From Myxococcus stipitatus (GTDB lineage: Bacteria; Myxococcota; Myxococcia; Myxococcales; Myxococcaceae), in the NCBI RefSeq assembly GCF_038561935.1, contig NZ_CP102770.1, positions 9,734,001 to 9,798,000 of the forward strand: DNA of 64,000 nucleotides, given 5' to 3'. Every line of letters starts with the position of its first letter. Positions within the stretch are counted from its first letter, which is position 1. The notes beneath the pieces are model-generated. The model saw only the letters and a program-made list of their open reading frames with translations. It had not been told where the DNA came from and did no database searches. Both the position numbers and the translations under genes were made by a program. Below, piece by piece: positions 1-64,000 of the stretch.

Positions 1-268
1 CTGGGTGAGACGGTGCCTGGTGCCAGTGGCCTCAGGGCGAAGATGGGGATTCCGGCCGGGAGCGCTTTGGAGCCAGGGGGGCTCCCCCGGAGGGCGAGCG
101 GCGCGGCGGTTCCAGCGCTCGGACGGGTGTCCACCCTCGGGATGGCGCGAGAGGGTTTGAAGGAAGACGGAGGGGGCTGGTATGTGAATGCGGCTGGTGG
201 GCGGGCGACGGAACGCGGCCTGCATTGGGCGCCACGCGAATCCCTTCCAAGCCCACGAGAGGCGCGGC

Positions 269-1786
269 ATGCGAGCCATCCTGTTCATCCTGAGCTGCAT
301 CCTCCCCCTGACGGCCTTCGCGGCCCCCCGCCGCATGGTCGTCGCCAGCGGTGACTGCAAGGACGCGGAGCTGGGCAGCCAGGCCAATGCCTTCCTGGGT
401 GCCCTCGTGTCCCGCCCGGAGCAGGACATCTTGAGCGCCACGGGGTTCAGCGAGCGGCTCTTCCCCCAGCCCCACCGGAGCTACGAGGACCTCCAGCGGC
501 AGCTCGACGCCGCCCAGGACCACTTCTACGAGAGCCGCTACGGCAAGGCCGCCCAGGCCCTCGACGAGGCGCTCCAGCAAATCGTCCGGCTCCCCGTGGG
601 CGAGGCGCGCTGGAAGCTCTTCGAGAAGGCGCAGCTCCTCCACGGGCTGAACTACCGCGCCATGGGCCGCGTCAAGGAGAGCGACGCCGCGTTCCGGAAC
701 GTGCTGCGGCTCGACCCCACCCACAAGCTCGACCCGGACTTCTTCGCGCCCTCGGTGCGCCAGGCCTTCGACAAGCTTCGCAAGGAGCAGAACACCGCGC
801 GCAAGGTGAAGCTCTCGGTGCGCACCATCGTCCCGGACGCGGAGGTCTACCTCGACGGGAAGAAGGTGGGTCAGACGCCGCTGACCCTCGACGTGCCCGC
901 GGGCACCTATGACCTGACCCTGGTGAAGGACGGCGCGGTCAGCTTCCCCCGGCAGCATCAGGTGCAAGGCGTGGACACCCCGCTGCTCGTGGACCTGGCC
1001 TATGAGGGCTCCGTTACCGCCACGCCGTTCCCCTGTCTGGCCGCGCCGGACCGCAGCGATGAGAAGGTGTTGAGCCACGCCGTCCGGCTGGGCGGAACGG
1101 TGGGCGTCGAGGAGGTCATCGTCGTGCGCCTGGAGCGCCCCAGCAGCGGGCCCAAGTGGTTCGCGGCCACGGTGCTCAACGTCGAGGGGGGCCAGAAGCT
1201 GCGCGAGGGAGGCTTCAAGACCCAGGGGATGGATGCCCCGGCCGAGGCTCTCTCCGCCCTGGTGGACTTCGTCACCACGGGCCGCTCCCACTCCAACCTC
1301 CTGGTGATGAACGCCAACGGCCGTCCGCCCTGGGAGCAGCCCGCGAAGGGCGGCAAGTCCGCCGTTCCGGGGGGCGCCGCGGACCTGGACGCGTCGGCCC
1401 CCCACACGGAAGGCGTCGCGGGCTCCGCGTCCTCCTCCACGCCGGGACTGCGCGTCGCCTCGTATGTCCTCATGGGCGCGGGTGTCGCCGCGCTGGGGGG
1501 CGCGGGTGCGGTGCGCTTGCTGGCGCAGAAGGACGTGAATGACCTGGAGAAGCGGATGCAGAACGGACGCATCCTCTCCACGGACCAGGACTCGCTGCGG
1601 CTGCGCGACTCGCTGATTCAGAAGAACAACCTCCTCACCGGCCTGCTCGTGGGCGGTGGCGCCGCCGCGGTGACAGGGGCGGTGCTGTTCTTCGTGTCCC
1701 CGTCCCAGGCCGCGCCGCCGCCGGTGTCGGTGGGTGTCGCGGCGGATGGCGAGGCCGTCTCCGCCGGTCTGTCCGGTTCCTTCTAG
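269..1786 (+). CDS. Exported PEGA-domain protein with TPR-like region
   Basis: Exported protein of unknown function, 505 residues. A signal peptide covers residues 1-19 (ILFILSCILPLTAFA, cut before APRR). Residues 70-170 look like tetratricopeptide helices (FYESRYGKAAQALDEAL, then YRAMGRVKESDAAFRNVL), and residues 180-235 hold a PEGA signature (VYLDGKKVGQTPLTLDVPAG). Two hydrophobic segments at about 396-416 and 458-478 flank a charged helix and probably anchor the C terminus in a membrane. The ATG at 269 is chosen over an in-frame one at 188 because only it begins with a signal peptide, and GAGAGG lies just upstream. PEGA/TPR proteins are common in myxobacteria; a cell-envelope role is inference. 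Confidence 0.8.
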   Translation: MRAILFILSCILPLTAFAAPRRMVVASGDCKDAELGSQANAFLGALVSRPEQDILSATGFSERLFPQPHRSYEDLQRQLDAAQDHFYESRYGKAAQALDEALQQIVRLPVGEARWKLFEKAQLLHGLNYRAMGRVKESDAAFRNVLRLDPTHKLDPDFFAPSVRQAFDKLRKEQNTARKVKLSVRTIVPDAEVYLDGKKVGQTPLTLDVPAGTYDLTLVKDGAVSFPRQHQVQGVDTPLLVDLAYEGSVTATPFPCLAAPDRSDEKVLSHAVRLGGTVGVEEVIVVRLERPSSGPKWFAATVLNVEGGQKLREGGFKTQGMDAPAEALSALVDFVTTGRSHSNLLVMNANGRPPWEQPAKGGKSAVPGGAADLDASAPHTEGVAGSASSSTPGLRVASYVLMGAGVAALGGAGAVRLLAQKDVNDLEKRMQNGRILSTDQDSLRLRDSLIQKNNLLTGLLVGGGAAAVTGAVLFFVSPSQAAPPPVSVGVAADGEAVSAGLSGSF

Positions 1787-1853
1787 CCTTCCTGTCTTCG
1801 GGGCTGGCCGCTCGCTCACGCCACCCCCACGGACCCGGCATAGAGTGCCGCGC

Positions 1854-3272
1854 ATGACGCGAGCCCTTCTTGCCTTGCTCCTGGCCACGAGCGCCTCCGC
1901 CGCGGCCCCTCGCACCCTTCGGGTGGACTACTTCCACACCGGCAACGCCACCGAGGAGCGCTTCAGCCTCGACCGCGTGGTGGTGGAGCCGCTGCCCTGG
2001 CCGGGGCCCCCCGAGCGGACGGTCGACGACACCAACCTGGGCAAGTACCTCTTCGAGGTGCGCGACAGGGACACGAACCGGCTCCTCTACTCGCGAGGCT
2101 TCGCTTCCATCTATGGGGAGTGGGAGCTCACCGGCGAGGCGAAGCGCCAGAACGGCACGTTCCACGAGTCGCTGCGCTTCCCCCAGCCGGAGCGCCCCGT
2201 CCAGGTGCTCCTCAAGAAGCGCGACGAGAAGAACGCGTTCCGCGAGGTGTGGTCGCTCGTGGTGGACCCCAAGGACATGCTGGTGGACACGTCCTCGCCT
2301 CCCGCGCCCGGGCCGCTGCTGAAGCTCTTGGAGAGCGGGCCGCCGGAGCAGAAGGTGGACCTGCTCATCCTGGGCGACGGCTACACCGAGGCGGAGCGTC
2401 CCAAGTTCGAGAAGGACGCCCGGCGCATGGTGGACATCCTCTTCACCTTCTCTCCGTTCAAGGAGCGCAAGGCCGACTTCAACGTCTGGGGCCTGATGCC
2501 GGCCGCCGCGCAGTCGGGCATCTCCCGGCCGTCCACGGGGGTCCACCGGCGCTCGCCCGTGGGCACCACCTATGACGCGTTCCGCAGCGAGCGCTACATC
2601 CTCACCTTCGACAACAAGGCCTTCCGCGAGCTGTCCGCCTTCGCGCCGTATGAGTTCGTGGAAATCCTGTCCAACGGCAACACGTACGGCGGCGGAGGCA
2701 TCTTCGGCCTCTACGGCACGGTGGCCGCGGACAGCCTGTGGGCGCCCTACGTCTTCGTGCACGAGTTCGGGCACCACTTCGCGGGCCTGGCCGACGAGTA
2801 CTACACGTCCGAGTCCGTCTACGTCCCGAGCGCGGACCGGCTGGAGCCTTGGGAGAAGAACGTCACCGCGCTCAAGGACCCGGAGGCCCTCAAGTGGAAG
2901 CACTTGATGACGCCCGGCACGCCCCTGCCCACCCCGTGGGAGAAGGCGGCCTACGAGACACACTCCAACGACGTGCAGAAGCGCCGCCGCCAGGTGCGCG
3001 CCCAGAAGAAGCCGGAGTCGGAGATGGACTCGGTCTTCATCGCCCAGCGCGACTGGGAGGAGAAGTTCCTGTCCTCCCAGAAGTACTCAGGCAAGGTGGG
3101 CGCCTTCGAGGGCGCGCACTACGAGGCTCACGGGTATTACCGACCCCAGCTGGACTGCGTCATGTTCTCGCGGGACCGCGTGCCCTTCTGTGCGGTGTGT
3201 CAGAGCGCGATTTCTCAAGTCATCAATTTGTACGCAGGGCCGCGTCCCCAGACTTTCAAGAAGAGCCCGTGA
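1854..3272 (+). CDS. Secreted M64-family zinc metallopeptidase
   Basis: Predicted secreted zinc peptidase of the M64 (IgA-peptidase) family, 472 residues. The N terminus is a short signal peptide (MTRALLALLLATSASAAA). Residues 20-150 match the beta-rich M64 N-terminal domain (DYFHTGNATEERF). The catalytic domain begins near LILGDGYTEAE and carries the zinc motif HEFGHHFAGLADEY, with H303 and H307 as ligands and E304 as catalytic base. The C terminus has a CVMFSRDRVPFCAVC Cys pair pattern usual for the family. The start at 1854 gives the signal peptide; an in-frame upstream start at 1734 overlaps the previous gene and adds no recognisable sequence. Substrate unknown; M64 enzymes in environmental bacteria are not known to cut immunoglobulin specifically. 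Confidence 0.9.
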   Translation: MTRALLALLLATSASAAAPRTLRVDYFHTGNATEERFSLDRVVVEPLPWPGPPERTVDDTNLGKYLFEVRDRDTNRLLYSRGFASIYGEWELTGEAKRQNGTFHESLRFPQPERPVQVLLKKRDEKNAFREVWSLVVDPKDMLVDTSSPPAPGPLLKLLESGPPEQKVDLLILGDGYTEAERPKFEKDARRMVDILFTFSPFKERKADFNVWGLMPAAAQSGISRPSTGVHRRSPVGTTYDAFRSERYILTFDNKAFRELSAFAPYEFVEILSNGNTYGGGGIFGLYGTVAADSLWAPYVFVHEFGHHFAGLADEYYTSESVYVPSADRLEPWEKNVTALKDPEALKWKHLMTPGTPLPTPWEKAAYETHSNDVQKRRRQVRAQKKPESEMDSVFIAQRDWEEKFLSSQKYSGKVGAFEGAHYEAHGYYRPQLDCVMFSRDRVPFCAVCQSAISQVINLYAGPRPQTFKKSP

Positions 3273-3299
3273 GACACTGATGTTTCGGAAGATGACCTC

Positions 3300-3317
3300 G
3301 TGACACCCAGGTGTCAC
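3300..3317. promoter_or_regulatory. Perfect 18-bp dyad, operator-like
   Basis: GTGACACC-CA-GGTGTCAC is a perfect dyad with 8-bp arms and a 2-nt centre, lying 28 bp past the M64 gene stop and just upstream of the putative promoter at 3330. The centre is too short for a terminator loop and no T tract follows, so an operator for a dimeric regulator is more likely. Confidence 0.45.
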
Positions 3318-3329
3318 GGGGGCCCCGTG

Positions 3330-3357
3330 TTGGACCCTCCCCGAGTTCAGGTGTAAT
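3330..3357 (+). promoter_or_regulatory. Putative sigma-70-type promoter for the Cys-rich lipoprotein gene
   Basis: TTGGAC at 3330-3335 and TGTAAT at 3352-3357, separated by 16 bp, resemble housekeeping -35 and -10 boxes. The start codon lies 41 bp downstream, preceded by GGGAGGGG as ribosome binding site. The dyad at 3300-3317 lies immediately upstream. Confidence 0.45.
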
Positions 3358-3398
3358 GGGGGTGCGAAATTTCAATCGCATCCCTGGGAGGGGACTGA

Positions 3399-6332
3399 AT
3401 GCTGAAGCGGAATCTGCTTCCAGCGCTCATGACGGCCGTGCTCGTCACGTTCGGCACGGGCTGTGGAGATGAGTGCGTCGACCAGTTTGACTGTCGCACC
3501 GAGAATGGAGACCCGGACGACAACAAGGAGTGGGTCTGCAGCTCGGGAACGTGCGAGCAGCGGCCCATCAATCAGCCTCCCGTGCCGGACTCCGGCACCG
3601 ACGCTGGCACGGATGCCGGGACGGACGCGGGCACGGATGCGGGTACCGACGCCGGCACGGACGCGGGAACGGATGCGGGCACCGACGCGGGCGTGACGTG
3701 TTCTCCGGCGTGCGCCACGGGCGAGCTGTGTGATGTCAGCTCCGGCCGCGCGGGCGTGTGCCGCACCTGCCTCGACTCCGTCGTGGGCACGGGCCAGGAC
3801 GAGGGCTGCGCCGCGGCGACGCCGATGTGCGACATCAGCGCGGGCGGCGGCAAGGGCCTGTGCAAGGCGTGCACGGACACCGCCACGGGCAATGGCCAGG
3901 ACACGGGCTGCTCCGCGCAGTCGCCTGTCTGCGACACCTCCGCGAACAACGGCGCGGGCGCGTGCAAGGCCTGCACGGACTCCGCGTCCGGCAGCGGCCA
4001 GGACACGGGCTGCTCCGCGCAGGCGCCCGTCTGTGACACCTCCGCCGGCAACGGCCAGGGTGTCTGCAAGACGTGCTTCGACACCGCCTCCGGCAATGGC
4101 CAGGACACGGGCTGCTCGGCCGATGCGCCCCTGTGCGACGCCACCGCGAACAACGGCGCGGGCGCGTGCAAGGCCTGCATGGTGACCCAGACGAGCCCGG
4201 ACCTGGGCTGCTCTTCGCCCACCAACATCTGCGACCCCGCCGCGAACAATGGCGTGGGCGCGTGCAAGGTGTGCAACGGGACGCAGGGCTGCGCGCCGTC
4301 CCAGACGTGCAGCGCCGACGGCAACTCCTGCGAGGGCTGCACCGACAACGCCTCCTGCTCCACCACGCCCGAGACGCCGGTGTGCCGCCTGGACCCCGCT
4401 CCCGCGGCGTGCGTCGAGTGCACCACCGACGACACCAGCCACTGCGACGCGAACCAGCCGGCGTGCAACAGCGGCAACTTCTGCGGCTGCACGACCGACG
4501 CGCAGTGCGCGGCCGTGAACGGCAGCAACCTGGACTTCTGCGACCCCCAGGCGGACAACAACCGCGGCCAGTGCGCGGTCTGCGTGACGGATGCCCAGTG
4601 CGCGAGCGCCAACGCGAACACGCCGTTCTGCAACAACAAGACGGAGTGCGTGGCCTGCTTCACGAACAGCCACTGCGGCCTTGCCCAGGTGTGCAACACG
4701 ACGACGCACGCGTGTGAGGCGGCCAACGGCCCCACGCCCGCGCAGACCTCCGCGCAGATCCAGGCCATGCTGGACGCGGCGGTGGGCGCCATCGACCTCC
4801 CGGTGACGGGCGCGTTCGTCACGGCCGTCAAGCCCGCCTTCCCGACGCAGGCTGCCACGGAGGCCGTCGGCTTCTTCATCCAGGCGGAGCCCAACGGTCC
4901 GGCGGTGTTCGTGAAGGACGCGACGCTCGCGGGCCAGGTCGCCGTGGGTGACCGGGTGAGCCTGACGGCCGCGGCCAAGGAGATGCCGGCCTCTGGCAGC
5001 AACAAGATGGTCTCCTCCATCAGCGGCTTCACGGTCCTGAGCCAGGGCCACCCCGTGCGCAACCTGGCGACGGCCACCCCCGCGGGCCTCGCGGTGGACC
5101 ACAGCGCGTCGAGCGACCTGGTGACCGCGCTGAACACCTACGAGAACGAGCTCATCACCCTCAAGGGCGGCACCATCCTCAACAACGGAACGGGCCAGGG
5201 CACCGGCTTCACGGGCTTCCAGGTGAAGACCCAGGGCATGCAGACGGGCTCCACCACCTTCCTGCTCCGGATGCCCATCTCCCTCAACCAGGTGCTGGAG
5301 GTCGGGACGAACTGCACGTTCGACTTCACCGGCGCGATGTGGCGCTTCAACGCCAACGCCCAGCCGTCCGTGTTCTCCGCTTCCGACCTGGTGCTGGGTT
5401 GCGCGGCGCCCAAGCTCACCCGCGTGGACACCGGCTCGCTCACCTCGGTGGTGCTGACGTTCAGCCGCAACATCAACGTGGCGAGCATCACGAACCTCGC
5501 CAGCCAGTTCACCTTCACGAACGGGCTGACGGCCACGGAGGTCCAGGTGGTGGGCAAGCAGGTCACCCTGACCACGTCCACCCAGACGGCCGGCACCTCG
5601 TACAGCGTCACCGTCGCCAGCTCGGTGAAGGACATGGCCGGCGGCTCCGTCATCGCCCCCGACAACACGCAGACGTTCCTGGGCCACCGTCCCCCCGCCG
5701 TCCTGCGCATCAACGAGGTCCAGCCCAACATCACCGGCAGCCGGGACCTGGTCGAGCTCCTGGTCGTGGGCGCGGGCTCCACGAAGGGCATCCTGTTCCA
5801 GCAGGACTTCCTCTCCCCCACCACGCTCGCGGAGCTCCCCGACGTCTCGGTGGCGGTGGGTGACATCATCGTCCTCCACCTGAACCCGGCCGATACGAAC
5901 TACCAGAGCGAGACCACCGCGAAGGACCAGTTCCCCAAGAGCAGCGTCGCCGTCAATTACGACACGGCCTGGGATTTCCGCGGGACTGGAACCACGGCCA
6001 TCGCGTACTCCAGCCGCGTCCTCGTGGTGAAGGAGCCCCTGGGCCGGATTCAGGACGCGGTGCCGTTCGCCCACGCGACCAACGCGCCTCCGGGCGACTA
6101 CTACAACAACCTCCAGGCCGCTCAGGCCAATGGCGTGTGGCAGCCCGCGAGCTGCGGTGGCGCGCCCTGCTCGGCGACCTCCACGCCGAAGGGCGTCGAG
6201 GTCTCCGCGGATTGGACCAACGTCGCCACGACGGCGGATGGCAACAGCGTCCGCCGCGTCAGCGCGACGGACACGGACATGCGCGCGGACTGGGCCGTCG
6301 GCGCGCAGAGCTGGGGTCTTCCCAACCCATAG
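3399..6332 (+). CDS. Cys-rich repeat lipoprotein with lamin-tail-like C-terminal domain
   Basis: Predicted outer-membrane or surface lipoprotein, 977 residues. The signal peptide ends in a lipobox-like stretch (VTFGTGC, lipidated Cys about residue 22). A spacer of eight GTDA repeats follows (residues 66-97). Residues 105-440 are Cys-rich modules of about 35 residues with a recurring GNGQDTGCSAQ...CDTSANNGAGACKAC pattern, several nearly identical. After about residue 450 the protein becomes a beta-rich, Cys-poor region with an Ig-like segment, then LRINEVQPN...DLVELLVV, which resembles a lamin-tail domain. Such Cys-module lipoproteins are common in myxobacteria and function is unknown. GGGAGGGG at -5 supports the start. 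A strong hairpin terminator follows at 6360. Confidence 0.85.
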   Translation: MLKRNLLPALMTAVLVTFGTGCGDECVDQFDCRTENGDPDDNKEWVCSSGTCEQRPINQPPVPDSGTDAGTDAGTDAGTDAGTDAGTDAGTDAGTDAGVTCSPACATGELCDVSSGRAGVCRTCLDSVVGTGQDEGCAAATPMCDISAGGGKGLCKACTDTATGNGQDTGCSAQSPVCDTSANNGAGACKACTDSASGSGQDTGCSAQAPVCDTSAGNGQGVCKTCFDTASGNGQDTGCSADAPLCDATANNGAGACKACMVTQTSPDLGCSSPTNICDPAANNGVGACKVCNGTQGCAPSQTCSADGNSCEGCTDNASCSTTPETPVCRLDPAPAACVECTTDDTSHCDANQPACNSGNFCGCTTDAQCAAVNGSNLDFCDPQADNNRGQCAVCVTDAQCASANANTPFCNNKTECVACFTNSHCGLAQVCNTTTHACEAANGPTPAQTSAQIQAMLDAAVGAIDLPVTGAFVTAVKPAFPTQAATEAVGFFIQAEPNGPAVFVKDATLAGQVAVGDRVSLTAAAKEMPASGSNKMVSSISGFTVLSQGHPVRNLATATPAGLAVDHSASSDLVTALNTYENELITLKGGTILNNGTGQGTGFTGFQVKTQGMQTGSTTFLLRMPISLNQVLEVGTNCTFDFTGAMWRFNANAQPSVFSASDLVLGCAAPKLTRVDTGSLTSVVLTFSRNINVASITNLASQFTFTNGLTATEVQVVGKQVTLTTSTQTAGTSYSVTVASSVKDMAGGSVIAPDNTQTFLGHRPPAVLRINEVQPNITGSRDLVELLVVGAGSTKGILFQQDFLSPTTLAELPDVSVAVGDIIVLHLNPADTNYQSETTAKDQFPKSSVAVNYDTAWDFRGTGTTAIAYSSRVLVVKEPLGRIQDAVPFAHATNAPPGDYYNNLQAAQANGVWQPASCGGAPCSATSTPKGVEVSADWTNVATTADGNSVRRVSATDTDMRADWAVGAQSWGLPNP
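3594..3689 (+). repeat. Eight tandem 12-bp units encoding (GTDA)8
   Basis: Imperfect 12-bp tandem units encode GTDA eight times in a row. Synonymous third-base differences (GGC/GGG/GGA/GGT, GAC/GAT) show the array is maintained at protein level. It acts as a flexible linker between the lipid anchor and the Cys-rich modules and could vary in copy number by slippage. Confidence 0.9.
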
Positions 6333-6359
6333 CCTGACATCGCCTGACTGAAACATCCG

Positions 6360-6392
6360 GGCCGCGGTCCCTTCGGGGGCCGCGGCCTTTTT
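6360..6392 (+). terminator. Rho-independent terminator after the Cys-rich lipoprotein gene
   Basis: GGCCGCGG (6360-6367) pairs with CCGCGGCC (6380-6387), the stem is extended by TCCC/GGGG around a TTCG tetraloop, and a run of five T follows. It lies 28 bp after the stop codon. Confidence 0.92.
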
Positions 6393-6482
6393 CATGGCGC
6401 CGTGATGAATCATGAATCACACGCTTGAGCCGACACCGCCGACGAGGACTACAGTGTCTGTCTTCTCCAGCCTGGAGTCTTC

Positions 6483-9254
6483 ATGCGGTTCCGGCGCGCC
6501 CTGGCGCTCTTGCTCGTCCTCTGTCTCTCCGCGTGTTCCGGTACCCAGTCCCCCTCGCTCCCTGATTCGGGCACTCCGCCTCCCGACGGTGGCGGCGCGT
6601 CTCTCGCCGTCACCACCGCCGTCCTCGCGGACGCGTATCTCGGTGACACCTACGCCGCCCACCTCACGGCGTCTGGAGGCACGCCTCCCTATGCCTGGAG
6701 CCTCGCCAGCGGCGCGCTGCCCTCCGGCCTCCAGCTCGAAGCCGCCTCGCTCGCGGGCACGCCCACCACTCAAGGCACCTCGTCCTTCACGCTCGAGGTG
6801 CGTGATGCCAATGGCCGCACCGCCTCCGCGCCCTTCCAGCTCACCGTCCGCGCGGGCCTCACCATCACCACCACCACCCTCCCGGATGCCTATACCGACA
6901 GGGCCTACGGACAGGCCCTCTCCGCCGCCGGAGGACAGGCGCCACACACGTGGTCCCTCGTCAGCGGCACCCTGCCCCCAGGCCTCTCCCTTCTAGCCAC
7001 GGGGGTCCTCGATGGCACCCCGTCCTCGGCGGGCACCCCGTCGTTCACTGTTCGCGTCACGGACGCGCTGGGTGCCTCGGACACGCGCGAGGTCACCCTC
7101 GCCACGTTCCTGCCGCCCTCGCTCGGCACGCTCGCGCCGCGGAGCGCCTATGTCCGCGACAACGTCACGCAGCCGCTCAATGTCTTGCATGGGAAGGCGC
7201 CCTTCGTCTTCTCGTCCTCGGGCGCGCTTCCGCCGGGACTCACGCTGGCCTCCGCGGGACTGCTTCATGGCCAACCCACGCAAGCAGGCGTCTTCACCTT
7301 CGACGTCACCGCGCGCGACGCCAATGACCGCGCCGCGTCCAGCCCCGTCACCTTCACCATCACCGCCCTCCCCGCCATCACCACGCTCACCCTTCCCGAC
7401 GGGACGCGGGGCGCGCCCTACAGCCAGGACCTCGCCGTGACGGGAGGCGCGGGCACTCGCACGTGGGCGCTCGCCTCGGGGGCGCTGCCGCCAGGGCTCG
7501 CGCTCTCCGCGCAAGGCACGCTGAGCGGCACACCGACGTCCACCGGACTGACGTCCTTCAGCGTGCGCGTCTCGGATGTGAATGGACGCACCGACAGCCG
7601 AGCCCTCTCGCTGGAGGTCTCCGCTCCGCTCGCCATCACCCACGTCCCCGAGGACGGCTACGCCACCACCCCGTACGCCTCCGCGTTGACCGCGTCGGGA
7701 GGTCGCCTGCCCCTGTCCTGGTCCATCGACTCGGGCACGTTGCCTTCGGGCCTCACCCTCGCGTCGGACACGGGCGTCATCTCGGGAACCCTGGGCGCGC
7801 AGCCCTCCACCTCCGCGCTCACCCTTCGCGTCACCGACAGCCGGGGACGCACGCACCTGCGCGAAGTCTCCCTCCAGGTGTATGCGCTCCCCGCCGTCAC
7901 GGGTCCCAGCACCTCGCTCGAGGCCTACGTCGGCATCGCCGTGAGCGAGTCCTACGGTGTCACCGGAGGAAAGGCGCCCTATGCCTTCGACACCACCACC
8001 GCGCTCCCGTCGGGGCTCGTGCTCTCCGCCGAGGGCCGCCTCTCCGGCAGCCCCACTGCACCAGGCACCTTCTCCACCCAGGTCCGCGTCACCGATGCCA
8101 ACGGTCGCACCGCCTTCCGCACGCTCGCCCTCACCCTCTACGAGAGCCCCTCCGTCACCACCACCGTGCTCCCCGAGGCCACCCGCGGCGAGCCCTACTC
8201 CACGACGCTGGCCCTCTCCGGTGGCAAGGCGCCCTATGCATGGACGCTCAACCGAGGCGCACTCCCGTCGGGCCTGGACCTCTCCTCGGAGGGGGTCATC
8301 TCCGGCACGCCCACCACCGTGGGCACCACGTCGTTCGACGTCGTCGTCGAGGATGCCTCCGGCACCACGGCCACGCGCACGCTGGAGCTCACCACCAAGG
8401 AGCCGGCGGCGCTGTTCACCGTGGGCCACTGGAACATCGAGTGGTTCGGCGCGGACTCCAACGGTCCACCGGATGGGCCGCAGCTGGCGCACGCTCGCGA
8501 CATCCTGAATGCCTCGGGCGCGAATGTGTGGGGGCTGGTCGAGATGGTCGACAACGCGGACTTCGACACGCTCAAGTCCCAGCTCGGCGCGTATCAAGGC
8601 TTCCTCGCCAATGACCCGGCCTACGTCTCCAACACGGGCACCTGGTACAGCAGCAACGAGCAGAAGCCCGGCATCCTCTACGACAGCTCCCTCACGCTCG
8701 AGGGTGCGTCCCTCATCCTCACCGAGCACGCGAGCCTCTTCGCGGGCCGCCCGCCCCTGCGCGTCGACTTCACCACCACCATCCACGGCGCGGCGACGCC
8801 GCTCGTCGTCATCGTCCTGCACATGAAGGCCTTCGACGATGAGACGTCCTACAACCGCCGGAGGGACGCGAGCCTGGAGCTCAAGAAGTACCTGGACACG
8901 ATGCCGAGCACACATGTGTTTGTGATTGGCGACTGGAACGACGACGTCGACCGCTCCATCAGCCGCGTCGGTGGCGTGTACCGCCCCACGCCGTATGAGA
9001 ACTTCCTCTCCGACGCCCTGCACTACACCTTCATCACCCGGGCCCTGTCGGAGCGCGGCGAGCCCACCACCACCGGGTATCCCGACGCCATCGACCACAC
9101 CCTCGCCAGTGATGAGCTGGCCGCGGACTATGTCAGCGACTCCGTCCGCACGCTGCGCCCGGACCTCGAGCTGCCGGACTACGCCGACGCCGTCAGCGAC
9201 CACTACCCCGTCATCAGCCGCTACGACTTCGGAGGGAGCGGCGCGGTGCACTGA
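6483..9254 (+). CDS. Lipoprotein with seven Ig-like repeats and a C-terminal endonuclease/exonuclease/phosphatase domain
   Basis: Predicted surface lipoprotein of 923 residues. Lipobox LCLSAC gives a lipidated Cys at residue 18. Residues 45-640 comprise seven repeats of 75-80 residues with the He_PIG-type pattern GG.APY.WSL.SG.LP.GL.L...G.LSGTP...G...F.V.V.D..GRT. Residues 640-915 form an endonuclease/exonuclease/phosphatase (DNase I-like) fold with HWNIEWFG, GLVEMVDN, VIVLHMKAF, VFVIGDWNDDVD, a DHTLAS segment and the terminal VSDHYPV, so the usual metal-binding and catalytic residues are present. This suggests a cell-surface nuclease presented on an Ig stalk, acting on extracellular DNA or phosphoesters; substrate is inference. 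It converges with the next gene with only 4 bp between stops. Confidence 0.88.
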   Translation: MRFRRALALLLVLCLSACSGTQSPSLPDSGTPPPDGGGASLAVTTAVLADAYLGDTYAAHLTASGGTPPYAWSLASGALPSGLQLEAASLAGTPTTQGTSSFTLEVRDANGRTASAPFQLTVRAGLTITTTTLPDAYTDRAYGQALSAAGGQAPHTWSLVSGTLPPGLSLLATGVLDGTPSSAGTPSFTVRVTDALGASDTREVTLATFLPPSLGTLAPRSAYVRDNVTQPLNVLHGKAPFVFSSSGALPPGLTLASAGLLHGQPTQAGVFTFDVTARDANDRAASSPVTFTITALPAITTLTLPDGTRGAPYSQDLAVTGGAGTRTWALASGALPPGLALSAQGTLSGTPTSTGLTSFSVRVSDVNGRTDSRALSLEVSAPLAITHVPEDGYATTPYASALTASGGRLPLSWSIDSGTLPSGLTLASDTGVISGTLGAQPSTSALTLRVTDSRGRTHLREVSLQVYALPAVTGPSTSLEAYVGIAVSESYGVTGGKAPYAFDTTTALPSGLVLSAEGRLSGSPTAPGTFSTQVRVTDANGRTAFRTLALTLYESPSVTTTVLPEATRGEPYSTTLALSGGKAPYAWTLNRGALPSGLDLSSEGVISGTPTTVGTTSFDVVVEDASGTTATRTLELTTKEPAALFTVGHWNIEWFGADSNGPPDGPQLAHARDILNASGANVWGLVEMVDNADFDTLKSQLGAYQGFLANDPAYVSNTGTWYSSNEQKPGILYDSSLTLEGASLILTEHASLFAGRPPLRVDFTTTIHGAATPLVVIVLHMKAFDDETSYNRRRDASLELKKYLDTMPSTHVFVIGDWNDDVDRSISRVGGVYRPTPYENFLSDALHYTFITRALSERGEPTTTGYPDAIDHTLASDELAADYVSDSVRTLRPDLELPDYADAVSDHYPVISRYDFGGSGAVH

Positions 9255-9258
9255 CGCA

Positions 9259-9786
9259 TCACGGAGACACCTCCGCCCCGCCTCTCTCGTTCGAGGGAGG
9301 GGGCGGCTCGGGAGCGGCCCGCACCAGCACCTCGCGCGCCACCCAGCCTCCGGGGCCGTCGTCATACGTGGCCTCGACGGAGTCCCCTTCGCGCATGGCC
9401 GCCAGGCCCACGGGCTTGCCGTTCAACCGCAGCTCCGTGTCCGGCACGACGCCCACGTCCTGCTCCTTCCCGTCGTTGTCGCGGATGAGCAGCTCGTTGT
9501 CCCCCACCCAGGCCACGTAGCCCTTCACGCTGCCCGAGGGCGCGGGGCGGCCCGGGTTGGACCTGCCGATGCCCTGCTCATCCGGCCCCTTCAGGGCCTG
9601 GGGGTCGGGCGGCCTCTCGCGCGACGCCACCAGGTCTCTCCACAGCGCGGAGCGCTTCTCCCGAACCCCCGCCGAGGGACCAGCCCCTCCACCTCCCGAC
9701 GCCTCACCTCCGCCACACCCCGCCGCCAGCACGCCCCCCGCGAGCAGCAGCGCCCACCACCTCCGCTGGTGTGAACGGTCGTCCAT
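9259..9786 (-). CDS. Small lipoprotein, function unknown
   Basis: Predicted lipoprotein of 175 residues. MDDRSHQRRWWALLLAGG is followed by a lipobox (LAAGC) with the lipidated Cys near residue 24 and then a Gly/Ser-rich linker. The C-terminal 80 residues form a compact beta-rich domain (VKGYVAWVGDNELLIRDNDG and TELRLNGKPVGLAAMREGD) that looks like a small OB- or SH3-like barrel of the type seen in DUF5666-like proteins. The start at 9786 is chosen because it directly begins the lipoprotein signal; an in-frame ATG at 10002 would run through the neighbouring terminator. No function is assigned. Confidence 0.75.
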   Translation of the reverse strand: MDDRSHQRRWWALLLAGGVLAAGCGGGEASGGGGAGPSAGVREKRSALWRDLVASRERPPDPQALKGPDEQGIGRSNPGRPAPSGSVKGYVAWVGDNELLIRDNDGKEQDVGVVPDTELRLNGKPVGLAAMREGDSVEATYDDGPGGWVAREVLVRAAPEPPPPSNERGGAEVSP

Positions 9787-9964
9787 GGTCCGGGTCCTCT
9801 CGCATGACGCGGGCTCCGGCTTTGCCCGCAGCCGCGTCCTCGGCGTCAACATGCGAACGTTCCAGGCAACCGAGAACCCGGAGGGCCCAGGCCCCCAGCC
9901 TCGAAGCCCCGTGGACAGACACTCGGGCTCCCGGCTCCTCTCCCCCCATCGCCCCATGCGGGGC

Positions 9965-9992
9965 GCCCGCTCGCCGCGTTGGACGAGCGGGC
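9965..9992 (-). terminator. Hairpin terminator after the MYXO-CTERM gene
   Basis: GCCCGCTCG (9965-9973) and CGAGCGGGC (9984-9992) form a perfect 9-bp stem with a 10-nt loop, 17 bp past the stop of the large - strand gene. There is no T tract, as is common for GC-rich myxobacterial terminators. Confidence 0.6.
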
Positions 9993-10008
9993 CCCTCCTC
10001 ACGTCACC

Positions 10009-13000
10009 TCAGCGGACGCTTCGCGCCTGACGGCGCCGCGCCCAGCCCAGCGCCGCGAGCACCAGCCACGGAGCGACGACCCCGCCCGAGGCGGTGCAGC
10101 CTCCACCGGGGCTCGCATCCGACCCGGCCTGGAGCTTCGCCTGGGCCTGGAGGACCTCGACGGTGAACGACACCATCGCCGTGCCGCCCTCGTCGTCGGA
10201 GACGAGCGCGCGGACTTCATGGCTCCCCACCGCCAACGCCACGGTCTCCACGCGATAGCGGCCCGCGGTGCTCAGCGTCCCCGGCCCCGAGAGCAACATC
10301 CAGCTCAGCGGGTCTCGCGCCCCACCCGGGTCCTGCGCGGAGAGCGACAGCTCCACCACCTGCCCCTGCGACACGGACTGCTTGGACACAGGCGCGGCCA
10401 CGGGCGGCAGGTTGCGGATGCGATAGCTCTTCTGCTGCGTGGTCGTCAGCCCCACGCCGTCCGCGACGGACAGCGACACGGTGTAGTCCCCGTCATCCGC
10501 GAAGACGTGTGACGTCTGCGCGCCCGTGCCCGTGGTGCCATCGCCGAAGGCCCACGTCAGGGTGAACGGCCCGCCGTAGGTGCTCGTCGCCGAGGCGCTG
10601 AACGGCACCGCGCTGCCCTCGTCGCCCTCCGTCACGCCCGTCCACGTCACCACGGGCGAGGCGCTCGTGATGTTGAGCTGCACCGTCGCCGCGGCCGACG
10701 CGACCTTTCCGTCGAACACGTCGAAGGTGAACGACGTGCTTCCGGTGAAGCCCGCCTCCGGCGTGAAGGTGAGGTCCGGCGCGGTTCCGCTCAAGGTGCC
10801 GTGGGCGGGCTGCGTGAGCACCCGGTACTGGAGCACGTCACCGTCCACGTCTCCGCCGAGCAGCTTGAACGAACGGCCGCCGCTGCCCACGAGGACACTC
10901 TGCCCCGTGGCGACGGGCGCGTCATTCACCGGGCGCACCGTCACCGCGATGACCTGCGTGCGAGACAGGAGCGGACTGCCGTTGTCGCTCAACGTCACCG
11001 TGACGTTCGCCGTGCCATGCCCGTTGGGCGCGAGCACGAAGGTGAGCGTGGACCTGCCCGAGGAGATGGCGGTGCGCGAGACACTGGCCACCACCGAGGG
11101 CTTGTCCGAGGTCGCGGTCAGCGTGAGGCTCTGGCCGGACTCGTTCGCGGGGCCCGCGACCAGTCCCGTCAGGACGTGCTTCGTGTTCGTGGACGTGGCG
11201 TCCTCGTCGAAGGTCAGCGTGCTCGGCACCACGAGGACCGGCGGGTCGTTCACCGCCGTCACCTGGACGGTCACCTTCGCCGGCGCCGAGTCTCCCAAGG
11301 AGTTGCGCGCGACGAAGTGGAACGACGTCGTCCCGTAGTAGTCCGGCGCGGGGGTGAAGCGGGCCACGTTCCCCGTGAGCTGGACCGTGCCCTGGTCCAC
11401 CGGAGGCGGCGTCGAGATGGCATACGTCGTCACCTCCGCCGTGGGGTCCGCCGAGGTGAGGGTGAGCGTCACCGCGGTGTCCTCGGCCGTCGTCACGCTC
11501 GCGGCCATCGCACGCGGGACATCGCGGAGGTCCGCGCGCCTCGCCTTCACCCGCTGCGCCTGGATGAAGGGCGTGTGGTCCATGCGCGTCGTCACCGCGA
11601 GCACCGTTCCATCGCCCCTCGACGCGAGCCCCAGGCCGGTGAAGTCCTCCTCGTCCGTCTCCGCCTCGGGTCGCCCCTCGAAGAGCGAGAAGGACGCGGT
11701 GTCGACCGGCAGGCCGCTCCGGGCGATGCGGCTCGCCTGGACGCTGGGGCGGCTGGAGGAGTCGACGCCCATCCACGCCGTCAGGTACGTCGTGCCGCTC
11801 CACGTGGCGTAGGGACGCGGAGGCAGATACGCGCGCGAGTTGCCGAGCACCACGGGCGGGGTGGCGACCTGCCCCGCGGCGGTGACCTTCTGCGCGAGGA
11901 AGTCATGCGAGCCGGAGCCGCCATCCCGCGCATAGGTCACCAGGAAGTCCGTCCCGTCCGACGCGACCGACGGCCTGCGCCCCGGCGCGACGTCGATGCG
12001 GCTCCCCTGCGCCACGCCGAGCGAGCTGAAGCGCTGCGCCCGGACACCGCCGTCCTCCTCCCACGCGACCAGGTACTGCGAGCCGCTGCCCACCACCGAC
12101 GGCTCCAAGGTGCCGCTGTCCGGAGGCAGTCCGTTCAACACCGTCACGCCGCCGTCGTCGTGCACCAGCGTCGCGCGCACGCCCTTCACCCCGTTCTCCT
12201 GCCACGCCACCACCGCACCGCGCGCGCCGCTGGCCGTCACCGGCCTGCTCCACGTGGGCCCCAGCGTGAGCGGCACCGAGTCCACCCACTGCCCCGCCAC
12301 GGAGACGCGGCGCGCGCGCAGGCTGGAGGGATTCGTTCCCGCGCCGCGCTCCAGCCAGGCCACCAGCCAGTCCTTGCCGTTCCAGGCCACCGCCGGAGTC
12401 AGCTCGTTCGTCGGCGACACCAACCGGGCGATGAGCACGCCCGACGCGTCCAGAATCTCTCCCGTGGGCCCGAGCCGCGCGCCGTAGATGTCCTTGAACT
12501 CCCACTGGTAGCTGCGCGTGTCCTCCCATGCGACGAAGTAGCCATCGGGGCCCGCGGCGACGGCGGGCTCCGACTGCGTGTTGGCGCTGGCGCCGAGGTT
12601 CAGCGGCGTGCCGCCCTCCAGCCGACGGCCGAACACATCGATGCCCATTCCCGTCGAGCCACGCTGCCAGACCACCATGCTGCCCGCCGCGCCCGCCGCG
12701 ATTCTCGCGCCCTCATGGAAGTGGCCATCCCAGGTCGTGCTGAGCTGCCCGCTTCCGGAGATGACTCCCGTGGGGCTCACCCACGCGCCATGGACCTCGG
12801 TGCGCACCTGGCTGTGATTGCGCGTGTTGGTCCAGACCACGCCATACGCGCCGGAGTCGGGCACCCAGGCGATATCGGGGCGCTCCGGCTGTCCGCTGTT
12901 CGCCAGGGTGAAGCGGCTGGTCCCACCATCCCCGTGCCGGATGACCCCCTCCACCGACACGCTCTCCTCTCCCGTGTCGTCTCCGTACTGGTAGACGAAG

Positions 13001-14373
13001 GCGTAGTCCTCGCCGTTGCTCGCGACGGCCGGGAAGCGGGCCTGACTGGTGGCGCCTCCGTAGACCTCCTTCTCGCGCGGGCCCACGGCGCCCGTCGTCC
13101 CATCCACCACCACCGAGAGCAGGTACGAGGTCAGCTCGCTCCAGACGACCCGGAACGAGGTGCCCACCGCGGTGACGGCCGCGTCCTGGGCCTCCGTCTC
13201 GTACTGGGAAATCACCTTCGGGTGCATCACCACGTCGCCGGTGGACGAGAGCAGCGCGATGTAGAGGGCGCCGCCCGCCGACGGGAAGTTGCTGCTCAAG
13301 CCCGGCCAGGTGAGCAGGAAGTTCGTTCCGTTGAAGGCGAGGTCCGGCGTCCGGAAGGAGACGTGCCGGATGTTGAAGGGGAAGGCCCGAGGCGCCTCGG
13401 GCACACCGTCGGCGGAGATGCGCATCATCCCGCGCGGACACGCGAGCACGTAGTACCCCGCGCCATAGGCCAGCGCGTAGTCACCACAGTTCGGCGTGTT
13501 GGGGATGGGCATGCCGCCCGGCTCCAACAACAGGCCCAGGGAGTTGACTCGCGCGGACCACAGCCGCGTGTAGGTCTGACGGTTGTCCCACCAGGTGACG
13601 AGGAAGTTCGTGCCGTCGGTCGCGACCCGAGGCATGTGCTGGTCCTTCAGCTCCACCGAAACCACCGGCTGGTCGATGCCGAACTCCGGGCTCAGCACGG
13701 GGTCCAGCACCGCGGGGAACGCGCTGGCCTTCAGCGTCTCTTCGGGCACGGTCAGCACGATGGCGCCGTCCTGGAAGGACGGAATCACCTGGGTGCGCTG
13801 GCCCTTCGCATCAATCCACGTGCCCAGGCCGTAGCGCAGGCCCGCGCCCGACTTCGCATCGGCGAAGTGCAGGCCGCTGGCCGTGCTCGACTGGAACTCC
13901 AGGCCCCCCACGGGCACGCGCACCGACAAGGCGCCGCGCCCGGTGGGCATGCGCGAGAAGTGCCACGACTGCTCCACGCCTTCCACGCGGTTGTGGAAGT
14001 GCTCCGACATGGCGCCGCGCGACACCTGGAGCGAGCCGTCCCGGGCCACCTGGGCCTTCGGCGCCTCCAGGCGCACCAGGCGGGTGCCACGTCTGACTTC
14101 CGCGGCGCCGAGCGAGAGCCCCGCGCGCGAGGGCTCCCCCGGATTCACCTGGTAGGCGAGCGGCGAGACGGTGAGCCGCCCCTCCTCATGGGTGACTCGA
14201 TACGTCCGGTGCTCGCCCGAGAAGCCCTTGCCTTCGGGCCGGTAGGAAAGCTGGACCTGCTGGATGACCGCCTGGGGTGAGAAGGGCAGCTCGGCGGCTG
14301 CCGGCGTCGATGGAGCCACCGGCGCCGTGGCGCCCAGCACCCACATGAGCGGGAAGAAACCAAGAGATGACAT
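10009..14373 (-). CDS. Large secreted MYXO-CTERM surface protein with tandem-95/Ig and PKD domains
   Basis: Exported protein of 1454 residues. A signal peptide begins at MSSLGFFPLMWVLGATAPV. The N-terminal two thirds is a propeller-like region with a recurring DGTNFLVTW / DGYFVAWEDTRS motif, about 40-50 residues apart. Around 1000-1330 come Ig/cadherin-like repeats of the tandem-95 type (TAEDTAVTLTLTSADP, AVNDPPVLVVPSTLTFDEDA, PVNDAPVATGQSV), then a PKD domain (TWAFGDGTTGTGAQTSHVF). The last 35 residues fit the MYXO-CTERM tripartite signal: GGGCTASGG, hydrophobic APWLVLAALGW, then ARRRQARSVR. Such proteins are processed and attached at the outer surface. The ATG at 14373 precedes the signal peptide; the in-frame one at 14409 does not. 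Adhesion or matrix role is inference. Confidence 0.87.
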   Translation of the reverse strand: MSSLGFFPLMWVLGATAPVAPSTPAAAELPFSPQAVIQQVQLSYRPEGKGFSGEHRTYRVTHEEGRLTVSPLAYQVNPGEPSRAGLSLGAAEVRRGTRLVRLEAPKAQVARDGSLQVSRGAMSEHFHNRVEGVEQSWHFSRMPTGRGALSVRVPVGGLEFQSSTASGLHFADAKSGAGLRYGLGTWIDAKGQRTQVIPSFQDGAIVLTVPEETLKASAFPAVLDPVLSPEFGIDQPVVSVELKDQHMPRVATDGTNFLVTWWDNRQTYTRLWSARVNSLGLLLEPGGMPIPNTPNCGDYALAYGAGYYVLACPRGMMRISADGVPEAPRAFPFNIRHVSFRTPDLAFNGTNFLLTWPGLSSNFPSAGGALYIALLSSTGDVVMHPKVISQYETEAQDAAVTAVGTSFRVVWSELTSYLLSVVVDGTTGAVGPREKEVYGGATSQARFPAVASNGEDYAFVYQYGDDTGEESVSVEGVIRHGDGGTSRFTLANSGQPERPDIAWVPDSGAYGVVWTNTRNHSQVRTEVHGAWVSPTGVISGSGQLSTTWDGHFHEGARIAAGAAGSMVVWQRGSTGMGIDVFGRRLEGGTPLNLGASANTQSEPAVAAGPDGYFVAWEDTRSYQWEFKDIYGARLGPTGEILDASGVLIARLVSPTNELTPAVAWNGKDWLVAWLERGAGTNPSSLRARRVSVAGQWVDSVPLTLGPTWSRPVTASGARGAVVAWQENGVKGVRATLVHDDGGVTVLNGLPPDSGTLEPSVVGSGSQYLVAWEEDGGVRAQRFSSLGVAQGSRIDVAPGRRPSVASDGTDFLVTYARDGGSGSHDFLAQKVTAAGQVATPPVVLGNSRAYLPPRPYATWSGTTYLTAWMGVDSSSRPSVQASRIARSGLPVDTASFSLFEGRPEAETDEEDFTGLGLASRGDGTVLAVTTRMDHTPFIQAQRVKARRADLRDVPRAMAASVTTAEDTAVTLTLTSADPTAEVTTYAISTPPPVDQGTVQLTGNVARFTPAPDYYGTTSFHFVARNSLGDSAPAKVTVQVTAVNDPPVLVVPSTLTFDEDATSTNTKHVLTGLVAGPANESGQSLTLTATSDKPSVVASVSRTAISSGRSTLTFVLAPNGHGTANVTVTLSDNGSPLLSRTQVIAVTVRPVNDAPVATGQSVLVGSGGRSFKLLGGDVDGDVLQYRVLTQPAHGTLSGTAPDLTFTPEAGFTGSTSFTFDVFDGKVASAAATVQLNITSASPVVTWTGVTEGDEGSAVPFSASATSTYGGPFTLTWAFGDGTTGTGAQTSHVFADDGDYTVSLSVADGVGLTTTQQKSYRIRNLPPVAAPVSKQSVSQGQVVELSLSAQDPGGARDPLSWMLLSGPGTLSTAGRYRVETVALAVGSHEVRALVSDDEGGTAMVSFTVEVLQAQAKLQAGSDASPGGGCTASGGVVAPWLVLAALGWARRRQARSVR

Positions 14374-14528
14374 GAGCCGTGTTCCTCGCCTCGATGAACC
14401 TGCAGGCAAGGGACGAAGCCAGTTTCAGAATGTCTCACAGGAAACGGACAGCCCGTGTCGATTCTTGCAACCTCGAAATTCGTGCAACCGGGTGTTGATT
14501 GCGCGGTGACGAGACTCGTCAGGTCGGG

Positions 14529-15305
14529 TCAGAACGAGGGGACATCCGACGCGAGGTGTGCGGACAGCCCACCGTCCATCACCAGGGCGCTGCCGTTGAC
14601 GTAACCGCTCCGAGGTCCGACGAGGAAGGACACCATTGCGGCCACCTCCTCCGGCTTGCCGAAGCGCTGGGTGGGGATTCGCTCCAGCAACCGCGCGCGC
14701 ACCTTCGGGTCGGCGTTCGCGAGCATGTCCGTCTCGATGTAGCCGGGGCAGAGGGCGTTGCAGGTGATGCCGTAGGCCCCCCACTCCGCGGCGATGGCCT
14801 TGGAGTAGCCCACGAGCGCGTGCTTCGTGGCCGCGTAGGTGGAGGACTGCGCGCCGCCGAAGAGGCCCATGATGGAGGAGATGTTCACGATGCGCCCATA
14901 CCCCTGGGCCTTCATGCGCGGCAGCGCCCAGCGGCACAGGTCGCGCACGGCCTCCACGTTGAGGCCGAAGAGCCAGTCCCACTCCTCGGTGCTGACCTCG
15001 TCCGCGCGATGGAACGGGCCGCCCGCGCCCGCGTTGTTGACGAGGACGCGGGGCACGCCGAGCTTCGCCTCGAGCTTCTCGAGCGTCGCCGCCAGGTCCT
15101 TCGGGTTGGAGATGTCGCAGGGCAGGGCCCAGGCGCGTCCGCCGGCCTCGGTCAGCTGGGACTGGAGGCGGGTGAGCCGTTCCGCGTCGCGGGAGAGCAG
15201 CGCCACCTCGAACCCTTGGCGGGCCAGGTCGGTGGCGATGGCGGCGCCGATGCCTCGGCTGGCGCCCGTGACGACGGCGACGGGGGACTGGGTGCGGGGC
15301 TGCAT
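14529..15305 (-). CDS. Short-chain dehydrogenase/reductase (FabG-like)
   Basis: NAD(P)-dependent oxidoreductase of the classical SDR family, 258 residues. The Rossmann glycine motif is TGASRGIG, the NNAG motif is present (VNNAGAGG), and the catalytic residues are the Ser of NISSIMG with YAATK (Tyr and Lys). The C terminus has the PGYIETDM and SGYVNGSALVMDGG motifs typical of FabG-like 3-oxoacyl reductases. Its ATG overlaps the stop of the upstream SDR gene (TGATG), so the two are almost certainly co-translated. Substrate unknown; the pair could act on the same pathway or form a heteromer. Confidence 0.9.
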   Translation of the reverse strand: MQPRTQSPVAVVTGASRGIGAAIATDLARQGFEVALLSRDAERLTRLQSQLTEAGGRAWALPCDISNPKDLAATLEKLEAKLGVPRVLVNNAGAGGPFHRADEVSTEEWDWLFGLNVEAVRDLCRWALPRMKAQGYGRIVNISSIMGLFGGAQSSTYAATKHALVGYSKAIAAEWGAYGITCNALCPGYIETDMLANADPKVRARLLERIPTQRFGKPEEVAAMVSFLVGPRSGYVNGSALVMDGGLSAHLASDVPSF

Positions 15306-15976
15306 CACAGGACTCCTCGGGGTGGCACGAGGCGGACCTCGTCGACCCGGACGTTCAACGGTTTGATGGCAATCTCCCAGATACACTGGGCCACGTCGTC
15401 CACGGAGAGCATGTCCGCGGGATTGAACTCGGGCCGGGACTTCCAGAAGGCCGTGTAGACGGCGCCCAGGGACACGAGCGTGGCGCGGATGCCGTGTGCC
15501 TGGCCCTCTTCGTTCAGGACGCCGGTGAGGCCTCGGACGCCGTGCTTGCTGGCGGCGTAGGCCCCGTTCATGGGCAGCGTGAGGTGGTCGCTCACGGACC
15601 CGATGTGGATGAGCCGGCCGCCCCCCGTGGCCCGCATGCGGCGGACGGCCTCGCGCGCGCAGAGGAAGGTCCCCGTGAGGTTCACCTCGAGCGTCCTCCG
15701 CCAGTCCTCCAGCGACGTCTCATGGACGGGCGTGAAGGCGCCGAAGCCCGAGCAGTTGACGAGGACCGAGAGCGGGCCGAGCACGGACTCCGCCCGGCTG
15801 AACAGGGACACGACGGAGTCCTCGCTCGTGACATCGACGTGCAGCGAGTCGGAGGTCTCCGCCCGCACGTCATTCGCGGCGCACAACACGCGCAGGCCCT
15901 CCGCGCGCAGCTTCCGCGTGACGGCGTGGCCGATGTCGCCCGTGCCTCCGACGACGATGACGTTCCGAGTGCTCAA
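15305..15976 (-). CDS. Short-chain dehydrogenase/reductase, upstream partner
   Basis: SDR-family oxidoreductase of 223 residues. The nucleotide-binding motif is GGTGDIG, a common variant, followed by a CSGFG in place of NNAG and the active-site pair IGSVSDH and YAASK. The reading frame extends further upstream to 16348, but that extension is non-homologous and antisense to the DUF4265 gene. A TTG at 15976, preceded by AGGGAAGG with 8-nt spacing, puts the Rossmann motif at residue 9, where it belongs, so I take it as the start. The stop overlaps the start of the next SDR gene by 1 nt. Confidence 0.82.
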   Translation of the reverse strand: MSTRNVIVVGGTGDIGHAVTRKLRAEGLRVLCAANDVRAETSDSLHVDVTSEDSVVSLFSRAESVLGPLSVLVNCSGFGAFTPVHETSLEDWRRTLEVNLTGTFLCAREAVRRMRATGGGRLIHIGSVSDHLTLPMNGAYAASKHGVRGLTGVLNEEGQAHGIRATLVSLGAVYTAFWKSRPEFNPADMLSVDDVAQCIWEIAIKPLNVRVDEVRLVPPRGVL

Positions 15977-16138
15977 GCGGCGTGCCTTCCCTGGGCGGTG
16001 GGTGGGACCTCGAAGCCCGCGCGGAAGGTAGTACGGAAGGCGAGTGCCGCCGAACTGCGCGGTGGGCCACGAGGGACTCGGCCCCGCCTGGGTGACGAGC
16101 CCCTTGCTTGTTCGAGGCGTTGAGACAGGCTGCCCCCC

Positions 16139-16579
16139 ATGAACACGGACCGACGGGTCAAGGTCGCGCTGCGAGACGACGACGGTGAGGTGGAGACCCT
16201 CTGGGCGACACCGCTCGGCGCTGGCCGCTATCGCCTCGAGAACAGCCCCTTCTTCACGTACCGGGTCTCCTGGCTCGACGTGGTGGAGGCGGCCCCCGCA
16301 CCTGACGGACAGCTCGAGGCCCAGCGCGTCGTCGAGAAGTCCGGCCACCGCACGGTGCGCGTCATCCTCGACGACGTCACCGCACCGGAGTCGAAGCCCT
16401 TCAGGGAGGCGTTCCTGCGACTGGGCTGCACCTACGAGGGCTTCCAGCCGAAGCTGCTTTCCATCGACGTGCCCCCCACGGCCTCGCTCAGCCAGGTCGC
16501 GGACTTCCTCACCGCGGAAGGGGTCGAATGGGAATACGCCGACCCGAAGTACGAAGACCTCTTCCCAGACGACACGTGA
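16139..16579 (+). CDS. DUF4265-domain protein
   Basis: Cytosolic protein of 146 residues matching the DUF4265 family: an N-terminal beta-rich half (VKVALRDDDGEVETLWATPL, YRLENSPFFTYRVSWLDVV) and a C-terminal half with KSGHRTVRVILD and LGCTYEGFQPKLLSIDVP. Family function is unknown; members are often scattered near secretion or toxin-immunity genes. It is the last chromosomal gene before the integrated element. A hairpin that could serve it lies about 100 bp downstream. Confidence 0.85.
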   Translation: MNTDRRVKVALRDDDGEVETLWATPLGAGRYRLENSPFFTYRVSWLDVVEAAPAPDGQLEAQRVVEKSGHRTVRVILDDVTAPESKPFREAFLRLGCTYEGFQPKLLSIDVPPTASLSQVADFLTAEGVEWEYADPKYEDLFPDDT

Positions 16580-16679
16580 GGACTGGAGTCCAAGACGCCA
16601 TCAATCACTGGCATGGCCGGCCCCACATCCGGGTCGTCCTCCGCACCACGACGGCGTGGACAAGGGTGCTGAAACGACT

Positions 16680-16720
16680 CTGGGGATTCAGCCCCGCGAG
16701 CGCGGTGGCCGAATCCCCAG
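16680..16720. terminator. Hairpin between DUF4265 gene and the attL site
   Basis: CTGGGGATTC (16680-16689) and GAATCCCCAG (16711-16720) form a perfect 10-bp stem with further GC pairing in the loop. Before integration this hairpin would have stood about 30 bp past the stop codon of the SIMPL gene, convergent with DUF4265, so it is probably that gene's native terminator, now separated from it by the element. Confidence 0.55.
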
Positions 16721-16754
16721 GGGACCCGCGGATGAGTCCGGCGTGGAGCTACTT

Positions 16755-16790
16755 CGCGGACTCGATGACGTAGATGAGCGTCACCTTCGC
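16755..16790. repeat. attL, 36-bp core
   Basis: Identical in all 36 bases to 29971-30006. On the - strand it reads into codons for AKVTLIYVIESA; the next bases (16749-16754) add AAG TAG, that is Lys-stop, which I take to be the original end of the SIMPL gene. Confidence 0.92.
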
Positions 16791-16912
16791 CAAGGCACCA
16801 GGAAACCCCAAGCAGGACGCGCTGTTCCCCGCTGGTGCCTCGGTTTCGCTCGGAGACGTCATCCCGTCCCGCCCCATGATGTTCCCCGGTGTGCCATCTC
16901 CTTCCACGCTGG

Positions 16913-16932
16913 AGGGGCACACTGGGGGCACA
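16913..16932. repeat. Left copy of 20-bp subterminal repeat
   Basis: A 20-bp sequence containing two GGGGCACA units is found here and again, identically, at 29887-29906 within the 3' end of the integrase gene. Position near both ends suggests integrase arm-type binding sites. Confidence 0.6.
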
Positions 16933-16970
16933 TGGAGACTCTCCCCTGACTCGCGAGCCCCCGGCTCCGT

Positions 16971-17441
16971 TCAGGCTTCTTCGTCCGGCAGGAGCCTCCG
17001 AAGTAGTTCGTCATCGGGGCTGAGTGGGCGCCAGCCGGGCGGCGGCGGCATGTCAAGGAGCGCATTGCTAGCTTGGTCTACACGGTCCTGATGGGTTTCC
17101 GGCGTGTAGCCACTCCACCGACCAAGGGCGATGGCAACGTCCATGCGTGCCCCCTCGTCCATCACGGTCGGCCAGCCGTTGGGGAAGTCGTCGGACAGCT
17201 CTCGAACAAGCACATCGCGCACAAGACGTGTGACCCGCCTGCGCTGCTCTGCCTCGGCGAGCAACCCGCTGAACACCTGCACCGCAGCGACATCGTCTTT
17301 GCCAAGTTCGTCGGCCAGAGCATGCAGCGGGACAGCAGGGCGCGCCTCAGCAAAGGCAGAGAGAGAGTCGTAACCACGCTCACGGACCCTCTCATAGAGG
17401 CGGGCTCTCACGTCGCCCTCCCACGGATGCCGGGCGTTCAT
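16971..17441 (-). CDS. Candidate immunity protein for the SitA-type toxin
   Basis: Small soluble protein of 156 residues with no recognised domain. It is mostly helical and charged (RARLYERVRERGYDSLSAF, AEAEQRRRVTRLVRDVL), has no signal peptide, and ends in an acidic tail (LSPDDELLRRLLPDEEA). Its ATG overlaps the stop of the toxin gene by 4 nt (ATGA), the tight toxin-then-immunity coupling seen for sitA-sitI pairs in Myxococcus. A cytosolic partner that neutralises the incoming nuclease-like domain is inference from position, size and charge only. It is the last gene before the left attachment site. Confidence 0.6.
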   Translation of the reverse strand: MNARHPWEGDVRARLYERVRERGYDSLSAFAEARPAVPLHALADELGKDDVAAVQVFSGLLAEAEQRRRVTRLVRDVLVRELSDDFPNGWPTVMDEGARMDVAIALGRWSGYTPETHQDRVDQASNALLDMPPPPGWRPLSPDDELLRRLLPDEEA

Positions 17442-18973
17442 TGGCCCCTCCAGGAGGTGAAGTTCATTGGGATCTTATAGTCCTTCATTTGCTTGGCGAC
17501 GAGCTTCAGGATGGCCTCCCGCGTCAACGTCCGGCCAGCTCGTGTCTCGGCCTTGAGCAGCTCTCGCATGAGAAGCTGATTCCACTCACCGGGCCACAGG
17601 CGTCCCAGCTTCCAGTTCCCCCCTCCATGAATCGCCTCGTGGTGGGACCGCTCCAGGCGGACACAGAACTTGTCGATGTCCAGGTCGCCCCTGAAGCCGC
17701 GCTGCTCGAACCACTCCCGGTGCTCCTTCGGCATGACGTGGTGCTTCGGGGCCTCCGACATGCCCGCCCCTGCCTTCCCCGTCACATGCATCCCCCTCAC
17801 TTCCGGACTGTCCCCCAGCGCGTCACGCACGCCCTGGGGCAAGTCCTGGTACGCCTGCGCCATCATCACCTGCCCGCCGTGGATGCGGATGGCCGCGTTG
17901 ACGGCTGGAAGGGAGATGACCCCCGCCTGCACGAGCCTTCGCATCATCTCCACCCACTCCGCGGAGACGACGATGCGCGAGCCCATCATGACGCCCCCCG
18001 ACCCCATCGCGAGGCTCATGCCGAGTGTCACCGGTGCGGCCGGGGGCAGTCGAGGGAGCGACATCTTCAGCGTGGAAATCATGGACACCATCTCCAGCAC
18101 CTGCGCAGCCGTGAGCATCTTCTCACCCATCCGCATGCTCTCGCGGGTCTGCGCTTGCAGCGCGGCATACTCACGGGTCAGCTTCCCCATCAACTCAGGC
18201 ATCGCCGTGGCAGCGGCCTCCACTCGCTCCGGGTCGAGTGACTCAAGGTCCTTCAGCGTGGGCTCCATCAGTTGCTGCACCCGATGAAGGTCCACGAACA
18301 GCTTCTCGTCGCTGCACGCGAAGCAGTGCTTGATGATGGCGGCCGAGAGCTGGAGGAAGTCCACCCAGGTGGCCAGCAGCAGGGTCCCGAACATCGTGGC
18401 CTGAATCTTGGGCCCCGTCAGTCGAAGCACCCCCAGCTCCATGTCCGGGTCGCCCACTTCCGAGGCCACCTCCGTCAGCCCGGTCGCACTCCCAAGCCCG
18501 CCCCGGAGCCACGTCACTTGAGCGGAGCCATGCTCGACAAACCGGGAGAACAAGCCGTCGTCATTCAGACTCTGCTCACCGAGTGCCCTGGGCCGGTGGG
18601 CTGCCAACTTCGTGAAGGTCCCTTCAACACCATCCAGCGTACCCTTCACTTCGTCGATGGCGTCGAGCACGGCCTGTCGTGGCGAGGCACTGGTTTGGGC
18701 TCTGCCCCCGACGGCTCCGGATGCGGCCTTCGTTGCATCAGTTCGCGCCCCTCCATGACGCACAAATCGCTGTCGCGGCCAGGAGCCCGCGATGGAGTAC
18801 GGAGACGGGTCGAAGGCACCGGGGCGTTCGTCGCTCGCAATATCCACCCCCTCGGGAGGTGTTGCCGCGCGCGGCGTGTAGTTCAGCGTGTGGCCACGCA
18901 CGGGAGCATGAGGCACCGAGATGCATCCCGTGGTGAGTAAGGCCAGCGACAGCCACAGGGCGTTAGCGGACAT
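17438..18973 (-). CDS. SitA-type (TIGR02269/DUF2380) polymorphic toxin lipoprotein
   Basis: Predicted lipoprotein of 511 residues. The signal (MSANALWLSLALLTTGC) ends in a lipobox with lipidated Cys17. Residues 120-400 are helical with two hydrophobic stretches (near TMFGTLLLATWVDFLQLSA and LGMSLAMGSGGVMMGSRIV). The C-terminal 100 residues carry HHVMPKEHREWFEQRG and ERSHHEAIHGGGNW, a His-rich nuclease-like tip matching the myxobacterial TIGR02269/DUF2380 family. Known SitA toxins of M. xanthus are lipoproteins handed to siblings by TraA/TraB outer-membrane exchange and kill those lacking the matching immunity protein. The start overlaps the upstream barrel gene by 11 bp, and the stop overlaps the immunity gene by 4 bp. 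Nuclease activity is inferred. Confidence 0.78.
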   Translation of the reverse strand: MSANALWLSLALLTTGCISVPHAPVRGHTLNYTPRAATPPEGVDIASDERPGAFDPSPYSIAGSWPRQRFVRHGGARTDATKAASGAVGGRAQTSASPRQAVLDAIDEVKGTLDGVEGTFTKLAAHRPRALGEQSLNDDGLFSRFVEHGSAQVTWLRGGLGSATGLTEVASEVGDPDMELGVLRLTGPKIQATMFGTLLLATWVDFLQLSAAIIKHCFACSDEKLFVDLHRVQQLMEPTLKDLESLDPERVEAAATAMPELMGKLTREYAALQAQTRESMRMGEKMLTAAQVLEMVSMISTLKMSLPRLPPAAPVTLGMSLAMGSGGVMMGSRIVVSAEWVEMMRRLVQAGVISLPAVNAAIRIHGGQVMMAQAYQDLPQGVRDALGDSPEVRGMHVTGKAGAGMSEAPKHHVMPKEHREWFEQRGFRGDLDIDKFCVRLERSHHEAIHGGGNWKLGRLWPGEWNQLLMRELLKAETRAGRTLTREAILKLVAKQMKDYKIPMNFTSWRGQ

Positions 18974-20312
18974 GGTCCACCCCCAAACCCACCGAGGCGA
19001 AGGCGCCAGGTCGCAACGTCCCTTCAGCGGTGGGGAACAACAGCGTGCCGCCCGTCCCCATCGCGTAGAGCTTCCCGCCGAGGAACCTCCACCGGACCTC
19101 CGCCGCCCCCAGGTAGCGCGCCCCGGGCTTCCCAGCTCCAACCGCGAGCCCCTTCAACGACACCTGCAAGCAGCGCTCGAAGAGCTGCACCGCCACACGT
19201 CCGTCAACATCAGCGCGTCCCCATGAAAAGACTTCCGCGCCCATCGAGACGTTCAGGTGCTTGTTGGGCCCCCCATAGCTGACGGCATCCCACTCCACGA
19301 TGGCCTCTCCGAACGCGGAGTAGCCGTCCGGGAAGTCAGCATCCGCGAGCGGCACGCCGTCAGGGCCCGCCGCCTGGAAGCGCGCCAGCTCGTAGTCAGC
19401 ACCGAAGAAGCCTTGCCGGAAGCCTCCATGCTGGCGCCTCGCCTCCAGCCGAAGCCGCATGTTGAACCTGTCAGTGAGGTAGTCCACCCCGCCACCCACG
19501 ACAGCTCCCCAGGCGCTGCCCTCACCAGGACGACCGCCCCACCCGGCAAGCAAGTGGGCCTCCAGGTCGGAGCGCGCCACCACTATCGCCATCGCATCCA
19601 GGTGCGCGAGCGTCATCGAAGGCGCGTGACCTCCCGCTCGCCCCCAGTCATGGACAGCGGACAGGGCCAGCGTGTACCTCCCTCCCTTCTCAGGCTGACC
19701 GAAGAAGATGTGCTCTACGTCCAGGGAGAACTCCGCCCCCACCAGCCGAGCCCCCAGCACGTCTGACGCGAAGGCTTGCGTGTAGAGCGGACCCAACGTG
19801 CCGGTGAAGATGCCTCCGGCCGGGTGGTAGTTCGGATTGGTCCGGTTGGAGTAGCGACGGACCAGATGACCTGAGAGGAGCTTGTGTTCTTCCAGCGGCC
19901 CGAACCAGACGCCCACGGGCGCGTCGTCCGAACCCAACAAGAGGCCACGAACGAGCTGCCCCCAGTCTGAGAGGGTGTCCCAGTCCTCGCGACGCACGAG
20001 CGCCCCGCCGTCGTTCCCACCCCACATCCGGAAACGAATTGGAGCCCCCAGGTTGAAGCCGAACTCGGGGCCACCGTCGAGGATGAAGGTGGGTTCAATC
20101 TGGATGAAGCCTTCGTCATCACCCACACCAGCGCGAGGCAGAAGCGCCAGCGTCGTGGCCTCCAGGCGCATCCAGTAGTGCCACTCACGAGCGGCTGGTT
20201 CGAGGGGAGGGGCTGACGGAGCGTCCTCGGGGCTGGGAGGCTCCGAGGCCCATCCCAGCATGGGGAACAGCAACAACAGCAACGCGGCGACTCCACTTCG
20301 CTTCCTGTGCAT
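18963..20312 (-). CDS. Predicted outer-membrane beta-barrel-like protein in the toxin operon
   Basis: Exported protein of 449 residues. The signal peptide is MHRKRSGVAALLLLLFPMLGWAS. The mature protein has alternating hydrophobic, aromatic-rich strands (EWHYWMRLEATTLALL, SAWGAVVGGGVDYL, MRLRLEARRQHGG) and ends with strands of the kind that close an outer-membrane barrel, although the last residue is Arg rather than Phe. AGGAG with 6-nt spacing supports the ATG at 20312; the in-frame one at 20357 has neither. It overlaps the toxin gene by 11 bp, so it may help expression, folding or display of the toxin lipoprotein, in the position held by sitB in sitBAI operons. That comparison is positional only. 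Confidence 0.65.
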   Translation of the reverse strand: MHRKRSGVAALLLLLFPMLGWASEPPSPEDAPSAPPLEPAAREWHYWMRLEATTLALLPRAGVGDDEGFIQIEPTFILDGGPEFGFNLGAPIRFRMWGGNDGGALVRREDWDTLSDWGQLVRGLLLGSDDAPVGVWFGPLEEHKLLSGHLVRRYSNRTNPNYHPAGGIFTGTLGPLYTQAFASDVLGARLVGAEFSLDVEHIFFGQPEKGGRYTLALSAVHDWGRAGGHAPSMTLAHLDAMAIVVARSDLEAHLLAGWGGRPGEGSAWGAVVGGGVDYLTDRFNMRLRLEARRQHGGFRQGFFGADYELARFQAAGPDGVPLADADFPDGYSAFGEAIVEWDAVSYGGPNKHLNVSMGAEVFSWGRADVDGRVAVQLFERCLQVSLKGLAVGAGKPGARYLGAAEVRWRFLGGKLYAMGTGGTLLFPTAEGTLRPGAFASVGLGVDHVR

Positions 20313-20432
20313 ACACGTCTCCTGTGCGCGCCCCGGAATGAGGCACGTCGAACACACGTCTCCCGGTCGGCTTGGACGACTCGCGCCGCGCCGGTGGTGA
20401 ATCAGCGGTGGTAAAAGGGTTGGGGACCGACG

Positions 20433-21722
20433 CTACGCGGTCGGCTGCTTCGTCAACGTGCGACGGCGCGGACCTGCACCGGGCTCCGTCGGCACTTCAT
20501 CGGGAGCGCTCGACGATTGGCGCCGAGTGCCATGGGGCGAAGCCGAATCCGTCGAGGGCTCGGAGCGACTCCACATCTCAGTGACAGGGGGAGTGATGCC
20601 TCCTTCGTCGCTCGGCAACTCGAATTCCCAGAGTCCCTCGCTGGCTTCCCCGAGCGCGTGCTGTGCCTCCTGCAACGCCTCCTCGCGCGTGTATCCGCCC
20701 AGCCGCGCCAACTGCGCACGCAAGACAAGCTCCAACTCGGCCGCCGTCCCAATGCGCTCGGCGGGGTTGCGACACAGCAACGCGTGGAGGATGTCCCGGA
20801 GCGGCACCGAGAGCCCTTGCGCCGCACGCTCGACATCCTCGGGGGCGTAGGCCATGGCGCACCAGATGGCATCCTCCGCGAACGCGGGCAGCTCCGTCAC
20901 CTCGGAGGCCACCGTGGCCGTGAGCGCGCGTTCCCGTTCCTCATTCGACAATCGCGCCTCCACCTCGTCAATGCGGACATGTCCGGGGTCGTAGAGGTGT
21001 CGCCCCGTGGCGAACTCCAGCAGCGTCAGCCCGAGGGAGAACAGGTCCGCACGCGCATCCACCACCTCGCCCAGCAACACCTCGGGTGCCGAGTAGAGGA
21101 CTTCACCTTGGGGGCGCGGCAGGGACGTGGCCAATCGCCCCGAGAGACGAGAGAGCGCCACGCCAAAGTCCGTCAGTCGCACTTCTCCGTGTGGCCCCAG
21201 GCGGATGCGCGCGGGGTTCACGTCCCGATTGACGATGCCGAGCGCGAAGCCCGCATCATCCATGCGTGAGTGCGCGTAGGCCAGGGCCGCCGCGACCTCC
21301 GAGCCCACGTAGAGAATGAACGGCTCGGAGAAGTAGCGCCCCCGCGTCTGGGCAACAGCCAGCAGCGTGTTGAGCGACAGCCCTTCGACGTTCTCCATCG
21401 CCACACACAGGCCCATCTCCGACTCGAAGAGGCCATGGACGCGCGCGATGCTCGGGTGGCGAAGGTACTGTGCCAACCGGACCTCCTCTTCCAGACGGGC
21501 CCGTGTGCGCTGGTACTTCTCCGTCGCGTCCGCCGCTTTCGGCAGGGGCAGGCACTTGAGCACCACGCATTCCCCGAGGCCCTTGGGCGTGCGGGTCTGC
21601 GCGAGAAGGATTCGCTCTCCAACGCGGCCCTCCCCCAAGTCCCGGAAGAACTCGTAGGAGGTGTCTCCATTGGTGAATAGGACAACGCTCCCGGCAGGCC
21701 GAGAGTCAGGCGGATTGGACAT
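20433..21722 (-). CDS. Cytosolic Ser/Thr protein kinase-like protein, atypical active site
   Basis: Protein-kinase fold, 429 residues, no membrane segment. The glycine loop is poor (LGEGRVGERI), the ATP-binding Lys is in VVLKCLPL (K56), and the catalytic loop reads NRDVNPARI with Asn instead of His at 165 (HRD to NRD). DFG (185-187) is intact, followed by the APE-equivalent SAPEVLL. The last 60 residues are a low-complexity Ser/Pro/Arg tail. The Asp base and metal Asp remain, so activity is possible but may be altered. It lies 179 bp downstream of the membrane kinase gene and 120 bp upstream of the barrel gene, and may be transcribed with the toxin genes. Target unknown. Confidence 0.82.
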   Translation of the reverse strand: MSNPPDSRPAGSVVLFTNGDTSYEFFRDLGEGRVGERILLAQTRTPKGLGECVVLKCLPLPKAADATEKYQRTRARLEEEVRLAQYLRHPSIARVHGLFESEMGLCVAMENVEGLSLNTLLAVAQTRGRYFSEPFILYVGSEVAAALAYAHSRMDDAGFALGIVNRDVNPARIRLGPHGEVRLTDFGVALSRLSGRLATSLPRPQGEVLYSAPEVLLGEVVDARADLFSLGLTLLEFATGRHLYDPGHVRIDEVEARLSNEERERALTATVASEVTELPAFAEDAIWCAMAYAPEDVERAAQGLSVPLRDILHALLCRNPAERIGTAAELELVLRAQLARLGGYTREEALQEAQHALGEASEGLWEFELPSDEGGITPPVTEMWSRSEPSTDSASPHGTRRQSSSAPDEVPTEPGAGPRRRTLTKQPTA

Positions 21723-21834
21723 GGGCTGGAAGCTCCGAGTGCCCGCGCGAGAGGGATTCGCGCAAAGGCAGACTCAAGGTACTGCCAGCCCTTCCTGACT
21801 TGAACGACGTAATAGGTCCAACAAAGGTCGAATT

Positions 21835-21863
21835 ATTATTCACCCAAAGTGAATGTAGAAGGG
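21835..21863 (-). promoter_or_regulatory. Possible promoter with operator in its spacer, for the second kinase and toxin genes
   Basis: This is the most AT-rich stretch of the cargo region. Read on the - strand, TTCTAC and AATAAT are 17 bp apart, and the spacer is exactly an inverted repeat, ATTCAC-TTTGG-GTGAAT (21838-21854). This would allow separate, repressible transcription of the kinase, barrel, toxin and immunity genes. The hexamers are weak matches, so this is tentative. Confidence 0.35.
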
Positions 21864-21901
21864 CCCATTTTGAAAACTCCCTTTACGTTTCTAGAGGGAA
21901 A

Positions 21902-23734
21902 CTAGGGCCAGCGCTCGACTGCGTAGGCAGGAAGACTTCGTCCCACCACCGCCGCCCCTGGCGTGGACCAATTCTCCTTCTCAACGTACCCCCGCTTACC
22001 CAAGACGATGCAGACGGGCACGGTGCGGCCATCGGGGAGGCGGGCTTCCGAGTAGCGCCCCACGAGAAACTCTCCGCCCGTCCAGAGGTAGCCAGAGAGC
22101 CGCGTTCCTTCAGGGAGTCCGCGCACGTCGCTGATGTTCACTACTCCGGTGACCGGGCCGTCGGCATAGGAACCTGCTTCACCAATGTCCCCGGGTTGGC
22201 GGGTGTCCAAGGTCAACATCACCGAATCACCGACCCGTATGCGCAAGCCGTTCTTGTTGCCTCTGTTGAACATGGCATCGCGTGCCTCCGAAGGGCAGTC
22301 ACCGGGCTCGGGCCGCACCTGAGCACCTGGACAGCCCATGGAGAGCGCGGCAACGGCAGTCGCACCCGCACACGTCTTGAGGAACCCGGCCCACGGAGAC
22401 GGAGGCCAGCTCAAACGGGAGGCCAGGGCCCTCGGCTTCCTGGAAGTGGACTCGGCGGGAGGGGGCATCGGAACGGGAGCGCGCTTCACGGGAGAGCTTT
22501 CTTTCTCGGCAGGTGCAGGAGGGGGCAACGCTACCCCAGGGGACGACGTCAGGGGGGACGGGGGCACGGCAGGAGGCAGAGATGCAGCAGGACCAGCATC
22601 CCGCACCGTGGGGGCCGCAAGGGGCGCGCTGGGCCTCTCCGCGTTCGCAACAGGGCGCAGGGCCACGTAGCCCGCCAGCGAGGCCACAACGAGCGCCAGG
22701 ACGGCCACAGCGCCTGCCACGCGCCGCCCCGGGGGGAGCTTCGACACGGGCGCTGGGGCATCCTCCTGGGGGATATCGTTGTGGGGTGCCTCGGAGGCGA
22801 GCGGAAGCGGGGGCTTCGGGACATGAAGGGGCACCGTCCACGCCTCGCCCCCTTCCGACAGCAACGCCTCCAGTTCGCGCCGCATGACTTCGGCCGTGGG
22901 GGCGCGCTTCTCTGGCTGACGGTCGATGAAGTGCATCGCCGCCGCGCTCAGCGAGTCGGGCACGCGCGCGTTCAACGCATGGGGGGCCGGGGGAGGCCAC
23001 TGGGCGCCCACCATGGTTCGTGGCGCTGCACTCTCGGGCTGGGGATTCGTCAGCACGTCATAGAGGCAGACGCCCAACGCGTACACGTCGTCCGTTGCCT
23101 TGAAGTCGTAGCGAGCGTCGTGTTCGTCCCCATGCTCACGGAGGAAGCGCGCCGCCTCGGGAGAGCGGTAGCGGCGAGTGCCAGGGGGCAAGGGCGTGTC
23201 CGTCAGCTCCGGCGCGAGCATGTAGTCCCCCGCGCTGAAGTCGAGGACGAAGGGCTCACCATCCGCCGCACGCACGAGGATGTTCCCCAGCTTCAAGTCC
23301 CGGTGAAAGACGCCGCGCGCATGGAGATGGGCCAAGGCTCCCGCGAGCTTGCCGAAGACCTGGACCACTTCATGCGCGGTGGGGTGCGTCTTCTCGACCC
23401 ACTCCCCCAAGGTGTAGCCCTCGACGTAGTCCACCGCGACGTAGAGCCAGCCCTCGGACGGGTGAGGCCAACGCCCATGCGCGTGAACCCTCACGACATT
23501 GGGATGCCCACTCACCTGGGACAGACAGACCATCTCCCGCAACAACCGCGCGTCGGTCTGCTCTGCGTCTCCACTACTGGCCCGGTGCATGGCCATCTTC
23601 ATCGCGAAGCGGTGGCCTTCCTTCTCCACGAGGTAGACGGCGCCAAAGCTCCCCGCTCCCAGCGGCTTCACGATGCGCCAGCCGTCCACCGTCTGCCCGG
23701 ATTGCAGGTGCGCTGGGCTCAGTCCAATCAACAT
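21902..23734 (-). CDS. Membrane Ser/Thr protein kinase with extracytoplasmic domain, DFG replaced by DFS
   Basis: Ser/Thr kinase of 610 residues. Kinase domain at 20-295: glycine loop GAGSFGAV, ATP Lys in FAMKM (K46), HRDLKLGN (144-151), then LDFSAGD where DFG should be (165-167), and SPEAARF. A transmembrane helix at about 339-359 (AGAVAVLALVVASLAGYVAL) follows a Pro-rich juxtamembrane stretch, then a Pro/Ala/Ser linker. Near 440-460 a second hydrophobic segment ends in ALSMGC, which resembles a lipoprotein signal placed inside the protein, followed by a small C-terminal domain (RIRVGDSVMLTLDTRQPGD). The start lies 11 bp after the DUF2381 stop, so the two are probably co-transcribed. Ligand and substrate unknown. 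Confidence 0.85.
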   Translation of the reverse strand: MLIGLSPAHLQSGQTVDGWRIVKPLGAGSFGAVYLVEKEGHRFAMKMAMHRASSGDAEQTDARLLREMVCLSQVSGHPNVVRVHAHGRWPHPSEGWLYVAVDYVEGYTLGEWVEKTHPTAHEVVQVFGKLAGALAHLHARGVFHRDLKLGNILVRAADGEPFVLDFSAGDYMLAPELTDTPLPPGTRRYRSPEAARFLREHGDEHDARYDFKATDDVYALGVCLYDVLTNPQPESAAPRTMVGAQWPPPAPHALNARVPDSLSAAAMHFIDRQPEKRAPTAEVMRRELEALLSEGGEAWTVPLHVPKPPLPLASEAPHNDIPQEDAPAPVSKLPPGRRVAGAVAVLALVVASLAGYVALRPVANAERPSAPLAAPTVRDAGPAASLPPAVPPSPLTSSPGVALPPPAPAEKESSPVKRAPVPMPPPAESTSRKPRALASRLSWPPSPWAGFLKTCAGATAVAALSMGCPGAQVRPEPGDCPSEARDAMFNRGNKNGLRIRVGDSVMLTLDTRQPGDIGEAGSYADGPVTGVVNISDVRGLPEGTRLSGYLWTGGEFLVGRYSEARLPDGRTVPVCIVLGKRGYVEKENWSTPGAAVVGRSLPAYAVERWP

Positions 23735-23745
23735 GGAAAGCGGTT

Positions 23746-24690
23746 CTAGAATGCAAAGCGAGGAATGAGAAGGCGCTGCCCCCCCGCACTGTCGCGCAGC
23801 TCCAAGCGGAGGACCGCCCCCGAAGGCCAGTTGGGCGCCCCGGTCTCGACCACCACGAGGGCAGCCCCACCCGGTTCAATCCGAGGCTCCTTCATGCGCA
23901 CCGCGAGCACGTTGATGCGCTCACCGCTTGTGGCCATGGAGAGCCGAGCTTCCACTGGCGTCCATGCGTCAGAGCCGGTGTTGCGAACCCGAAGGGCGAC
24001 GGCCCCCCATCCACTTGAGAGGTACGTCACAACATCCCGAGCGACTAAGTCGCTCCCACCCTGAGACAGCAAGCTCTCAGGGCTTTCAGCCTTGACCCCT
24101 CTCTTGTCCAGCAAGCCCGCGAAGATCATTCCTGCCGGGCCACTCGCCACGGTGCGGACGCGAAGTGCTTCCAACTCGGCATCCTTGGCCGAACAGGCCG
24201 CGCGCACCTCGTCCAGCTCAGCCTGAATCGCTTCTGCGGTACGGGGCAGGCGAGCCACCATCACCTGCGTGTCCACCTCGGACGGGCGTGTGACGAGCGA
24301 GAACACGACGCGGGAAGGGGCAGCACCATCCGCGAAGGGAATGGTCAGCTCGACACTCCGTCCGGGCCCCAGTTCCAGCGCGGGCTTGAGCACGACGCTA
24401 CGACCGTTGACCTCGAACAGCGCGAGTCTGCCCCCCGAGTCCTCTAGCGCCACCGCGTTCCGGTCCACAGGCGAGTCGAACTCCAGGGCCGTGAGGTAGT
24501 CCGGAGCAACGTGCAGCTCCACGGGCTTGTCTGCGGTGGCGACCGAGAGCGACACCCGGCGCCGCTTCATCTCACGCGCGCGCGGGACCTCCTGGGACTG
24601 TGCCATGGCCGAGAACCCCGTCAGCAGCACGAGGGGCAGGGCAAGTCGGGCAAGCGACTGGAGCGCGCGCAGGGGACTTCCAAAGGGCAT
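23746..24690 (-). CDS. DUF2381 (TIGR02268) exported protein
   Basis: Exported protein of 314 residues matching the myxobacterial DUF2381 paralogous family: a signal peptide (LARLALPLVLLTGFSAMAQ), a beta-rich N-terminal domain (ELHVAPDYLTALEFDSPVD, LKPALELGPGRSVELTIPFA), the family motif LVTRPSEVDTQVMV, a coiled coil (EAIQAELDEVRAACSAKDAELEAL in outline) and a C-terminal beta domain. Members are periplasmic, of unknown function, and commonly sit beside a Ser/Thr kinase gene, as here. The ATG at 24690 begins the signal peptide; the in-frame one at 24777 adds a Trp-rich stretch without SD. It heads the cargo gene series and diverges from the replication module. Confidence 0.82.
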   Translation of the reverse strand: MPFGSPLRALQSLARLALPLVLLTGFSAMAQSQEVPRAREMKRRRVSLSVATADKPVELHVAPDYLTALEFDSPVDRNAVALEDSGGRLALFEVNGRSVVLKPALELGPGRSVELTIPFADGAAPSRVVFSLVTRPSEVDTQVMVARLPRTAEAIQAELDEVRAACSAKDAELEALRVRTVASGPAGMIFAGLLDKRGVKAESPESLLSQGGSDLVARDVVTYLSSGWGAVALRVRNTGSDAWTPVEARLSMATSGERINVLAVRMKEPRIEPGGAALVVVETGAPNWPSGAVLRLELRDSAGGQRLLIPRFAF

Positions 24691-24997
24691 GGCGGAACCG
24701 TACCAGGAAGCCCACGACTTCCAGTCGCTCTCCGATTGGCCAGGCACAAAGGGGCAGGGGTTTTTCTCTGAACCCATGCCCCGCGCCTATCAAAACCCCG
24801 ACGCTCCTCGTGTCGAGTTCCACGGCAAGGCGTGGAGCCGATGGGGATTCATTCATTCAGGACCACACCTCTTGGCCTGAACCTTTCCCTCCTCGGGGCG
24901 CACGTTTTTCCACTGAGTTTTCTCAGCGTCTACAACCGCCAAGCAAGGTGTTGAGGGGCCACCCATCGGAAATCCGAACCGGGGGGGCCACCCTGAA

Positions 24998-25261
24998 CCA
25001 CTCGCGGAAACCGCACCATCTATCAGTGGCTGGGCACCGTCGGACGTAGCCGAAATGGCTTGGGCAATTCGTCGCGTGAGCCACTCTCGGAAACCGCACC
25101 ATCTATTAGGGGCTGGGCACCATCAGCCGTGACCGGAAATGGCTTGGGAAATTCGTCGCGTGAGCCACTCGCGGAAACCGCACCCATTTACTTGAGGTCA
25201 GCACACCGCCAGTCGCGGCCAAAGAAGACCCAGCGGAGCCAGTCGCAGAAAGCGTCCCCAT
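24998..25261. repeat. Iteron-like repeats, four units
   Basis: A unit beginning CCACTCGCGGAAACCGCACC recurs at 24998, 25081 and 25165 (periods 83 and 84 bp), with a degenerate fourth copy at 25239. The first two units are similar along their whole length (GGCTGGGCACC, AATGGCTTGGG and ATTCGTCGCGTGAG blocks recur). The array fills the gap between divergent cargo and replication genes, directly upstream of the winged-helix gene. It resembles origin iterons or a partition/operator array. The rest of the gap (24691-24997) holds no gene I can see. Confidence 0.75.
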
Positions 25262-25286
25262 TAAGGAAGTTAGAGGAGACCAACGC

Positions 25287-25523
25287 ATGCTTGAACAGGT
25301 TGAGCAGTACCGCCCCCACGTCGTCGCCGCTCTCACCCACGCCGCGTCCCAAGGGCTCACCGTGAAGGAGCTGTGCGGCGCGCTCGGAGCGGGAGAGCAG
25401 GCCATCCGCCGTTGCCTCGCGGCCCTCATGCTGGCTGGCGTGGTGCGCGAGTCAGCGAGGTACACGCCCGGCGCTCGTGGCGCGGTGCCTCGGGCCTACA
25501 GCCTTGCCGCGAGGGCCGCATGA
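25287..25523 (+). CDS. Small winged-helix DNA-binding protein
   Basis: Protein of 78 residues whose core (LTVKELCGALGAGEQAIRRC, then LAALMLAGVVRESARY) fits a winged helix-turn-helix: helix, turn, recognition helix, then a basic wing. It begins the + strand replication module, with AGGAG about 8 bp upstream of its ATG. The four iteron-like repeats end just before it, and the TGACGGA array starts just after it, so it is a natural candidate to bind one of these, as a regulator or a replication initiator accessory. It is too short for an enzymatic domain. Confidence 0.75.
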   Translation: MLEQVEQYRPHVVAALTHAASQGLTVKELCGALGAGEQAIRRCLAALMLAGVVRESARYTPGARGAVPRAYSLAARAA

Positions 25524-25554
25524 GCGCGCGATGCCCCCTGCCCCGTCACGGTCA

Positions 25555-25715
25555 TGACGGAATGACTGACGGACAGTGGTCCCTGCTCTCTCTTCTCTCT
25601 CTTCTTCTTAGGAGTGAGAGGACTCCGTCATTCCGTCATGAAGAGGGGGGCTTTCAGAGGAGAAATGGCCATGACGGAGCTGTGACGGACCCAACACGCG
25701 TCCGTCATTCCGTCA
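25555..25715. repeat. Array of eight TGACGGA sites in two inverted sets
   Basis: TGACGGA occurs at 25555, 25567, 25672 and 25683, and its complement TCCGTCA at 25624, 25632, 25701 and 25709. Thus there are two sets, each with a direct pair followed by an inverted pair; the first set flanks a pyrimidine-rich loop (about 25580-25610). The array lies between the winged-helix gene and the primase domain, and its codon third positions are much less GC-rich than those of the gene downstream. Likely role: origin or operator for the replication module. Confidence 0.8.
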
Positions 25716-25834
25716 CGAAAGCGCCCGAGATTCATCGCCTGCCTCAGTCAGCCACGAAGCCCCCCTGCGCCGCCGCTCCCGAACAACACCGCGCCGTTGC
25801 CGTGCCTCCATCGAGCCCCCCTGGACTTGTTCCC

Positions 25835-26950
25835 ATGACCTGGACGCTCTGCATTACCCCCTCGCGCTATGACTCGGACCAGCTCTCCGTCATGGAGTTC
25901 TCGTCCATTGATGACCTCATGTCGGAGTTCTTCGAGGACGCAATGGACCCGGCGCTTCGCACGGAGAAGGACGGTCACGCCGTCATCCCCGCGAAGCCCT
26001 CTCCACCTCGCGCGGATGGTCTCTACGAAGGCAAGGCCGGTCTCCCCACCCCTACGCCCTACCGGCGCAATGCGAACTTCTCTCACGTCAGCTTGGCTGT
26101 CGTGGACTTCGACTGCGAGGAACAGTCCGCGCTGGATTCGTGGCTCGCGAGCCTGCGCCAGCGTGGCCTCTGGTTCATCACGTACCCGACCCACTCCTAC
26201 GGGAACCCCGTCAAGCCCATCCGCTACCGCGTCGCATTGCCATTCAGCGAACCCGTGCCCGTCGGGTCACCCAGCCGGTGGGCTGACCGCCTCTGGCCAC
26301 GCCTCATGGAGTTCTTGGGCCTCGCCGCGCAAGCCACCGCCGCGTTGAAGGCGGATGCCTCCTGCAAGGACGTGGCGCGGCTCTACTACCTCCCGAGCTG
26401 GAACCCCGCGAACGCCAGTCCTCGCCCCACCCCCGAGCATCACCGAGGTCAGCCACTCAACGTGGAAGCGATGTTCGGTCCCATTCTGCGCCAGCCGTTT
26501 GCCCGCTACGTCGAGCGTCCCAACGCGCAGCAGGTCACTGGGGCCGCCTCCGTGGACCTCCAGGTCATCCGCAAGCGACTGAGTCGCTTCAAGCGAAAGG
26601 GCTACTGCCAGGTCATCGCGCAGATGGACGCGGGGGAAGTCCTCATGGCCGATGGTCAGCGCCACGGGGGCATCAACCGGCTGACGGAGATGCTGGCCAG
26701 GGTTGCCTCGCCCGATGAAAGCTCGGAGAGCCTTCTCGCCATCGCCCAGCGCTCACTCGATGCGCTCGGCAAGCTGGAGCCCTCCCGCGACGTCTGGGGC
26801 GAAGCACTCCGCGGATTGGACGGCGCACGCGCCAAGCTCCAGCAGTGGGACCTTCAGCAGAAGGCGAATCGGGAAGCTGAACAGGCAGCATGGCGCCGGA
26901 CTCGCTTGCTCGTGGCCACGTCGAACCACCGAAGCGGGAGCGCCCAGTGA
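25835..26950 (+). CDS. AEP-type primase (primase-polymerase-like) of the element
   Basis: Predicted DNA primase of the archaeo-eukaryotic primase superfamily, 371 residues. The catalytic-looking motif VVDFDCE puts acidic residues at D91 and D93, followed by PTHSYGNPVKPIRYRVALP, which has the S/T-x-x...R-Y-R layout of plasmid and phage Rep primases. The C-terminal half (INRLTEMLARVASPDESSES) resembles the PriCT-type helical domain. The frame is open back to an ATG at 25520 that overlaps the previous stop (ATGA), but 25520-25834 contains the TGACGGA array, has low GC at third positions and encodes no conserved sequence, so I prefer ATG 25835; 25520 stays possible. Priming for the adjacent helicase at the element's origin is inferred. 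Confidence 0.78.
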   Translation: MTWTLCITPSRYDSDQLSVMEFSSIDDLMSEFFEDAMDPALRTEKDGHAVIPAKPSPPRADGLYEGKAGLPTPTPYRRNANFSHVSLAVVDFDCEEQSALDSWLASLRQRGLWFITYPTHSYGNPVKPIRYRVALPFSEPVPVGSPSRWADRLWPRLMEFLGLAAQATAALKADASCKDVARLYYLPSWNPANASPRPTPEHHRGQPLNVEAMFGPILRQPFARYVERPNAQQVTGAASVDLQVIRKRLSRFKRKGYCQVIAQMDAGEVLMADGQRHGGINRLTEMLARVASPDESSESLLAIAQRSLDALGKLEPSRDVWGEALRGLDGARAKLQQWDLQQKANREAEQAAWRRTRLLVATSNHRSGSAQ

Positions 26951-28470
26951 CTCCGAACTGCCCTCCTGAAACCGAGGTCACATCGGTTGCCGACTACGAA
27001 GCGGCGCGCGCCGACGTGGCGAAGACTCCTCTGGTGAAGGTCGTCCCCCTGGAGCGCTACCTCGCGCGCAGGCCCGGTGGACACTCCTTCAATTCGGACC
27101 TCCTCACCCAGAAGGCAGCAGAGGACTACCTGATGCTTCGGGGCCTCCTGCCCTCTCGCGACACATGGCCCCGAGGAGCCAGCCCCCTGGCCATATCGCC
27201 CGACGTGCCGAAGCTGTGCATCGGAGTGATGGGGCTCGAATGCCGCCCCAACGCGCCGGAGCTGTTGCTGCGCGAGGACGAGACGTTCGCGGTCAACACC
27301 TGGGAGGCGCCAACGCTCACCCCTACGCCGGGGGAATGGCCCGACGTGCGACGCGTCCTTCTCTGGCTCGCGGAGGATGAAGCCGGGCTCGATTGGCTCC
27401 TGAATTGGATTGCGTTCAAGGTGCAGAACCCCGGCGCCAGGCCCGGAACCGCCGTCCTGCTTCAAGGCCCGCCGGGCACCGGGAAGAACGTGCTCTATCG
27501 CATCGTCGCGCACCTGCTCGGCCCAGCGAACTGCGTGCAGATTGGGGAGGCAGACCTCGCCAAGCCCTATAACCACCACTACGCCACGAAGCTGTTGGTC
27601 TTCGCGAATGAGCTGCTCGACAACCACAAGCGCGGTGGGTCGCTGGGCGATGGGCTCAAGGCGACCATCACCGATAGCGAGGTGTTCCTGGAGAACAAGG
27701 GCGTTGCCCGGACCCTCGCGGTCAATCGCGTCGCGCTCCTCGCGGCGACCAACCGCACCAAGCCCATCGAGCTTGAGGAGAGCGACCGGCGTTGGACCGT
27801 CTTCCACAACAAGACGAAGCCTGCCGAGTACCACCACACCAACCTGGGAATGACTCACCGAGACTTCCTGGAAGCTCTCCATGCTCCGGGCTCGGATGAC
27901 ACCTTCACCCTGGAATTCATGCGGCAAGTAGCCGCCTTCGCCTACGAGATGAACACCCGCGAGGTGGACCTCCGACGAGTCCGCCGCCCACACGAGAACG
28001 AATCTCGCGTGGAGCTTCAGCAGCTCAGCGCGCCTGTAACGGAGCAGTTCCTACGAGAACTCGGTGAGAGCCCCGACCCAGACCATCAGATTCGCGATTG
28101 GGCAATGCTGGTGCCTCACGCCGCCTCGACCTGGCATGCCCCTCCGGGTCCCCGAGTCGGCAAGACCAAAGCGTTCGTGAACGATGCCCTCTTCGCGGCA
28201 ATCGTGGGGTTCTGCAAGGTCATCGGCCAGAAGCATCCTCCCCAGAAGCGGACGTTCCTGAACTCGTTGAAGGCGGCGGGCTGGGTTGAGCAACGCGACA
28301 GCAAGTCTCGGGGCTGGCTCCCACCGTGGCACGCGACAGGTGACGAAGCTCCCGTCCACGAAGGCTCGAAGGTCGTCCCCTTCTCCACTCCTCGTGCCCT
28401 GGCCTCTCCAGGCCCCTCCAGTGCGACTCCCATCCTGCGTCACCAGCCCTTCCAAACCGAGCCTTCCTGA
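26947..28470 (+). CDS. SF3-type replicative helicase (DUF5906/D5-like)
   Basis: Predicted superfamily 3 helicase of 507 residues. The Walker A motif GPPGTGKN is at residues 174-181, followed by the helicase B/B'-like segment LLVFANELLDNHKRGG and motif C region (LLAATNRTKPIELEESDRRW with the sensor Asn and the Arg finger candidates). The C-terminal 110 residues include a winged-helix-like stretch (KRTFLNSLKAAGWVEQRDSK). I use GTG 26947, which overlaps the primase stop (GTGA) and has GGGAG 7 bp upstream; ATG 26890 in the same frame would overlap the primase gene by 61 bp. Works with the primase to replicate the excised element. Confidence 0.87.
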   Translation: MTPNCPPETEVTSVADYEAARADVAKTPLVKVVPLERYLARRPGGHSFNSDLLTQKAAEDYLMLRGLLPSRDTWPRGASPLAISPDVPKLCIGVMGLECRPNAPELLLREDETFAVNTWEAPTLTPTPGEWPDVRRVLLWLAEDEAGLDWLLNWIAFKVQNPGARPGTAVLLQGPPGTGKNVLYRIVAHLLGPANCVQIGEADLAKPYNHHYATKLLVFANELLDNHKRGGSLGDGLKATITDSEVFLENKGVARTLAVNRVALLAATNRTKPIELEESDRRWTVFHNKTKPAEYHHTNLGMTHRDFLEALHAPGSDDTFTLEFMRQVAAFAYEMNTREVDLRRVRRPHENESRVELQQLSAPVTEQFLRELGESPDPDHQIRDWAMLVPHAASTWHAPPGPRVGKTKAFVNDALFAAIVGFCKVIGQKHPPQKRTFLNSLKAAGWVEQRDSKSRGWLPPWHATGDEAPVHEGSKVVPFSTPRALASPGPSSATPILRHQPFQTEPS

Positions 28471-28694
28471 TGAACTCATGCCCGCCCTACAGCTCCCTTG
28501 GGGGACCTGACTTCCTCACCGTGGAAGAAGCAGCCGCGCTCCTGCGCGTGAACCGGAAGACGCTCTATGAGGCCATCCGGCTCGGGCAGGTGCCTGGAGT
28601 CATGCGCCTCGGAAGAGTCCTCCGCATCCGCCGAATCACCCTGGTACAGTGGCCATCGGGTAACAGCGGTCCTGCGCTCGGAGAGAACCGATGA
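28470..28694 (+). CDS. xis: Excisionase-like helix-turn-helix protein
   Basis: Small DNA-binding protein of 74 residues with the MerR/excisionase-type HTH_17 core: FLTVEEAAALLRVNRKTLYE, AIRLGQVPGVMRLGRVLRI. Its ATG overlaps the helicase stop (TGATG) and its stop overlaps the integrase ATG (ATGA), so it is translationally coupled to both. In phages and satellites, such proteins bind next to att sites and direct the integrase to excision, and some (AlpA type) also activate transcription. Either role fits here. Confidence 0.8.
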   Translation: MNSCPPYSSLGGPDFLTVEEAAALLRVNRKTLYEAIRLGQVPGVMRLGRVLRIRRITLVQWPSGNSGPALGENR

Positions 28695-29947
28695 GCGTCA
28701 GACTGCGGAAGTGGAAGACGAAGGAGAACAAGGTGCAGGAGGCGTGGTGGGTGGACGTGAAGTACCAGCACCCCGACGGGCGAGTGGAACGCATCCGTAA
28801 GGCGTCTCCGCTGAACACCCGTCGCGGCGCCGAAGAGTACGAGCGTCAGGTCCGCCATGCGCTACTGACTGGAACCTTCGGGAAGGAGAAGACTCAAGAG
28901 AAGCGCATCCTCACATTCGAGGAGTTCACCCCGCGCTTCCTCACCTACAGCGAGAACAACAACAAGGGCTCTACCATCGAGAGCAAGCGGAACATCTTGG
29001 CCCGTCACATCCTCCCCTTCTTCGGGAACATGCTCCTGGAGTCCATCGGTCTTGAGCAGATCGAGAACTTCAAGGCGGCCATGCGGAAGAAGCGCTCCTG
29101 CGCTCGTGGACGCAAGGACACGGCTTCACCGAAGTCTGTTCGCAAGCGCAAGGGCTCCGGCCCACCGCCCATGAGTCTCAGGTACATCAACAACACGCTG
29201 TCCGTGCTCCACAAGGTTCTCGCGTTGGCACAGGAACAGGGAGCCGTCACTCATCTCCCGCGTGTGAAGCTCTTCAAGTTGGGGAAGACCGCTTTCGACT
29301 TCCTCACCTTTGAGGAGGCCGAGAGGCTTGTCGCGGAGTCCGAGCCCGAATGGAGGGCGCTGCTCCTTGTCGCGATCAAGACAGGGCTTCGACAGGGGGA
29401 GCTGATGGGGCTCAAGTGGATCGACCTGGACTTGCAACGCGGCAAGCTCCAGGTCCGGCGCTCAATCTGGAAGGGAATTGAGGGACTGCCCAAGGGCGGG
29501 CGTGAGCGGACAGTGGATCTCCCGCTCTCGACGGTCGAAGCCCTCAAGGCACATCGGCACCTCCGAGGCGCCTACGTGTTCTGCCAGGAGGATGGTCAGC
29601 TCCTCACCGCAGGACTGATGAGGCGACCCCTTGAGCGCTGCTTGCAGCAAGCGAACATCCACCGAGAGCAGGGGCATATTGGTTGGCACGACTTGCGCCA
29701 TACCTACGGCAGCCACCTCGCCATGCGTGGAGTCCCCTTGAAGGTCATCCAGGAGTTGATGGGCCACGCCACCATCGAGATGACGATGAGGTACGCCCAC
29801 CTCTCCCCGGAGACCCGCGAGAACGCGGTCCAACAGCTCGACCGCCCCAGCCCCTTCCAACAAGCCGCTTCGGGTCAAATCACCGAAGGGGCACACTGGG
29901 GGCACACGCCTGAACCACGGACATGGAGCACCCCAGCAAGCCTTTGA
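28691..29947 (+). CDS. int: Tyrosine recombinase (integrase) of the element
   Basis: Site-specific tyrosine integrase of 418 residues. An N-terminal arm-binding-type domain (VKYQHPDGRVERIRK) precedes a SAM-like core-binding domain (about 75-190; FEEFTPRFLTYSENNNKGST). The catalytic domain has R234 in TGLRQGEL, HDLRHTYGSHL (H333, R336), GHATIE and nucleophile Y368 in MRYAHLSPE. All catalytic positions are present. The last 30 codons contain the right copy of a 20-bp repeat also found at 16913. The stop is 23 bp from the attR core, so the protein is expected to act on the flanking 36-bp sites. GGGAG-type SD is absent; translation is coupled to xis. Confidence 0.94.
   Translation: MSVRLRKWKTKENKVQEAWWVDVKYQHPDGRVERIRKASPLNTRRGAEEYERQVRHALLTGTFGKEKTQEKRILTFEEFTPRFLTYSENNNKGSTIESKRNILARHILPFFGNMLLESIGLEQIENFKAAMRKKRSCARGRKDTASPKSVRKRKGSGPPPMSLRYINNTLSVLHKVLALAQEQGAVTHLPRVKLFKLGKTAFDFLTFEEAERLVAESEPEWRALLLVAIKTGLRQGELMGLKWIDLDLQRGKLQVRRSIWKGIEGLPKGGRERTVDLPLSTVEALKAHRHLRGAYVFCQEDGQLLTAGLMRRPLERCLQQANIHREQGHIGWHDLRHTYGSHLAMRGVPLKVIQELMGHATIEMTMRYAHLSPETRENAVQQLDRPSPFQQAASGQITEGAHWGHTPEPRTWSTPASL
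29887..29906. repeat. Right copy of 20-bp subterminal repeat
   Basis: Identical to 16913-16932, with two GGGGCACA units 11 bp apart. It overlaps codons for the integrase C terminus (GAHWGHT), 64 bp from the attR core. Confidence 0.6.
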
Positions 29948-29957
29948 TGTTGCTGGG
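29932..29957 (+). terminator. Possible hairpin at the end of the integrase gene
   Basis: CCCAGCA (29932-29938) and TGCTGGG (29951-29957) form a 7-bp stem with a 12-nt loop that includes the integrase stop codon. It would end the replication operon or the convergent SIMPL transcript. No T tract. Confidence 0.4.
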
Positions 29958-29964
29958 CTACTGA

Positions 29965-30714
29965 CTACCGCGCGGACTCGATGACGTAGATGAGCGTCAC
30001 CTTCGCGGAGACCGTCTGCTCCTCCGGCTGGATGGGCGTGGAGACGCGGGCGTCAGAGGCCTCCGCCATCGCGAAGCGCGCCGGGTAGAGCTGCGGCGGC
30101 TCCGTCACCGTGCTCGCGTCCACCACCGCGCCCAGCTTCACGTTCAGCGCCGCGGCCAGCACCTCGGCCGACTTGCGCGCACGCGCCACCGCCTGCCGCA
30201 GCGCCTCACCCTGCACCGCGTCCTGCTTCGCCAGGCCGAAGCGCACCTGGTCCACGCGGTTCGCACCCGCCGCCAGCGCCTGGTCCAGCAGGCTGCCCAC
30301 GCGCGACAGCTCCGTGACGTGCACCGACACCAGGTTGCTCACCCGGTAGCCCTTCAGCTTCGGCTCCGTCTCGTTCGGCGCCGGAGGCCCGTAGTCCGGG
30401 TACACCGAGAAGTTGCGCGTCTGGATTTCCTTGCGCGCGATGCCCGCGCCCGTCAGCGCGCCAATCACCTTCTCCATCTTCTTCGCGTTCTGCTCACCCG
30501 CCGCCTTCGCGTTGGGCGCCAGCGTCTCCACCGCCAGGTCGATGAAGGCCTCGTCCGGCTGCGCCTTCACCTCACCGGTTCCCTCCACGCGCAGCGTGCG
30601 CGCCGAAGGGTCCACCGCCGGGCGCGGCGCGGCCGGGCCCTGCGCGAAGGCTCCCAGCGACGTGAGCATGACGGCAGAGAGCAACCAGGAACGGATGGGT
30701 CGAACGTTGAACAT
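29965..30714 (-). CDS. SIMPL-domain (DUF541) periplasmic protein, integration target
   Basis: Exported protein of 249 residues of the SIMPL/DUF541 family. It has a signal peptide (SWLLSAVMLTSLGAFAQ) and the family motifs TLRVEGTGEVKAQPDEAFI, NAKKMEKVIGAL, YRVSNLVSVHV and VSAKVTLIYVIES. GAGGAGG upstream of ATG 30714 fixes the start; the frame is open to 30870. The last 12 codons are the attR core, so integration replaced the native 3' end: the present end is ESAR-stop supplied by the element, while ESAK-stop remains stranded at 16749-16754. Gene product therefore stays full length. Family role in the envelope is poorly defined. Confidence 0.92.
   Translation of the reverse strand: MFNVRPIRSWLLSAVMLTSLGAFAQGPAAPRPAVDPSARTLRVEGTGEVKAQPDEAFIDLAVETLAPNAKAAGEQNAKKMEKVIGALTGAGIARKEIQTRNFSVYPDYGPPAPNETEPKLKGYRVSNLVSVHVTELSRVGSLLDQALAAGANRVDQVRFGLAKQDAVQGEALRQAVARARKSAEVLAAALNVKLGAVVDASTVTEPPQLYPARFAMAEASDARVSTPIQPEEQTVSAKVTLIYVIESAR
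29971..30006. repeat. attR, 36-bp core
   Basis: Perfect match to 16755-16790. It lies within the 3' coding end of the SIMPL gene. Bases on both sides differ between the two copies (29970 G versus 16754 T; 30007 G versus 16791 C), which sets the core length at 36 bp. Confidence 0.92.
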
Positions 30715-30866
30715 TGCGCCTCCTCGGGGCGGGGTTTCGCGAACAGCGCGTCGTGATGTCGCTGCCATACCCTTCCGGACGGGGGCTCGCCGACAACATT
30801 CATGACTTTGTACGGCGGCCTTCCCACCGAGCGCAGCGTCCTCTCCTTCCATCAGAGGATGAGGCG

Positions 30867-31511
30867 TCAATGACTCGCGGCATCGCCCGTCTCATACTCC
30901 GAGACTTGTGGCTTCGGGACCTTCATCGCGCGGCCGGTGACTTCCCGCACACGCGTCGTGGCCTTGCGGCGCGCGGCCCTCAGCACATCGCGTCCCATGT
31001 CCATCACCGCCGACACCGCCCCCGCCACCAGGTTGCCCGGCGGCGTGTCCGGCGCCATCGGGTGCGGATGCGTGGGCGCCGACTGCTTCGCCTTCTCCAA
31101 CAACGCCCCCAGCTCCCGCAGCTCCTGCGGCCGCAGCGCTTTCTTCACTTCTGGGAAAAGAGTGGTCTCTTCCTCGAGCACGTGTGCGCGCACGGTCTCC
31201 ATCAGCACATACACCTTCGCGTCGAAGCGCTCCGCCTCCGGAGGGAGCTCGTCCAGCTCCGACAGCACCCACTTCACGACGTGGTGCTCTTCCAGCGAGC
31301 GGAGCACCTCGTCCTTCAGGGACTCCGAGCGCGCTCGCGCCATGGGGTAGAAGACCTGCTCCTCGATGGCGGCGTGCACCGACAGCGCGTGGACCATCTG
31401 CTCCACCAGCTTGCGCTTGAGCTTGTGGGCGTTGGCGCCCGCCTTCTCGAACTTGCGGAAGAGCTGCTCCACCGTCTTGTGGTCCGCCTTCAGCAACGCG
31501 ATGGCATCCAT
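30867..31511 (-). CDS. Hemerythrin HHE-domain protein
   Basis: Cytosolic protein of 214 residues with an N-terminal hemerythrin/HHE cation-binding four-helix bundle. Iron-ligand motifs are visible: LLKADHKTVEQLFRKFE, LSVHAAIEEQVFYPMA, SLEEHHVVKWVLSEL and VRAHVLEEETTLFPEV. The last 70 residues are a Pro/His then basic tail (RAARRKATTRVREVTGRAMK) of unknown use. HHE proteins bind a di-iron centre and are linked to oxygen, nitric oxide or peroxide sensing and iron storage; which applies here cannot be told. GGGAGG upstream supports ATG 31511. Downstream is the SIMPL gene, same strand, 152 bp away. Confidence 0.9.
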   Translation of the reverse strand: MDAIALLKADHKTVEQLFRKFEKAGANAHKLKRKLVEQMVHALSVHAAIEEQVFYPMARARSESLKDEVLRSLEEHHVVKWVLSELDELPPEAERFDAKVYVLMETVRAHVLEEETTLFPEVKKALRPQELRELGALLEKAKQSAPTHPHPMAPDTPPGNLVAGAVSAVMDMGRDVLRAARRKATTRVREVTGRAMKVPKPQVSEYETGDAASH

Positions 31512-31951
31512 GGTTGATTGCCTCCCTGGGGTTCTGGGAGCCGCGCATCCCCACCGTGGAGTGCCCGGCTCCTGGCGCGCGACATGACCTGGATGGTGGG
31601 GACGCCCTCGCGCTCATGCCGAGTCACCCCACGGGCTGCACGACCGCTCGGACTCTCGGCGGCCATCCAGGATGCCCCTTCGGATGTCCCTTGCACGGCG
31701 TGCGTGAGCCCAGGCCGAAGACCTCCCGGGCCACCCAGGGAAGCGTCCTTCCCATGGCGGGAAGCCGCCCACCGCCCCTGACACTTCGCGGTGTCCCTGA
31801 ACGCCGACGCGTGTGACGTGGACGACGCGTCCATGGCCCCCCGGGGCAATCCCACGCGGAACCACCCCTGCTCAATGTCGCATCGTCGTACTGGGAGGAT
31901 GGGGCCGCCGCGAGCGCGGGGGCGGGGGAGGGGGAGGCAGTGAACACGGTG
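31512..31951. other. Intergenic region between hemerythrin and reductase genes
   Basis: No gene is supported here. The divergent promoters of the two flanking genes must lie in it. A dyad GACGCGT...ACGCGTC (31806-31831) about 120 bp before the reductase start is a possible operator. Confidence 0.5.
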
Positions 31952-32923
31952 ATGAATGATGCCTTGCGCGTTCGCGTGGCACGCATCGCGGGCGAGGCCG
32001 AAGACGTCCTGTCGTACGAGCTGGTCGCGGAAGAGGGCGGCGCGCTCCCGTCCTTCGAACCCGGTGCTCACGTGGACGTGCGCGTGCCAGGACGCGAGTC
32101 CGTGCTGCGCTCGTACTCGCTCTGCAACGACGCGGAGGAGACGCACCGGTATGTCATCGCCGTGCAGCGGGATGCGCGAGGCCGCGGGGGCTCGCGCGCC
32201 ATGCACGAGCGCGTCCGCGAGGGCGACGTCCTGGTGGTGAGCGCGCCTCGCAATGACTTCCCGCTGCTGTTCGCGCGCAGCTACGTGCTGGTGGCCGGTG
32301 GCATCGGCATCACGCCGCTCCTGTCCATGGCGCGCCAGCTCCAGCGCACCGGCGCCGACTACACGCTGTACTACTGCGCGCGTGCTCCCGAGCGCGCCGC
32401 GTTCCACGCGCTCCTGTCCACCGCGCCGTTCGCGGACCGGGTGCGCTTCCACTTCGACGGCGGTGAGCCCGAGAAGGGGCTCGACGTGTCGGGGCTGCTC
32501 GCCACGCGCAAGCCCGGGACGCGGCTCTACTGCTGCGGTCCCTCCGGGCTGATGAAGGCCGTGCGCGACGCGTCCGCCCGGCACCGCTGGCCCTGGGAGA
32601 AGGTCCACTTCGAGTCCTTCAACGCCGACGGTGTCAGCGCCGCCAGCGGCAAGGAGGACATGGACTTCGAGGTCGCCATCCGCAGCACCGGTCAGGTGCT
32701 CAGCGTGCCCAGGGACCAGTCCCTGCTCAACGTGCTGCGCCGCAACGGCGTGCGCGTGCCCAGCGACTGCGAGGCCGGCACGTGCGGCACCTGCGTGACG
32801 CGCGTCTGCGAAGGCCAGCCCGAGCACCGCGACTCGTTCTTCCAGCAGGAGCCCGCGGGGGATGGACGCATGCTGGTCTGCGTGTCGCGGGCCCGCTCCA
32901 AGCGGCTGGTGCTGGACTTGTGA
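31952..32923 (+). CDS. PDR/VanB-family oxidoreductase (FMN/NAD(P)H, plant-type 2Fe-2S)
   Basis: Reductase component of a Rieske-type dioxygenase or demethylase system, 323 residues. The order is that of phthalate dioxygenase reductase: FMN-binding barrel (RSYSLCNDA), NAD-binding domain (VLVAGGIGITPLLSMARQL, YCCGPSGLM) and a C-terminal plant-type ferredoxin (CEAGTCGTC with a distal Cys in MLVCVSRA). It passes electrons from NAD(P)H to an oxygenase, for which no gene is seen nearby. Start: ATG 31952; GTG codons at 31940 and 31949 are in the same frame, and a GGAGG at 31933 lies close to them. Convergent with the hybrid kinase gene, 15 bp apart. Confidence 0.92.
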   Translation: MNDALRVRVARIAGEAEDVLSYELVAEEGGALPSFEPGAHVDVRVPGRESVLRSYSLCNDAEETHRYVIAVQRDARGRGGSRAMHERVREGDVLVVSAPRNDFPLLFARSYVLVAGGIGITPLLSMARQLQRTGADYTLYYCARAPERAAFHALLSTAPFADRVRFHFDGGEPEKGLDVSGLLATRKPGTRLYCCGPSGLMKAVRDASARHRWPWEKVHFESFNADGVSAASGKEDMDFEVAIRSTGQVLSVPRDQSLLNVLRRNGVRVPSDCEAGTCGTCVTRVCEGQPEHRDSFFQQEPAGDGRMLVCVSRARSKRLVLDL

Positions 32924-32938
32924 AGCGCGGCGCGCGGC

Positions 32939-35900
32939 TCAGGTGACGTCGCCCCGCGCGCGAGCGACCTCGGCCCGGATGAGTCCTCGCAGGGCCTCCG
33001 GGTCGAAGGGCTTCTCGACGCGCGGATTCTCCACGCGCTCCAGGAAGGTGCGCGCCGTCGGCGTGAAGGCGCCGCCGGTGATGAACACCACGCGCTCGGC
33101 CACCGCGGGCGCGGTGCGCACGAGCGCGTCGTAGAGGTCCATCCCCGTCATCTCCGGCATCATCAAGTCGCAGAGCACCACGTCGTAGCGGCGCGGCACG
33201 GGCTCACTCAGCCGCTCCAGCGCCTGCCGCGCGCTCACCACCACGTCCACGTCGTTCTCGCGCGCGAGCGTGCGGCGGATGGCCCCGCTCACCAGCGCGT
33301 CGTCGTCCACCACCAGCACGCGGCCTCGGGGCTTCGCCGTGGACGGGCCTCTCGCGGGTGATGTCCCCGGTTGCGCGGGAGCAGAGGAACTCTCTCCCGC
33401 CGCCTCCGACGAGGAGGCGCTCGGCTCGACGAGCGGGATGGGCGTGGTCGGCGAGAGGTCGAGTCTCGTCGCGACGGGGGCCTCGCGGAACGCGGGGGCG
33501 GACTCGGAGGACGACAAGGACGTGGGCCGGGGGCTGTCGACCTCCGCCCTGGAAGGCGAGGAGTCCAAGCCCGACACATGGCCGGTGAGCGCGGGGTACT
33601 CCGTCACGAAGCGGGAGCCCGAGGAGGGCTCCGCAATCGCGGGATGTCTCGACGACGTGCGCTCCGTCACGGCGCGCGTTCCAGGGGCGGGCTCGGCGAC
33701 CGTGGCGTAGCCCGTGGGCGAGGACTTCCGCTCCGCCATGGGCCGGGAGGTGACGACCGCCGCGGGGCGCCCCGAAGACGGCACATCCTCGGGCGCGGTG
33801 CTCGGCGAGGACGAGAGGCGAGGCTCGGAGAAGTCCGAGTGCGACGACGACCGCGCGCCGTACGTCGACGGCTCCTCCGCGGGCCTCGTGCCCTGGGGTG
33901 ACTCGTGCACCGCGGAGGCACTCGACGGCGAGGACCTGCGGTCCGCAATCCCTCTCAACCCGTGTGGAAGCTCGTGCTCCGTCGGGGCGGACGGATGCGC
34001 CTCCATCCCTCGCGAGGCGTCGGACACCGTCGGGTAGCCCGTGGGTGAGGACTTGCGCTGCGTCACCCCGCTCGGGGGCTCGGCGACGGTGGGGAAGCCC
34101 GTGGAGGAGGACTGGCGCTCCATCGCCGCCCGCATCCCCTGCGACGACTCCGGCACCGCGGGATAGCCTGTCGGAGAGGAAGGTCTCTCCGTCACCCCTC
34201 GCGAGGGCTCGGACACCACGGGGTAGCCCGTCGGTGACGACGTCCGCTCCGTCACTCCTCGCAATGAATCGGACACCGCCGGATGGCCCAAGGACGAGGA
34301 GGCCCGGTCCGCCGTCGACCTCGCGCCCTGCCCCAGCTCTCCGAACGCCGCGCGCTCGCCCGTGCCGCGCACGGACCTGCTCCCCGTCACGCCCCGCCTG
34401 CGCCCCTCCGCGGACATCACCGCGGACACATCCCTGGCGCGACGCAGCGCCACCCGGAACACGGACCCGCGGCCCAGCTCACTCTCCACGGAGATGGTCC
34501 CGCCCATCGCCGTCACGTACGCATGGCACAGCGACAACCCCAGCCCCGTCCCCACGCCCACCGGCTTCGTCGTGTAGAACGGGTCGAAGATGCGGCCCAG
34601 CGACTCCGGCGCGATGCCCGTGCCCGTGTCCCGCACCTCCGCCACCACCCAGCCCTCCGGCCCCGCGCGCGTGACGAGGCGCACCTCGTTCTCCTCCGCA
34701 TGCCCCTCCGGCAGCGCCTGCGCCGCGTTGATGAGCAGGTTCAGGAACACCTGCGCCAGCCGCGCCTCGCTCCCCTCCACCCACGTCACATCGCCGTAGT
34801 CGCGCACCACCTTCGCGCGCGGCCGCAGCTCGCCCATCGCGATCTTCACCGCCGAGTCGAGCACCGCCCCCAGCTCCACCGGCCCCTGCATCTCGTCGTC
34901 CGGCCGGGAGAACGTCTTCAAGTCCCGGACGATGCGCCGCACCCGGTCCGCGCCATGCAACGCCTCGCGCAGCGCCTGCCCCACCTCGCGCAGCCGAATC
35001 CCCGCGTCGCGCGCCTCCCCCAGCTCCCGCGCGAGCGCATCCGACTCCTCGCTCGCGTGCTCCAGGTTCGACACGATGTACGCCAGCGGGTTGTTGATTT
35101 CGTGCCCCACGCCCGCGGCGAGCTGCCCCACCGCCGCCATCCTCCCGGCCTGGACGAGCTGCGCCTGCGTCTGCCGCAGCGTGCGCACGTTCGCCTCCAG
35201 CTCCTCGTTCGCGCGCGCCAGCTCCCGCGTGCGCTCCTGCACGCGCTCCTCCAGCCACCGCTCGCGCGCCTTGAGCTGCCCCACGCGCAGCAGGTACACG
35301 CTGACGCCCAGCATCCCGAGCCCCAGCACGAACAGCGCCCAGAAGTCCGTGCGCTGCCAGAGGCTCGGCTCCAGCAGCACCTCCAGCGACACCGGCTCCG
35401 TCCATCCGCCGTCGCGTCCCTCGGCCTGGACCTCGAAGCGGTAGCGCCCGGGCCTCAGCCCCGTGTACGTCGCCCGGCGAATCTCCGCGCGCACCCAGCC
35501 GTCGTCATGCCCCACCAGGCGATAGCGGAAGGGCAGCCGCACCGCGTCTCCCGGCGTGAAGGCCGTGAAGCGGATGTCCAGCCGGGACCCATCCGGCCGC
35601 AGCTCCACCGGCCCCTTCACCGGCACCAGCTGCCCCTGCACGCGAACTTCCTCGATGCGCACCTCGGGCGGCTGCCGGCTGGCGCGCACGCGCACCGGGT
35701 CCACGACGATGGCGCCCTGGATGGTCGTGAACCACAGCCTCCCGTCCTTCCCCCGCCACCCCGACGGCTGCGTGTTCCCGTTGCACTCCGCCGAGCGCAT
35801 GCCGTCCGTCTGGTCGAACCCCATCACCGCCAGCCGCGAGCGGCGCGAGTCCGCCACCTCGTCCAGCTCCCGGCGGGAGACGCGCGACACGCCCTTGTTG

Positions 35901-37621
35901 CTGCTCATCCACAGGTAGCCGTCGCCATCCGAGACGATGCTGAACACCGCGTCGTCGTAGAGCCCGTGCTGCGACACCGAGTAGCGCGTCCACTCGCCAT
36001 TGCGCCACCGGCCCAGCCCCGTCTCCGTCCCCACCCACACCGTGCCGTCCGGGTCCGTCAGCAGCGACAGCACCACCTCTCCCGGCAGCCCGTCCTTCAG
36101 CGTGTAGCGGCGCAGCCCCTTGCCTTCCTCGTAGCGCCACAGGCCCCCCTCGGAGCCCAGCCACACCGCGCCGGCCGCGTCCTCCGCCATCACGATGACC
36201 GGCTCCCCCAGGCCCTGCCGGGGACCGAACACCATGACGTCGCCGCCGCGCACCCGCGCCAGGCCCTTGCGCGTGCCGAACCACTGCGTGCCGCGCGAGT
36301 CCACCAGGATGGAGGTCACCACGTCGTCCGGCAGCCCCTGCACGCGCGAGGACTTCGCGAAGCGGTGGCCGTCGTACCGGAACGCGCCCGCCTTCGAGCC
36401 CGCCCACAGCGTCCCGTCCGGGGCCTCGTGCAGCGCGGTGATGACCGGGTCCGTGCCTCCCTCGAAGTCCTCCATGCGCTGGATGCGCCCGTCGCGCAGG
36501 TAGAACAGCCCGCCGCCCACCGTGCCGAACCACACCGTGCCGCGCCGGTCCTCCAGCACCGTGCTCACCGTCTCGTTGGTGAGGCCCTCCGGCCCGCCGT
36601 ACGTCGCGAACGGCCCGTCCCTCAGCCGGAACAGGCCCGAGTACGTGCCCACCCACAGCGAGCCGTCCCGGTCCTCCAGCAGCGACAGCACCTCCGCTTC
36701 CGCCAGCCCCGCGCCGTGCAGCGGAGCGCTGAAGCCATCCGCCTCCCGCCGCACCAGCCCGCCGCGCCGGGTGCCCACCCAGAGGCTGCCCTGGCTGTCC
36801 GCGAACAGCGCGGTGACGATGGCCGGCAACCCCTCCGCCACCGTGAAGCGGGTGACCACCGCCCCGTTCCACGAGAAGAGGCCCGCGTCGGTCCCCATCC
36901 ACAGCGTCCCGGAGACATCCTGGTAGAGCGCCGTCACGCCCGGGTGCGGGTCCGGCCCGGGCACGGGGAAGGGCGTGCGCAACACCTGCCCGCCCTCCAG
37001 CAGCGCCACGCCCGCCTTCGTGCCCACCCAGAGACGGTTGTCGCCTCCCGCTCGCGCAATCGCGGTGATGAAGGAGCCCGGAAGGCCATCCGCCTCCGTG
37101 AAGTGCCGCGCCACGCCTTCGCCCAGCGGCACCTGCCACAGCCCTCCGGAGGTGCCCACCCACAGCGAGCCTTCCCCGACGAGCAGCTCCTCCACCCGCA
37201 CGCCCTCGAGCGGCGCGGAGGCTCCGGGCGCCCGCTGGAAGCGGCCCTCCGCGTACGCCACCAGGCCCTGGTCCGTGCCCACCCACAAGACGCCGGACGC
37301 ATCCTCCGCGAGCGCCTTGATGGCGTGGCTGCGCAGCTCCGGCGTGTTGCGCTTGTCGAAGACGACGAAGCGCGCGCCGTCGAAGCGCACCAGGCCTTCC
37401 CACGTGCCCAGCCACACATAGCCGTCGCGCGTCTGCGCCAGCGCCAGCAGGCTGTTCTGCGGCAGCCCGTCGTCACTGCGCCATGAATCCTGGCTGTACT
37501 GGGACACCCGTCGTTGCGGGTCCAAGGCGAAGCCCGGCCGCGCCAGGACAAGCCCGGCAAGCAGGACCACCCCCAAGAGCCCGCGCCAGACGGCACGGGG
37601 CCGATGCCCCGGAATCCACAT
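32939..37621 (-). CDS. Hybrid histidine kinase with beta-propeller sensor, repeat linker and receiver
   Basis: Two-component hybrid of 1560 residues. After a signal-anchor (RGLLGVVLLAGLVLARPG) comes a periplasmic two-component propeller of about 14 Reg_prop repeats (SVLEDR.G..WVGT..GL) and a Y_Y_Y domain (YTGLRPGRYRFEVQAEG). A transmembrane helix at about 757-777 leads to a coiled coil and HisKA with phosphorylated H840 (GVGHEINNPLAYIV), then HATPase motifs DTGTGIAPE and GTGLGLSL. Residues 1050-1430 are a disordered repeat linker with recurrent RxSSPTGYPxVxE units. A receiver at 1430-1555 has VLVVDDD and phosphoacceptor D1485 in CDLMMPE. This resembles one-polypeptide two-component sensors of carbohydrate use, but lacks their AraC domain. 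ATG 37621 begins the anchor. Confidence 0.92.
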   Translation of the reverse strand: MWIPGHRPRAVWRGLLGVVLLAGLVLARPGFALDPQRRVSQYSQDSWRSDDGLPQNSLLALAQTRDGYVWLGTWEGLVRFDGARFVVFDKRNTPELRSHAIKALAEDASGVLWVGTDQGLVAYAEGRFQRAPGASAPLEGVRVEELLVGEGSLWVGTSGGLWQVPLGEGVARHFTEADGLPGSFITAIARAGGDNRLWVGTKAGVALLEGGQVLRTPFPVPGPDPHPGVTALYQDVSGTLWMGTDAGLFSWNGAVVTRFTVAEGLPAIVTALFADSQGSLWVGTRRGGLVRREADGFSAPLHGAGLAEAEVLSLLEDRDGSLWVGTYSGLFRLRDGPFATYGGPEGLTNETVSTVLEDRRGTVWFGTVGGGLFYLRDGRIQRMEDFEGGTDPVITALHEAPDGTLWAGSKAGAFRYDGHRFAKSSRVQGLPDDVVTSILVDSRGTQWFGTRKGLARVRGGDVMVFGPRQGLGEPVIVMAEDAAGAVWLGSEGGLWRYEEGKGLRRYTLKDGLPGEVVLSLLTDPDGTVWVGTETGLGRWRNGEWTRYSVSQHGLYDDAVFSIVSDGDGYLWMSSNKGVSRVSRRELDEVADSRRSRLAVMGFDQTDGMRSAECNGNTQPSGWRGKDGRLWFTTIQGAIVVDPVRVRASRQPPEVRIEEVRVQGQLVPVKGPVELRPDGSRLDIRFTAFTPGDAVRLPFRYRLVGHDDGWVRAEIRRATYTGLRPGRYRFEVQAEGRDGGWTEPVSLEVLLEPSLWQRTDFWALFVLGLGMLGVSVYLLRVGQLKARERWLEERVQERTRELARANEELEANVRTLRQTQAQLVQAGRMAAVGQLAAGVGHEINNPLAYIVSNLEHASEESDALARELGEARDAGIRLREVGQALREALHGADRVRRIVRDLKTFSRPDDEMQGPVELGAVLDSAVKIAMGELRPRAKVVRDYGDVTWVEGSEARLAQVFLNLLINAAQALPEGHAEENEVRLVTRAGPEGWVVAEVRDTGTGIAPESLGRIFDPFYTTKPVGVGTGLGLSLCHAYVTAMGGTISVESELGRGSVFRVALRRARDVSAVMSAEGRRRGVTGSRSVRGTGERAAFGELGQGARSTADRASSSLGHPAVSDSLRGVTERTSSPTGYPVVSEPSRGVTERPSSPTGYPAVPESSQGMRAAMERQSSSTGFPTVAEPPSGVTQRKSSPTGYPTVSDASRGMEAHPSAPTEHELPHGLRGIADRRSSPSSASAVHESPQGTRPAEEPSTYGARSSSHSDFSEPRLSSSPSTAPEDVPSSGRPAAVVTSRPMAERKSSPTGYATVAEPAPGTRAVTERTSSRHPAIAEPSSGSRFVTEYPALTGHVSGLDSSPSRAEVDSPRPTSLSSSESAPAFREAPVATRLDLSPTTPIPLVEPSASSSEAAGESSSAPAQPGTSPARGPSTAKPRGRVLVVDDDALVSGAIRRTLARENDVDVVVSARQALERLSEPVPRRYDVVLCDLMMPEMTGMDLYDALVRTAPAVAERVVFITGGAFTPTARTFLERVENPRVEKPFDPEALRGLIRAEVARARGDVT
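33700..34330 (-). repeat. Degenerate tandem repeats encoding the kinase-receiver linker
   Basis: About nine units of 22-30 codons, each with (K/P/T)SSPTG(Y/F)P.V.E/D followed by SRGV/M, lie between the HATPase and receiver domains. They are Pro/Ser/Thr-rich and probably unstructured. Confidence 0.75.
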
Positions 37622-38087
37622 GACGCCCACAGTGTCCGGCAGAATCGCCCGAGAGGCCAAACCTCGAGCGTTCACCCGGAGTGGAACGTTCGCCACCAAC
37701 GGCCTCGGCGACAGCGGCGGGGGACCACCTGCCCCCCCTCGACTTCCAGACTTCCCCCCGCCGCTGTCGCCTCGTACGCCACCACCGCCGGCACCAGGAG
37801 CCCCAAGCTCCCGGAGTCCGGGGCCATGGCCCGAGCGCTCTCCGCCTCGAGGTCCTGGTGGTGGAAGGGCCTCGCCGCATCGCGCTGACGGGAAGATGGG
37901 AGCCAGGGGTGGCAGGCGCCACTGCGGGAAGACGACAGCAATCACGTCCCACGGTCGCCCCAGGGCGGCCCCGGGGCGCCCGCCCTCCCGCCTGGGCTTT
38001 CCGAGCGAAGACGGCCGGATGGACGAAGGTGCATGTCACCCCGCGTCGCGCGAGCGTCTATGCTCCCCGCCCGAAGAGCGAGGGTGG
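37622..38087. other. Intergenic region between hybrid kinase and RDD-like genes
   Basis: No gene, RNA or strong repeat is visible in these 466 bp. It must contain the divergent promoters of the kinase and the membrane protein; I see no convincing hexamers. Confidence 0.5.
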
Positions 38088-38747
38088 ATGAGCAACGGGG
38101 CGTTGTTTTCGACGGACACGGTGACCACCGAGGCGCGGTACCAGTGGCACCTGTGGGTGGCGGATGTGCTGGACATGGCGACGGCGGCCCTCTCGGGCTG
38201 GGCCGCGCTGCGAGCGCTGGAGCAGGAGCGCACGACGGTGACGATGGTCATCGCCATGGCGGTGGCCTGGCTGGTGGTGTCCGCCGTGGGCGGGATTTGG
38301 GGTCGGACGCTGTGGCGGCAGCTCGCCGGGGTGCGGCTGGTGCACGGCGCGCGGCCTCCGGGGGTGGCTCGCACGCTCGCGCGGGCGTTCACCACGCCGG
38401 TGGATCTGCTGGTGTCGCCGGTGCTCTTGCGCCGGCCCTTCGACACGATGCTGGGGCTCTATGCCGAGCCGGTGGCGCGGATGAAGGGGCTGGCGCGGCA
38501 GGCGCCGTGGCTGGCCCTGCTCGTGGGCGCGGTGTGGCTCATCGTCACGCCGACGCGGGCGGAGATGGTCAAGTACCTGGGCCGGACGCTGACGGGGTGG
38601 CACTGCTGCCACGGCACGCGGGAGGTGACGTGGGAGTGCAAGACGTCCTTGAGCCGCGCGGTGCGCGAGGCGCGCTCCGGCCACGCGGACGTACAGGCCG
38701 TGGTGGCTGACTGTCCCGTGGCCGCCGAGCGGCTCGCGAAGCCCTGA
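38088..38747 (+). CDS. RDD-like multi-pass membrane protein
   Basis: Inner-membrane protein of 219 residues. Hydrophobic segments at about 25-40, 53-75 and 138-158 (MVIAMAVAWLVVSAVGGIWG, PWLALLVGAVWLIVT). The segment LWRQLAGVRLVHGARPPGVARTLAR has the layout of RDD-family proteins, in which an aromatic/Gly helix is followed by a cytosolic LGxRVV-like strand. The C-terminal 60 residues are soluble and contain five Cys (WHCCHGTREVTWECK). ATG 38088 is chosen; the frame is open to 37620 but that part is low complexity. Convergent with the Ser/Thr kinase gene, with 7 bp between stops. Function unknown. Confidence 0.7.
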   Translation: MSNGALFSTDTVTTEARYQWHLWVADVLDMATAALSGWAALRALEQERTTVTMVIAMAVAWLVVSAVGGIWGRTLWRQLAGVRLVHGARPPGVARTLARAFTTPVDLLVSPVLLRRPFDTMLGLYAEPVARMKGLARQAPWLALLVGAVWLIVTPTRAEMVKYLGRTLTGWHCCHGTREVTWECKTSLSRAVREARSGHADVQAVVADCPVAAERLAKP

Positions 38748-38754
38748 GCGAGGG

Positions 38755-41535
38755 CTACCGGAGGGTGGTGATGAACTGCCCTTCCTTGCAGAAGACGCCC
38801 ACCTTGCCCCGCTCGACGAGGAAGTCGGCCCGGTCCTTGAAGTTCTTCGCGGGCCGGTTCGTCTGCGGGAGGACGATGCCCAGCCGCGCCGTCTGGCGCA
38901 GCCCCTTCACGACGTAGCAGTCGTTCCAGGTGAACTCGTCGAGGTTGCGGACCACCACCTCGTCGCTGGTGAGGGCCTTGAGGCCGGTGACGGCGCGCAC
39001 GGTGCCCACCAGCGTCTTGGGCGCGGCGGGCTTGGGCGGCTCGGGGGCGGCTTCCGGCGCGGCGGCTTCAGGGGCGGGTGATTCGTCGACGGCCACCGCC
39101 ACCTCGGGGCCGGAGCTGCCTCCTGGCAGGGCGATGAAGCGCGCTCCGGTGGCGGCGCTGGCGCTCGAGTCCAGGGACAGCCGCGCCAGCTGCACCTTGC
39201 GGCGGACCTTCGGGTTGGCGGCGGCCCAGGTCACAGTGGCGCGGCCGAACAGTACGCGCTGGCCATTCTTCGCGGGCCCCACGACCTGGACGACCATGTC
39301 GCGCTGGAGGAGCGCGGCCTGGGCGCCTCGCACGAGGAAGTCTCCGTCCTCTTCCTGCAGCGGGAGCACCGCGGTGGGCGAGACGTAGGTCACGAACTTC
39401 GTGGCGGCCGGCGGCGGCGTGGGCTCCGGCGAGGACTTGGGAGGCTTCGGCGCGGGGGGCGTGCGCGGCTTGGGCGACACGGGCTCGCGCGTCGCGACGG
39501 GCTCGGGCCGGGTGGAGCCCTTGCCGGTGGGCTCGGGCGTGGCGACGGGCTCGGGTGAGGTCGAGCCCTTCCCGGTGGGCTCTGGGGTCGCGGTGGGCTC
39601 GGGGTTGCTCGGCTGGGCGGGCGGCTTCTTGCCTGTGCCCGGCGTGCCGCCCTGGGCGCGGGGCTGCGGGCTCGAGGGTGTCTTCGGCTCCTCGCGCTGG
39701 GAAGGGTCCGCGGCGGGAGTGGCCGAGGCCACCGCGGGAGTGCCTCCCGAGCGGCGAGCGAGGTACGCCGTCGTCACGGCGGTGCCCGCCATCAACAGCA
39801 GGACGAGTCCCACCAGGAGCGCCACCGAGGTCTTCCGGGCCGGAGCGGACCGAGTCGCCTCGGCGTGCGCCACCGCGCCGTGAGGCTGGGAGCTCGGCAC
39901 CGGTGAGGCGCCCGGGTGCGCAGCCGAGGGCGCGCCGCCGGGCGCGGACGCAGGAGATCCCCAAGCGGGTGAGGCCGACGGCGCGCTCCCAGGCGCGGAC
40001 GCGGGAGATCCCCACGCGGGTGAAGCCGAGTTCGCAGCCGAGGGCGCGCCGCCGGGCGCGGACGCCGGAGAGCCCCATGCGGGTGAAGCCGACGGCGCGC
40101 TCCCTGCCGCGGACGCAGGTGTGTTTCCGGGCGCGACCGCTGGAGCGCCCCACGCAGGTGAGGCCGACGGTGCGCTCCCAGGCGCAGCCGCTGGAGAACC
40201 CCACGCGGGTGAGGTGGCGTTCGCGGGAGCCGCCCCCGGAGAACCCCACGCGGGCGAATTCGCGTTCGCGGGCGCGGCCCCTCTCGCGGACGGAGCCTTC
40301 GGCGCCCCGGCGTTCGCGCTCCCCGGCGCGCTCGGCGTGGCACGCACCGCCGTGGCCTCCATCCCCATCCCATCCTCCCCCCCGGGCCCATCCGGACGCG
40401 CCACCCCCGCCACGCGCCGCTCCCCCGACGGAGCACGCATCACCGTCGGCTCGAAGCCAGACGGCTCCATCTGCCCGGGGCTCGCCTGCGGCCCCGTGCC
40501 GTACATCCCCGTCCCCGTATGCGGCTGCGGCGTGGGCGTCCGGTGATGGCTGGACGACGACGTCACCTTCGAGATGAGCTGCCGCTGCGCCGCGAACGCC
40601 TCCGGGCACAACGCGCGGACGAAGTGGCCCACCTCCTCGGCCCCCACCGCCGCGCCGGAGCGCACCAGCTCTCCATTGAGCGCCCGCGCCAGCTCATCCG
40701 CCCGCGAGTAGCGCTCATCGGGCCTCGCCGCCAACGCGCGCCGCACCACCCCATCCAGCCCGCCATCCACATCGCCGCGCAGCCCCGTCAACGACGGCAC
40801 CGACGGCTGGGACATGGCCGCCATCATCTCCCCCACCGTCCCGTGGGGAATGAGCGACCGTCCCGCCAGCATCTCCCATACCACCACGCCACAGGAGTAG
40901 ATGTCGCTGCGGTGGTCCAGCGCCTCCGCGCGCACCTGCTCCGGCGACATGTAGCCCAGCTTCCCCATCACCGTGGCGGGCAGCGTGTACTTGCTGCGCG
41001 CCGCCGACTTCGCCAGGCCGAAGTCGATGACCTTCACCTCGCCCTCGTACGACACCATGACGTTGTGCGGCGACACGTCGCGGTGGACGATGCCCAGCGG
41101 CACCCCGTCCGGGCCCACCTTGCGGTGCGCGTAGCCCAGGCCCTCCGCCATGCGCTGGCCCAGGAAGAGCGCCACCGGGACGGGCACCTGCACGCCCTGC
41201 TGCCGCACCTGCTCCAGCAGGTAGGCCAGGTCCACGCCCGCCACGTACTCCAGCGCCATGTAGTACGTCCCGTCCGCCTCCCCCATGTCGTACACCTGGG
41301 CGATGGACGAGTGGACCAGGTGCACCAGCACCTTCGCCTCATGGTGGAAGCGGTCCAGGAACTGCCGGTCCTTCAGCAGCGCTGGAAGAATCGTCTTCAC
41401 GATGCACGGCTTCTCGAAGCCGGCCGCGCCGCTGATTTTCGCCAGGAACACCTCCCCCATGCCCCCCTGGCCCAAGGGGTGGACAAGCTCATAGCGCCCG
41501 AGGAAACGGGAGGACTCTGTAGGGACAGTGCTCAT
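38755..41535 (-). CDS. Transmembrane Ser/Thr protein kinase with repeat-rich juxtamembrane linker
   Basis: Eukaryotic-like Ser/Thr kinase, 926 residues. Kinase domain at 10-285 with GQGGMGEV, CIVKTI, HRDVSPHNV (near 152), DFGLAKS and a SPEQV activation-loop end, all intact. Residues 290-565 are a low-complexity Ala/Ser/Pro tract with repeated ASPAWGSP(A/G)(S/A)AP units. A transmembrane helix at about 569-591 (VALLVGLVLLLMAGTAVTTAY) leads to a second Pro/Glu/Thr linker (PEPVATPEPTGKGST) and a periplasmic domain of about 200 residues. The final Cys pair may stabilise that domain. The ATG at 41535 starts the normal kinase N terminus. Target and signal unknown. Confidence 0.92.
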   Translation of the reverse strand: MSTVPTESSRFLGRYELVHPLGQGGMGEVFLAKISGAAGFEKPCIVKTILPALLKDRQFLDRFHHEAKVLVHLVHSSIAQVYDMGEADGTYYMALEYVAGVDLAYLLEQVRQQGVQVPVPVALFLGQRMAEGLGYAHRKVGPDGVPLGIVHRDVSPHNVMVSYEGEVKVIDFGLAKSAARSKYTLPATVMGKLGYMSPEQVRAEALDHRSDIYSCGVVVWEMLAGRSLIPHGTVGEMMAAMSQPSVPSLTGLRGDVDGGLDGVVRRALAARPDERYSRADELARALNGELVRSGAAVGAEEVGHFVRALCPEAFAAQRQLISKVTSSSSHHRTPTPQPHTGTGMYGTGPQASPGQMEPSGFEPTVMRAPSGERRVAGVARPDGPGGEDGMGMEATAVRATPSAPGSANAGAPKAPSARGAAPANANSPAWGSPGAAPANATSPAWGSPAAAPGSAPSASPAWGAPAVAPGNTPASAAGSAPSASPAWGSPASAPGGAPSAANSASPAWGSPASAPGSAPSASPAWGSPASAPGGAPSAAHPGASPVPSSQPHGAVAHAEATRSAPARKTSVALLVGLVLLLMAGTAVTTAYLARRSGGTPAVASATPAADPSQREEPKTPSSPQPRAQGGTPGTGKKPPAQPSNPEPTATPEPTGKGSTSPEPVATPEPTGKGSTRPEPVATREPVSPKPRTPPAPKPPKSSPEPTPPPAATKFVTYVSPTAVLPLQEEDGDFLVRGAQAALLQRDMVVQVVGPAKNGQRVLFGRATVTWAAANPKVRRKVQLARLSLDSSASAATGARFIALPGGSSGPEVAVAVDESPAPEAAAPEAAPEPPKPAAPKTLVGTVRAVTGLKALTSDEVVVRNLDEFTWNDCYVVKGLRQTARLGIVLPQTNRPAKNFKDRADFLVERGKVGVFCKEGQFITTLR

Positions 41536-42018
41536 GGCTTCGGCCGGCAGCGAAGCACCCGGACACACACGGAAGCAAGCCGCGCGGCACCCTTCTGCTT
41601 CTGTCAGACATCACACGCCGTCCCCACGGAGGCCCGGCCACCCACGCCCGGAGTGTCAGACCCGTGAGGCACAACAGTCCCAGAAGGCGCGTCCCGACAG
41701 TACGTACAGGCCCCAGCGACGTTGACCCTGACGAGCCACGCGACGCGCGGGGCCCAGGGCCCACCCAGGTGGGCAACGGGGGCTGATTTCGGGACAGCGA
41801 GCAACGAAGGAGCCCATCAGCGGCAGCCAGTTTGCGACAGCGACCCGCCTCCGGATGTGAACCCGCGCACCTCCCGTCGCGGCCCCCATCCCGAGGCCGT
41901 TGCCGGAAAAAGGCGGGATGCGCTCCCTGGGACGAGCGGGGACGTCTGGCCGGAAGGCATTCAACCGGGCCGCATCCTCGCGAAATCGCCCACGGGCGGT
42001 GACGGAAGGATGTGACTC
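41536..42018. other. Intergenic region between Ser/Thr kinase and subtilase genes
   Basis: Divergent promoter region of 483 bp. I see no gene with plausible coding character, no RNA and no strong repeat in it. Confidence 0.5.
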
Positions 42019-43743
42019 ATGAAGCGCTGGGGGTTCATCGGGCTGTTGGGGCTCGCGGCCTGCATGCCGGACGAGTCGTCCAACCGGGATGCACAGCAGA
42101 ACGTGTGCCCCGGCATCACCGCGGGCATGGCGCCGGGCACGACAGAGGCGAAGCCGTCGAACGACGGGCGCGAGCGCGTCATCCTCCGCTACCGGCGGGA
42201 GCGGGCCGTGACGGCCGCGCGGGTCAACCAGCTGGGTGGGGTGGTGACGGCGGCCTTCCGCAACGCCCCTGCCCTGGCCGTGAGCGTCACGCCCGAGGAG
42301 AAGCTCGCGCTCGCGAAGGACCCTTCCGTGGAGAGCATCGAGCCGGACTCCCTCCTCCACGCCCAGGGCCTCACCGCGCTGCCCGCGCTCACCTTCCTGT
42401 CGCGCGGTGTCACGCGCGCGGGCTCCATCTCCGGGGAGTACACCCAGGAGCTCGCCACGGTGCAGGTCCCGGAGGTGTGGGACCGCGACGGCGACGGCAG
42501 GCCGGACCCCGGCGCGGCGACGGGCCAGGGCGTGAAGGTGTGTGTCATCGACAGCGGCCTGGACATCGACCACCCGGAGCTGAAGGACGCGGTGGTGGCG
42601 GCGCGGGACTTCATGGACGGGGACAACGTGCCCAGCGACGGCGCCGAGGGCCGCTGGGGCACCGGCCACGGCACCCACGTGGCGGGCATCATCGCCGCGA
42701 GGCCCGGCGTCGGAGGCCGGGGAACCCCCGTGCTGGGCGAGCGCGGCCTGGTGGGCGTCGCGCCGGGTGTGCAGCTCATCATCGCCCGGGTGCTGGACCT
42801 CGAGGGCAGCACCCACATGAGCATCGTCATGCAGGCCGTGGAGTACTGCCAGGAGCAGGGCGCGAAGGTCATCTCGCTGTCGATTGCCGGCGGCATGCCC
42901 ACGTACACCTCCGCCCAGATATTCCAGGCGGCGAGGGACAGCGGAATCCTCGTGGTGGCGGCGGCGGGCAACGAGGGCTGGGGCCAGGTGTCCTACCCCG
43001 CGTCCGACCCGTCCGTGCTCGCGGTGGGCGCGCTGGACGCCCATGGTCAGCGCGCCCAGTTCTCCTCCTTCGGTCAGGGGCTCGCGCTGATGGCGCCCGG
43101 CGTGGACGTGCTGTCGACCTTCCCCCGGGGCCTGGGCTCCTTCGCCATGGTGGACGTGGACGGCACCCAGCCGCTGGCGCGCTCGCTGCTGTACGCGCCG
43201 CAGGGCGAGACGTGGGGCACGCTGGTGGACTGCGGCAGCGGCGGGATGAAGAACTCGTGCGGCGAGGGCGCCAGCTGCCGCGGCTTCATCGCCTATGTGC
43301 ACCCCAGCGCCTTCGTGAGCCCGGAGCGCGCCGTGGTCAACGTGATGATGCAGGGCGCGCGCGGCGTCATCTTCGCCAGCGAGCTCATGAGCGGCGACGC
43401 GGAGATCATCTCCCTGCCCCGCCGCGGACACTGGGTGCCCGCCGTCACCATCAACCAGGCGGCCAGCACGCTGATGGAGCAGCAGCTCGGCGCCACCACG
43501 CGGATGGGGCTGCACCCGGTGGACTACGCCTATCTGTCCGGCACCTCCATGGCCACGCCCTACGTGAGCGGCATCGCCGCGCTCCTCTTCAGCGCGCGCC
43601 CCTCCGCCACGCCCGACGAGGTGACGAACGCGCTGTTCGAGGGCGCGCTGGACCTGGGTGCTCGCGGCGTCGACCTCGAGTACGGCCACGGGATGGTGCG
43701 GGCCCGGCGGGCGATGGAGGCCCTCCTGGGCCCCAGGCCCTGA
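42019..43743 (+). CDS. Subtilisin-like (S8) protease lipoprotein with PA-type insert
   Basis: Secreted serine protease, 574 residues. Lipobox LGLAAC gives a lipidated Cys near residue 15. A short inhibitor-I9-like propeptide (residues 50-110, VILRYRRERAVTAARVNQLGG) precedes the catalytic domain. The triad is D178 in CVIDSGLDIDHPEL, H217 in GHGTHVAG and S510 in GTSMATPYVSG; the oxyanion Asn is in AAAGNEGWG. Between about 370 and 490 the domain is interrupted by a protease-associated-like insertion (ALVDCGSGG, with C...C pairs, up to MGLHPVDYAYL). Lipid anchoring would tether it to the envelope, where it could act as a predation or processing protease. Confidence 0.93.
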   Translation: MKRWGFIGLLGLAACMPDESSNRDAQQNVCPGITAGMAPGTTEAKPSNDGRERVILRYRRERAVTAARVNQLGGVVTAAFRNAPALAVSVTPEEKLALAKDPSVESIEPDSLLHAQGLTALPALTFLSRGVTRAGSISGEYTQELATVQVPEVWDRDGDGRPDPGAATGQGVKVCVIDSGLDIDHPELKDAVVAARDFMDGDNVPSDGAEGRWGTGHGTHVAGIIAARPGVGGRGTPVLGERGLVGVAPGVQLIIARVLDLEGSTHMSIVMQAVEYCQEQGAKVISLSIAGGMPTYTSAQIFQAARDSGILVVAAAGNEGWGQVSYPASDPSVLAVGALDAHGQRAQFSSFGQGLALMAPGVDVLSTFPRGLGSFAMVDVDGTQPLARSLLYAPQGETWGTLVDCGSGGMKNSCGEGASCRGFIAYVHPSAFVSPERAVVNVMMQGARGVIFASELMSGDAEIISLPRRGHWVPAVTINQAASTLMEQQLGATTRMGLHPVDYAYLSGTSMATPYVSGIAALLFSARPSATPDEVTNALFEGALDLGARGVDLEYGHGMVRARRAMEALLGPRP

Positions 43744-43843
43744 GCCTCCGAGCGGGCGGACGAACGCCCTCGGACCCGGGGACATTGCTGGCGGGAATAC
43801 GGGGCTCCACGTTTCCTGGCGGAGGCTCGGAAAGGAGTCCGAC

Positions 43844-44569
43844 ATGAAGGCATTCATCCGTATCGCGGGGTGTGTGGCGGCTGTGTGGGGATGCGCGGTG
43901 GGAGCCCAGGAGGACTACCGGCCCGCCGGCACGGAGCAGCCCACCGACGCCGTGACCCCCGCCGACGCCGTGACGCCCACCGCCCACGCCGACGAACCGC
44001 GAAGGGAGCCGCGGCGCGTGGAGGAGCCGTCCCTGGGCCTCTACGTGCTGATTGGCGGCGGCGTGGAGGGCTACGCCGGCCAGCTGTCGCCCCGGGTCGA
44101 CACGGGCTTCACGTACGGCGCCTCCGTGGGCTACCGCGCCATGCCCTTCCTGGCGCTGGAGCTGGGCTACAACGGCAGCATCAACAACCTGGACCAGAAC
44201 GGCAGCCTGGTGGCGAACGGGGACCTGGGCAGCGGCCCGGACCTGGTGCGCAACGGCGGCCAGCTGCTGGTCCTCGGCATGGCGCCCATCGAGCGCGTCC
44301 AGCCCTTCGTGCTGACGGGCATCGGCTTCGACCGGTACACCGTGCGCCACGACGCCGCCCCCGGAGGCAGGACCCACTTCCGGGACGACACCGCCGGCTA
44401 CATCCCCGCGGGCCTGGGCCTGCGCGTCCAAATCACGCGGCGCCTCACCGCCGACGCGCGCGTCGCCTACCACTTCCTCTTCGACCAGGACTTCGCGTCC
44501 ACCAGCGCGACGCCCAACGCGCTGGACGGCCGCTACATGGGCCTCCTCCAGTTCGGTGGCACCTACTGA
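43844..44569 (+). CDS. Outer-membrane beta-barrel protein
   Basis: Predicted outer-membrane protein of 241 residues. Signal peptide (FIRIAGCVAAVWGCAVGAQ), a Pro/Glu-rich linker to about residue 65, and an eight-stranded-barrel-like domain: GLYVLIGGGVEGYAGQLSP, YGASVGYRAMPFLALELGY, PFVLTGIGFDRYTV, GLGLRVQITRRLTADARVAY and the terminal MGLLQFGGTY, which ends in an aromatic residue as expected for barrel insertion. AAAGGAG upstream supports ATG 43844. Function unknown; OmpA/OmpW-like barrels of this size are usually structural. Confidence 0.85.
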   Translation: MKAFIRIAGCVAAVWGCAVGAQEDYRPAGTEQPTDAVTPADAVTPTAHADEPRREPRRVEEPSLGLYVLIGGGVEGYAGQLSPRVDTGFTYGASVGYRAMPFLALELGYNGSINNLDQNGSLVANGDLGSGPDLVRNGGQLLVLGMAPIERVQPFVLTGIGFDRYTVRHDAAPGGRTHFRDDTAGYIPAGLGLRVQITRRLTADARVAYHFLFDQDFASTSATPNALDGRYMGLLQFGGTY

Positions 44570-44581
44570 CCCGGGGCGCGA

Positions 44582-44608
44582 CGTCCGGACCCGGCGCGGG
44601 TCCGGACG
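44582..44608. terminator. Bidirectional hairpin between convergent genes
   Basis: CGTCCGGACCC (44582-44592) and GGGTCCGGACG (44598-44608) form a perfect 11-bp stem with a 5-nt loop between the barrel gene and the DUF2267 gene. There is no T tract. Confidence 0.7.
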
Positions 44609-44618
44609 CTCCACCCCC

Positions 44619-45080
44619 TCACGAGGGCCGGTCGACCCCCAGGCGCGCGGCGGACCACGTGCCCTGCAACCACCGGGGAAGCTGCCCCTCCACCTTGCGC
44701 GCCTCCGCCTCCGTCACCTGCGCATGCAGCGCCGCGAAGACACCATGCAGCACCCGCCGCACATTCTCCGGCTCCGCGTTCAGGTGGTTGGCCACCTGGA
44801 GGTAGAAGTCATCGCGGTCCACCTTCCCTCGCGGGCCCACCGCGTGACGGGAGCACCCGTCCGCCAGGAGCCCGCGCAGGTCCTCGGGGAGCTGCTCGCG
44901 CAGCTGCCGCATCAGCCCTTCCGACAAGAGCTCCGACAGTCCGCAGAACACCGCCTCCGCGGCCCGCTCGGCCTCGAACTCCGGAAGCTGGGCGGTCACC
45001 GCGTCCAGGAAGGACCGCCGGTCCGTCCCCACGCCCAGTCCCGACCACGATTGTGTCGCCTCCTGCTTCTGAATCGACAT
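44619..45080 (-). CDS. DUF2267 protein
   Basis: Cytosolic protein of 153 residues of the DUF2267 family: EAVFCGLSELLSEGLMRQLR, EQLPEDLRGLLADG and DDFYLQVANHLN match the family core, which consists of repeated helical units resembling the rolB/hemerythrin-like or nucleoid-associated folds; function is unknown. A GAGGAGG 7 bp upstream supports ATG 45080. Three TGGGANTCCCA-like motifs lie about 105-150 bp upstream and may be its operators. Confidence 0.85.
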   Translation of the reverse strand: MSIQKQEATQSWSGLGVGTDRRSFLDAVTAQLPEFEAERAAEAVFCGLSELLSEGLMRQLREQLPEDLRGLLADGCSRHAVGPRGKVDRDDFYLQVANHLNAEPENVRRVLHGVFAALHAQVTEAEARKVEGQLPRWLQGTWSAARLGVDRPS

Positions 45081-45497
45081 GCGCGCCTCCTCTCGGCCCT
45101 GCGCATTCACCGTGGGGGCGCGGCGCGTCCGCCGCACCAAGCAGCGGACCTGCGTCCCGCCCGCCCGGCCCGCAATCGAAGAATGGGAATTCCCAAACAT
45201 GGGATTCCCGTTCGCTCCTGGGACTCCCAAAGACCGGGCCCCGGAAATCGAGCATGTCTGCGATTGATTCCCTCAATCAAAGAGACTCATCGGACACCAC
45301 TCCCAGTCGCGCGACGCGGCGACACCGCGTCTGAAACCCCATGGCTGTGCACGGGAATCGTCATGAAACGGTCATGGACCGCAGGGCGACTTGAACGGAA
45401 TGAAAACCCGTCGCAATTGTACTGAGCGCGCGTCGTAGGTCGTCTGTGTGGCGACCCTGCCGCCAAGCTTTTTCCCCCACCGAGTGAGGAACTCACC
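45081..45497. other. Intergenic region between DUF2267 and small lipoprotein genes
   Basis: Divergent promoter region of 417 bp. It holds the three TGGGA(N)TCCCA motifs (45184-45229) and a short AT-rich part near 45260-45300, but no gene I can support. Confidence 0.5.
45184..45229. promoter_or_regulatory. Three TGGGA(N)TCCCA-like motifs upstream of the DUF2267 gene
   Basis: GGGAATTCCC (45185-45194, palindromic), GGGATTCCC (45201-45209) and GGGACTCCC (45220-45228) recur within 46 bp, each preceded by T and two followed by A. The spacing of 16 and 19 bp is not a whole number of helical turns. Possible operator cluster. Confidence 0.45.
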
Positions 45498-45920
45498 ATG
45501 TACCGCATCGCCGTTGCCGCCCTGATTTTCGCCGCTGCTGGTTGCGCCACCACCGGGGGCGCCGGGAGCCGCGAGGGCAACGCCACCGTCACGGGCGTCA
45601 TCCGCCTGCCGGAGACGGGGCTGACCCAGGCGCAGGACGCCTGTGAGCAGATTCGCGTCGTCGTCGCGCCCGCGGCCAACACGTCCGACGCGCTGGGCAA
45701 GGCCATGGTGAAGGCGAGCCGCGGCAACCGCTGCTCCTTCACCGTGTCCGGAATCCCCAGCAACACGGAGATCCAGGCCAACGCCGTGGCGGACGCCGCC
45801 CTGAAGTGTGCCAACGGCGCCGCGCCCACCATCGCGCCGGCCAGCGCGACGGCGCAGCCCACCTTCAAGCTGTCCGACTACGGCACCAGCACGCGCGACT
45901 TCGTCGTCTCCTGCGGCTGA
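45498..45920 (+). CDS. Small lipoprotein, function unknown
   Basis: Lipoprotein of 140 residues. MYRIAVAALIFAAAGC carries a lipobox with lipidated Cys16. The mature protein is one beta-rich domain (ATVTGVIRLPETGLTQAQDA, RVVVAPAANTS, CSFTVSGIPSNTEIQANAV) with four further Cys, of the carboxypeptidase-regulatory-like type. GAGGAA upstream supports the start. A strong hairpin follows. No role can be named. Confidence 0.8.
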   Translation: MYRIAVAALIFAAAGCATTGGAGSREGNATVTGVIRLPETGLTQAQDACEQIRVVVAPAANTSDALGKAMVKASRGNRCSFTVSGIPSNTEIQANAVADAALKCANGAAPTIAPASATAQPTFKLSDYGTSTRDFVVSCG

Positions 45921-45940
45921 AGCACGCGTCGTCTGTCACC

Positions 45941-45990
45941 CCCTGAACCTCCGCTCTCACTTGTTTTGAGCGGAGGAACAGGGTGGGTTT
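45941..45990 (+). terminator. Long hairpin terminator after the small lipoprotein gene
   Basis: CCTCCGCTC (45948-45956) pairs with GAGCGGAGG (45968-45976); outside two AA mismatches the stem resumes with CCCTG (45941-45945) and CAGGG (45979-45983), and GGGTTT follows. It lies 20 bp after the stop. Confidence 0.8.
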
Positions 45991-46123
45991 CTGACCGTCC
46001 TGGAATTCCAGATTGATTCGCGTCCAGCGTGGCGCGAAGCTCCTGGGAGCGAAGTCGCGACACGCGCGGGCCACCGGAAGCAGGGGCCGGACCGCGACGG
46101 ATGCGAAGAAGGACGGCAGGGTG

Positions 46124-47284
46124 ATGATTCCAAGAAGCTGGTGTGCCGCGGCGCTCGCCCTGGGTCTGGGCGGGATGGGACTCGCATGCGAATCCGAGGA
46201 GCCCTTCCCCACCCTCGACGAGCTGGACCAGCTTCGCAGCCTCCACACGCTGTCGAGCCACCCTCGGCTGGACTCCACCAACCGGGTGGACGGCCAGGAG
46301 CTGGCGCAGAAGCTGGGCTTCGACCTGTTCCGGGACCCGGCGCTGTCGCGCTGCGGGACGGTGTCCTGCGAGAGCTGCCACACGGGTGACGGCCGCACGG
46401 TGGAGACGGCCACGGCGGAGGGCTGCGGGGGACAGCGCACGGAGCGCAACCCGCCCACGGTGCTCAACGTCCGACACAACCGCTGGTTCATGTGGGACGG
46501 GCGCGCGGACTCGCTCTGGTCCCAGGCGATGCTGCCGCTGACGAACCCGGTGGAGATGGACTCGAACGCGGACATCGTCCGCGCGCGCCTCGTCGCCGAG
46601 CCGTCGTACCAGGAGCGCTACCGCGCGCTGTTCGGCGTGGAGCCCGCGAACGTGGCGGCCCCGCTCCTGATGGCCAACGTGGGCAAGGTGCTGGCCGCGT
46701 ACGAGCGCGTGCTGATGCGGGTGGAGGCCCCGTTCGACACGGACGTGCGGCGCTTCATCGCGGCGGCGGAAGCGGGCTCGGCGGAGAGCGACCCGGCCTA
46801 CCTGGGGCTGAAGACCTTCGTGCGCAAGGGGCAGTGCATCGTCTGCCACAAGGGCCCGTCGCTGACGGACGAGCTGTTCCACAACGTGGGCCTGGAGGAC
46901 TCGGGGCCCGGCGCGGGGGGACAGTGGGCGGTGCTCCCCTCGCTGCTGGACTGGGAGTTCAACGCGGCGGGCCGCTACAGCGACGACCCGAACGGCATCG
47001 ACGCGCTGCGCCTGCGCACGCTGCGCACGCAGGCGAAGCAGGTGGAGCTGGAGGGCGCGTTCCGCACGCCGTCCCTGCGCAACGTGGCGCTGACGGCGCC
47101 GTACATGCACACCGGGAAGGAGGCGACACTCGAGGACGTCGTCGACTTCTACAACGAGGGCGGCGACCCGGAGGGCACCTTCGTGGGCCAGCGCACCTCC
47201 ACCATCGTCAAGCTGAACCTCACCGACAACGAGAAGCGCGCCCTGGTGGAGCTCCTGAAGTCGCTGACGGGCACGCCCCGCTGA
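46124..47284 (+). CDS. Di-haem cytochrome c peroxidase/MauG-family lipoprotein
   Basis: Periplasmic or outer-membrane di-haem enzyme of 386 residues. Lipobox LGLGGMGLAC gives a lipidated Cys near residue 22. The two c-type haem motifs are CESCH (about residue 84) and CIVCH (about 240). The fold is that of CcpA/MauG: NPPTVLNVRHNRWFMWDGR, LPLTNPVEMDSN and FRTPSLRNVALTAPYMHTG, with a Met-containing sixth-ligand region. A di-haem peroxidase reduces H2O2 with electrons from a small cytochrome; MauG-like members instead oxidise a partner protein. Which applies is unknown. ATG 46124 follows GTG 46121 in the same frame; the frame is open to 46013. Confidence 0.9.
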   Translation: MIPRSWCAAALALGLGGMGLACESEEPFPTLDELDQLRSLHTLSSHPRLDSTNRVDGQELAQKLGFDLFRDPALSRCGTVSCESCHTGDGRTVETATAEGCGGQRTERNPPTVLNVRHNRWFMWDGRADSLWSQAMLPLTNPVEMDSNADIVRARLVAEPSYQERYRALFGVEPANVAAPLLMANVGKVLAAYERVLMRVEAPFDTDVRRFIAAAEAGSAESDPAYLGLKTFVRKGQCIVCHKGPSLTDELFHNVGLEDSGPGAGGQWAVLPSLLDWEFNAAGRYSDDPNGIDALRLRTLRTQAKQVELEGAFRTPSLRNVALTAPYMHTGKEATLEDVVDFYNEGGDPEGTFVGQRTSTIVKLNLTDNEKRALVELLKSLTGTPR

Positions 47285-47297
47285 AGCAGCCTTGGGC

Positions 47298-47327
47298 GGG
47301 ACTCCCGCGCGCATGGCACGGGAGCCC
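47298..47327. terminator. Hairpin between convergent peroxidase and M24 genes
   Basis: GGG-A-CTCCCG (47298-47307) pairs with CGGGAG-CCC (47319-47327), with one bulged A, between the stops of the convergent genes. Confidence 0.5.
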
Positions 47328-47342
47328 ACCGCCGGGAGGACT

Positions 47343-48746
47343 TCAGCGCACGAAGTGGAACTCGGTCTGCCGCTTCCAGGCCCAGTGCACGCGGCCCTCG
47401 GCGTCGATGACGACGTCCTCTTCCTGGGCGGAGCGCACGCGCTGGCCATTCCACTCGGGCACGGCGCTCGTGGCCTGGAGCTCGATGGAGTACCACATGT
47501 TCGCCATCACCTGATGGTCGCCGTTGCCGGGCACGCCCTCCTGGCGGTCCCACAGGCCCACCATCGCGCCCGCGCCGTGGCCGTGCAGGCCGATGGGGTG
47601 CGAGTAGATGGTCCCGTCGATGCCCTCGTCCGTCATCCGCTTGCGCGCGATTTGGAGGACCTCGTTGCCGGTGCGGCCGGGACGCAGCTCCTCGAAGACG
47701 ATGTCCTGGAGCCGGTTGGACGTCTTGAGCGCGGCCTTAAGGCCCTCGGGCGCGTCCGTCTCACCCTCGCGCAGCACGTAGCCCATGTGCTGGGTGTCCG
47801 TGTTGAGCCGCAGGGCGGTGACGCCGTAGTCGCAGTGGAGCACGTCGCCCCGCTGGATGACGGGGTTGTCGCCCAGCTGCTCCTCGGTGGCACCCTGCCG
47901 CTGCACGCTGACGGAGGGATGGAACCACGTGTCCAGGCCCAGGTCCGCCAGGCGCTGCCGCATCCACCACTGCACGTCCTGCGTGGTGGTGACGCCCGGG
48001 GTGATGACCTGGTTGGAGAAGGCCGTCTCGATGATGTTCCAGGCGAGCTTCGTCTCGTCCTCGTAGAAGCGGACCTCGTCGGCGCCGCGCCACGCGAGCA
48101 GGTCCACCGGCAGCCCTCCCGAGGGCTTGAAGCGCTTCACCCAGTCGGGGCCGAGCGCCTCCGCCATGCCTTCGTACTCACCATGCGAGAGGCCGTCCGC
48201 GAAGGCGAACGTGCGCGAGATGTCCAGCGCGATGCTCTTGGGCTGCCGCTCCTCCAGCACCTGCTTGAGCACCAGCCACTGGTCCGGCCCCCACAGCTCC
48301 GCCTGACGCAGCCCCTGGCCGCCCTGGCTCACCTGCTGCTGCGCGCGGCGCGGCACGAAGATGCCGCCCTGCGAACCACCGCCCAGGGCCAGGCGCTCCA
48401 CGCCCTTCTCGGCGCCCCGGTCATGGAACACGTAGATGGTGCGGCGGCGCGCGGCGAACGTCGTCGGCGCGGAGAGCGCCTTGAACACCGGGTCCTCGTT
48501 GTACTCGCGCATGGGGACGACCCACATCTCGATGCCGTGCTTGCGCATGAGCTGGGGCAGCGCGGTGTCCATGCGCTCGCGCAGCCAGGACTGCTGACGC
48601 TCGGCCTGCTCGCGAAGGGTTCCGAAGGGACGCACTGAAGAGGAGGAGTTCACGGGAGTGGTGGGCGCCCCCGCGGATGGAGATTGGACGGAGGCACATG
48701 CGGTGGAGAGCACGAGCGGCGCGAGGAGGCGGAGGCGGGTTCGCAT
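47343..48746 (-). CDS. M24-family metallopeptidase-like lipoprotein (Xaa-Pro peptidase fold)
   Basis: Predicted secreted lipoprotein of 467 residues with a pita-bread metallopeptidase fold. Signal MRTRLRLLAPLVLSTAC ends in a lipobox-like STAC. The N-terminal half carries the creatinase-like domain; the C-terminal half has the M24 metal-ligand segments HCDYGVTALRLNTDTQHMGY, SHPIGLHGHGAGAM and YSIELQATSAVPEW, then EEDVVIDAEG. Ligand order (D, D/T-rich, H, E, E) is close to aminopeptidase P, but the second Asp region is unusual, so catalysis is probable rather than certain. It would release N-terminal residues before Pro outside the cytosol. ATG 48746 begins the signal. Confidence 0.85.
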   Translation of the reverse strand: MRTRLRLLAPLVLSTACASVQSPSAGAPTTPVNSSSSVRPFGTLREQAERQQSWLRERMDTALPQLMRKHGIEMWVVPMREYNEDPVFKALSAPTTFAARRRTIYVFHDRGAEKGVERLALGGGSQGGIFVPRRAQQQVSQGGQGLRQAELWGPDQWLVLKQVLEERQPKSIALDISRTFAFADGLSHGEYEGMAEALGPDWVKRFKPSGGLPVDLLAWRGADEVRFYEDETKLAWNIIETAFSNQVITPGVTTTQDVQWWMRQRLADLGLDTWFHPSVSVQRQGATEEQLGDNPVIQRGDVLHCDYGVTALRLNTDTQHMGYVLREGETDAPEGLKAALKTSNRLQDIVFEELRPGRTGNEVLQIARKRMTDEGIDGTIYSHPIGLHGHGAGAMVGLWDRQEGVPGNGDHQVMANMWYSIELQATSAVPEWNGQRVRSAQEEDVVIDAEGRVHWAWKRQTEFHFVR

Positions 48747-48814
48747 GACCGCGCACTCTCGCACGCGAGGCAGGGGACGTCTCGGCTTCACTGCTTGCTC
48801 GGCGCTCCAACTTC

Positions 48815-50065
48815 TCACCGCCGTGTGAGTCCCTCCGCGCGACATTGCTGGGTGTCACAGCCCTCCAGCACACAGGGGCCACATTCGAGCAGCCCTCCAC
48901 ACCCGTCGGCCATCGCGCCACACACGGCCTCGTGCGCCGCGCACGTGCGTGGCACACAGCCGCCCGGCTGGTACTTCTCGCTCGTGGCGAGCAGCGCCGA
49001 CATCTCGTTCGCACCGCCCACCAACAGCACCGCGCCATCCGGCAGCGTCAGCGCACCGGGCAGCTCACGACGCTCCTCGAGCGCGGGCGCGGAGGACCAC
49101 CGCCCCGTCGCCGGCTCGAAGCGCTCCACCGACGCGAGCACCCCCGCCGTGGAGTGCTCTCCACCCATCACCAGCACCGAGCCGTCCCGCGTCAGCACCG
49201 CCGCGTGGTGCTCGCGAGGAATCGCCGGCGGCGCCACCAGCGTCCACAGGCCCGTCACGCCGTCGTAGACCTCCGCCGTGCTCGAAGCACGCGTGGTGCC
49301 TCCGCCCACCACGAGCACCCGCCCGTCCGGCAGCAGCGTGACGGAGTGCCCCTGTCGATGGGTCCCCGCCGCGCCGCCCGCGAACCCGGCCTTCTCCCAG
49401 CGCCCCGCGGCGACGTCGTACAGCTCCGCCTGGAGGCCGCTCACGAAGAGCGCCTTGCCGTGCGGCAACATCACCGCGGTGCCCGCGCCCCCTCGCACGA
49501 AGCCCGGCGGAGACACGGGCGCCCACGTCCCCGTCGAAGGCTCGAACACCTCCGCCGAGCGCAGCGACCGGCCATCTCCATCCACGCCTCCCGCGACGAG
49601 CACGCGCCCGTCCGGCAACACCACCGCCGCCGGGTCCTCGCGCGCCTCGGTCATGGGCGCGACAGGGGCCCACGTCCCCGTGGTGGGCTCGAACACCTCC
49701 GCGCTCGCGAGCACGCCCGGCCCCACGCCCTGGGTTCCGCCCAGCACCAGCACGCGGCCATCCAGCAGCCGCACCCCAGCGTGGTGGCGGCGGGGCGTGA
49801 GCATCGCGCCCGTGAGGCTCCACAGGCCCATCTCCGGCTCGAACACCTCGCAGCTCGCCAGCGCGCGCTGTCCATCGAACCCACCCGAGGCCAGCACGCG
49901 CCCATCCCCCAGCGTGACGAAGGGCACCTGCTTGCGAGGCGTCGCCAGCCTCAGGGGCGCACCACTCGCGTCCCGCGCCACTCCGTCCGCGCGCGGACCG
50001 GAGTTGCAGGAGAACACGAGCGCGAACAACGCCACGCCGAGAAAGGATGTGCGACCACTTCGCAT
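48815..50065 (-). CDS. Kelch-repeat lipoprotein
   Basis: Secreted lipoprotein of 416 residues. MRSGRTSFLGVALFALVFSC gives a lipidated Cys near residue 20. Residues 40-370 comprise six to seven kelch motifs of about 50 residues (LxDGRVLVxGG...SAEVFEPTTGTW, with GG and Y/W signature pairs), forming a propeller. A Cys-rich tail follows (CVPRTCAAHEAVCG, CGGLLECGPCVLEGCDTQQC). Such kelch lipoproteins are abundant in Myxococcaceae and probably mediate protein or glycan contacts at the surface. ATG 50065 is at the lipoprotein signal; the frame is open to 50101. Confidence 0.88.
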   Translation of the reverse strand: MRSGRTSFLGVALFALVFSCNSGPRADGVARDASGAPLRLATPRKQVPFVTLGDGRVLASGGFDGQRALASCEVFEPEMGLWSLTGAMLTPRRHHAGVRLLDGRVLVLGGTQGVGPGVLASAEVFEPTTGTWAPVAPMTEAREDPAAVVLPDGRVLVAGGVDGDGRSLRSAEVFEPSTGTWAPVSPPGFVRGGAGTAVMLPHGKALFVSGLQAELYDVAAGRWEKAGFAGGAAGTHRQGHSVTLLPDGRVLVVGGGTTRASSTAEVYDGVTGLWTLVAPPAIPREHHAAVLTRDGSVLVMGGEHSTAGVLASVERFEPATGRWSSAPALEERRELPGALTLPDGAVLLVGGANEMSALLATSEKYQPGGCVPRTCAAHEAVCGAMADGCGGLLECGPCVLEGCDTQQCRAEGLTRR

Positions 50066-50208
50066 GGGAGCCACTCGCCTCGCTTGTCGGAGAGGCCCCA
50101 TGTATCCCGACGGTCTGACATTTCAGGACCGCCAGACCTGAGTGATTTCCAACGGTTATCCCGCCTGTCGAGTCGGATGTGTCACAGGCTCACCGCGCGG
50201 CGTGAGGC

Positions 50209-50535
50209 TCAGTGACGTGTCAGGTCCTCATCGCGAGGCGCGCCGAGATTCACGGGCTCGGCATCCATGCCGGACGAGTGGCGCGGAGGCAGGGCCCCGC
50301 CGTCGTCGTCCTCCTCCAGCGTGAGCAGCGGATGGTCCGCGCGAGTCAGGTAGACGTCCTCGCCGCCGACGTGGTCCACGTCGCTGTACTCCACGAGGTA
50401 GTCGTGGCGGGGAATGGGCACCAGGCCGCGCTCCAGCTCGAAGTGGATGTCACCGATGCCGGAGACCCTCCCCACCTTGCGCCCGTCCGAGGTCCTCACC
50501 GTCATCCCCTCGCGCACATCGCCGAACCGAACCAT
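50209..50535 (-). CDS. PRC-barrel-like small protein
   Basis: Cytosolic protein of 108 residues. Residues 1-70 (VRFGDVREGMTVRTSDGRKV, GRVSGIGDIHFELERG, HDYLVEYSDVDHVGG) resemble the PRC-barrel/DUF2171 beta-barrel fold; a Asp/Glu-rich tail (TLEEDDDGG) follows. GAGGAGG 6 bp upstream of ATG 50535 fixes the start; the frame is open to 50943 over non-coding sequence. Function unknown, often a small regulatory or stress-related fold. Confidence 0.8.
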   Translation of the reverse strand: MVRFGDVREGMTVRTSDGRKVGRVSGIGDIHFELERGLVPIPRHDYLVEYSDVDHVGGEDVYLTRADHPLLTLEEDDDGGALPPRHSSGMDAEPVNLGAPRDEDLTRH

Positions 50536-50811
50536 CGCGGCCTCCTCGTGGCTCCATGGGCCTCTGGTCCACCCAGGTCCCTTCACGAAGAACCCACGAG
50601 CCCCCCGCGCCCAGCGACACCGCGCCCCGGCGACAGGGCGAGCCACCACCGGCCCGAGGCCCCACCAACCAGTCGACGGAGCCCTCGCTCCGCATCGCAC
50701 GGTGCGGAAGGGGAACGAGGCGCCCGGGTGTCCGCCGCGGCCCGCTCCGAGCGGACGGACGCGGCTGCCCCTTCGCGAGGTGCCTAACCTTCGCCGCAGG
50801 AGGTGCGGCAC

Positions 50812-51009
50812 ATGTTGCTGGAACTGTCCGCGGTGGAAGCGCGCGAGCTGAAAGAGGCCCTGGACAACGAGCTGCGCGAGCTGCTGACCGAGATATCGCG
50901 CACGGATGAGCGCGCGTATCGAGACCTGCTGCGGGAGCGGCATGGCCGACTGGAGCAGCTCACCCGGCGGCTGGAGCTGTCACTCGAGGGCAGCCAGGTC
51001 TACGCCTGA
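50812..51009 (+). CDS. Small helical protein, function unknown
   Basis: Protein of 65 residues, entirely alpha-helical and charged (VEARELKEALDNELRELLTE, RAYRDLLRERHGRLEQL), likely a coiled-coil. AGGAGG with 8-nt spacing precedes ATG 50812; a GTG at 50803 is in frame but lies inside the SD. No domain recognised. Two genes of unrelated function flank it, so no role is suggested by context. Confidence 0.7.
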   Translation: MLLELSAVEARELKEALDNELRELLTEISRTDERAYRDLLRERHGRLEQLTRRLELSLEGSQVYA

Positions 51010-51145
51010 GTCCGCCCGTCCCCCCAGGCCCTGAAGCAGGGCGCCCAGGCGGTGGCTCGCGAGCCATGCACACGAGCACCGCGTGGGGTGCGCGAGCCAG
51101 GGCGGGCCCACCTTACGAAACACCCGCACCGACGGAGCCTCCACC

Positions 51146-51664
51146 ATGATTCCCGAGAACATCCTCCAGTACCTGGAGCGCCACGGCGTTCCCTTCGAGC
51201 GCAAGCCGCACCTGCGCGCCATCACCGCGCAAGCGCTGGCGTCCTCGCTGCACGTCAGCGGCTTCCAGGTGGCGAAGTCCGTCATCCTCCAGGCCGATGA
51301 CGCGCTGTTGATTTGCGTGGTGAGCGCGCCGGACACGGTGAACCTGGACCGCGTCGCCTCCGTCACCGGGACCCGCAACCTCCGGCTCGCGGACGAGGCC
51401 GTGTTCGCGTCCCGCTTCCCCGACTGCGAGGTCGGCGCGGAGCCGCCCTTCGGGGGCCTCTATGGGCTCCCCGTCGTGGTGGACGAGCACCTCCGCGACG
51501 AGAACCTCGTGCTGTTCCGAGCGGGCTCCCACACCGAGGCCCTGGAGCTGCGCTACGAGGACTTCATGAACCTGGAGGCGCCCTACCTCGGCAACATCAT
51601 CCATGACCGCCCGAGCCAGTCGCGGGAGGACGAGAGCGCCGAGGAGGCCCCGTCACCCTACTGA
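51146..51664 (+). CDS. YbaK/ProX-type aminoacyl-tRNA deacylase
   Basis: Protein of 172 residues of the YbaK/EbsC/ProX editing family, which hydrolyses mischarged aminoacyl-tRNAs (for example Ala- or Cys-tRNAPro) as a free-standing editing domain. Visible family motifs are IPENILQYLERHGVPFE, FQVAKSVILQADDALLICVV with the conserved Lys, and GGLYGLPVVVDEHL. A charged tail (QSREDESAEEAPSPY) is specific to this protein. ATG 51146 begins the domain; the frame is open to 51083. Its 3' end overlaps the convergent ABC gene by 12 bp. Confidence 0.88.
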   Translation: MIPENILQYLERHGVPFERKPHLRAITAQALASSLHVSGFQVAKSVILQADDALLICVVSAPDTVNLDRVASVTGTRNLRLADEAVFASRFPDCEVGAEPPFGGLYGLPVVVDEHLRDENLVLFRAGSHTEALELRYEDFMNLEAPYLGNIIHDRPSQSREDESAEEAPSPY

Positions 51665-52675
51665 GCGCGCGAGCCCCGTCCGCGCATCGAACTCCCGCAG
51701 CCTCGACGCCTCGAAGCGCAGCGCCACCTGCGCCCCCGAGGCCGCGCGGAAGTCTCCCGGTGCCCGAGCCACCAGCCGCTCTCCCTCCACCTCCACCGTC
51801 ACCCAGCACTCCGCGCCCATGGGCTCCACCAGGTACACCCGGCCCGTCAGCGCGCCCGCGGACGCGGGGCTCGGGAGCACCTCGAGGTGCTCGGGACGCA
51901 GGCCCAGCACGCGGTCCTCTCCCTCCAGCCCCAAGGTCCGAGGCTTCACCTCGTTGATGCGCGGCGAGCCGAAGAACCCCGCCACGAACAGGTTCGCCGG
52001 CGCGTCGTACAGCTCGCGAGGCGGCGCCACCTGCTGCACCTCCCCCTGGCTCATCACCACCACCCGGTCGGACAGCGTCATCGCCTCCGCCTGGTCATGC
52101 GTGACGTAGATGAAGGTGGCCCGGAGGCGCTCATGCAGCTTCTTGATTTCACCGCGCATCTGCGCGCGCAGCCCGGCGTCCAGGTTGGACAGGGGCTCGT
52201 CGAACAGGAACACCTTCGGCCGACGCACGAGCGCGCGCCCCAGCGCCACCCGCTGCCGCTGCCCTCCGGAGAGCGCCTTGGGCCGCCGCGACAGCAGCGA
52301 CTCCAGCCCGAGCATCGAGGCCACCTCCCGCACCCGCGCGTCGATGTCCGCGCGCGGCAGGCCCGCGACCTCCAGCGGGAACGCCAGGTTCCGCGCCACG
52401 TCCAGGTGCGGATAGAGCGCGTAGCTCTGGAACACCATCGCGACGTCGCGCTCCTTCGGCGACAGGTCATTCACCACGTCGCCGTCGATGCGCAGCGTCC
52501 CACCCGACAAGGTCTCCAGCCCCGCGATGAGGTTGAGCGTGGTGGACTTGCCGCAGCCCGACGGCCCCACCAGCGACACGAACTCGCCATCCGCGATGTC
52601 CAGCGTCACGCCCTTCACCGCCGCCACACCGCCCCGGTACACCTTGCGGACGTCCTCGAGCGTCACGGTCGCCAC
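51653..52675 (-). CDS. ABC transporter ATPase, UgpC/MalK-like with TOBE domain
   Basis: Nucleotide-binding subunit of an import-type ABC transporter, 340 residues. Walker A GPSGCGKST, Q-loop (FQSYALYPH), signature LSGGQRQRVALGRAL, Walker B (VFLFDEPLSNLDA), H-loop (THDQAEA). A C-terminal TOBE domain (VLGLRPEHLEVL) places it in the CUT1/MalK/UgpC group, which usually imports sugars or glycerol phosphates and can be shared between systems. No permease or binding-protein gene is present in the window, so it may serve a distant system. GTG 52675 is the start (GTAGG upstream); the frame is open to 52738. Overlaps the ProX gene by 12 bp. Confidence 0.94.
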   Translation of the reverse strand: MATVTLEDVRKVYRGGVAAVKGVTLDIADGEFVSLVGPSGCGKSTTLNLIAGLETLSGGTLRIDGDVVNDLSPKERDVAMVFQSYALYPHLDVARNLAFPLEVAGLPRADIDARVREVASMLGLESLLSRRPKALSGGQRQRVALGRALVRRPKVFLFDEPLSNLDAGLRAQMRGEIKKLHERLRATFIYVTHDQAEAMTLSDRVVVMSQGEVQQVAPPRELYDAPANLFVAGFFGSPRINEVKPRTLGLEGEDRVLGLRPEHLEVLPSPASAGALTGRVYLVEPMGAECWVTVEVEGERLVARAPGDFRAASGAQVALRFEASRLREFDARTGLARSVG

Positions 52676-52848
52676 GCGCCTACCCCTCTCCCGGGTTCGC
52701 GAGGGGGCCTGGAGTCGACGCGGGGGGGCTCGGAGCACGGGAGCACATGGGGCGGAAGCATCGCCCCCTCGCTCGACGCGGCAAGCCCACCCCGCCTCGC
52801 GCCGTCACCTCCGTCGCGGAGTCAACATCTCCCTCGCGCGCGAGCCAC

Positions 52849-52876
52849 TGTAAGCACGCACGCGGTCCCGCGTTTT
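52849..52876 (+). promoter_or_regulatory. TGTAA-N17-CGTT promoter of the copZ-like gene (copper sigma candidate)
   Basis: TGTAA at 52849-52853 and CGTTTT at 52871-52876, separated by 17 bp. The same arrangement precedes three other copper genes in the window. The motif ends 54 bp upstream of the copZ-like ATG. Confidence 0.7.
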
Positions 52877-52930
52877 CTTCATCGAGCAGGCGATGAACGC
52901 CGCGCCCGACCCCGATGAAGGAGACACACC

Positions 52931-53155
52931 ATGAGCCCCCACGATGAGACGCTGCTGAAGGTCGACGGAATGACGTGCCGGTCCTGCGTCCGCCACGTCA
53001 ACGACGCGCTCCGAGACCTCGACGGCGTGCAGGACGTCAACGTCTGGTTCGACCGCGGCCAGGTGCTGGTGAAGCACGACGCGGCCACCGCGAAGGTCAG
53101 CGCGCTCATCGACGCGCTCCGGGACGCTGGCTACGAATCCGCGCCGGCCGCGTGA
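52931..53155 (+). CDS. copZ: Copper chaperone, HMA domain (CopZ-like)
   Basis: Cytosolic metal-binding protein of 74 residues with one heavy-metal-associated domain: LKVDGMTCRSCVRHVNDALR (metal-binding Cys in MTCRSC) and the strand-helix end VSALIDALRDAGY. The ferredoxin-like fold carries Cu(I) to a P-type ATPase such as the CopA encoded at 61132-63414. Its upstream region bears the TGTAA-N17-CGTT motif shared by the other copper genes here. It faces the sigma factor gene convergently, with a hairpin between. Confidence 0.88.
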   Translation: MSPHDETLLKVDGMTCRSCVRHVNDALRDLDGVQDVNVWFDRGQVLVKHDAATAKVSALIDALRDAGYESAPAA

Positions 53156-53169
53156 AGCCGCGCCTGGAT

Positions 53170-53202
53170 GTGCGGACGGGAAACCCCTCCTCCCGTCCGC
53201 AC
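53170..53202. terminator. Bidirectional hairpin between copZ-like and sigma factor genes
   Basis: GTGCGGACGGG (53170-53180) and CCCGTCCGCAC (53192-53202) form a perfect 11-bp stem with an 11-nt loop, 14 bp after each convergent stop. Confidence 0.75.
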
Positions 53203-53216
53203 GACAGGCCCGTGCC

Positions 53217-53798
53217 TCAGGCCGTCGAAGGCTCACGGCCTCCGGCCCCTGGCACGCCACAGGTGCAGTCCAGACAGCCCTCCGAGGCACAGGCACCACA
53301 CGAGACCTGCAGCTGCTTCTTGAGCGCCTTGCGCGCTCGATGCAGCCGCACGGCCGCGTTCCTGGACGTAATCCCCACCTCGCGTGCGAACTGCGGCAGG
53401 CGGGTCCCCTCCATCGAGACGCGCCGCAGGGCCTCCGCATACTCGGGCTTGAGCGAGCCCGCGACGCGCCCCACGCACGGGCAGACGGCTCGCGTGCGCT
53501 CCACCTCGGGCGGCTGGGCCTCCTCGAACTCGCGCGCCATCGCGGCCAGCGCCCGCTCCGACGTGCCTCGTCGCCGGTAGTGGTCGATGACCGCGTGGTG
53601 GAGCACCCGGTAGAACCACACCGTCAGGGAGGCCTTCCCATGCAGCGCCTCCGCCCGGTCCAGGCCCCGGACGAACGCGTCCTGGACCAGGTCCTCCGCC
53701 GCCGCGCGGCTGCCCACCTTCTGCTCGACGAAGCGCAGGAACTCCGGACGGTGCTCCATCAACAGGGCCAGCACGTCCTCGGACAAGGGCGCCTTCAC
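53217..53798 (-). CDS. corE: ECF sigma factor of the CorE type (Cys-rich, copper-linked)
   Basis: Sigma factor of 193 residues. Sigma-2 (VQDAFVRGLDRAEAL, LTVWFYRVLHHAVIDHYRRRG) and sigma-4 (LPQFAREVGITSRNAAVRLHRARK) regions are plain. A CPC motif (C106, C108) lies in the linker between them and the C terminus carries C167, C170, C175, C178 and C180. In M. xanthus CorE, a linker CxC and a C-terminal Cys-rich domain bind Cu and control DNA binding without an anti-sigma factor. The same architecture, beside copper genes with a shared upstream motif, strongly suggests this activity here. GTG 53798 follows GGAGGAG by 5 bp. No TGTAA-N17-CGTT motif lies upstream of it, so it is not obviously autoregulated. 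Confidence 0.88.
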   Translation of the reverse strand: MKAPLSEDVLALLMEHRPEFLRFVEQKVGSRAAAEDLVQDAFVRGLDRAEALHGKASLTVWFYRVLHHAVIDHYRRRGTSERALAAMAREFEEAQPPEVERTRAVCPCVGRVAGSLKPEYAEALRRVSMEGTRLPQFAREVGITSRNAAVRLHRARKALKKQLQVSCGACASEGCLDCTCGVPGAGGREPSTA

Positions 53799-53842
53799 TT
53801 CAACTCCTCCGCGAATCCCAGCGGGAATCCATGACACGAGAA

Positions 53843-53872
53843 GAGGGGCGGAGGACCTGGCCCCCGCCCCTC
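53843..53872 (-). terminator. Hairpin after the multicopper oxidase operon
   Basis: GAGGGGCGG (53843-53851) and CCGCCCCTC (53864-53872) form a 9-bp stem with a 12-nt loop, 18 bp past the oxidase stop and before the sigma gene, so the operon and the sigma gene are probably separate. Confidence 0.65.
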
Positions 53873-53889
53873 GCGCACTTCCTCGACGC

Positions 53890-55212
53890 TCAGCCGAAGT
53901 GGACGTCCGGGTCGATGCCATCCGCGGCGAGCTTCGCCGGGTCCGCCTTGTCGGCGACCGTGCCCTTCGGGTGCGCGAACCAGCCGCTGCCGTCCTCCGT
54001 CTCCGGGTTCTCACGCACCTTGAGCACCGTGAACATGCCGCCCATGTCGATGGAGCCGAACGGCCCCTTGCCGCCCTTCATCGGGATGCTGTTCGCCGGC
54101 ACGGGCATGCCCATCTCCTCCATGCCGCCCATGCCCGCCTGACCCATCGTCATGTACTGCGGCACCAGCGCCTGCACGTGCTGGTCGATGGTCCTCGCGT
54201 TCGCCCCCACCGTCACCGGCGCCTCGTGACCCATCTGGTTCATCACGTGGTGGGTCATGTGGCAGTGCATCGCCCAGTCGCCCGGCTCATCCGCGACGAA
54301 CTCGATGACGCGCGTGCTGCCCACCGGGACGAGCACGGACGTCTCCGGGTAGCGCGCGGACTCGGGCACGAAGCCTCCGTCGGTGCCCGTCATCTCGAAG
54401 TACAGGCCGTGCAGGTGGATGGGGTGATGGTCCATCGCGGACAGGTTGCCGAAGCGGATGCGCACGCGCTCGCCGCGTCCGATGATGAGCGGCTCCGTGG
54501 CGGGGAAGGCCTTGGAGTTGAACGTGAGGACGTTGAAGTCGCTCATCGCGTTGGGGTCCGGCCGGCGCATGCCCGGCAGCACCTTCCACTCGTGGGTCAT
54601 CAGCGCGAAGTCGCGGTCCACGCGAGGGCCCCGCGGACGCTTGGGGTGGACGATGAGCATGCCCATCATCCCCAGCGCCATCTGCGTCATCTCGTCGTAG
54701 TGCGGGTGATACATGTACGTGCCCGCGCGGTTCAGCGTGAACTCGTAGGCGAACGTCTCCCCCGGCGCGATGGGGCGCTGGTTGAGGCCGGACACGCCGT
54801 CCATGCCGTTGGGCAGGATGAGGCCGTGCCAGTGCACGGTGGTGGGCTCGGGCAGCCGGTTGGTGACGTAGATGCGGATGCGGTCGCCCTCCACCGCCTC
54901 GATGGTGGGCCCCGGCGTCGAGCCGTTGTAACCCCACGCCTCCACCTCCAGCCCGGGAGCGAAGGTGTGCTTCACCGGCATCGCCACCAGGTGGCCCACC
55001 TTCACGCCACGCACCACCTTCCAGGGCAGCGTCGAGCCGTTGGGCGTGACGACGGCCACCTGCCCTCCCGGCGCGACGATGCGAGGCTTCTCGGCCCGGG
55101 CCCTGACGGCCGTGGCGGGCCCGAGGTTCGACGAGGTCTGCGCGAGCGCCTGGCCAGCGAGCAACGTGCCGCCAGCGAGTGCTCCCAGCTGCATGAATTC
55201 CCTGCGGTCCAT
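53890..55212 (-). CDS. Tat-exported multicopper oxidase
   Basis: Predicted periplasmic cuprous oxidase or laccase-like enzyme, 440 residues. MDRREFMQLGALAGGTLLAG is a Tat signal (RRxF). The four copper-ligand segments occur in order: VHWHGLILPNG, MYHPHYDEMTQMA, HHPIHLHGLYFEMTG and WAMHCHMTHHVMNQMG, which together supply type 1, 2 and 3 sites; the type 1 Met ligand follows in HHVMNQMGHEAP. A Met/Gly-rich part (MTMGQAGMGGMEEMGM) is typical of copper-tolerance oxidases. It would oxidise Cu(I) to less toxic Cu(II) outside the membrane. It is the last gene of an operon with the His-rich and CusC-like genes. Confidence 0.92.
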   Translation of the reverse strand: MDRREFMQLGALAGGTLLAGQALAQTSSNLGPATAVRARAEKPRIVAPGGQVAVVTPNGSTLPWKVVRGVKVGHLVAMPVKHTFAPGLEVEAWGYNGSTPGPTIEAVEGDRIRIYVTNRLPEPTTVHWHGLILPNGMDGVSGLNQRPIAPGETFAYEFTLNRAGTYMYHPHYDEMTQMALGMMGMLIVHPKRPRGPRVDRDFALMTHEWKVLPGMRRPDPNAMSDFNVLTFNSKAFPATEPLIIGRGERVRIRFGNLSAMDHHPIHLHGLYFEMTGTDGGFVPESARYPETSVLVPVGSTRVIEFVADEPGDWAMHCHMTHHVMNQMGHEAPVTVGANARTIDQHVQALVPQYMTMGQAGMGGMEEMGMPVPANSIPMKGGKGPFGSIDMGGMFTVLKVRENPETEDGSGWFAHPKGTVADKADPAKLAADGIDPDVHFG

Positions 55213-55255
55213 GATGGGTGTCCTTCTCGAATCCAGAGTGCCGTGAGGCAAGAGG

Positions 55256-56713
55256 TCAATGAGCGTCGGAGGCGGGCGCGGCGCCGGAGGCCGAGGCCGC
55301 CGAGGAGATGCGCGTGGGGGCCAGCTCCAATCCCTCGTGCCGGCCCGCGAGCAGCTGCTCCAGCGCGGCGCGAGCGCGGTGGTGCTCCAGCAGCGTGTCC
55401 ACGTAGGTGCTGGCCGCGTTCGTCACGTTGTCCTGCGCGCGCAGCAGGTCGAAGACGCCCAGCTGCATCGCGTTGTACTGGAGCACCGTCTCCTCCAGCG
55501 CCTTGCGCGTGGCGGGCAGGAGGACGTCGCGCACGTGCTTCGCGCGGCTCGCGGTGGACTCCACCCGGAAGCGGGTCTGCCGCAGCGACGCGCGGATGGA
55601 GGTGGCCGTCGCCTCGTAGCGGGCCTTCAGGGACTCTCGCGAGGAGAGGGCCGAGATGCGCTCGCCGCGCTTGCGGTCGAAGAGCGGCACGCCGACCTTG
55701 ATGTGCGCGCCCATCTGCCAGCGGTCGTCTTCTCGCTCACCGCTGACTCCACCGGAGACGTCCGGGAGGAAGCCCTCGGTCGCCGCGAGCTTGCGGCGCA
55801 GCTCCGCGGCCTCCATGCGTCCGCGCAGCGCGGACAGGTCGAGGCTCGACTCGATGGCGCGAGCCTCCAGCCCATCCTGCTTGCTCAGCGCGTCCGACGG
55901 GTCGCCGAGGAGCGAGTCCACGGTCCACTGCGTCCCGGCGCCGAAGACACCGAGCAGCACATTGAGAGCCTCACGGGAGTCCTGGACTCCGTTCTCCGCC
56001 TCGGCCACGGCGAGACGGGCGGACTCCACGGCGGAGCGCTCGGTGGCGAGGTCGAGGGCGCGGAGGTTGCCCACCTTCTCCAGCTCCGCGGCCGTGGCGT
56101 AGCGCGCCTGGGCGTTGCGGAGCGCGAGGTTGCGCAGCTCGAGCTGCTGGCGGCGCGCCTGGACGTCGTAGAAGGCGAGCCGGGTGCGGTAGGCGAGGCT
56201 GAGCACCTCGCCGGCCGTGCGGGCGCGCTCGGACGCGCGCTCGGCCAGGGCCACGCCTCGGCGCTGCGGGAGGAGGAGGAGGTCGGACAGGCTGTACTCG
56301 ACGCCCACGCCGACTTGCAGCTCGTGCTCACCGCCGGGCTTGCTCAGCTCGAGCTCCAGCTCGGGGATGGGCGGGAGGCTGGCCTGCACCAGGTTGCCCG
56401 TGGCGATGCCCAGCTCGTGCATGGCCGCGCGGAGGTCCCGGTTGTTCAGCAGCGCGATGCGCACCGCGGAGTCGGCCGTGAGCGGCTTGGCGAGCATCTC
56501 CCTCACGGCGGCGTCGATGTCCTCGCCGCGCTGGGCTTCGCCGGTGAGCGCGGGGACCGGAACCTCGGGCGTCCAGCGAGGCTCCAGCGTCGAGCGGACA
56601 TCACGGACGTCATCGGCGTAGGGGACGGAGACGCAGCCACCGAGGACGAGTGAGGTGGCCAGCAGGGCGCCCTGAGCGGGCTTCTTCCAACGGGAGGATG
56701 ACCAGGTCTTCAT
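55256..56713 (-). CDS. CusC/TolC-like outer-membrane efflux lipoprotein
   Basis: Outer-membrane efflux channel of 485 residues. Lipobox LVLGGC near residue 27 gives a lipidated Cys, as in CusC and OprM. Two copies of the helical/barrel repeat are visible, with the coiled-coil segments rich in Ala, Arg and Glu (RSAVESARLAVAEAENGVQ, YNAMQLGVFDLLRAQDNVT) and strands such as GVGVEYSLSDLLLL. It would form a trimeric conduit for copper export from the periplasm. No CusA/CusB pump and adaptor genes are in the window, so they may lie elsewhere. It lies 43 bp before the oxidase ATG and 24 bp after the His-rich gene stop; one operon. Confidence 0.9.
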   Translation of the reverse strand: MKTWSSSRWKKPAQGALLATSLVLGGCVSVPYADDVRDVRSTLEPRWTPEVPVPALTGEAQRGEDIDAAVREMLAKPLTADSAVRIALLNNRDLRAAMHELGIATGNLVQASLPPIPELELELSKPGGEHELQVGVGVEYSLSDLLLLPQRRGVALAERASERARTAGEVLSLAYRTRLAFYDVQARRQQLELRNLALRNAQARYATAAELEKVGNLRALDLATERSAVESARLAVAEAENGVQDSREALNVLLGVFGAGTQWTVDSLLGDPSDALSKQDGLEARAIESSLDLSALRGRMEAAELRRKLAATEGFLPDVSGGVSGEREDDRWQMGAHIKVGVPLFDRKRGERISALSSRESLKARYEATATSIRASLRQTRFRVESTASRAKHVRDVLLPATRKALEETVLQYNAMQLGVFDLLRAQDNVTNAASTYVDTLLEHHRARAALEQLLAGRHEGLELAPTRISSAASASGAAPASDAH

Positions 56714-56737
56714 GGGGTGTCTCTTCGTCGCGAGCTG

Positions 56738-57334
56738 TCAGTGCTGGTGCTGGTCATGAGCAGGGGCCGGCGCGTTGCCACCCGTGTGCCCCGTGTGTCC
56801 GTCGTGAGGCTTCTTCGAGTCCTGGCCGTGTCCCGAGTGGTCGCCCTTGTTCGCGGCGCCACCACCCTGCGGCATCGAGTGTCCGGAGTGGTCACCCTCG
56901 CTCTTGTTCGTGGCGCCACCACCGTTCGGCATCGAGTGCCCGGAGTGGTCGCCCGCACCCTTGTTCGCGGCGCCGCCACCGTTCGGCATCGAGTGCCCGG
57001 AGTGGTCACCCGCGCCCTTGTGCTCGCGGCCCTGGCCGCTGACGCCGTGGTTCATGTGATGCCCACCGTGCCCGCTCGCACCCTCGTTCGTGGCGCCACC
57101 CCCGTGGTGGCCATGATGCCCGTGGCCACCGCCCTGCTCCGCCACCGAGGGCGCCACCCCGGCGGGGGCGAGCAGCGGATCCGCATCGGCGAGCACCGCG
57201 ACCGCGTCCGCCCGAGGGGCCTCCTCGGCACGGATGGACGTGGGAGACGCGGGGTTCGCGTCGAGCTCGGCCCACGGGGTGGACGCACAGGCGGAGAGGG
57301 GCGCCAGGAAGGAGAGTACGAGGAGCTTCTTCAT
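56738..57334 (-). CDS. His/Met-rich repeat lipoprotein, likely copper-binding
   Basis: Lipoprotein of 198 residues. The signal MKKLLVLSFLAPLSAC ends in a lipobox (Cys16). Residues 70-198 are extremely rich in His, Gly and Met: GGGHGHHGHHGGG, then repeats of GDHSGHSMPNGGGAANKGA (19 residues, 57 bp) and HDGHTGHTGG. Spaced His/Met clusters fit Cu(I)/Cu(II) binding or buffering in the periplasm or at the outer membrane. It is first in the operon with the CusC-like and oxidase genes, behind a TGTAA-N17-CGTT promoter that ends 41 bp upstream of its ATG. AAGGA supports the start. Confidence 0.85.
   Translation of the reverse strand: MKKLLVLSFLAPLSACASTPWAELDANPASPTSIRAEEAPRADAVAVLADADPLLAPAGVAPSVAEQGGGHGHHGHHGGGATNEGASGHGGHHMNHGVSGQGREHKGAGDHSGHSMPNGGGAANKGAGDHSGHSMPNGGGATNKSEGDHSGHSMPQGGGAANKGDHSGHGQDSKKPHDGHTGHTGGNAPAPAHDQHQH
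56840..57017 (-). repeat. 57-bp tandem repeats in the His-rich gene
   Basis: Three near-identical 57-bp units (19 codons), with recurrence points at 56846, 56903, 56960 and 57017, encode DHSGHSMP-containing repeats. In-frame period and few synonymous differences suggest recent duplication and possible copy-number variation. Confidence 0.88.
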
Positions 57335-57374
57335 GATGAGGTTCCTTGAGGGGCTGCTGTCCCTTGCGAGCCCG

Positions 57375-57402
57375 CTAACGAGAAAGGCGCCGCGGAATTA
57401 CA
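57375..57402 (-). promoter_or_regulatory. TGTAA-N17-CGTT promoter of the His-rich/efflux/oxidase operon
   Basis: On the - strand, TGTAA (57398-57402) is followed after 17 bp by CGTTAG (57375-57380). The motif ends 41 bp upstream of the ATG at 57334. Confidence 0.75.
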
Positions 57403-57412
57403 GGGGCCTTTC

Positions 57413-57793
57413 TCACGACTCCGCGATGAGGCGACCGCGCAGCATGTTCATGCCGCACGTGAAGTCGTATGCACCCTCCTTGAGGGCGGGCAGGTCGATG
57501 CTCACCACCCGTCCCGTCGGCAGCGTGCGCGAGACCCCCAGGTCCCCCAGGACGAACTGCTCCGAGCAAGCCGAACGGTCCGTGCGCAGCACGTTGAGCT
57601 TCACTGGCATCCCCGCGCGGACCACGATGCGGTCGGGCCGGTAGCCGCCGTCCACCATCAGGTCCACCTGCTGCGTGCCACCCGCCTCGCTCTTCGCCCG
57701 GGTGCGCTGGCGCGGCCCGAAGAAGAACAACCCCGTCCCCGCCGCCGCCACCAGACTGCTCGCCACCACCATCACTTCCGTCGTGTCCAACAT
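57413..57793 (-). CDS. Membrane-tethered cupredoxin
   Basis: Protein of 126 residues. An N-terminal transmembrane segment (VMVVASSLVAAAGTGLFFFG) anchors it, and the rest is a cupredoxin domain (IVVRAGMPVKLNVLRTDRSA) with copper ligands visible: ACSEQF, then TCGMNM near the C terminus (Cys, Met and Met). A cupredoxin of this class may hand copper to or from the CopA ATPase or oxidase. GGGAG 8 bp upstream supports ATG 57793. It has its own TGTAA-N17-CGTT promoter, shared with the divergent PadR region. Confidence 0.82.
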   Translation of the reverse strand: MLDTTEVMVVASSLVAAAGTGLFFFGPRQRTRAKSEAGGTQQVDLMVDGGYRPDRIVVRAGMPVKLNVLRTDRSACSEQFVLGDLGVSRTLPTGRVVSIDLPALKEGAYDFTCGMNMLRGRLIAES

Positions 57794-57874
57794 GGCCGTC
57801 TCCCAGGTAGGGCTGTCGTGCGGCACGCCCCGGAGCACCTCGCGCCCCGGCGTCCCGCGCCGCCTTCATCCCCA

Positions 57875-57902
57875 CTAACGAGAGCGCCCCACGGCTCTTA
57901 CA
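57875..57902 (-). promoter_or_regulatory. TGTAA-N17-CGTT promoter of the cupredoxin gene
   Basis: On the - strand, TGTAA (57898-57902) and CGTTAG (57875-57880) are 17 bp apart, ending 82 bp upstream of the cupredoxin ATG. Confidence 0.75.
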
Positions 57903-57932
57903 CAGCCCCCTCGAGACTCGAGCGCCTCGGCC

Positions 57933-57993
57933 CACTCCCCTTGACACTCTAGGGGAGTCACTCCACACTCCCCAAGACACTCTAGGGGAGTCA
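57933..57993 (+). promoter_or_regulatory. Duplicated PadR operator dyads
   Basis: ACTCCCC...GGGGAGT occurs twice as dyads (about 57933-57958 and 57966-57991), each enclosing GACACTCTA; an 18-bp direct repeat (57943-57960 and 57976-57993) runs through both, 33 bp apart, about three helical turns. A TTGACA lies in the first. The second dyad covers the SD of the PadR gene, so binding would block both transcription and translation. Confidence 0.7.
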
Positions 57994-57997
57994 CGAG

Positions 57998-58339
57998 ATG
58001 CGAATCGACCTGCTCCAGGGGACGCTGGACATGCTCATCCTCAAGGCGCTCACGGGCGGGCCGATGCACGGCTACGCGGTGACCAGCTGGCTGCAGCGGA
58101 CGACGGACGACGCGCTCCAGGTGGAGGAGGGCTCGCTGTATCCCGCGCTGCACCGCATGACGAAGCGGGGCTGGGTGAAGTCCGATTGGGGCGTCTCGGA
58201 GAACAACCGCCGGGCGCGCTTCTACACCCTCACGGCGGAGGGAAAGCGGCAGCTCAAGGAGGAGTCCACCTCCTGGGCGCGGCTGACGGAGGCTGTCGCC
58301 AAGGTCCTCCATTCCCGTCCCGCGACCCAGGTCGCCTGA
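57998..58339 (+). CDS. PadR-family transcriptional regulator
   Basis: Repressor of 113 residues with the PadR winged helix: LLQGTLDMLILKALTGGPMH, GYAVTSWLQR, EGSLYPALHRMTKRGWVKS and RRARFYTLTAEGKRQLKEE, the standard family motifs. The C-terminal helix is short, as in PadR-s2 proteins. Two dyad operators immediately upstream suggest autoregulation. The next gene, 18 bp downstream, is an ADOP permease, which is the usual partner of PadR in Acidobacteria and Myxococcales and probably the regulated target. Confidence 0.9.
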   Translation: MRIDLLQGTLDMLILKALTGGPMHGYAVTSWLQRTTDDALQVEEGSLYPALHRMTKRGWVKSDWGVSENNRRARFYTLTAEGKRQLKEESTSWARLTEAVAKVLHSRPATQVA

Positions 58340-58357
58340 GCCAAGGAGCGCTGTGCC

Positions 58358-61060
58358 ATGGGCTGGATGGTGGACCGTTACCGCACCCTGCGCTCCCTGT
58401 TGTGGCGCGAGCGACTCGAGGACGACGTGGCCGAGGAGCTGGAGTTCCACCTCGCCATGCGCACCGACGAGCTCGTCGCCCAGGGAATGTCACCCGAACA
58501 AGCCCGAGCCGAGGCACTCCGGCGCTTCGGCGACGTGGACACCTATCGGAGACAGACTCACGTGATTGACCAGGACATCGCGCACGAGCGGCGGCGCATC
58601 GAGCTGTGGGACATGGTCCAACGCGAGACGCGCCAGGCGCTGCGCTCGCTCGCCCGCAGCCCGACCTTCGCGGTGATGACGGTGCTCACGCTGGCGCTCG
58701 GCCTCGGCGCGACGACGGCGCTCTACTCGGTGGTGGACGCGGTGGTCCTCCGCCCGCTGCCCTACGCCGCGCCCGAGCAGCTCGTCTCGCTCGACAGCCG
58801 CGTGCCGGGCGTCTCCCCCGAGGCCCGCTGGGGTCTGTCCGAGGCGGGCTACTTCTACTTCGCGCGAGAGGCCCCCAGCCTCGCGAGCCTGGGCGTGTTC
58901 TCCGCGAGGAGCGCCAGCCTCGCCAGTGACGCGGGCCCCGTGCGCGTGGACACCGCCTGGGTGAGCGCGAGCATGATGGACGTGCTGCGCGCCCAGCCCG
59001 CGCTCGGCCGCCTCCTCCCGAGGGAGAGCGACCTGCCGGGTGCTCCTCGCATCGCGGTCCTCGGGCACGCCTTCTGGGTCCGGCAGTACGGCGCCGACCC
59101 GCGCGTGCTGGGCACGGTGGTCCACCTGGATGACGTGCCCACCGAAATCGTCGGCGTCATGGCCCCTGGACTCCACCTGCCGGAAGGCACCGTGGACGTC
59201 TGGGCGCCGCTCACGCTCGACCCCGCGCGGCCTCCCGTGAACGCGCACTGGTTGCAGGGCGTGGGACGGCTTCGGGACGGCGTCTCGGCGGCGCGGGCCC
59301 AGGCGGAGCTCACCGGACTCGACCGGCGCCTCCCCGAGCTCTTCCCCAGCGCGTACAGCGAGGAGTTCATGCGCCAGAAGGGCTTCGCCACGGACGTCAC
59401 ACCGCTCAAGCGGCATGTGCTGGGGGACGTGGACCGCGTCCTCTGGATTCTCTTCGGCGCGGTGGGCCTGGTGCTCCTCATCGCCTGCGCCAACGTGGCC
59501 AACCTCTTCCTCGTGCGAGCGGAGAGCCGTCGCCGCGAGCTGGCCGTGCGCTCCGCCCTCGGCGCCGCGCGCGCGGACCTGTCCTGGCATGCGCTCACCG
59601 AGAGCCTGCTGCTGTGCCTCGTGGCGGGTGCGCTCGGCCTGCTCCTCGCGTGGAGCGCGCTCCGGCTGTTGACCTTCCTCGCCCCGGACCACCTGCCGCG
59701 ACTGGGCGAGGTGGGCCTGGATGCGCACGGCGTCGTCTTCACCTTCGCGATATCGGTCATCGCGGGAGTCGTCTTCGGCCTCTTCCCGCTGACGCAGCTG
59801 GGGCGGAGCCTGAGCGCGCTGCGCGAGTCGGGGCGTGGGCTGACGTCCTCGCGTCGCCGCAACCTCGTGCGCTGGGGCATGGTGGTGGGGCAGATGGGGC
59901 TCGCGGTGGTGTTGCTCACGGCGGCGGGGCTCATGCTGCGCAGCTTCTGGGGGCTCTACCACGTCGACTCCGGGCTCAAGACCGAGTCCGCGCTCACCTT
60001 CGACTTCGTCCTGCCCGGGACGCGCTACGGGAGCTACGACGCGGCCAATCGCTTCCATCGGGAGCTGCTCACGCGGCTGGAGGCGGTGCCGGGTGTCACC
60101 CACGCGGGCGCGACCTCGCGGCTTCCGCTGCGGAACTTCAACGGCTGCGCCGCCCTCTTCACCGAGCACGGCCCGCTCGGCGACGACTCCGTCTGTCTGC
60201 CGACCCCGAGCGCCAGCCCGGGGGCCTTCAAGGCCCTGGGCATCCCGCTGCTCGAGGGTCGGGAGTTCACCTGGGAGGACCTGGACGGCAAGGCGGATGG
60301 CGTGGTGGTGACGAAGGCGCTCGCCGAGCGCCTCTGGCCGGGCCAGGACCCGCTCGGCAAGGGCCTCCGCGGCAACGGCCACGAGCCACCGTACTACCGC
60401 GTCATCGGCGTGACGGGTGACATCCGCGCGCAGGGCTTGGACAAGCCGCCCACGCAGGCCGTCTTCTTCCCGCTCGCGCCCGCGGAGAACCTCCCGCTGT
60501 GGGGCCCGTCCCGAGTGATGAGCGTCGTCATCCGCACGTCCACCTCGCGGCCCGAGCAGCTCGCGCCCGTGGTGCGGAGCATCATGAAGGAGCTCGACGC
60601 CACGGTGCCCGTCGCGAACCTCGAGACGCTGGACCGCGTGGTGAGCCAATCCCCCTCGGTGGCGAGGGCCACCTTCTCCCTGCTGCTGCTCGGCATCGCC
60701 GGCGGCATGGCGCTCCTGCTCAGCGCCGTGGGCCTCTACGGCGTCATCAGCTTCATCGTCGGTCAGCGCCGGGGAGAGATTGGCATCCGCGTGGCATTGG
60801 GTGCGCGGGCCAGCCAGGTGGCGGGCATGGTGGTGTTGCAGGTGCTGCGCTTCGCCGGGCTCGGCATCGCGCTGGGCCTCGTGGGTGCGCTGTCGATGAG
60901 CCACCTGCTCTCCGCGTTGCTCTTCGAGGTGAGCCCCACGGACCCCGTCGTCCTCGCCGGCGTCTGCGCGTTGCTCGTCCTCATCGCCGCGCTCGCGAGC
61001 TACGGCCCCGCCCGCCGCGCCTCGCGCGTGGACCCGGCCGAGGTGCTCCGGTCCGAGTAG
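58358..61060 (+). CDS. ADOP-family ABC permease (MacB-like duplicated permease without ATPase)
   Basis: Membrane protein of 900 residues. The N-terminal ADOP domain (AEELEFHLAMRTDELVAQGM, ARAEALRRFGDVDTYRRQT) is followed by two MacB-periplasmic-core plus FtsX repeats: TM helices with TVLTLALGLGATTALYSVV, then LLIACANVANLFLVRAESRR and, at the C terminus, IGIRVALGARASQVAGMVVL. It lacks an ATPase domain and no ATPase gene is adjacent, a known feature of the orphan ADOP group. It may export peptides or lipids with a distant ATPase. Co-transcribed with PadR (18 bp). Confidence 0.9.
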   Translation: MGWMVDRYRTLRSLLWRERLEDDVAEELEFHLAMRTDELVAQGMSPEQARAEALRRFGDVDTYRRQTHVIDQDIAHERRRIELWDMVQRETRQALRSLARSPTFAVMTVLTLALGLGATTALYSVVDAVVLRPLPYAAPEQLVSLDSRVPGVSPEARWGLSEAGYFYFAREAPSLASLGVFSARSASLASDAGPVRVDTAWVSASMMDVLRAQPALGRLLPRESDLPGAPRIAVLGHAFWVRQYGADPRVLGTVVHLDDVPTEIVGVMAPGLHLPEGTVDVWAPLTLDPARPPVNAHWLQGVGRLRDGVSAARAQAELTGLDRRLPELFPSAYSEEFMRQKGFATDVTPLKRHVLGDVDRVLWILFGAVGLVLLIACANVANLFLVRAESRRRELAVRSALGAARADLSWHALTESLLLCLVAGALGLLLAWSALRLLTFLAPDHLPRLGEVGLDAHGVVFTFAISVIAGVVFGLFPLTQLGRSLSALRESGRGLTSSRRRNLVRWGMVVGQMGLAVVLLTAAGLMLRSFWGLYHVDSGLKTESALTFDFVLPGTRYGSYDAANRFHRELLTRLEAVPGVTHAGATSRLPLRNFNGCAALFTEHGPLGDDSVCLPTPSASPGAFKALGIPLLEGREFTWEDLDGKADGVVVTKALAERLWPGQDPLGKGLRGNGHEPPYYRVIGVTGDIRAQGLDKPPTQAVFFPLAPAENLPLWGPSRVMSVVIRTSTSRPEQLAPVVRSIMKELDATVPVANLETLDRVVSQSPSVARATFSLLLLGIAGGMALLLSAVGLYGVISFIVGQRRGEIGIRVALGARASQVAGMVVLQVLRFAGLGIALGLVGALSMSHLLSALLFEVSPTDPVVLAGVCALLVLIAALASYGPARRASRVDPAEVLRSE

Positions 61061-61070
61061 AAAGACACGC

Positions 61071-61103
61071 GCGCCACGGCCCTCGGGAAGAGGACCGTGG
61101 CGC
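61071..61103. terminator. Bidirectional hairpin between ADOP and copper ATPase genes
   Basis: GCGCCACGG (61071-61079) pairs with CCGTGGCGC (61095-61103), extended by CCTC/GAGG, between convergent genes. Confidence 0.75.
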
Positions 61104-61131
61104 CGCGAACTCCTCACTCAGGCTCGGAGGC

Positions 61132-63414
61132 TCAAGCCACCGGCTGCGCCGTGGGCAATCGCAGGCTGCGCAACCGCAGGCTGTTGAGCAACACCGACAC
61201 GCTCGACAGCGACATCGCGAGGCTCGCCAGCATGGGCGACAGCAACCAGCCCGTCATCCCGTACAGCAGCCCCGCCGCCACCGGGATGCCCAGGGCGTTG
61301 TAGAGGAACGCCCAGAACAGGTTCTGCCGAATCACGCCCATCGTGGAGCGGGCCAGCCCCAGCGCCGCGGGCAGTCCCCTCAAGTCCGAGCGCAGCAAGG
61401 CAACTCCCGCCGCATCCCGAGCCACATCCGTCCCCGTCCCCATCGCCACGCCCAGGTCCGCCTGGGCCAAGGCCGGCGCGTCGTTGATGCCATCACCCAC
61501 CATGGCCACCTTCCGCCCCTCCGCCTGGAGCGTGCGGACCACGTGCGCCTTGCCCTCCGGCAACACCCCCGCGAACACCCGGTCGATGCCCAGCTTCCGA
61601 GCCACTCGCGACGCGGGGCCCTCATGGTCCCCCGTGAGCATCACCACGTGCATGCCCATGTTCCGCAGCGCCTGCACCGCCGACGCCGCCTCCTCGCGCT
61701 CCGCATCCGCGATGCCGATAGCCCCCACCCACGTCCCATCCACCGCCACCAGCACCGGCGTCTGGCCATCCTCGGTGAGCGCCCGCTCCGCCTCCGCGCT
61801 CCCGGACACGCCGTGCCGCTCCATCATCCGCCGGCTGCCCACGAACACGCGGCGCCCGTCGACCATCGCCTCCACGCCATGCCCCGGCGTGGCGGTGAAC
61901 GACTCGGGCTTGCCCATCTTCAATCCCCGCGCCGTGGCCTCCGCCACCACCGCCCGAGCCAGCGGGTGCTCACTGCCGGACTCCGCGCCCGCCGTCAGCG
62001 CCAGCACATCCTGCTCCGTCAGCTCGCCCGAGGTGATGATGCGCACCACGGCCGGGCGCCCCTGCGTCAGCGTCCCCGTCTTGTCGAGCACCACCGTGTC
62101 GATGTGGCTGGCCCCTTCCAGCGACGCCGCGCTCTTCACCAGCACGCCCAGCTGCGCGCCGCGCCCCATGCCCACCATCAGCGCCGCGGGCGTCGCCAGT
62201 CCCAGCGCGCAAGGGCAGGCGATGACCAGCACCGCCACCGTGTTGAGCACCGCCATCGTCAGGCGCGTCTCCTCGGGAGCCAGCACGAACCACGCCGCGA
62301 AGGTGGCGATGGCGATGAGCAGCACCACCGGCGTGAAGACCCCGCTCACCACATCCGCCAGCCGCGCGATGGGCGCCTTGGTCCCCTGCGCCCGCTCCAC
62401 CACCTGGACAATCTGCTGGAGCGCCGTGTCCGTGCCCACCTTCGCCGCGCGGAAGACCAGCCGGCCCGTGCCGTTCATCGTCCCCGCGAAGACCTCCGCG
62501 CCCGCCGTCTTCCCCACCGGCAGGCTCTCACCGGTGAGCATCGACTCGTCCACCGACGACGCGCCCTCCACCACGGAGCCGTCGACCGGAATGGACTGCC
62601 CCGGGCGCACCACCACCTGGTCGCCCACGCGCACCTGCGACAGCGCCACCTCGCGCTCGACGCCGTCTCGCAACACGGTGGCGTTGGCCGGAGCCAGCGC
62701 CTGGAGGCGCCGGATGGCATCCCCCGCGCGGGTGCGGGCCCGCGACTCCAGGAAGCGGCCCAGCAGCACGAAGCCAATCACCGCGGCGGCGGCCTCGAAG
62801 TAGACGGGCAGCGCCGCGCCGTGGTCGCCATGGCCCGCGTGCTCACCGGACGCCCCGAGCGTCGGCCACTGCGTCGCCACCACCGAGTAGAGGAACGCCG
62901 TCCCCGTCCCCAGCGCGACCAGCACGTTCATGTCCGCGGACCGGTGCCGCAGCGCGGCCCACGCCGCCTTGAAGATGGGCGCGCCGCTGTACGCGATGAC
63001 CGGCAGCGTCAGGAGCAGCTGCACCCAGTTGGAGCCCGGGAAGTCCAAGGCCCCGTGCGACATGGCCATCACCACCACCGGCAGGCCGAAGAGCACCGCC
63101 ACCGCCAGCCGGCGGCGCAGGCCCTTCTCCTCGGCGGAGTCCGCGTCGCGGGTGCCCTCGGCCGTCGGCACCTCGGCCTGATAGCCCGCGCTCGCGACGG
63201 CCTCGGTCAGGGTGTGGACGGAGGTGGTCTTCGCGTCGAAGACCACGCTGGCCTTGCGGGTGGCGAAGTTGACGCTGCACTCCTGGACACCCTCCACCTC
63301 GCTCAAGGTGCGCTCCACCCGGCGCGCACAGGCGGCGCACGTCATGCCCGACACGGCGAGGTCCATGCGCTCCAGGGCGCCAGACAGGGAAGGAGATGTC
63401 TCAACGGCGTTCAT
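61132..63414 (-). CDS. copA: P1B-type Cu(+)-ATPase (CopA)
   Basis: Copper-exporting P-type ATPase, 760 residues. One N-terminal HMA domain (GMTCAAC, C26 and C29), then membrane helices and an A domain ([10 protein letters not shown]). The metal-transport CPC is C400-P401-C402 ([15 protein letters not shown]). Phosphorylated D444 lies in DKTGTLTQG, with [10 protein letters not shown] and [20 protein letters not shown] completing the P/N domains. Cytosolic Cu(I) is moved to the periplasm, where the cupredoxin, oxidase and His-rich protein may receive it. GGAGG with 7-nt spacing supports ATG 63414. Promoter: TGTAA-N17-CGTT ending 39 bp upstream. Confidence 0.95.
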
Positions 63415-63452
63415 GGGATTCCTCCAGCCCGCCACCGAGCGGGTCTACCCCA

Positions 63453-63480
63453 CCAACGCGGCACCTCCCGGCGAATTACA
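63453..63480 (-). promoter_or_regulatory. TGTAA-N17-CGTT promoter of copA
   Basis: On the - strand, TGTAA (63476-63480) is followed after 17 bp by CGTTGG (63453-63458), with the ATG at 63414. Confidence 0.75.
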
Positions 63481-63601
63481 CCCCCCGGATTGCCATGGAA
63501 CCGTCATGGTCAACGGGCGAAACCCCTGGTTTTGAAACGCCACGCCAGACGACAGGCCACGCACGGTTCAGCAACATGCGCGTGTCACATTGAACGCCCC
63601 C

Positions 63602-64000
63602 ATGACGAAAAACCTCCTCGCCGCCCTGGTCCTGTTGAGCACGCCCGTCCTCGCTCAACCCAAGCCCCCTCCCACCGCGGCGGCCCCCGCCGCACCCGCC
63701 CCGGACACCTTCTTCCGGCAGCTCTTCGAGACGCGCTTCTTCAACAGCGGCCGTCCCTCCTCCGTCACCCTCAGCCCGGACGAGAAGACCGTCTTCTTCC
63801 TGCGCAACTCGCCCACCTCCAAGGCGACCTCGCTCTTCGCCTACGACGTGGCCACGCAGGAGACGCGCGAGCTGCTCACCCCCGCGGCCCTCCTCAAGGG
63901 CGCCGAGGAGAAGCTCTCCCCCGAGGAGCAGGCGCGCCGTGAGCGCATGCGTGTCATCGCGCGAGGCTTCTCCTCCTTCGCGCTCTCCGACGATGGCGCG
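63602..64000 (+). CDS. Prolyl oligopeptidase/DPP IV-type serine peptidase, N-terminal part (runs off the window)
   Basis: The first 133 codons of a secreted protein. A signal peptide (MTKNLLAALVLLSTPVLAQ) and a Pro/Ala linker precede a segment resembling the N-terminal beta-propeller of the DPP IV/prolyl oligopeptidase family: LFETRFFNSGRPSSVTLSPD, KTVFFLRNSP, LFAYDVATQETRELLTPAAL, then LSPEEQARRERMR. The catalytic Ser/Asp/His lie beyond the window. Family assignment rests on this propeller part only. It is divergent from copA. Confidence 0.75.
   Translation, partial: MTKNLLAALVLLSTPVLAQPKPPPTAAAPAAPAPDTFFRQLFETRFFNSGRPSSVTLSPDEKTVFFLRNSPTSKATSLFAYDVATQETRELLTPAALLKGAEEKLSPEEQARRERMRVIARGFSSFALSDDGA

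Follow-up and report, generated by a model that had tools for sequence, protein, structure and literature searches.

The gene analysed here, from a copper region of Myxococcus stipitatus (the window, the whole stretch of DNA that was analysed, covers 64,000 nucleotides of contig NZ_CP102770.1), is best read as encoding a His/Met metal sponge, a kind of protein already known; the different metal modules found on a similar head in related proteins add to its interest. In full, our preferred reading is that the protein is probably an envelope-tethered, disordered copper buffer of a CorE-type copper response, whose metal module would have been exchanged during evolution. New here are the promoter-like motif, a repeat number that differs between species and the differing metal modules on a similar head. 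The preliminary description of this DNA, a His/Met repeat lipoprotein heading a copper-efflux operon, is confirmed as an observation and partly supported as an interpretation; it lacks the CorE-like sigma factor, the promoter motifs, the conserved head free of His and the differing modules.

Table 1. Features of the copper region (positions in the window; strand; basis of the assignment).
Feature	Positions	Strand	Basis
HMA copper-chaperone-like protein	52931..53155	+	Pfam PF00403 E 1.3e-16
CorE-type ECF sigma factor, CPC linker, Cys-rich C-terminus	53217..53798	-	PF04542 E 2.6e-13
Multicopper oxidase, CuoB-like by gene order	53890..55251	-	PF07732 E 1e-40, PF07731 E 5.7e-32
TolC/CusC-like outer membrane channel (OEP)	55256..56713	-	Pfam PF02321 E 1.9e-35
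Lipoprotein gene, 198 aa: signal peptide and lipobox, His-free head, His/Met-rich tail	56738..57334	-	Open reading frame
Three 57-bp units, each GDHSGHSMP plus linker	56840..57010	-	Tandem Repeats Finder, unit comparison
Head of mature protein, conserved (aa 16-67)	57134..57289	-	11-orthologue alignment and profile comparisons
Promoter-like motif TGTAA-N17-CGTTA, before lipoprotein gene	57376..57402	-	Pattern search
Cupredoxin-like protein, N-terminal membrane segment (by eye)	57413..57838	-	Pfam PF13473 E 2e-19
Second promoter-like motif, before cupredoxin-like gene	57876..57902	-	Pattern search
CopA-type P1B ATPase, same copper region	61132..63435	-	Domain searches
Third promoter-like motif TGTAA-N17-CGTTG, before CopA	63454..63480	-	Pattern search

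The lipobox, LSAC at residues 13–16 after the signal peptide, has the form expected of a bacterial lipoprotein and is present in all 11 orthologues; the single Cys of the protein is the lipid anchor. Every one of its 24 His lies in the tail, with none in the first ~50 mature residues. Tandem Repeats Finder reports a repeat at 56842–57030 (period 57, 3.3 copies, 88% matches, score 297); the three complete units are aa 109–127, 128–146 and 147–165. Between units 50–51 of the 57 nucleotides are identical, and residue changes are confined to the Gly/Ala/Asn linker (unit positions 10, 15, 18 and 19), leaving DHSGHSMP invariant. The three 57-bp units and the dense array of likely copper ligands given in the preliminary description are thus real. 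Searches of Pfam, NCBIfam and PDB with the lipoprotein give no match, and its AlphaFold model, from an alignment only 4 sequences deep, has no fold (pLDDT 48, pTM 0.14). No description of the repeat (DHSGHSMP and variants) or of a His-rich myxobacterial lipoprotein was found in the open-licence literature. The repeat finder lists further tandem repeats in the window at 3792–4179 and 24994–25184 (periods 102 and 84).

Inner-membrane lipoproteins are marked by Lys at position +2. The lipoprotein may lie in the outer membrane or on the surface, since its residue +2 is Ala and not Lys, since position +7 varies (Ala here and in one relative, Ser or Thr in the nine remaining orthologues) and since there is a precedent in FibA, which needs +7 Ala for sorting to the extracellular matrix (PMC3222651).

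On one strand the genes run cupredoxin-like protein, lipoprotein, TolC/CusC-like channel, multicopper oxidase (likely ATG at 55212) and ECF sigma factor; the HMA gene adjoins the sigma factor gene on the opposite strand and the CopA-type ATPase lies upstream. Lipoprotein, channel and oxidase are close-packed, with 24 nt from the lipoprotein stop to the channel ATG, which bears out the earlier placing of channel and oxidase in the same predicted operon. That the lipoprotein gene heads this operon holds for the unit starting at its own motif, directly before it, and is limited to that unit because the cupredoxin-like gene stands just upstream on the same strand. With the channel, the multicopper oxidase and the CorE-type sigma factor following the lipoprotein gene, a copper context fits, and metal binding by the lipoprotein is predicted. 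A PadR regulator and an ADOP-type permease (57998–61060) lie between CopA and the cupredoxin gene; they are on the same side in the near relatives L054 and L055, and at the eight remaining orthologous loci neither was found.

The sigma factor has Cys at 167, 170, 175, 178 and 180, the spacing of CorE Cys 181, 184, 189, 192 and 194. It thereby carries the four invariant C-terminal Cys of CorE-like (ECF44/ECF238) factors (CorE 181, 184, 192 and 194) as well as an equivalent of the copper-type residue, Cys189; CorE Cys206 has no counterpart. The CPC linker (Cys 106 and 108) is the CXC element described as a signature feature of CorE-like ECF sigma factors (PMC8999054). Two of the 11 loci (L061 and L063) have no CorE-like sigma gene beside the oxidase, the best match being elsewhere on the same contig; promoter-like motifs are still present there, with CGTTT ends before the lipoprotein. 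The genome of the window contains a third CorE-like sigma gene (C1:8867441–8867983), 44% identical to that of the window.

At all 11 orthologous loci the motif TGTAA-N17-CGT stands 37–42 nt ahead of the lipoprotein start; simulated sequence gives 3 chance matches in 2.75 Mb. The strict form TGTAA-N16-18-CGTTA has only 2 sites in the 10.2-Mb genome, both here (lipoprotein and cupredoxin), against 4 for the reversed control. The wide form TGTAA-N17-CGTYR shows no excess over its reversed control (7 genome sites versus 11); three of the seven sites belong to this locus, with CopA preceded by the third, and another is near the second CorE-like sigma gene. Of 20 other loci, 17 come from genomes with a CorE-like sigma match, and all of these but L073 (16 of 17) contain the motif somewhere; the three from genomes with no such match (L064, L067 and L069) lack it. 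We infer that the CorE-type sigma factor reads TGTAA-N17-CGT.

At E 1e-5 the lipoprotein was detected in 11 of the 96 genomes of the family, all from the genus of the window and exactly those with a close channel relative (at least 70% identity). The head is conserved and His-free across these 11 orthologues. Every orthologue has 16–27 His, at lengths of 139–217 aa. HxxHxM units number four in the window genome, two, three and two in three near relatives and zero in the seven others, so the suspected variability of the copy number is real between species. The tails of these seven have HxGH units instead, with His only; since the tail is without Met in 7/11 orthologues, HxxHxM is not essential to the lipoprotein family.

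The gene directly upstream of related channels was surveyed at 72 of 73 channel matches, the match whose contig starts inside the channel gene (G094) being left out, with module classes set by a script from motif patterns. Eleven of these genes encode a His-repeat protein, 6 a YHS, 23 an HMBD and 9 an HMBD variant; 6 are bare heads and at 17 loci no gene was found (15 of the 17 in one genus), a class to which the script assigned G045, where an HMBD gene is seen by eye. The second locus of G011 has a truncated head. With the script finding no such gene at 17 of the 72 loci, the channel can function in the absence of the lipoprotein. Pfam searches with ten such proteins support HMBD, with E 3e-15, in the only HMBD protein among them and return YHS in six at E 8e-7 to 7e-4, each short of the gathering score; three were unmatched.

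In profile comparisons the head of the His-repeat group scores 35.5 against two Polyangium His-rich proteins (best of the shuffles 16.6, hhalign probability 94%), 24.4 against the YHS group (best of 100 shuffles 18.0, 63%) and 21.6 against the PPLPGE group (best of the shuffles 13.3, 40%). Because the hhalign probabilities are modest, the shared position upstream of a related channel bears part of the argument. Head homology between the His-repeat group and the main (DPSNPDAPEAP) HMBD group is not claimed (14.65 versus 12.8 in 100 shuffles, 4%). With single sequences, 13 of 16 relatives exceed the top control score of 13.7 when 14 controls are used; a 15th automatic control proved by eye to be a member of the family (L063) and was later removed, and with it none of the 16 does. 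The PPLPGE group comprises two members with HMBD-like motifs, one that is His-rich and five without a module.

The arrangement of module lipoproteins beside channels was not found described in the open-licence literature, and a plasmid search with the HMBD lipoprotein listed mostly P-type ATPases. Two plasmid matches named ‘heavy metal-binding domain’ were set aside, as they lie in NADH-quinone oxidoreductase-like clusters and not at a channel locus. The genome of the window itself has a second copper locus (L081, C1:1302500–1318500), with an HMBD lipoprotein, a channel (31% identical) and an oxidase (63%) on one strand and a CorE-like sigma gene and a P-ATPase on the opposite strand, TGTAA-N17-CGTTG preceding the ATPase. 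The N-terminus of this ATPase shows by eye one YHS-like and two HMBD-like motifs.

As a buffer, the protein would sit in the envelope on a lipid anchor, its short conserved head leading into a disordered His/Met tail to which several copper ions bind. A rise in copper would lead the CorE-type sigma factor to read its putative promoter, so that sponge, outer membrane channel and multicopper oxidase are made together; the tail would then buffer periplasmic copper and keep it near the channel for export and near the oxidase for conversion of Cu(I) to Cu(II). The tail would evolve as repeat units are gained and lost; relatives carry another module altogether on their similar head (YHS, HMBD or His-rich). 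This reading draws on the surrounding copper genes, the Cys spacing of the sigma factor, the motif in all 11 loci and the two sites of its strict form, the co-occurrence of lipoprotein and channel, the invariance of DHSGHSMP, the His content kept despite length variation, the known metal modules carried by related proteins at this position and the fold-less model. Against it stand the seven tails without Met, the 17 channels without the gene, the four-sequence alignment behind the model and the lack of enrichment of the wide motif. The sponge idea of the preliminary description and its copper context gain support from neighbours, regulator type and promoter-like motifs.

The constant placing of the gene immediately ahead of that for the channel, the co-occurrence with the channel and the conserved head could also indicate a metallochaperone, its head docking on channel or oxidase and its tail delivering copper stoichiometrically as CusF does for CusCBA. 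We consider this unlikely: the repeats differ in number and the modules in type although the channel is kept, a pattern that fits a role in capacity more readily than a defined site of hand-over.

Less likely than a buffer, and rather improbable in itself, is a copper-sensing leader of the CutF/CopL/CruR type, whose synthesis and export would control translation of the downstream channel and oxidase, the tail acting on the nascent chain. Like CutF and CopL (PMC9973294), the lipoprotein is small, exported and encoded ahead of a copper oxidase gene, here across the 24-nt gap, and it has a conserved APAPAHDQHQH-like C-terminus. It differs from such leaders in the absence of DUF2946 (Pfam, E 0.01) and of CxxxC, its one Cys being the lipid anchor; there is no dense Pro run at the C-terminus and no special hairpin at the junction to the next gene (z = +0.49; 135 of 200 shuffles fold as well). 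A role in buffering some other metal (zinc, cadmium, nickel or silver), or as a general cation sink rich in His that does not favour copper, would accord with the seven His-only tails and with the weaker cuoB induction by Cd and Zn reported in the CorE study (PMC3107203), but is the least probable option given the oxidase, CopA-type ATPase, cupredoxin and copper-type Cys pattern (Cys189 equivalent) around the gene.

Returning to the buffer, a bolder version, which we put forward tentatively and think doubtful as a whole, sees the family as tethered plug-in metal catchers: the head would dock on or near the channel, the module would be repeatedly exchanged (YHS, HMBD or His/Met arrays) or lost, lineages would thereby retune capacity and metal choice, and perhaps channel and oxidase would clear periplasmic copper without an operon-encoded pump. 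Similar heads and related channels with varied modules and repeat numbers form a natural series for asking how copper tolerance depends on the capacity of the sponge and the type of ligand.

Among known systems, the copper resistance proteins CopA and CopB contain MDHSxM-type repeats. They share with the tail His/Met/Asp/Ser repeats in a copper resistance setting; the window repeats are on a separate small lipoprotein and not part of an oxidase or barrel protein. The CorE regulon of M. xanthus has the same order of channel (MXAN_3424), multicopper oxidase (cuoB, 3425), corE (3426) and HMA gene (3427), the same Cys spacing in the sigma factor and a proposed CorE promoter ahead of the channel gene (PMC3107203). 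The lipoprotein is not named in the available part of that account, and the CorE copper response of myxobacteria would gain it as a further component; in the open-licence literature no paper naming MXAN_3423 was found and a search for MXAN_3422–3424 gave no description of the lipoprotein. Gene A of curA in M. xanthus (MXAN_3421) likewise encodes a copper-induced envelope protein with a His-rich region, but fused to a cupredoxin domain, regulated by CorSR and in another operon (PMC3707914). SilE and PcoE are, like the lipoprotein, small, exported, His/Met-rich and encoded in a metal efflux locus, and they are predicted to be disordered (PMC5008109), as the lipoprotein tail may be too. No sequence relation to them was found, and their paired His/Met motifs are absent from the window tail, whose units are DHSGHSMP (HxxHxM). 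SilE has 10 His in two motifs (MxxHxxxxxHxxMxx and HxxMxxxHxxMxx) and folds on binding (PMC5008109), whereas the window protein is lipid-anchored, with 24 His and HxxHxM/HxGH units in tandem. By analogy, and with relatedness not claimed, the disordered molecular sponge SilE, which takes up to eight Ag(I) or six Cu(II) (PMC5008109), would be the nearest functional model for the lipoprotein.
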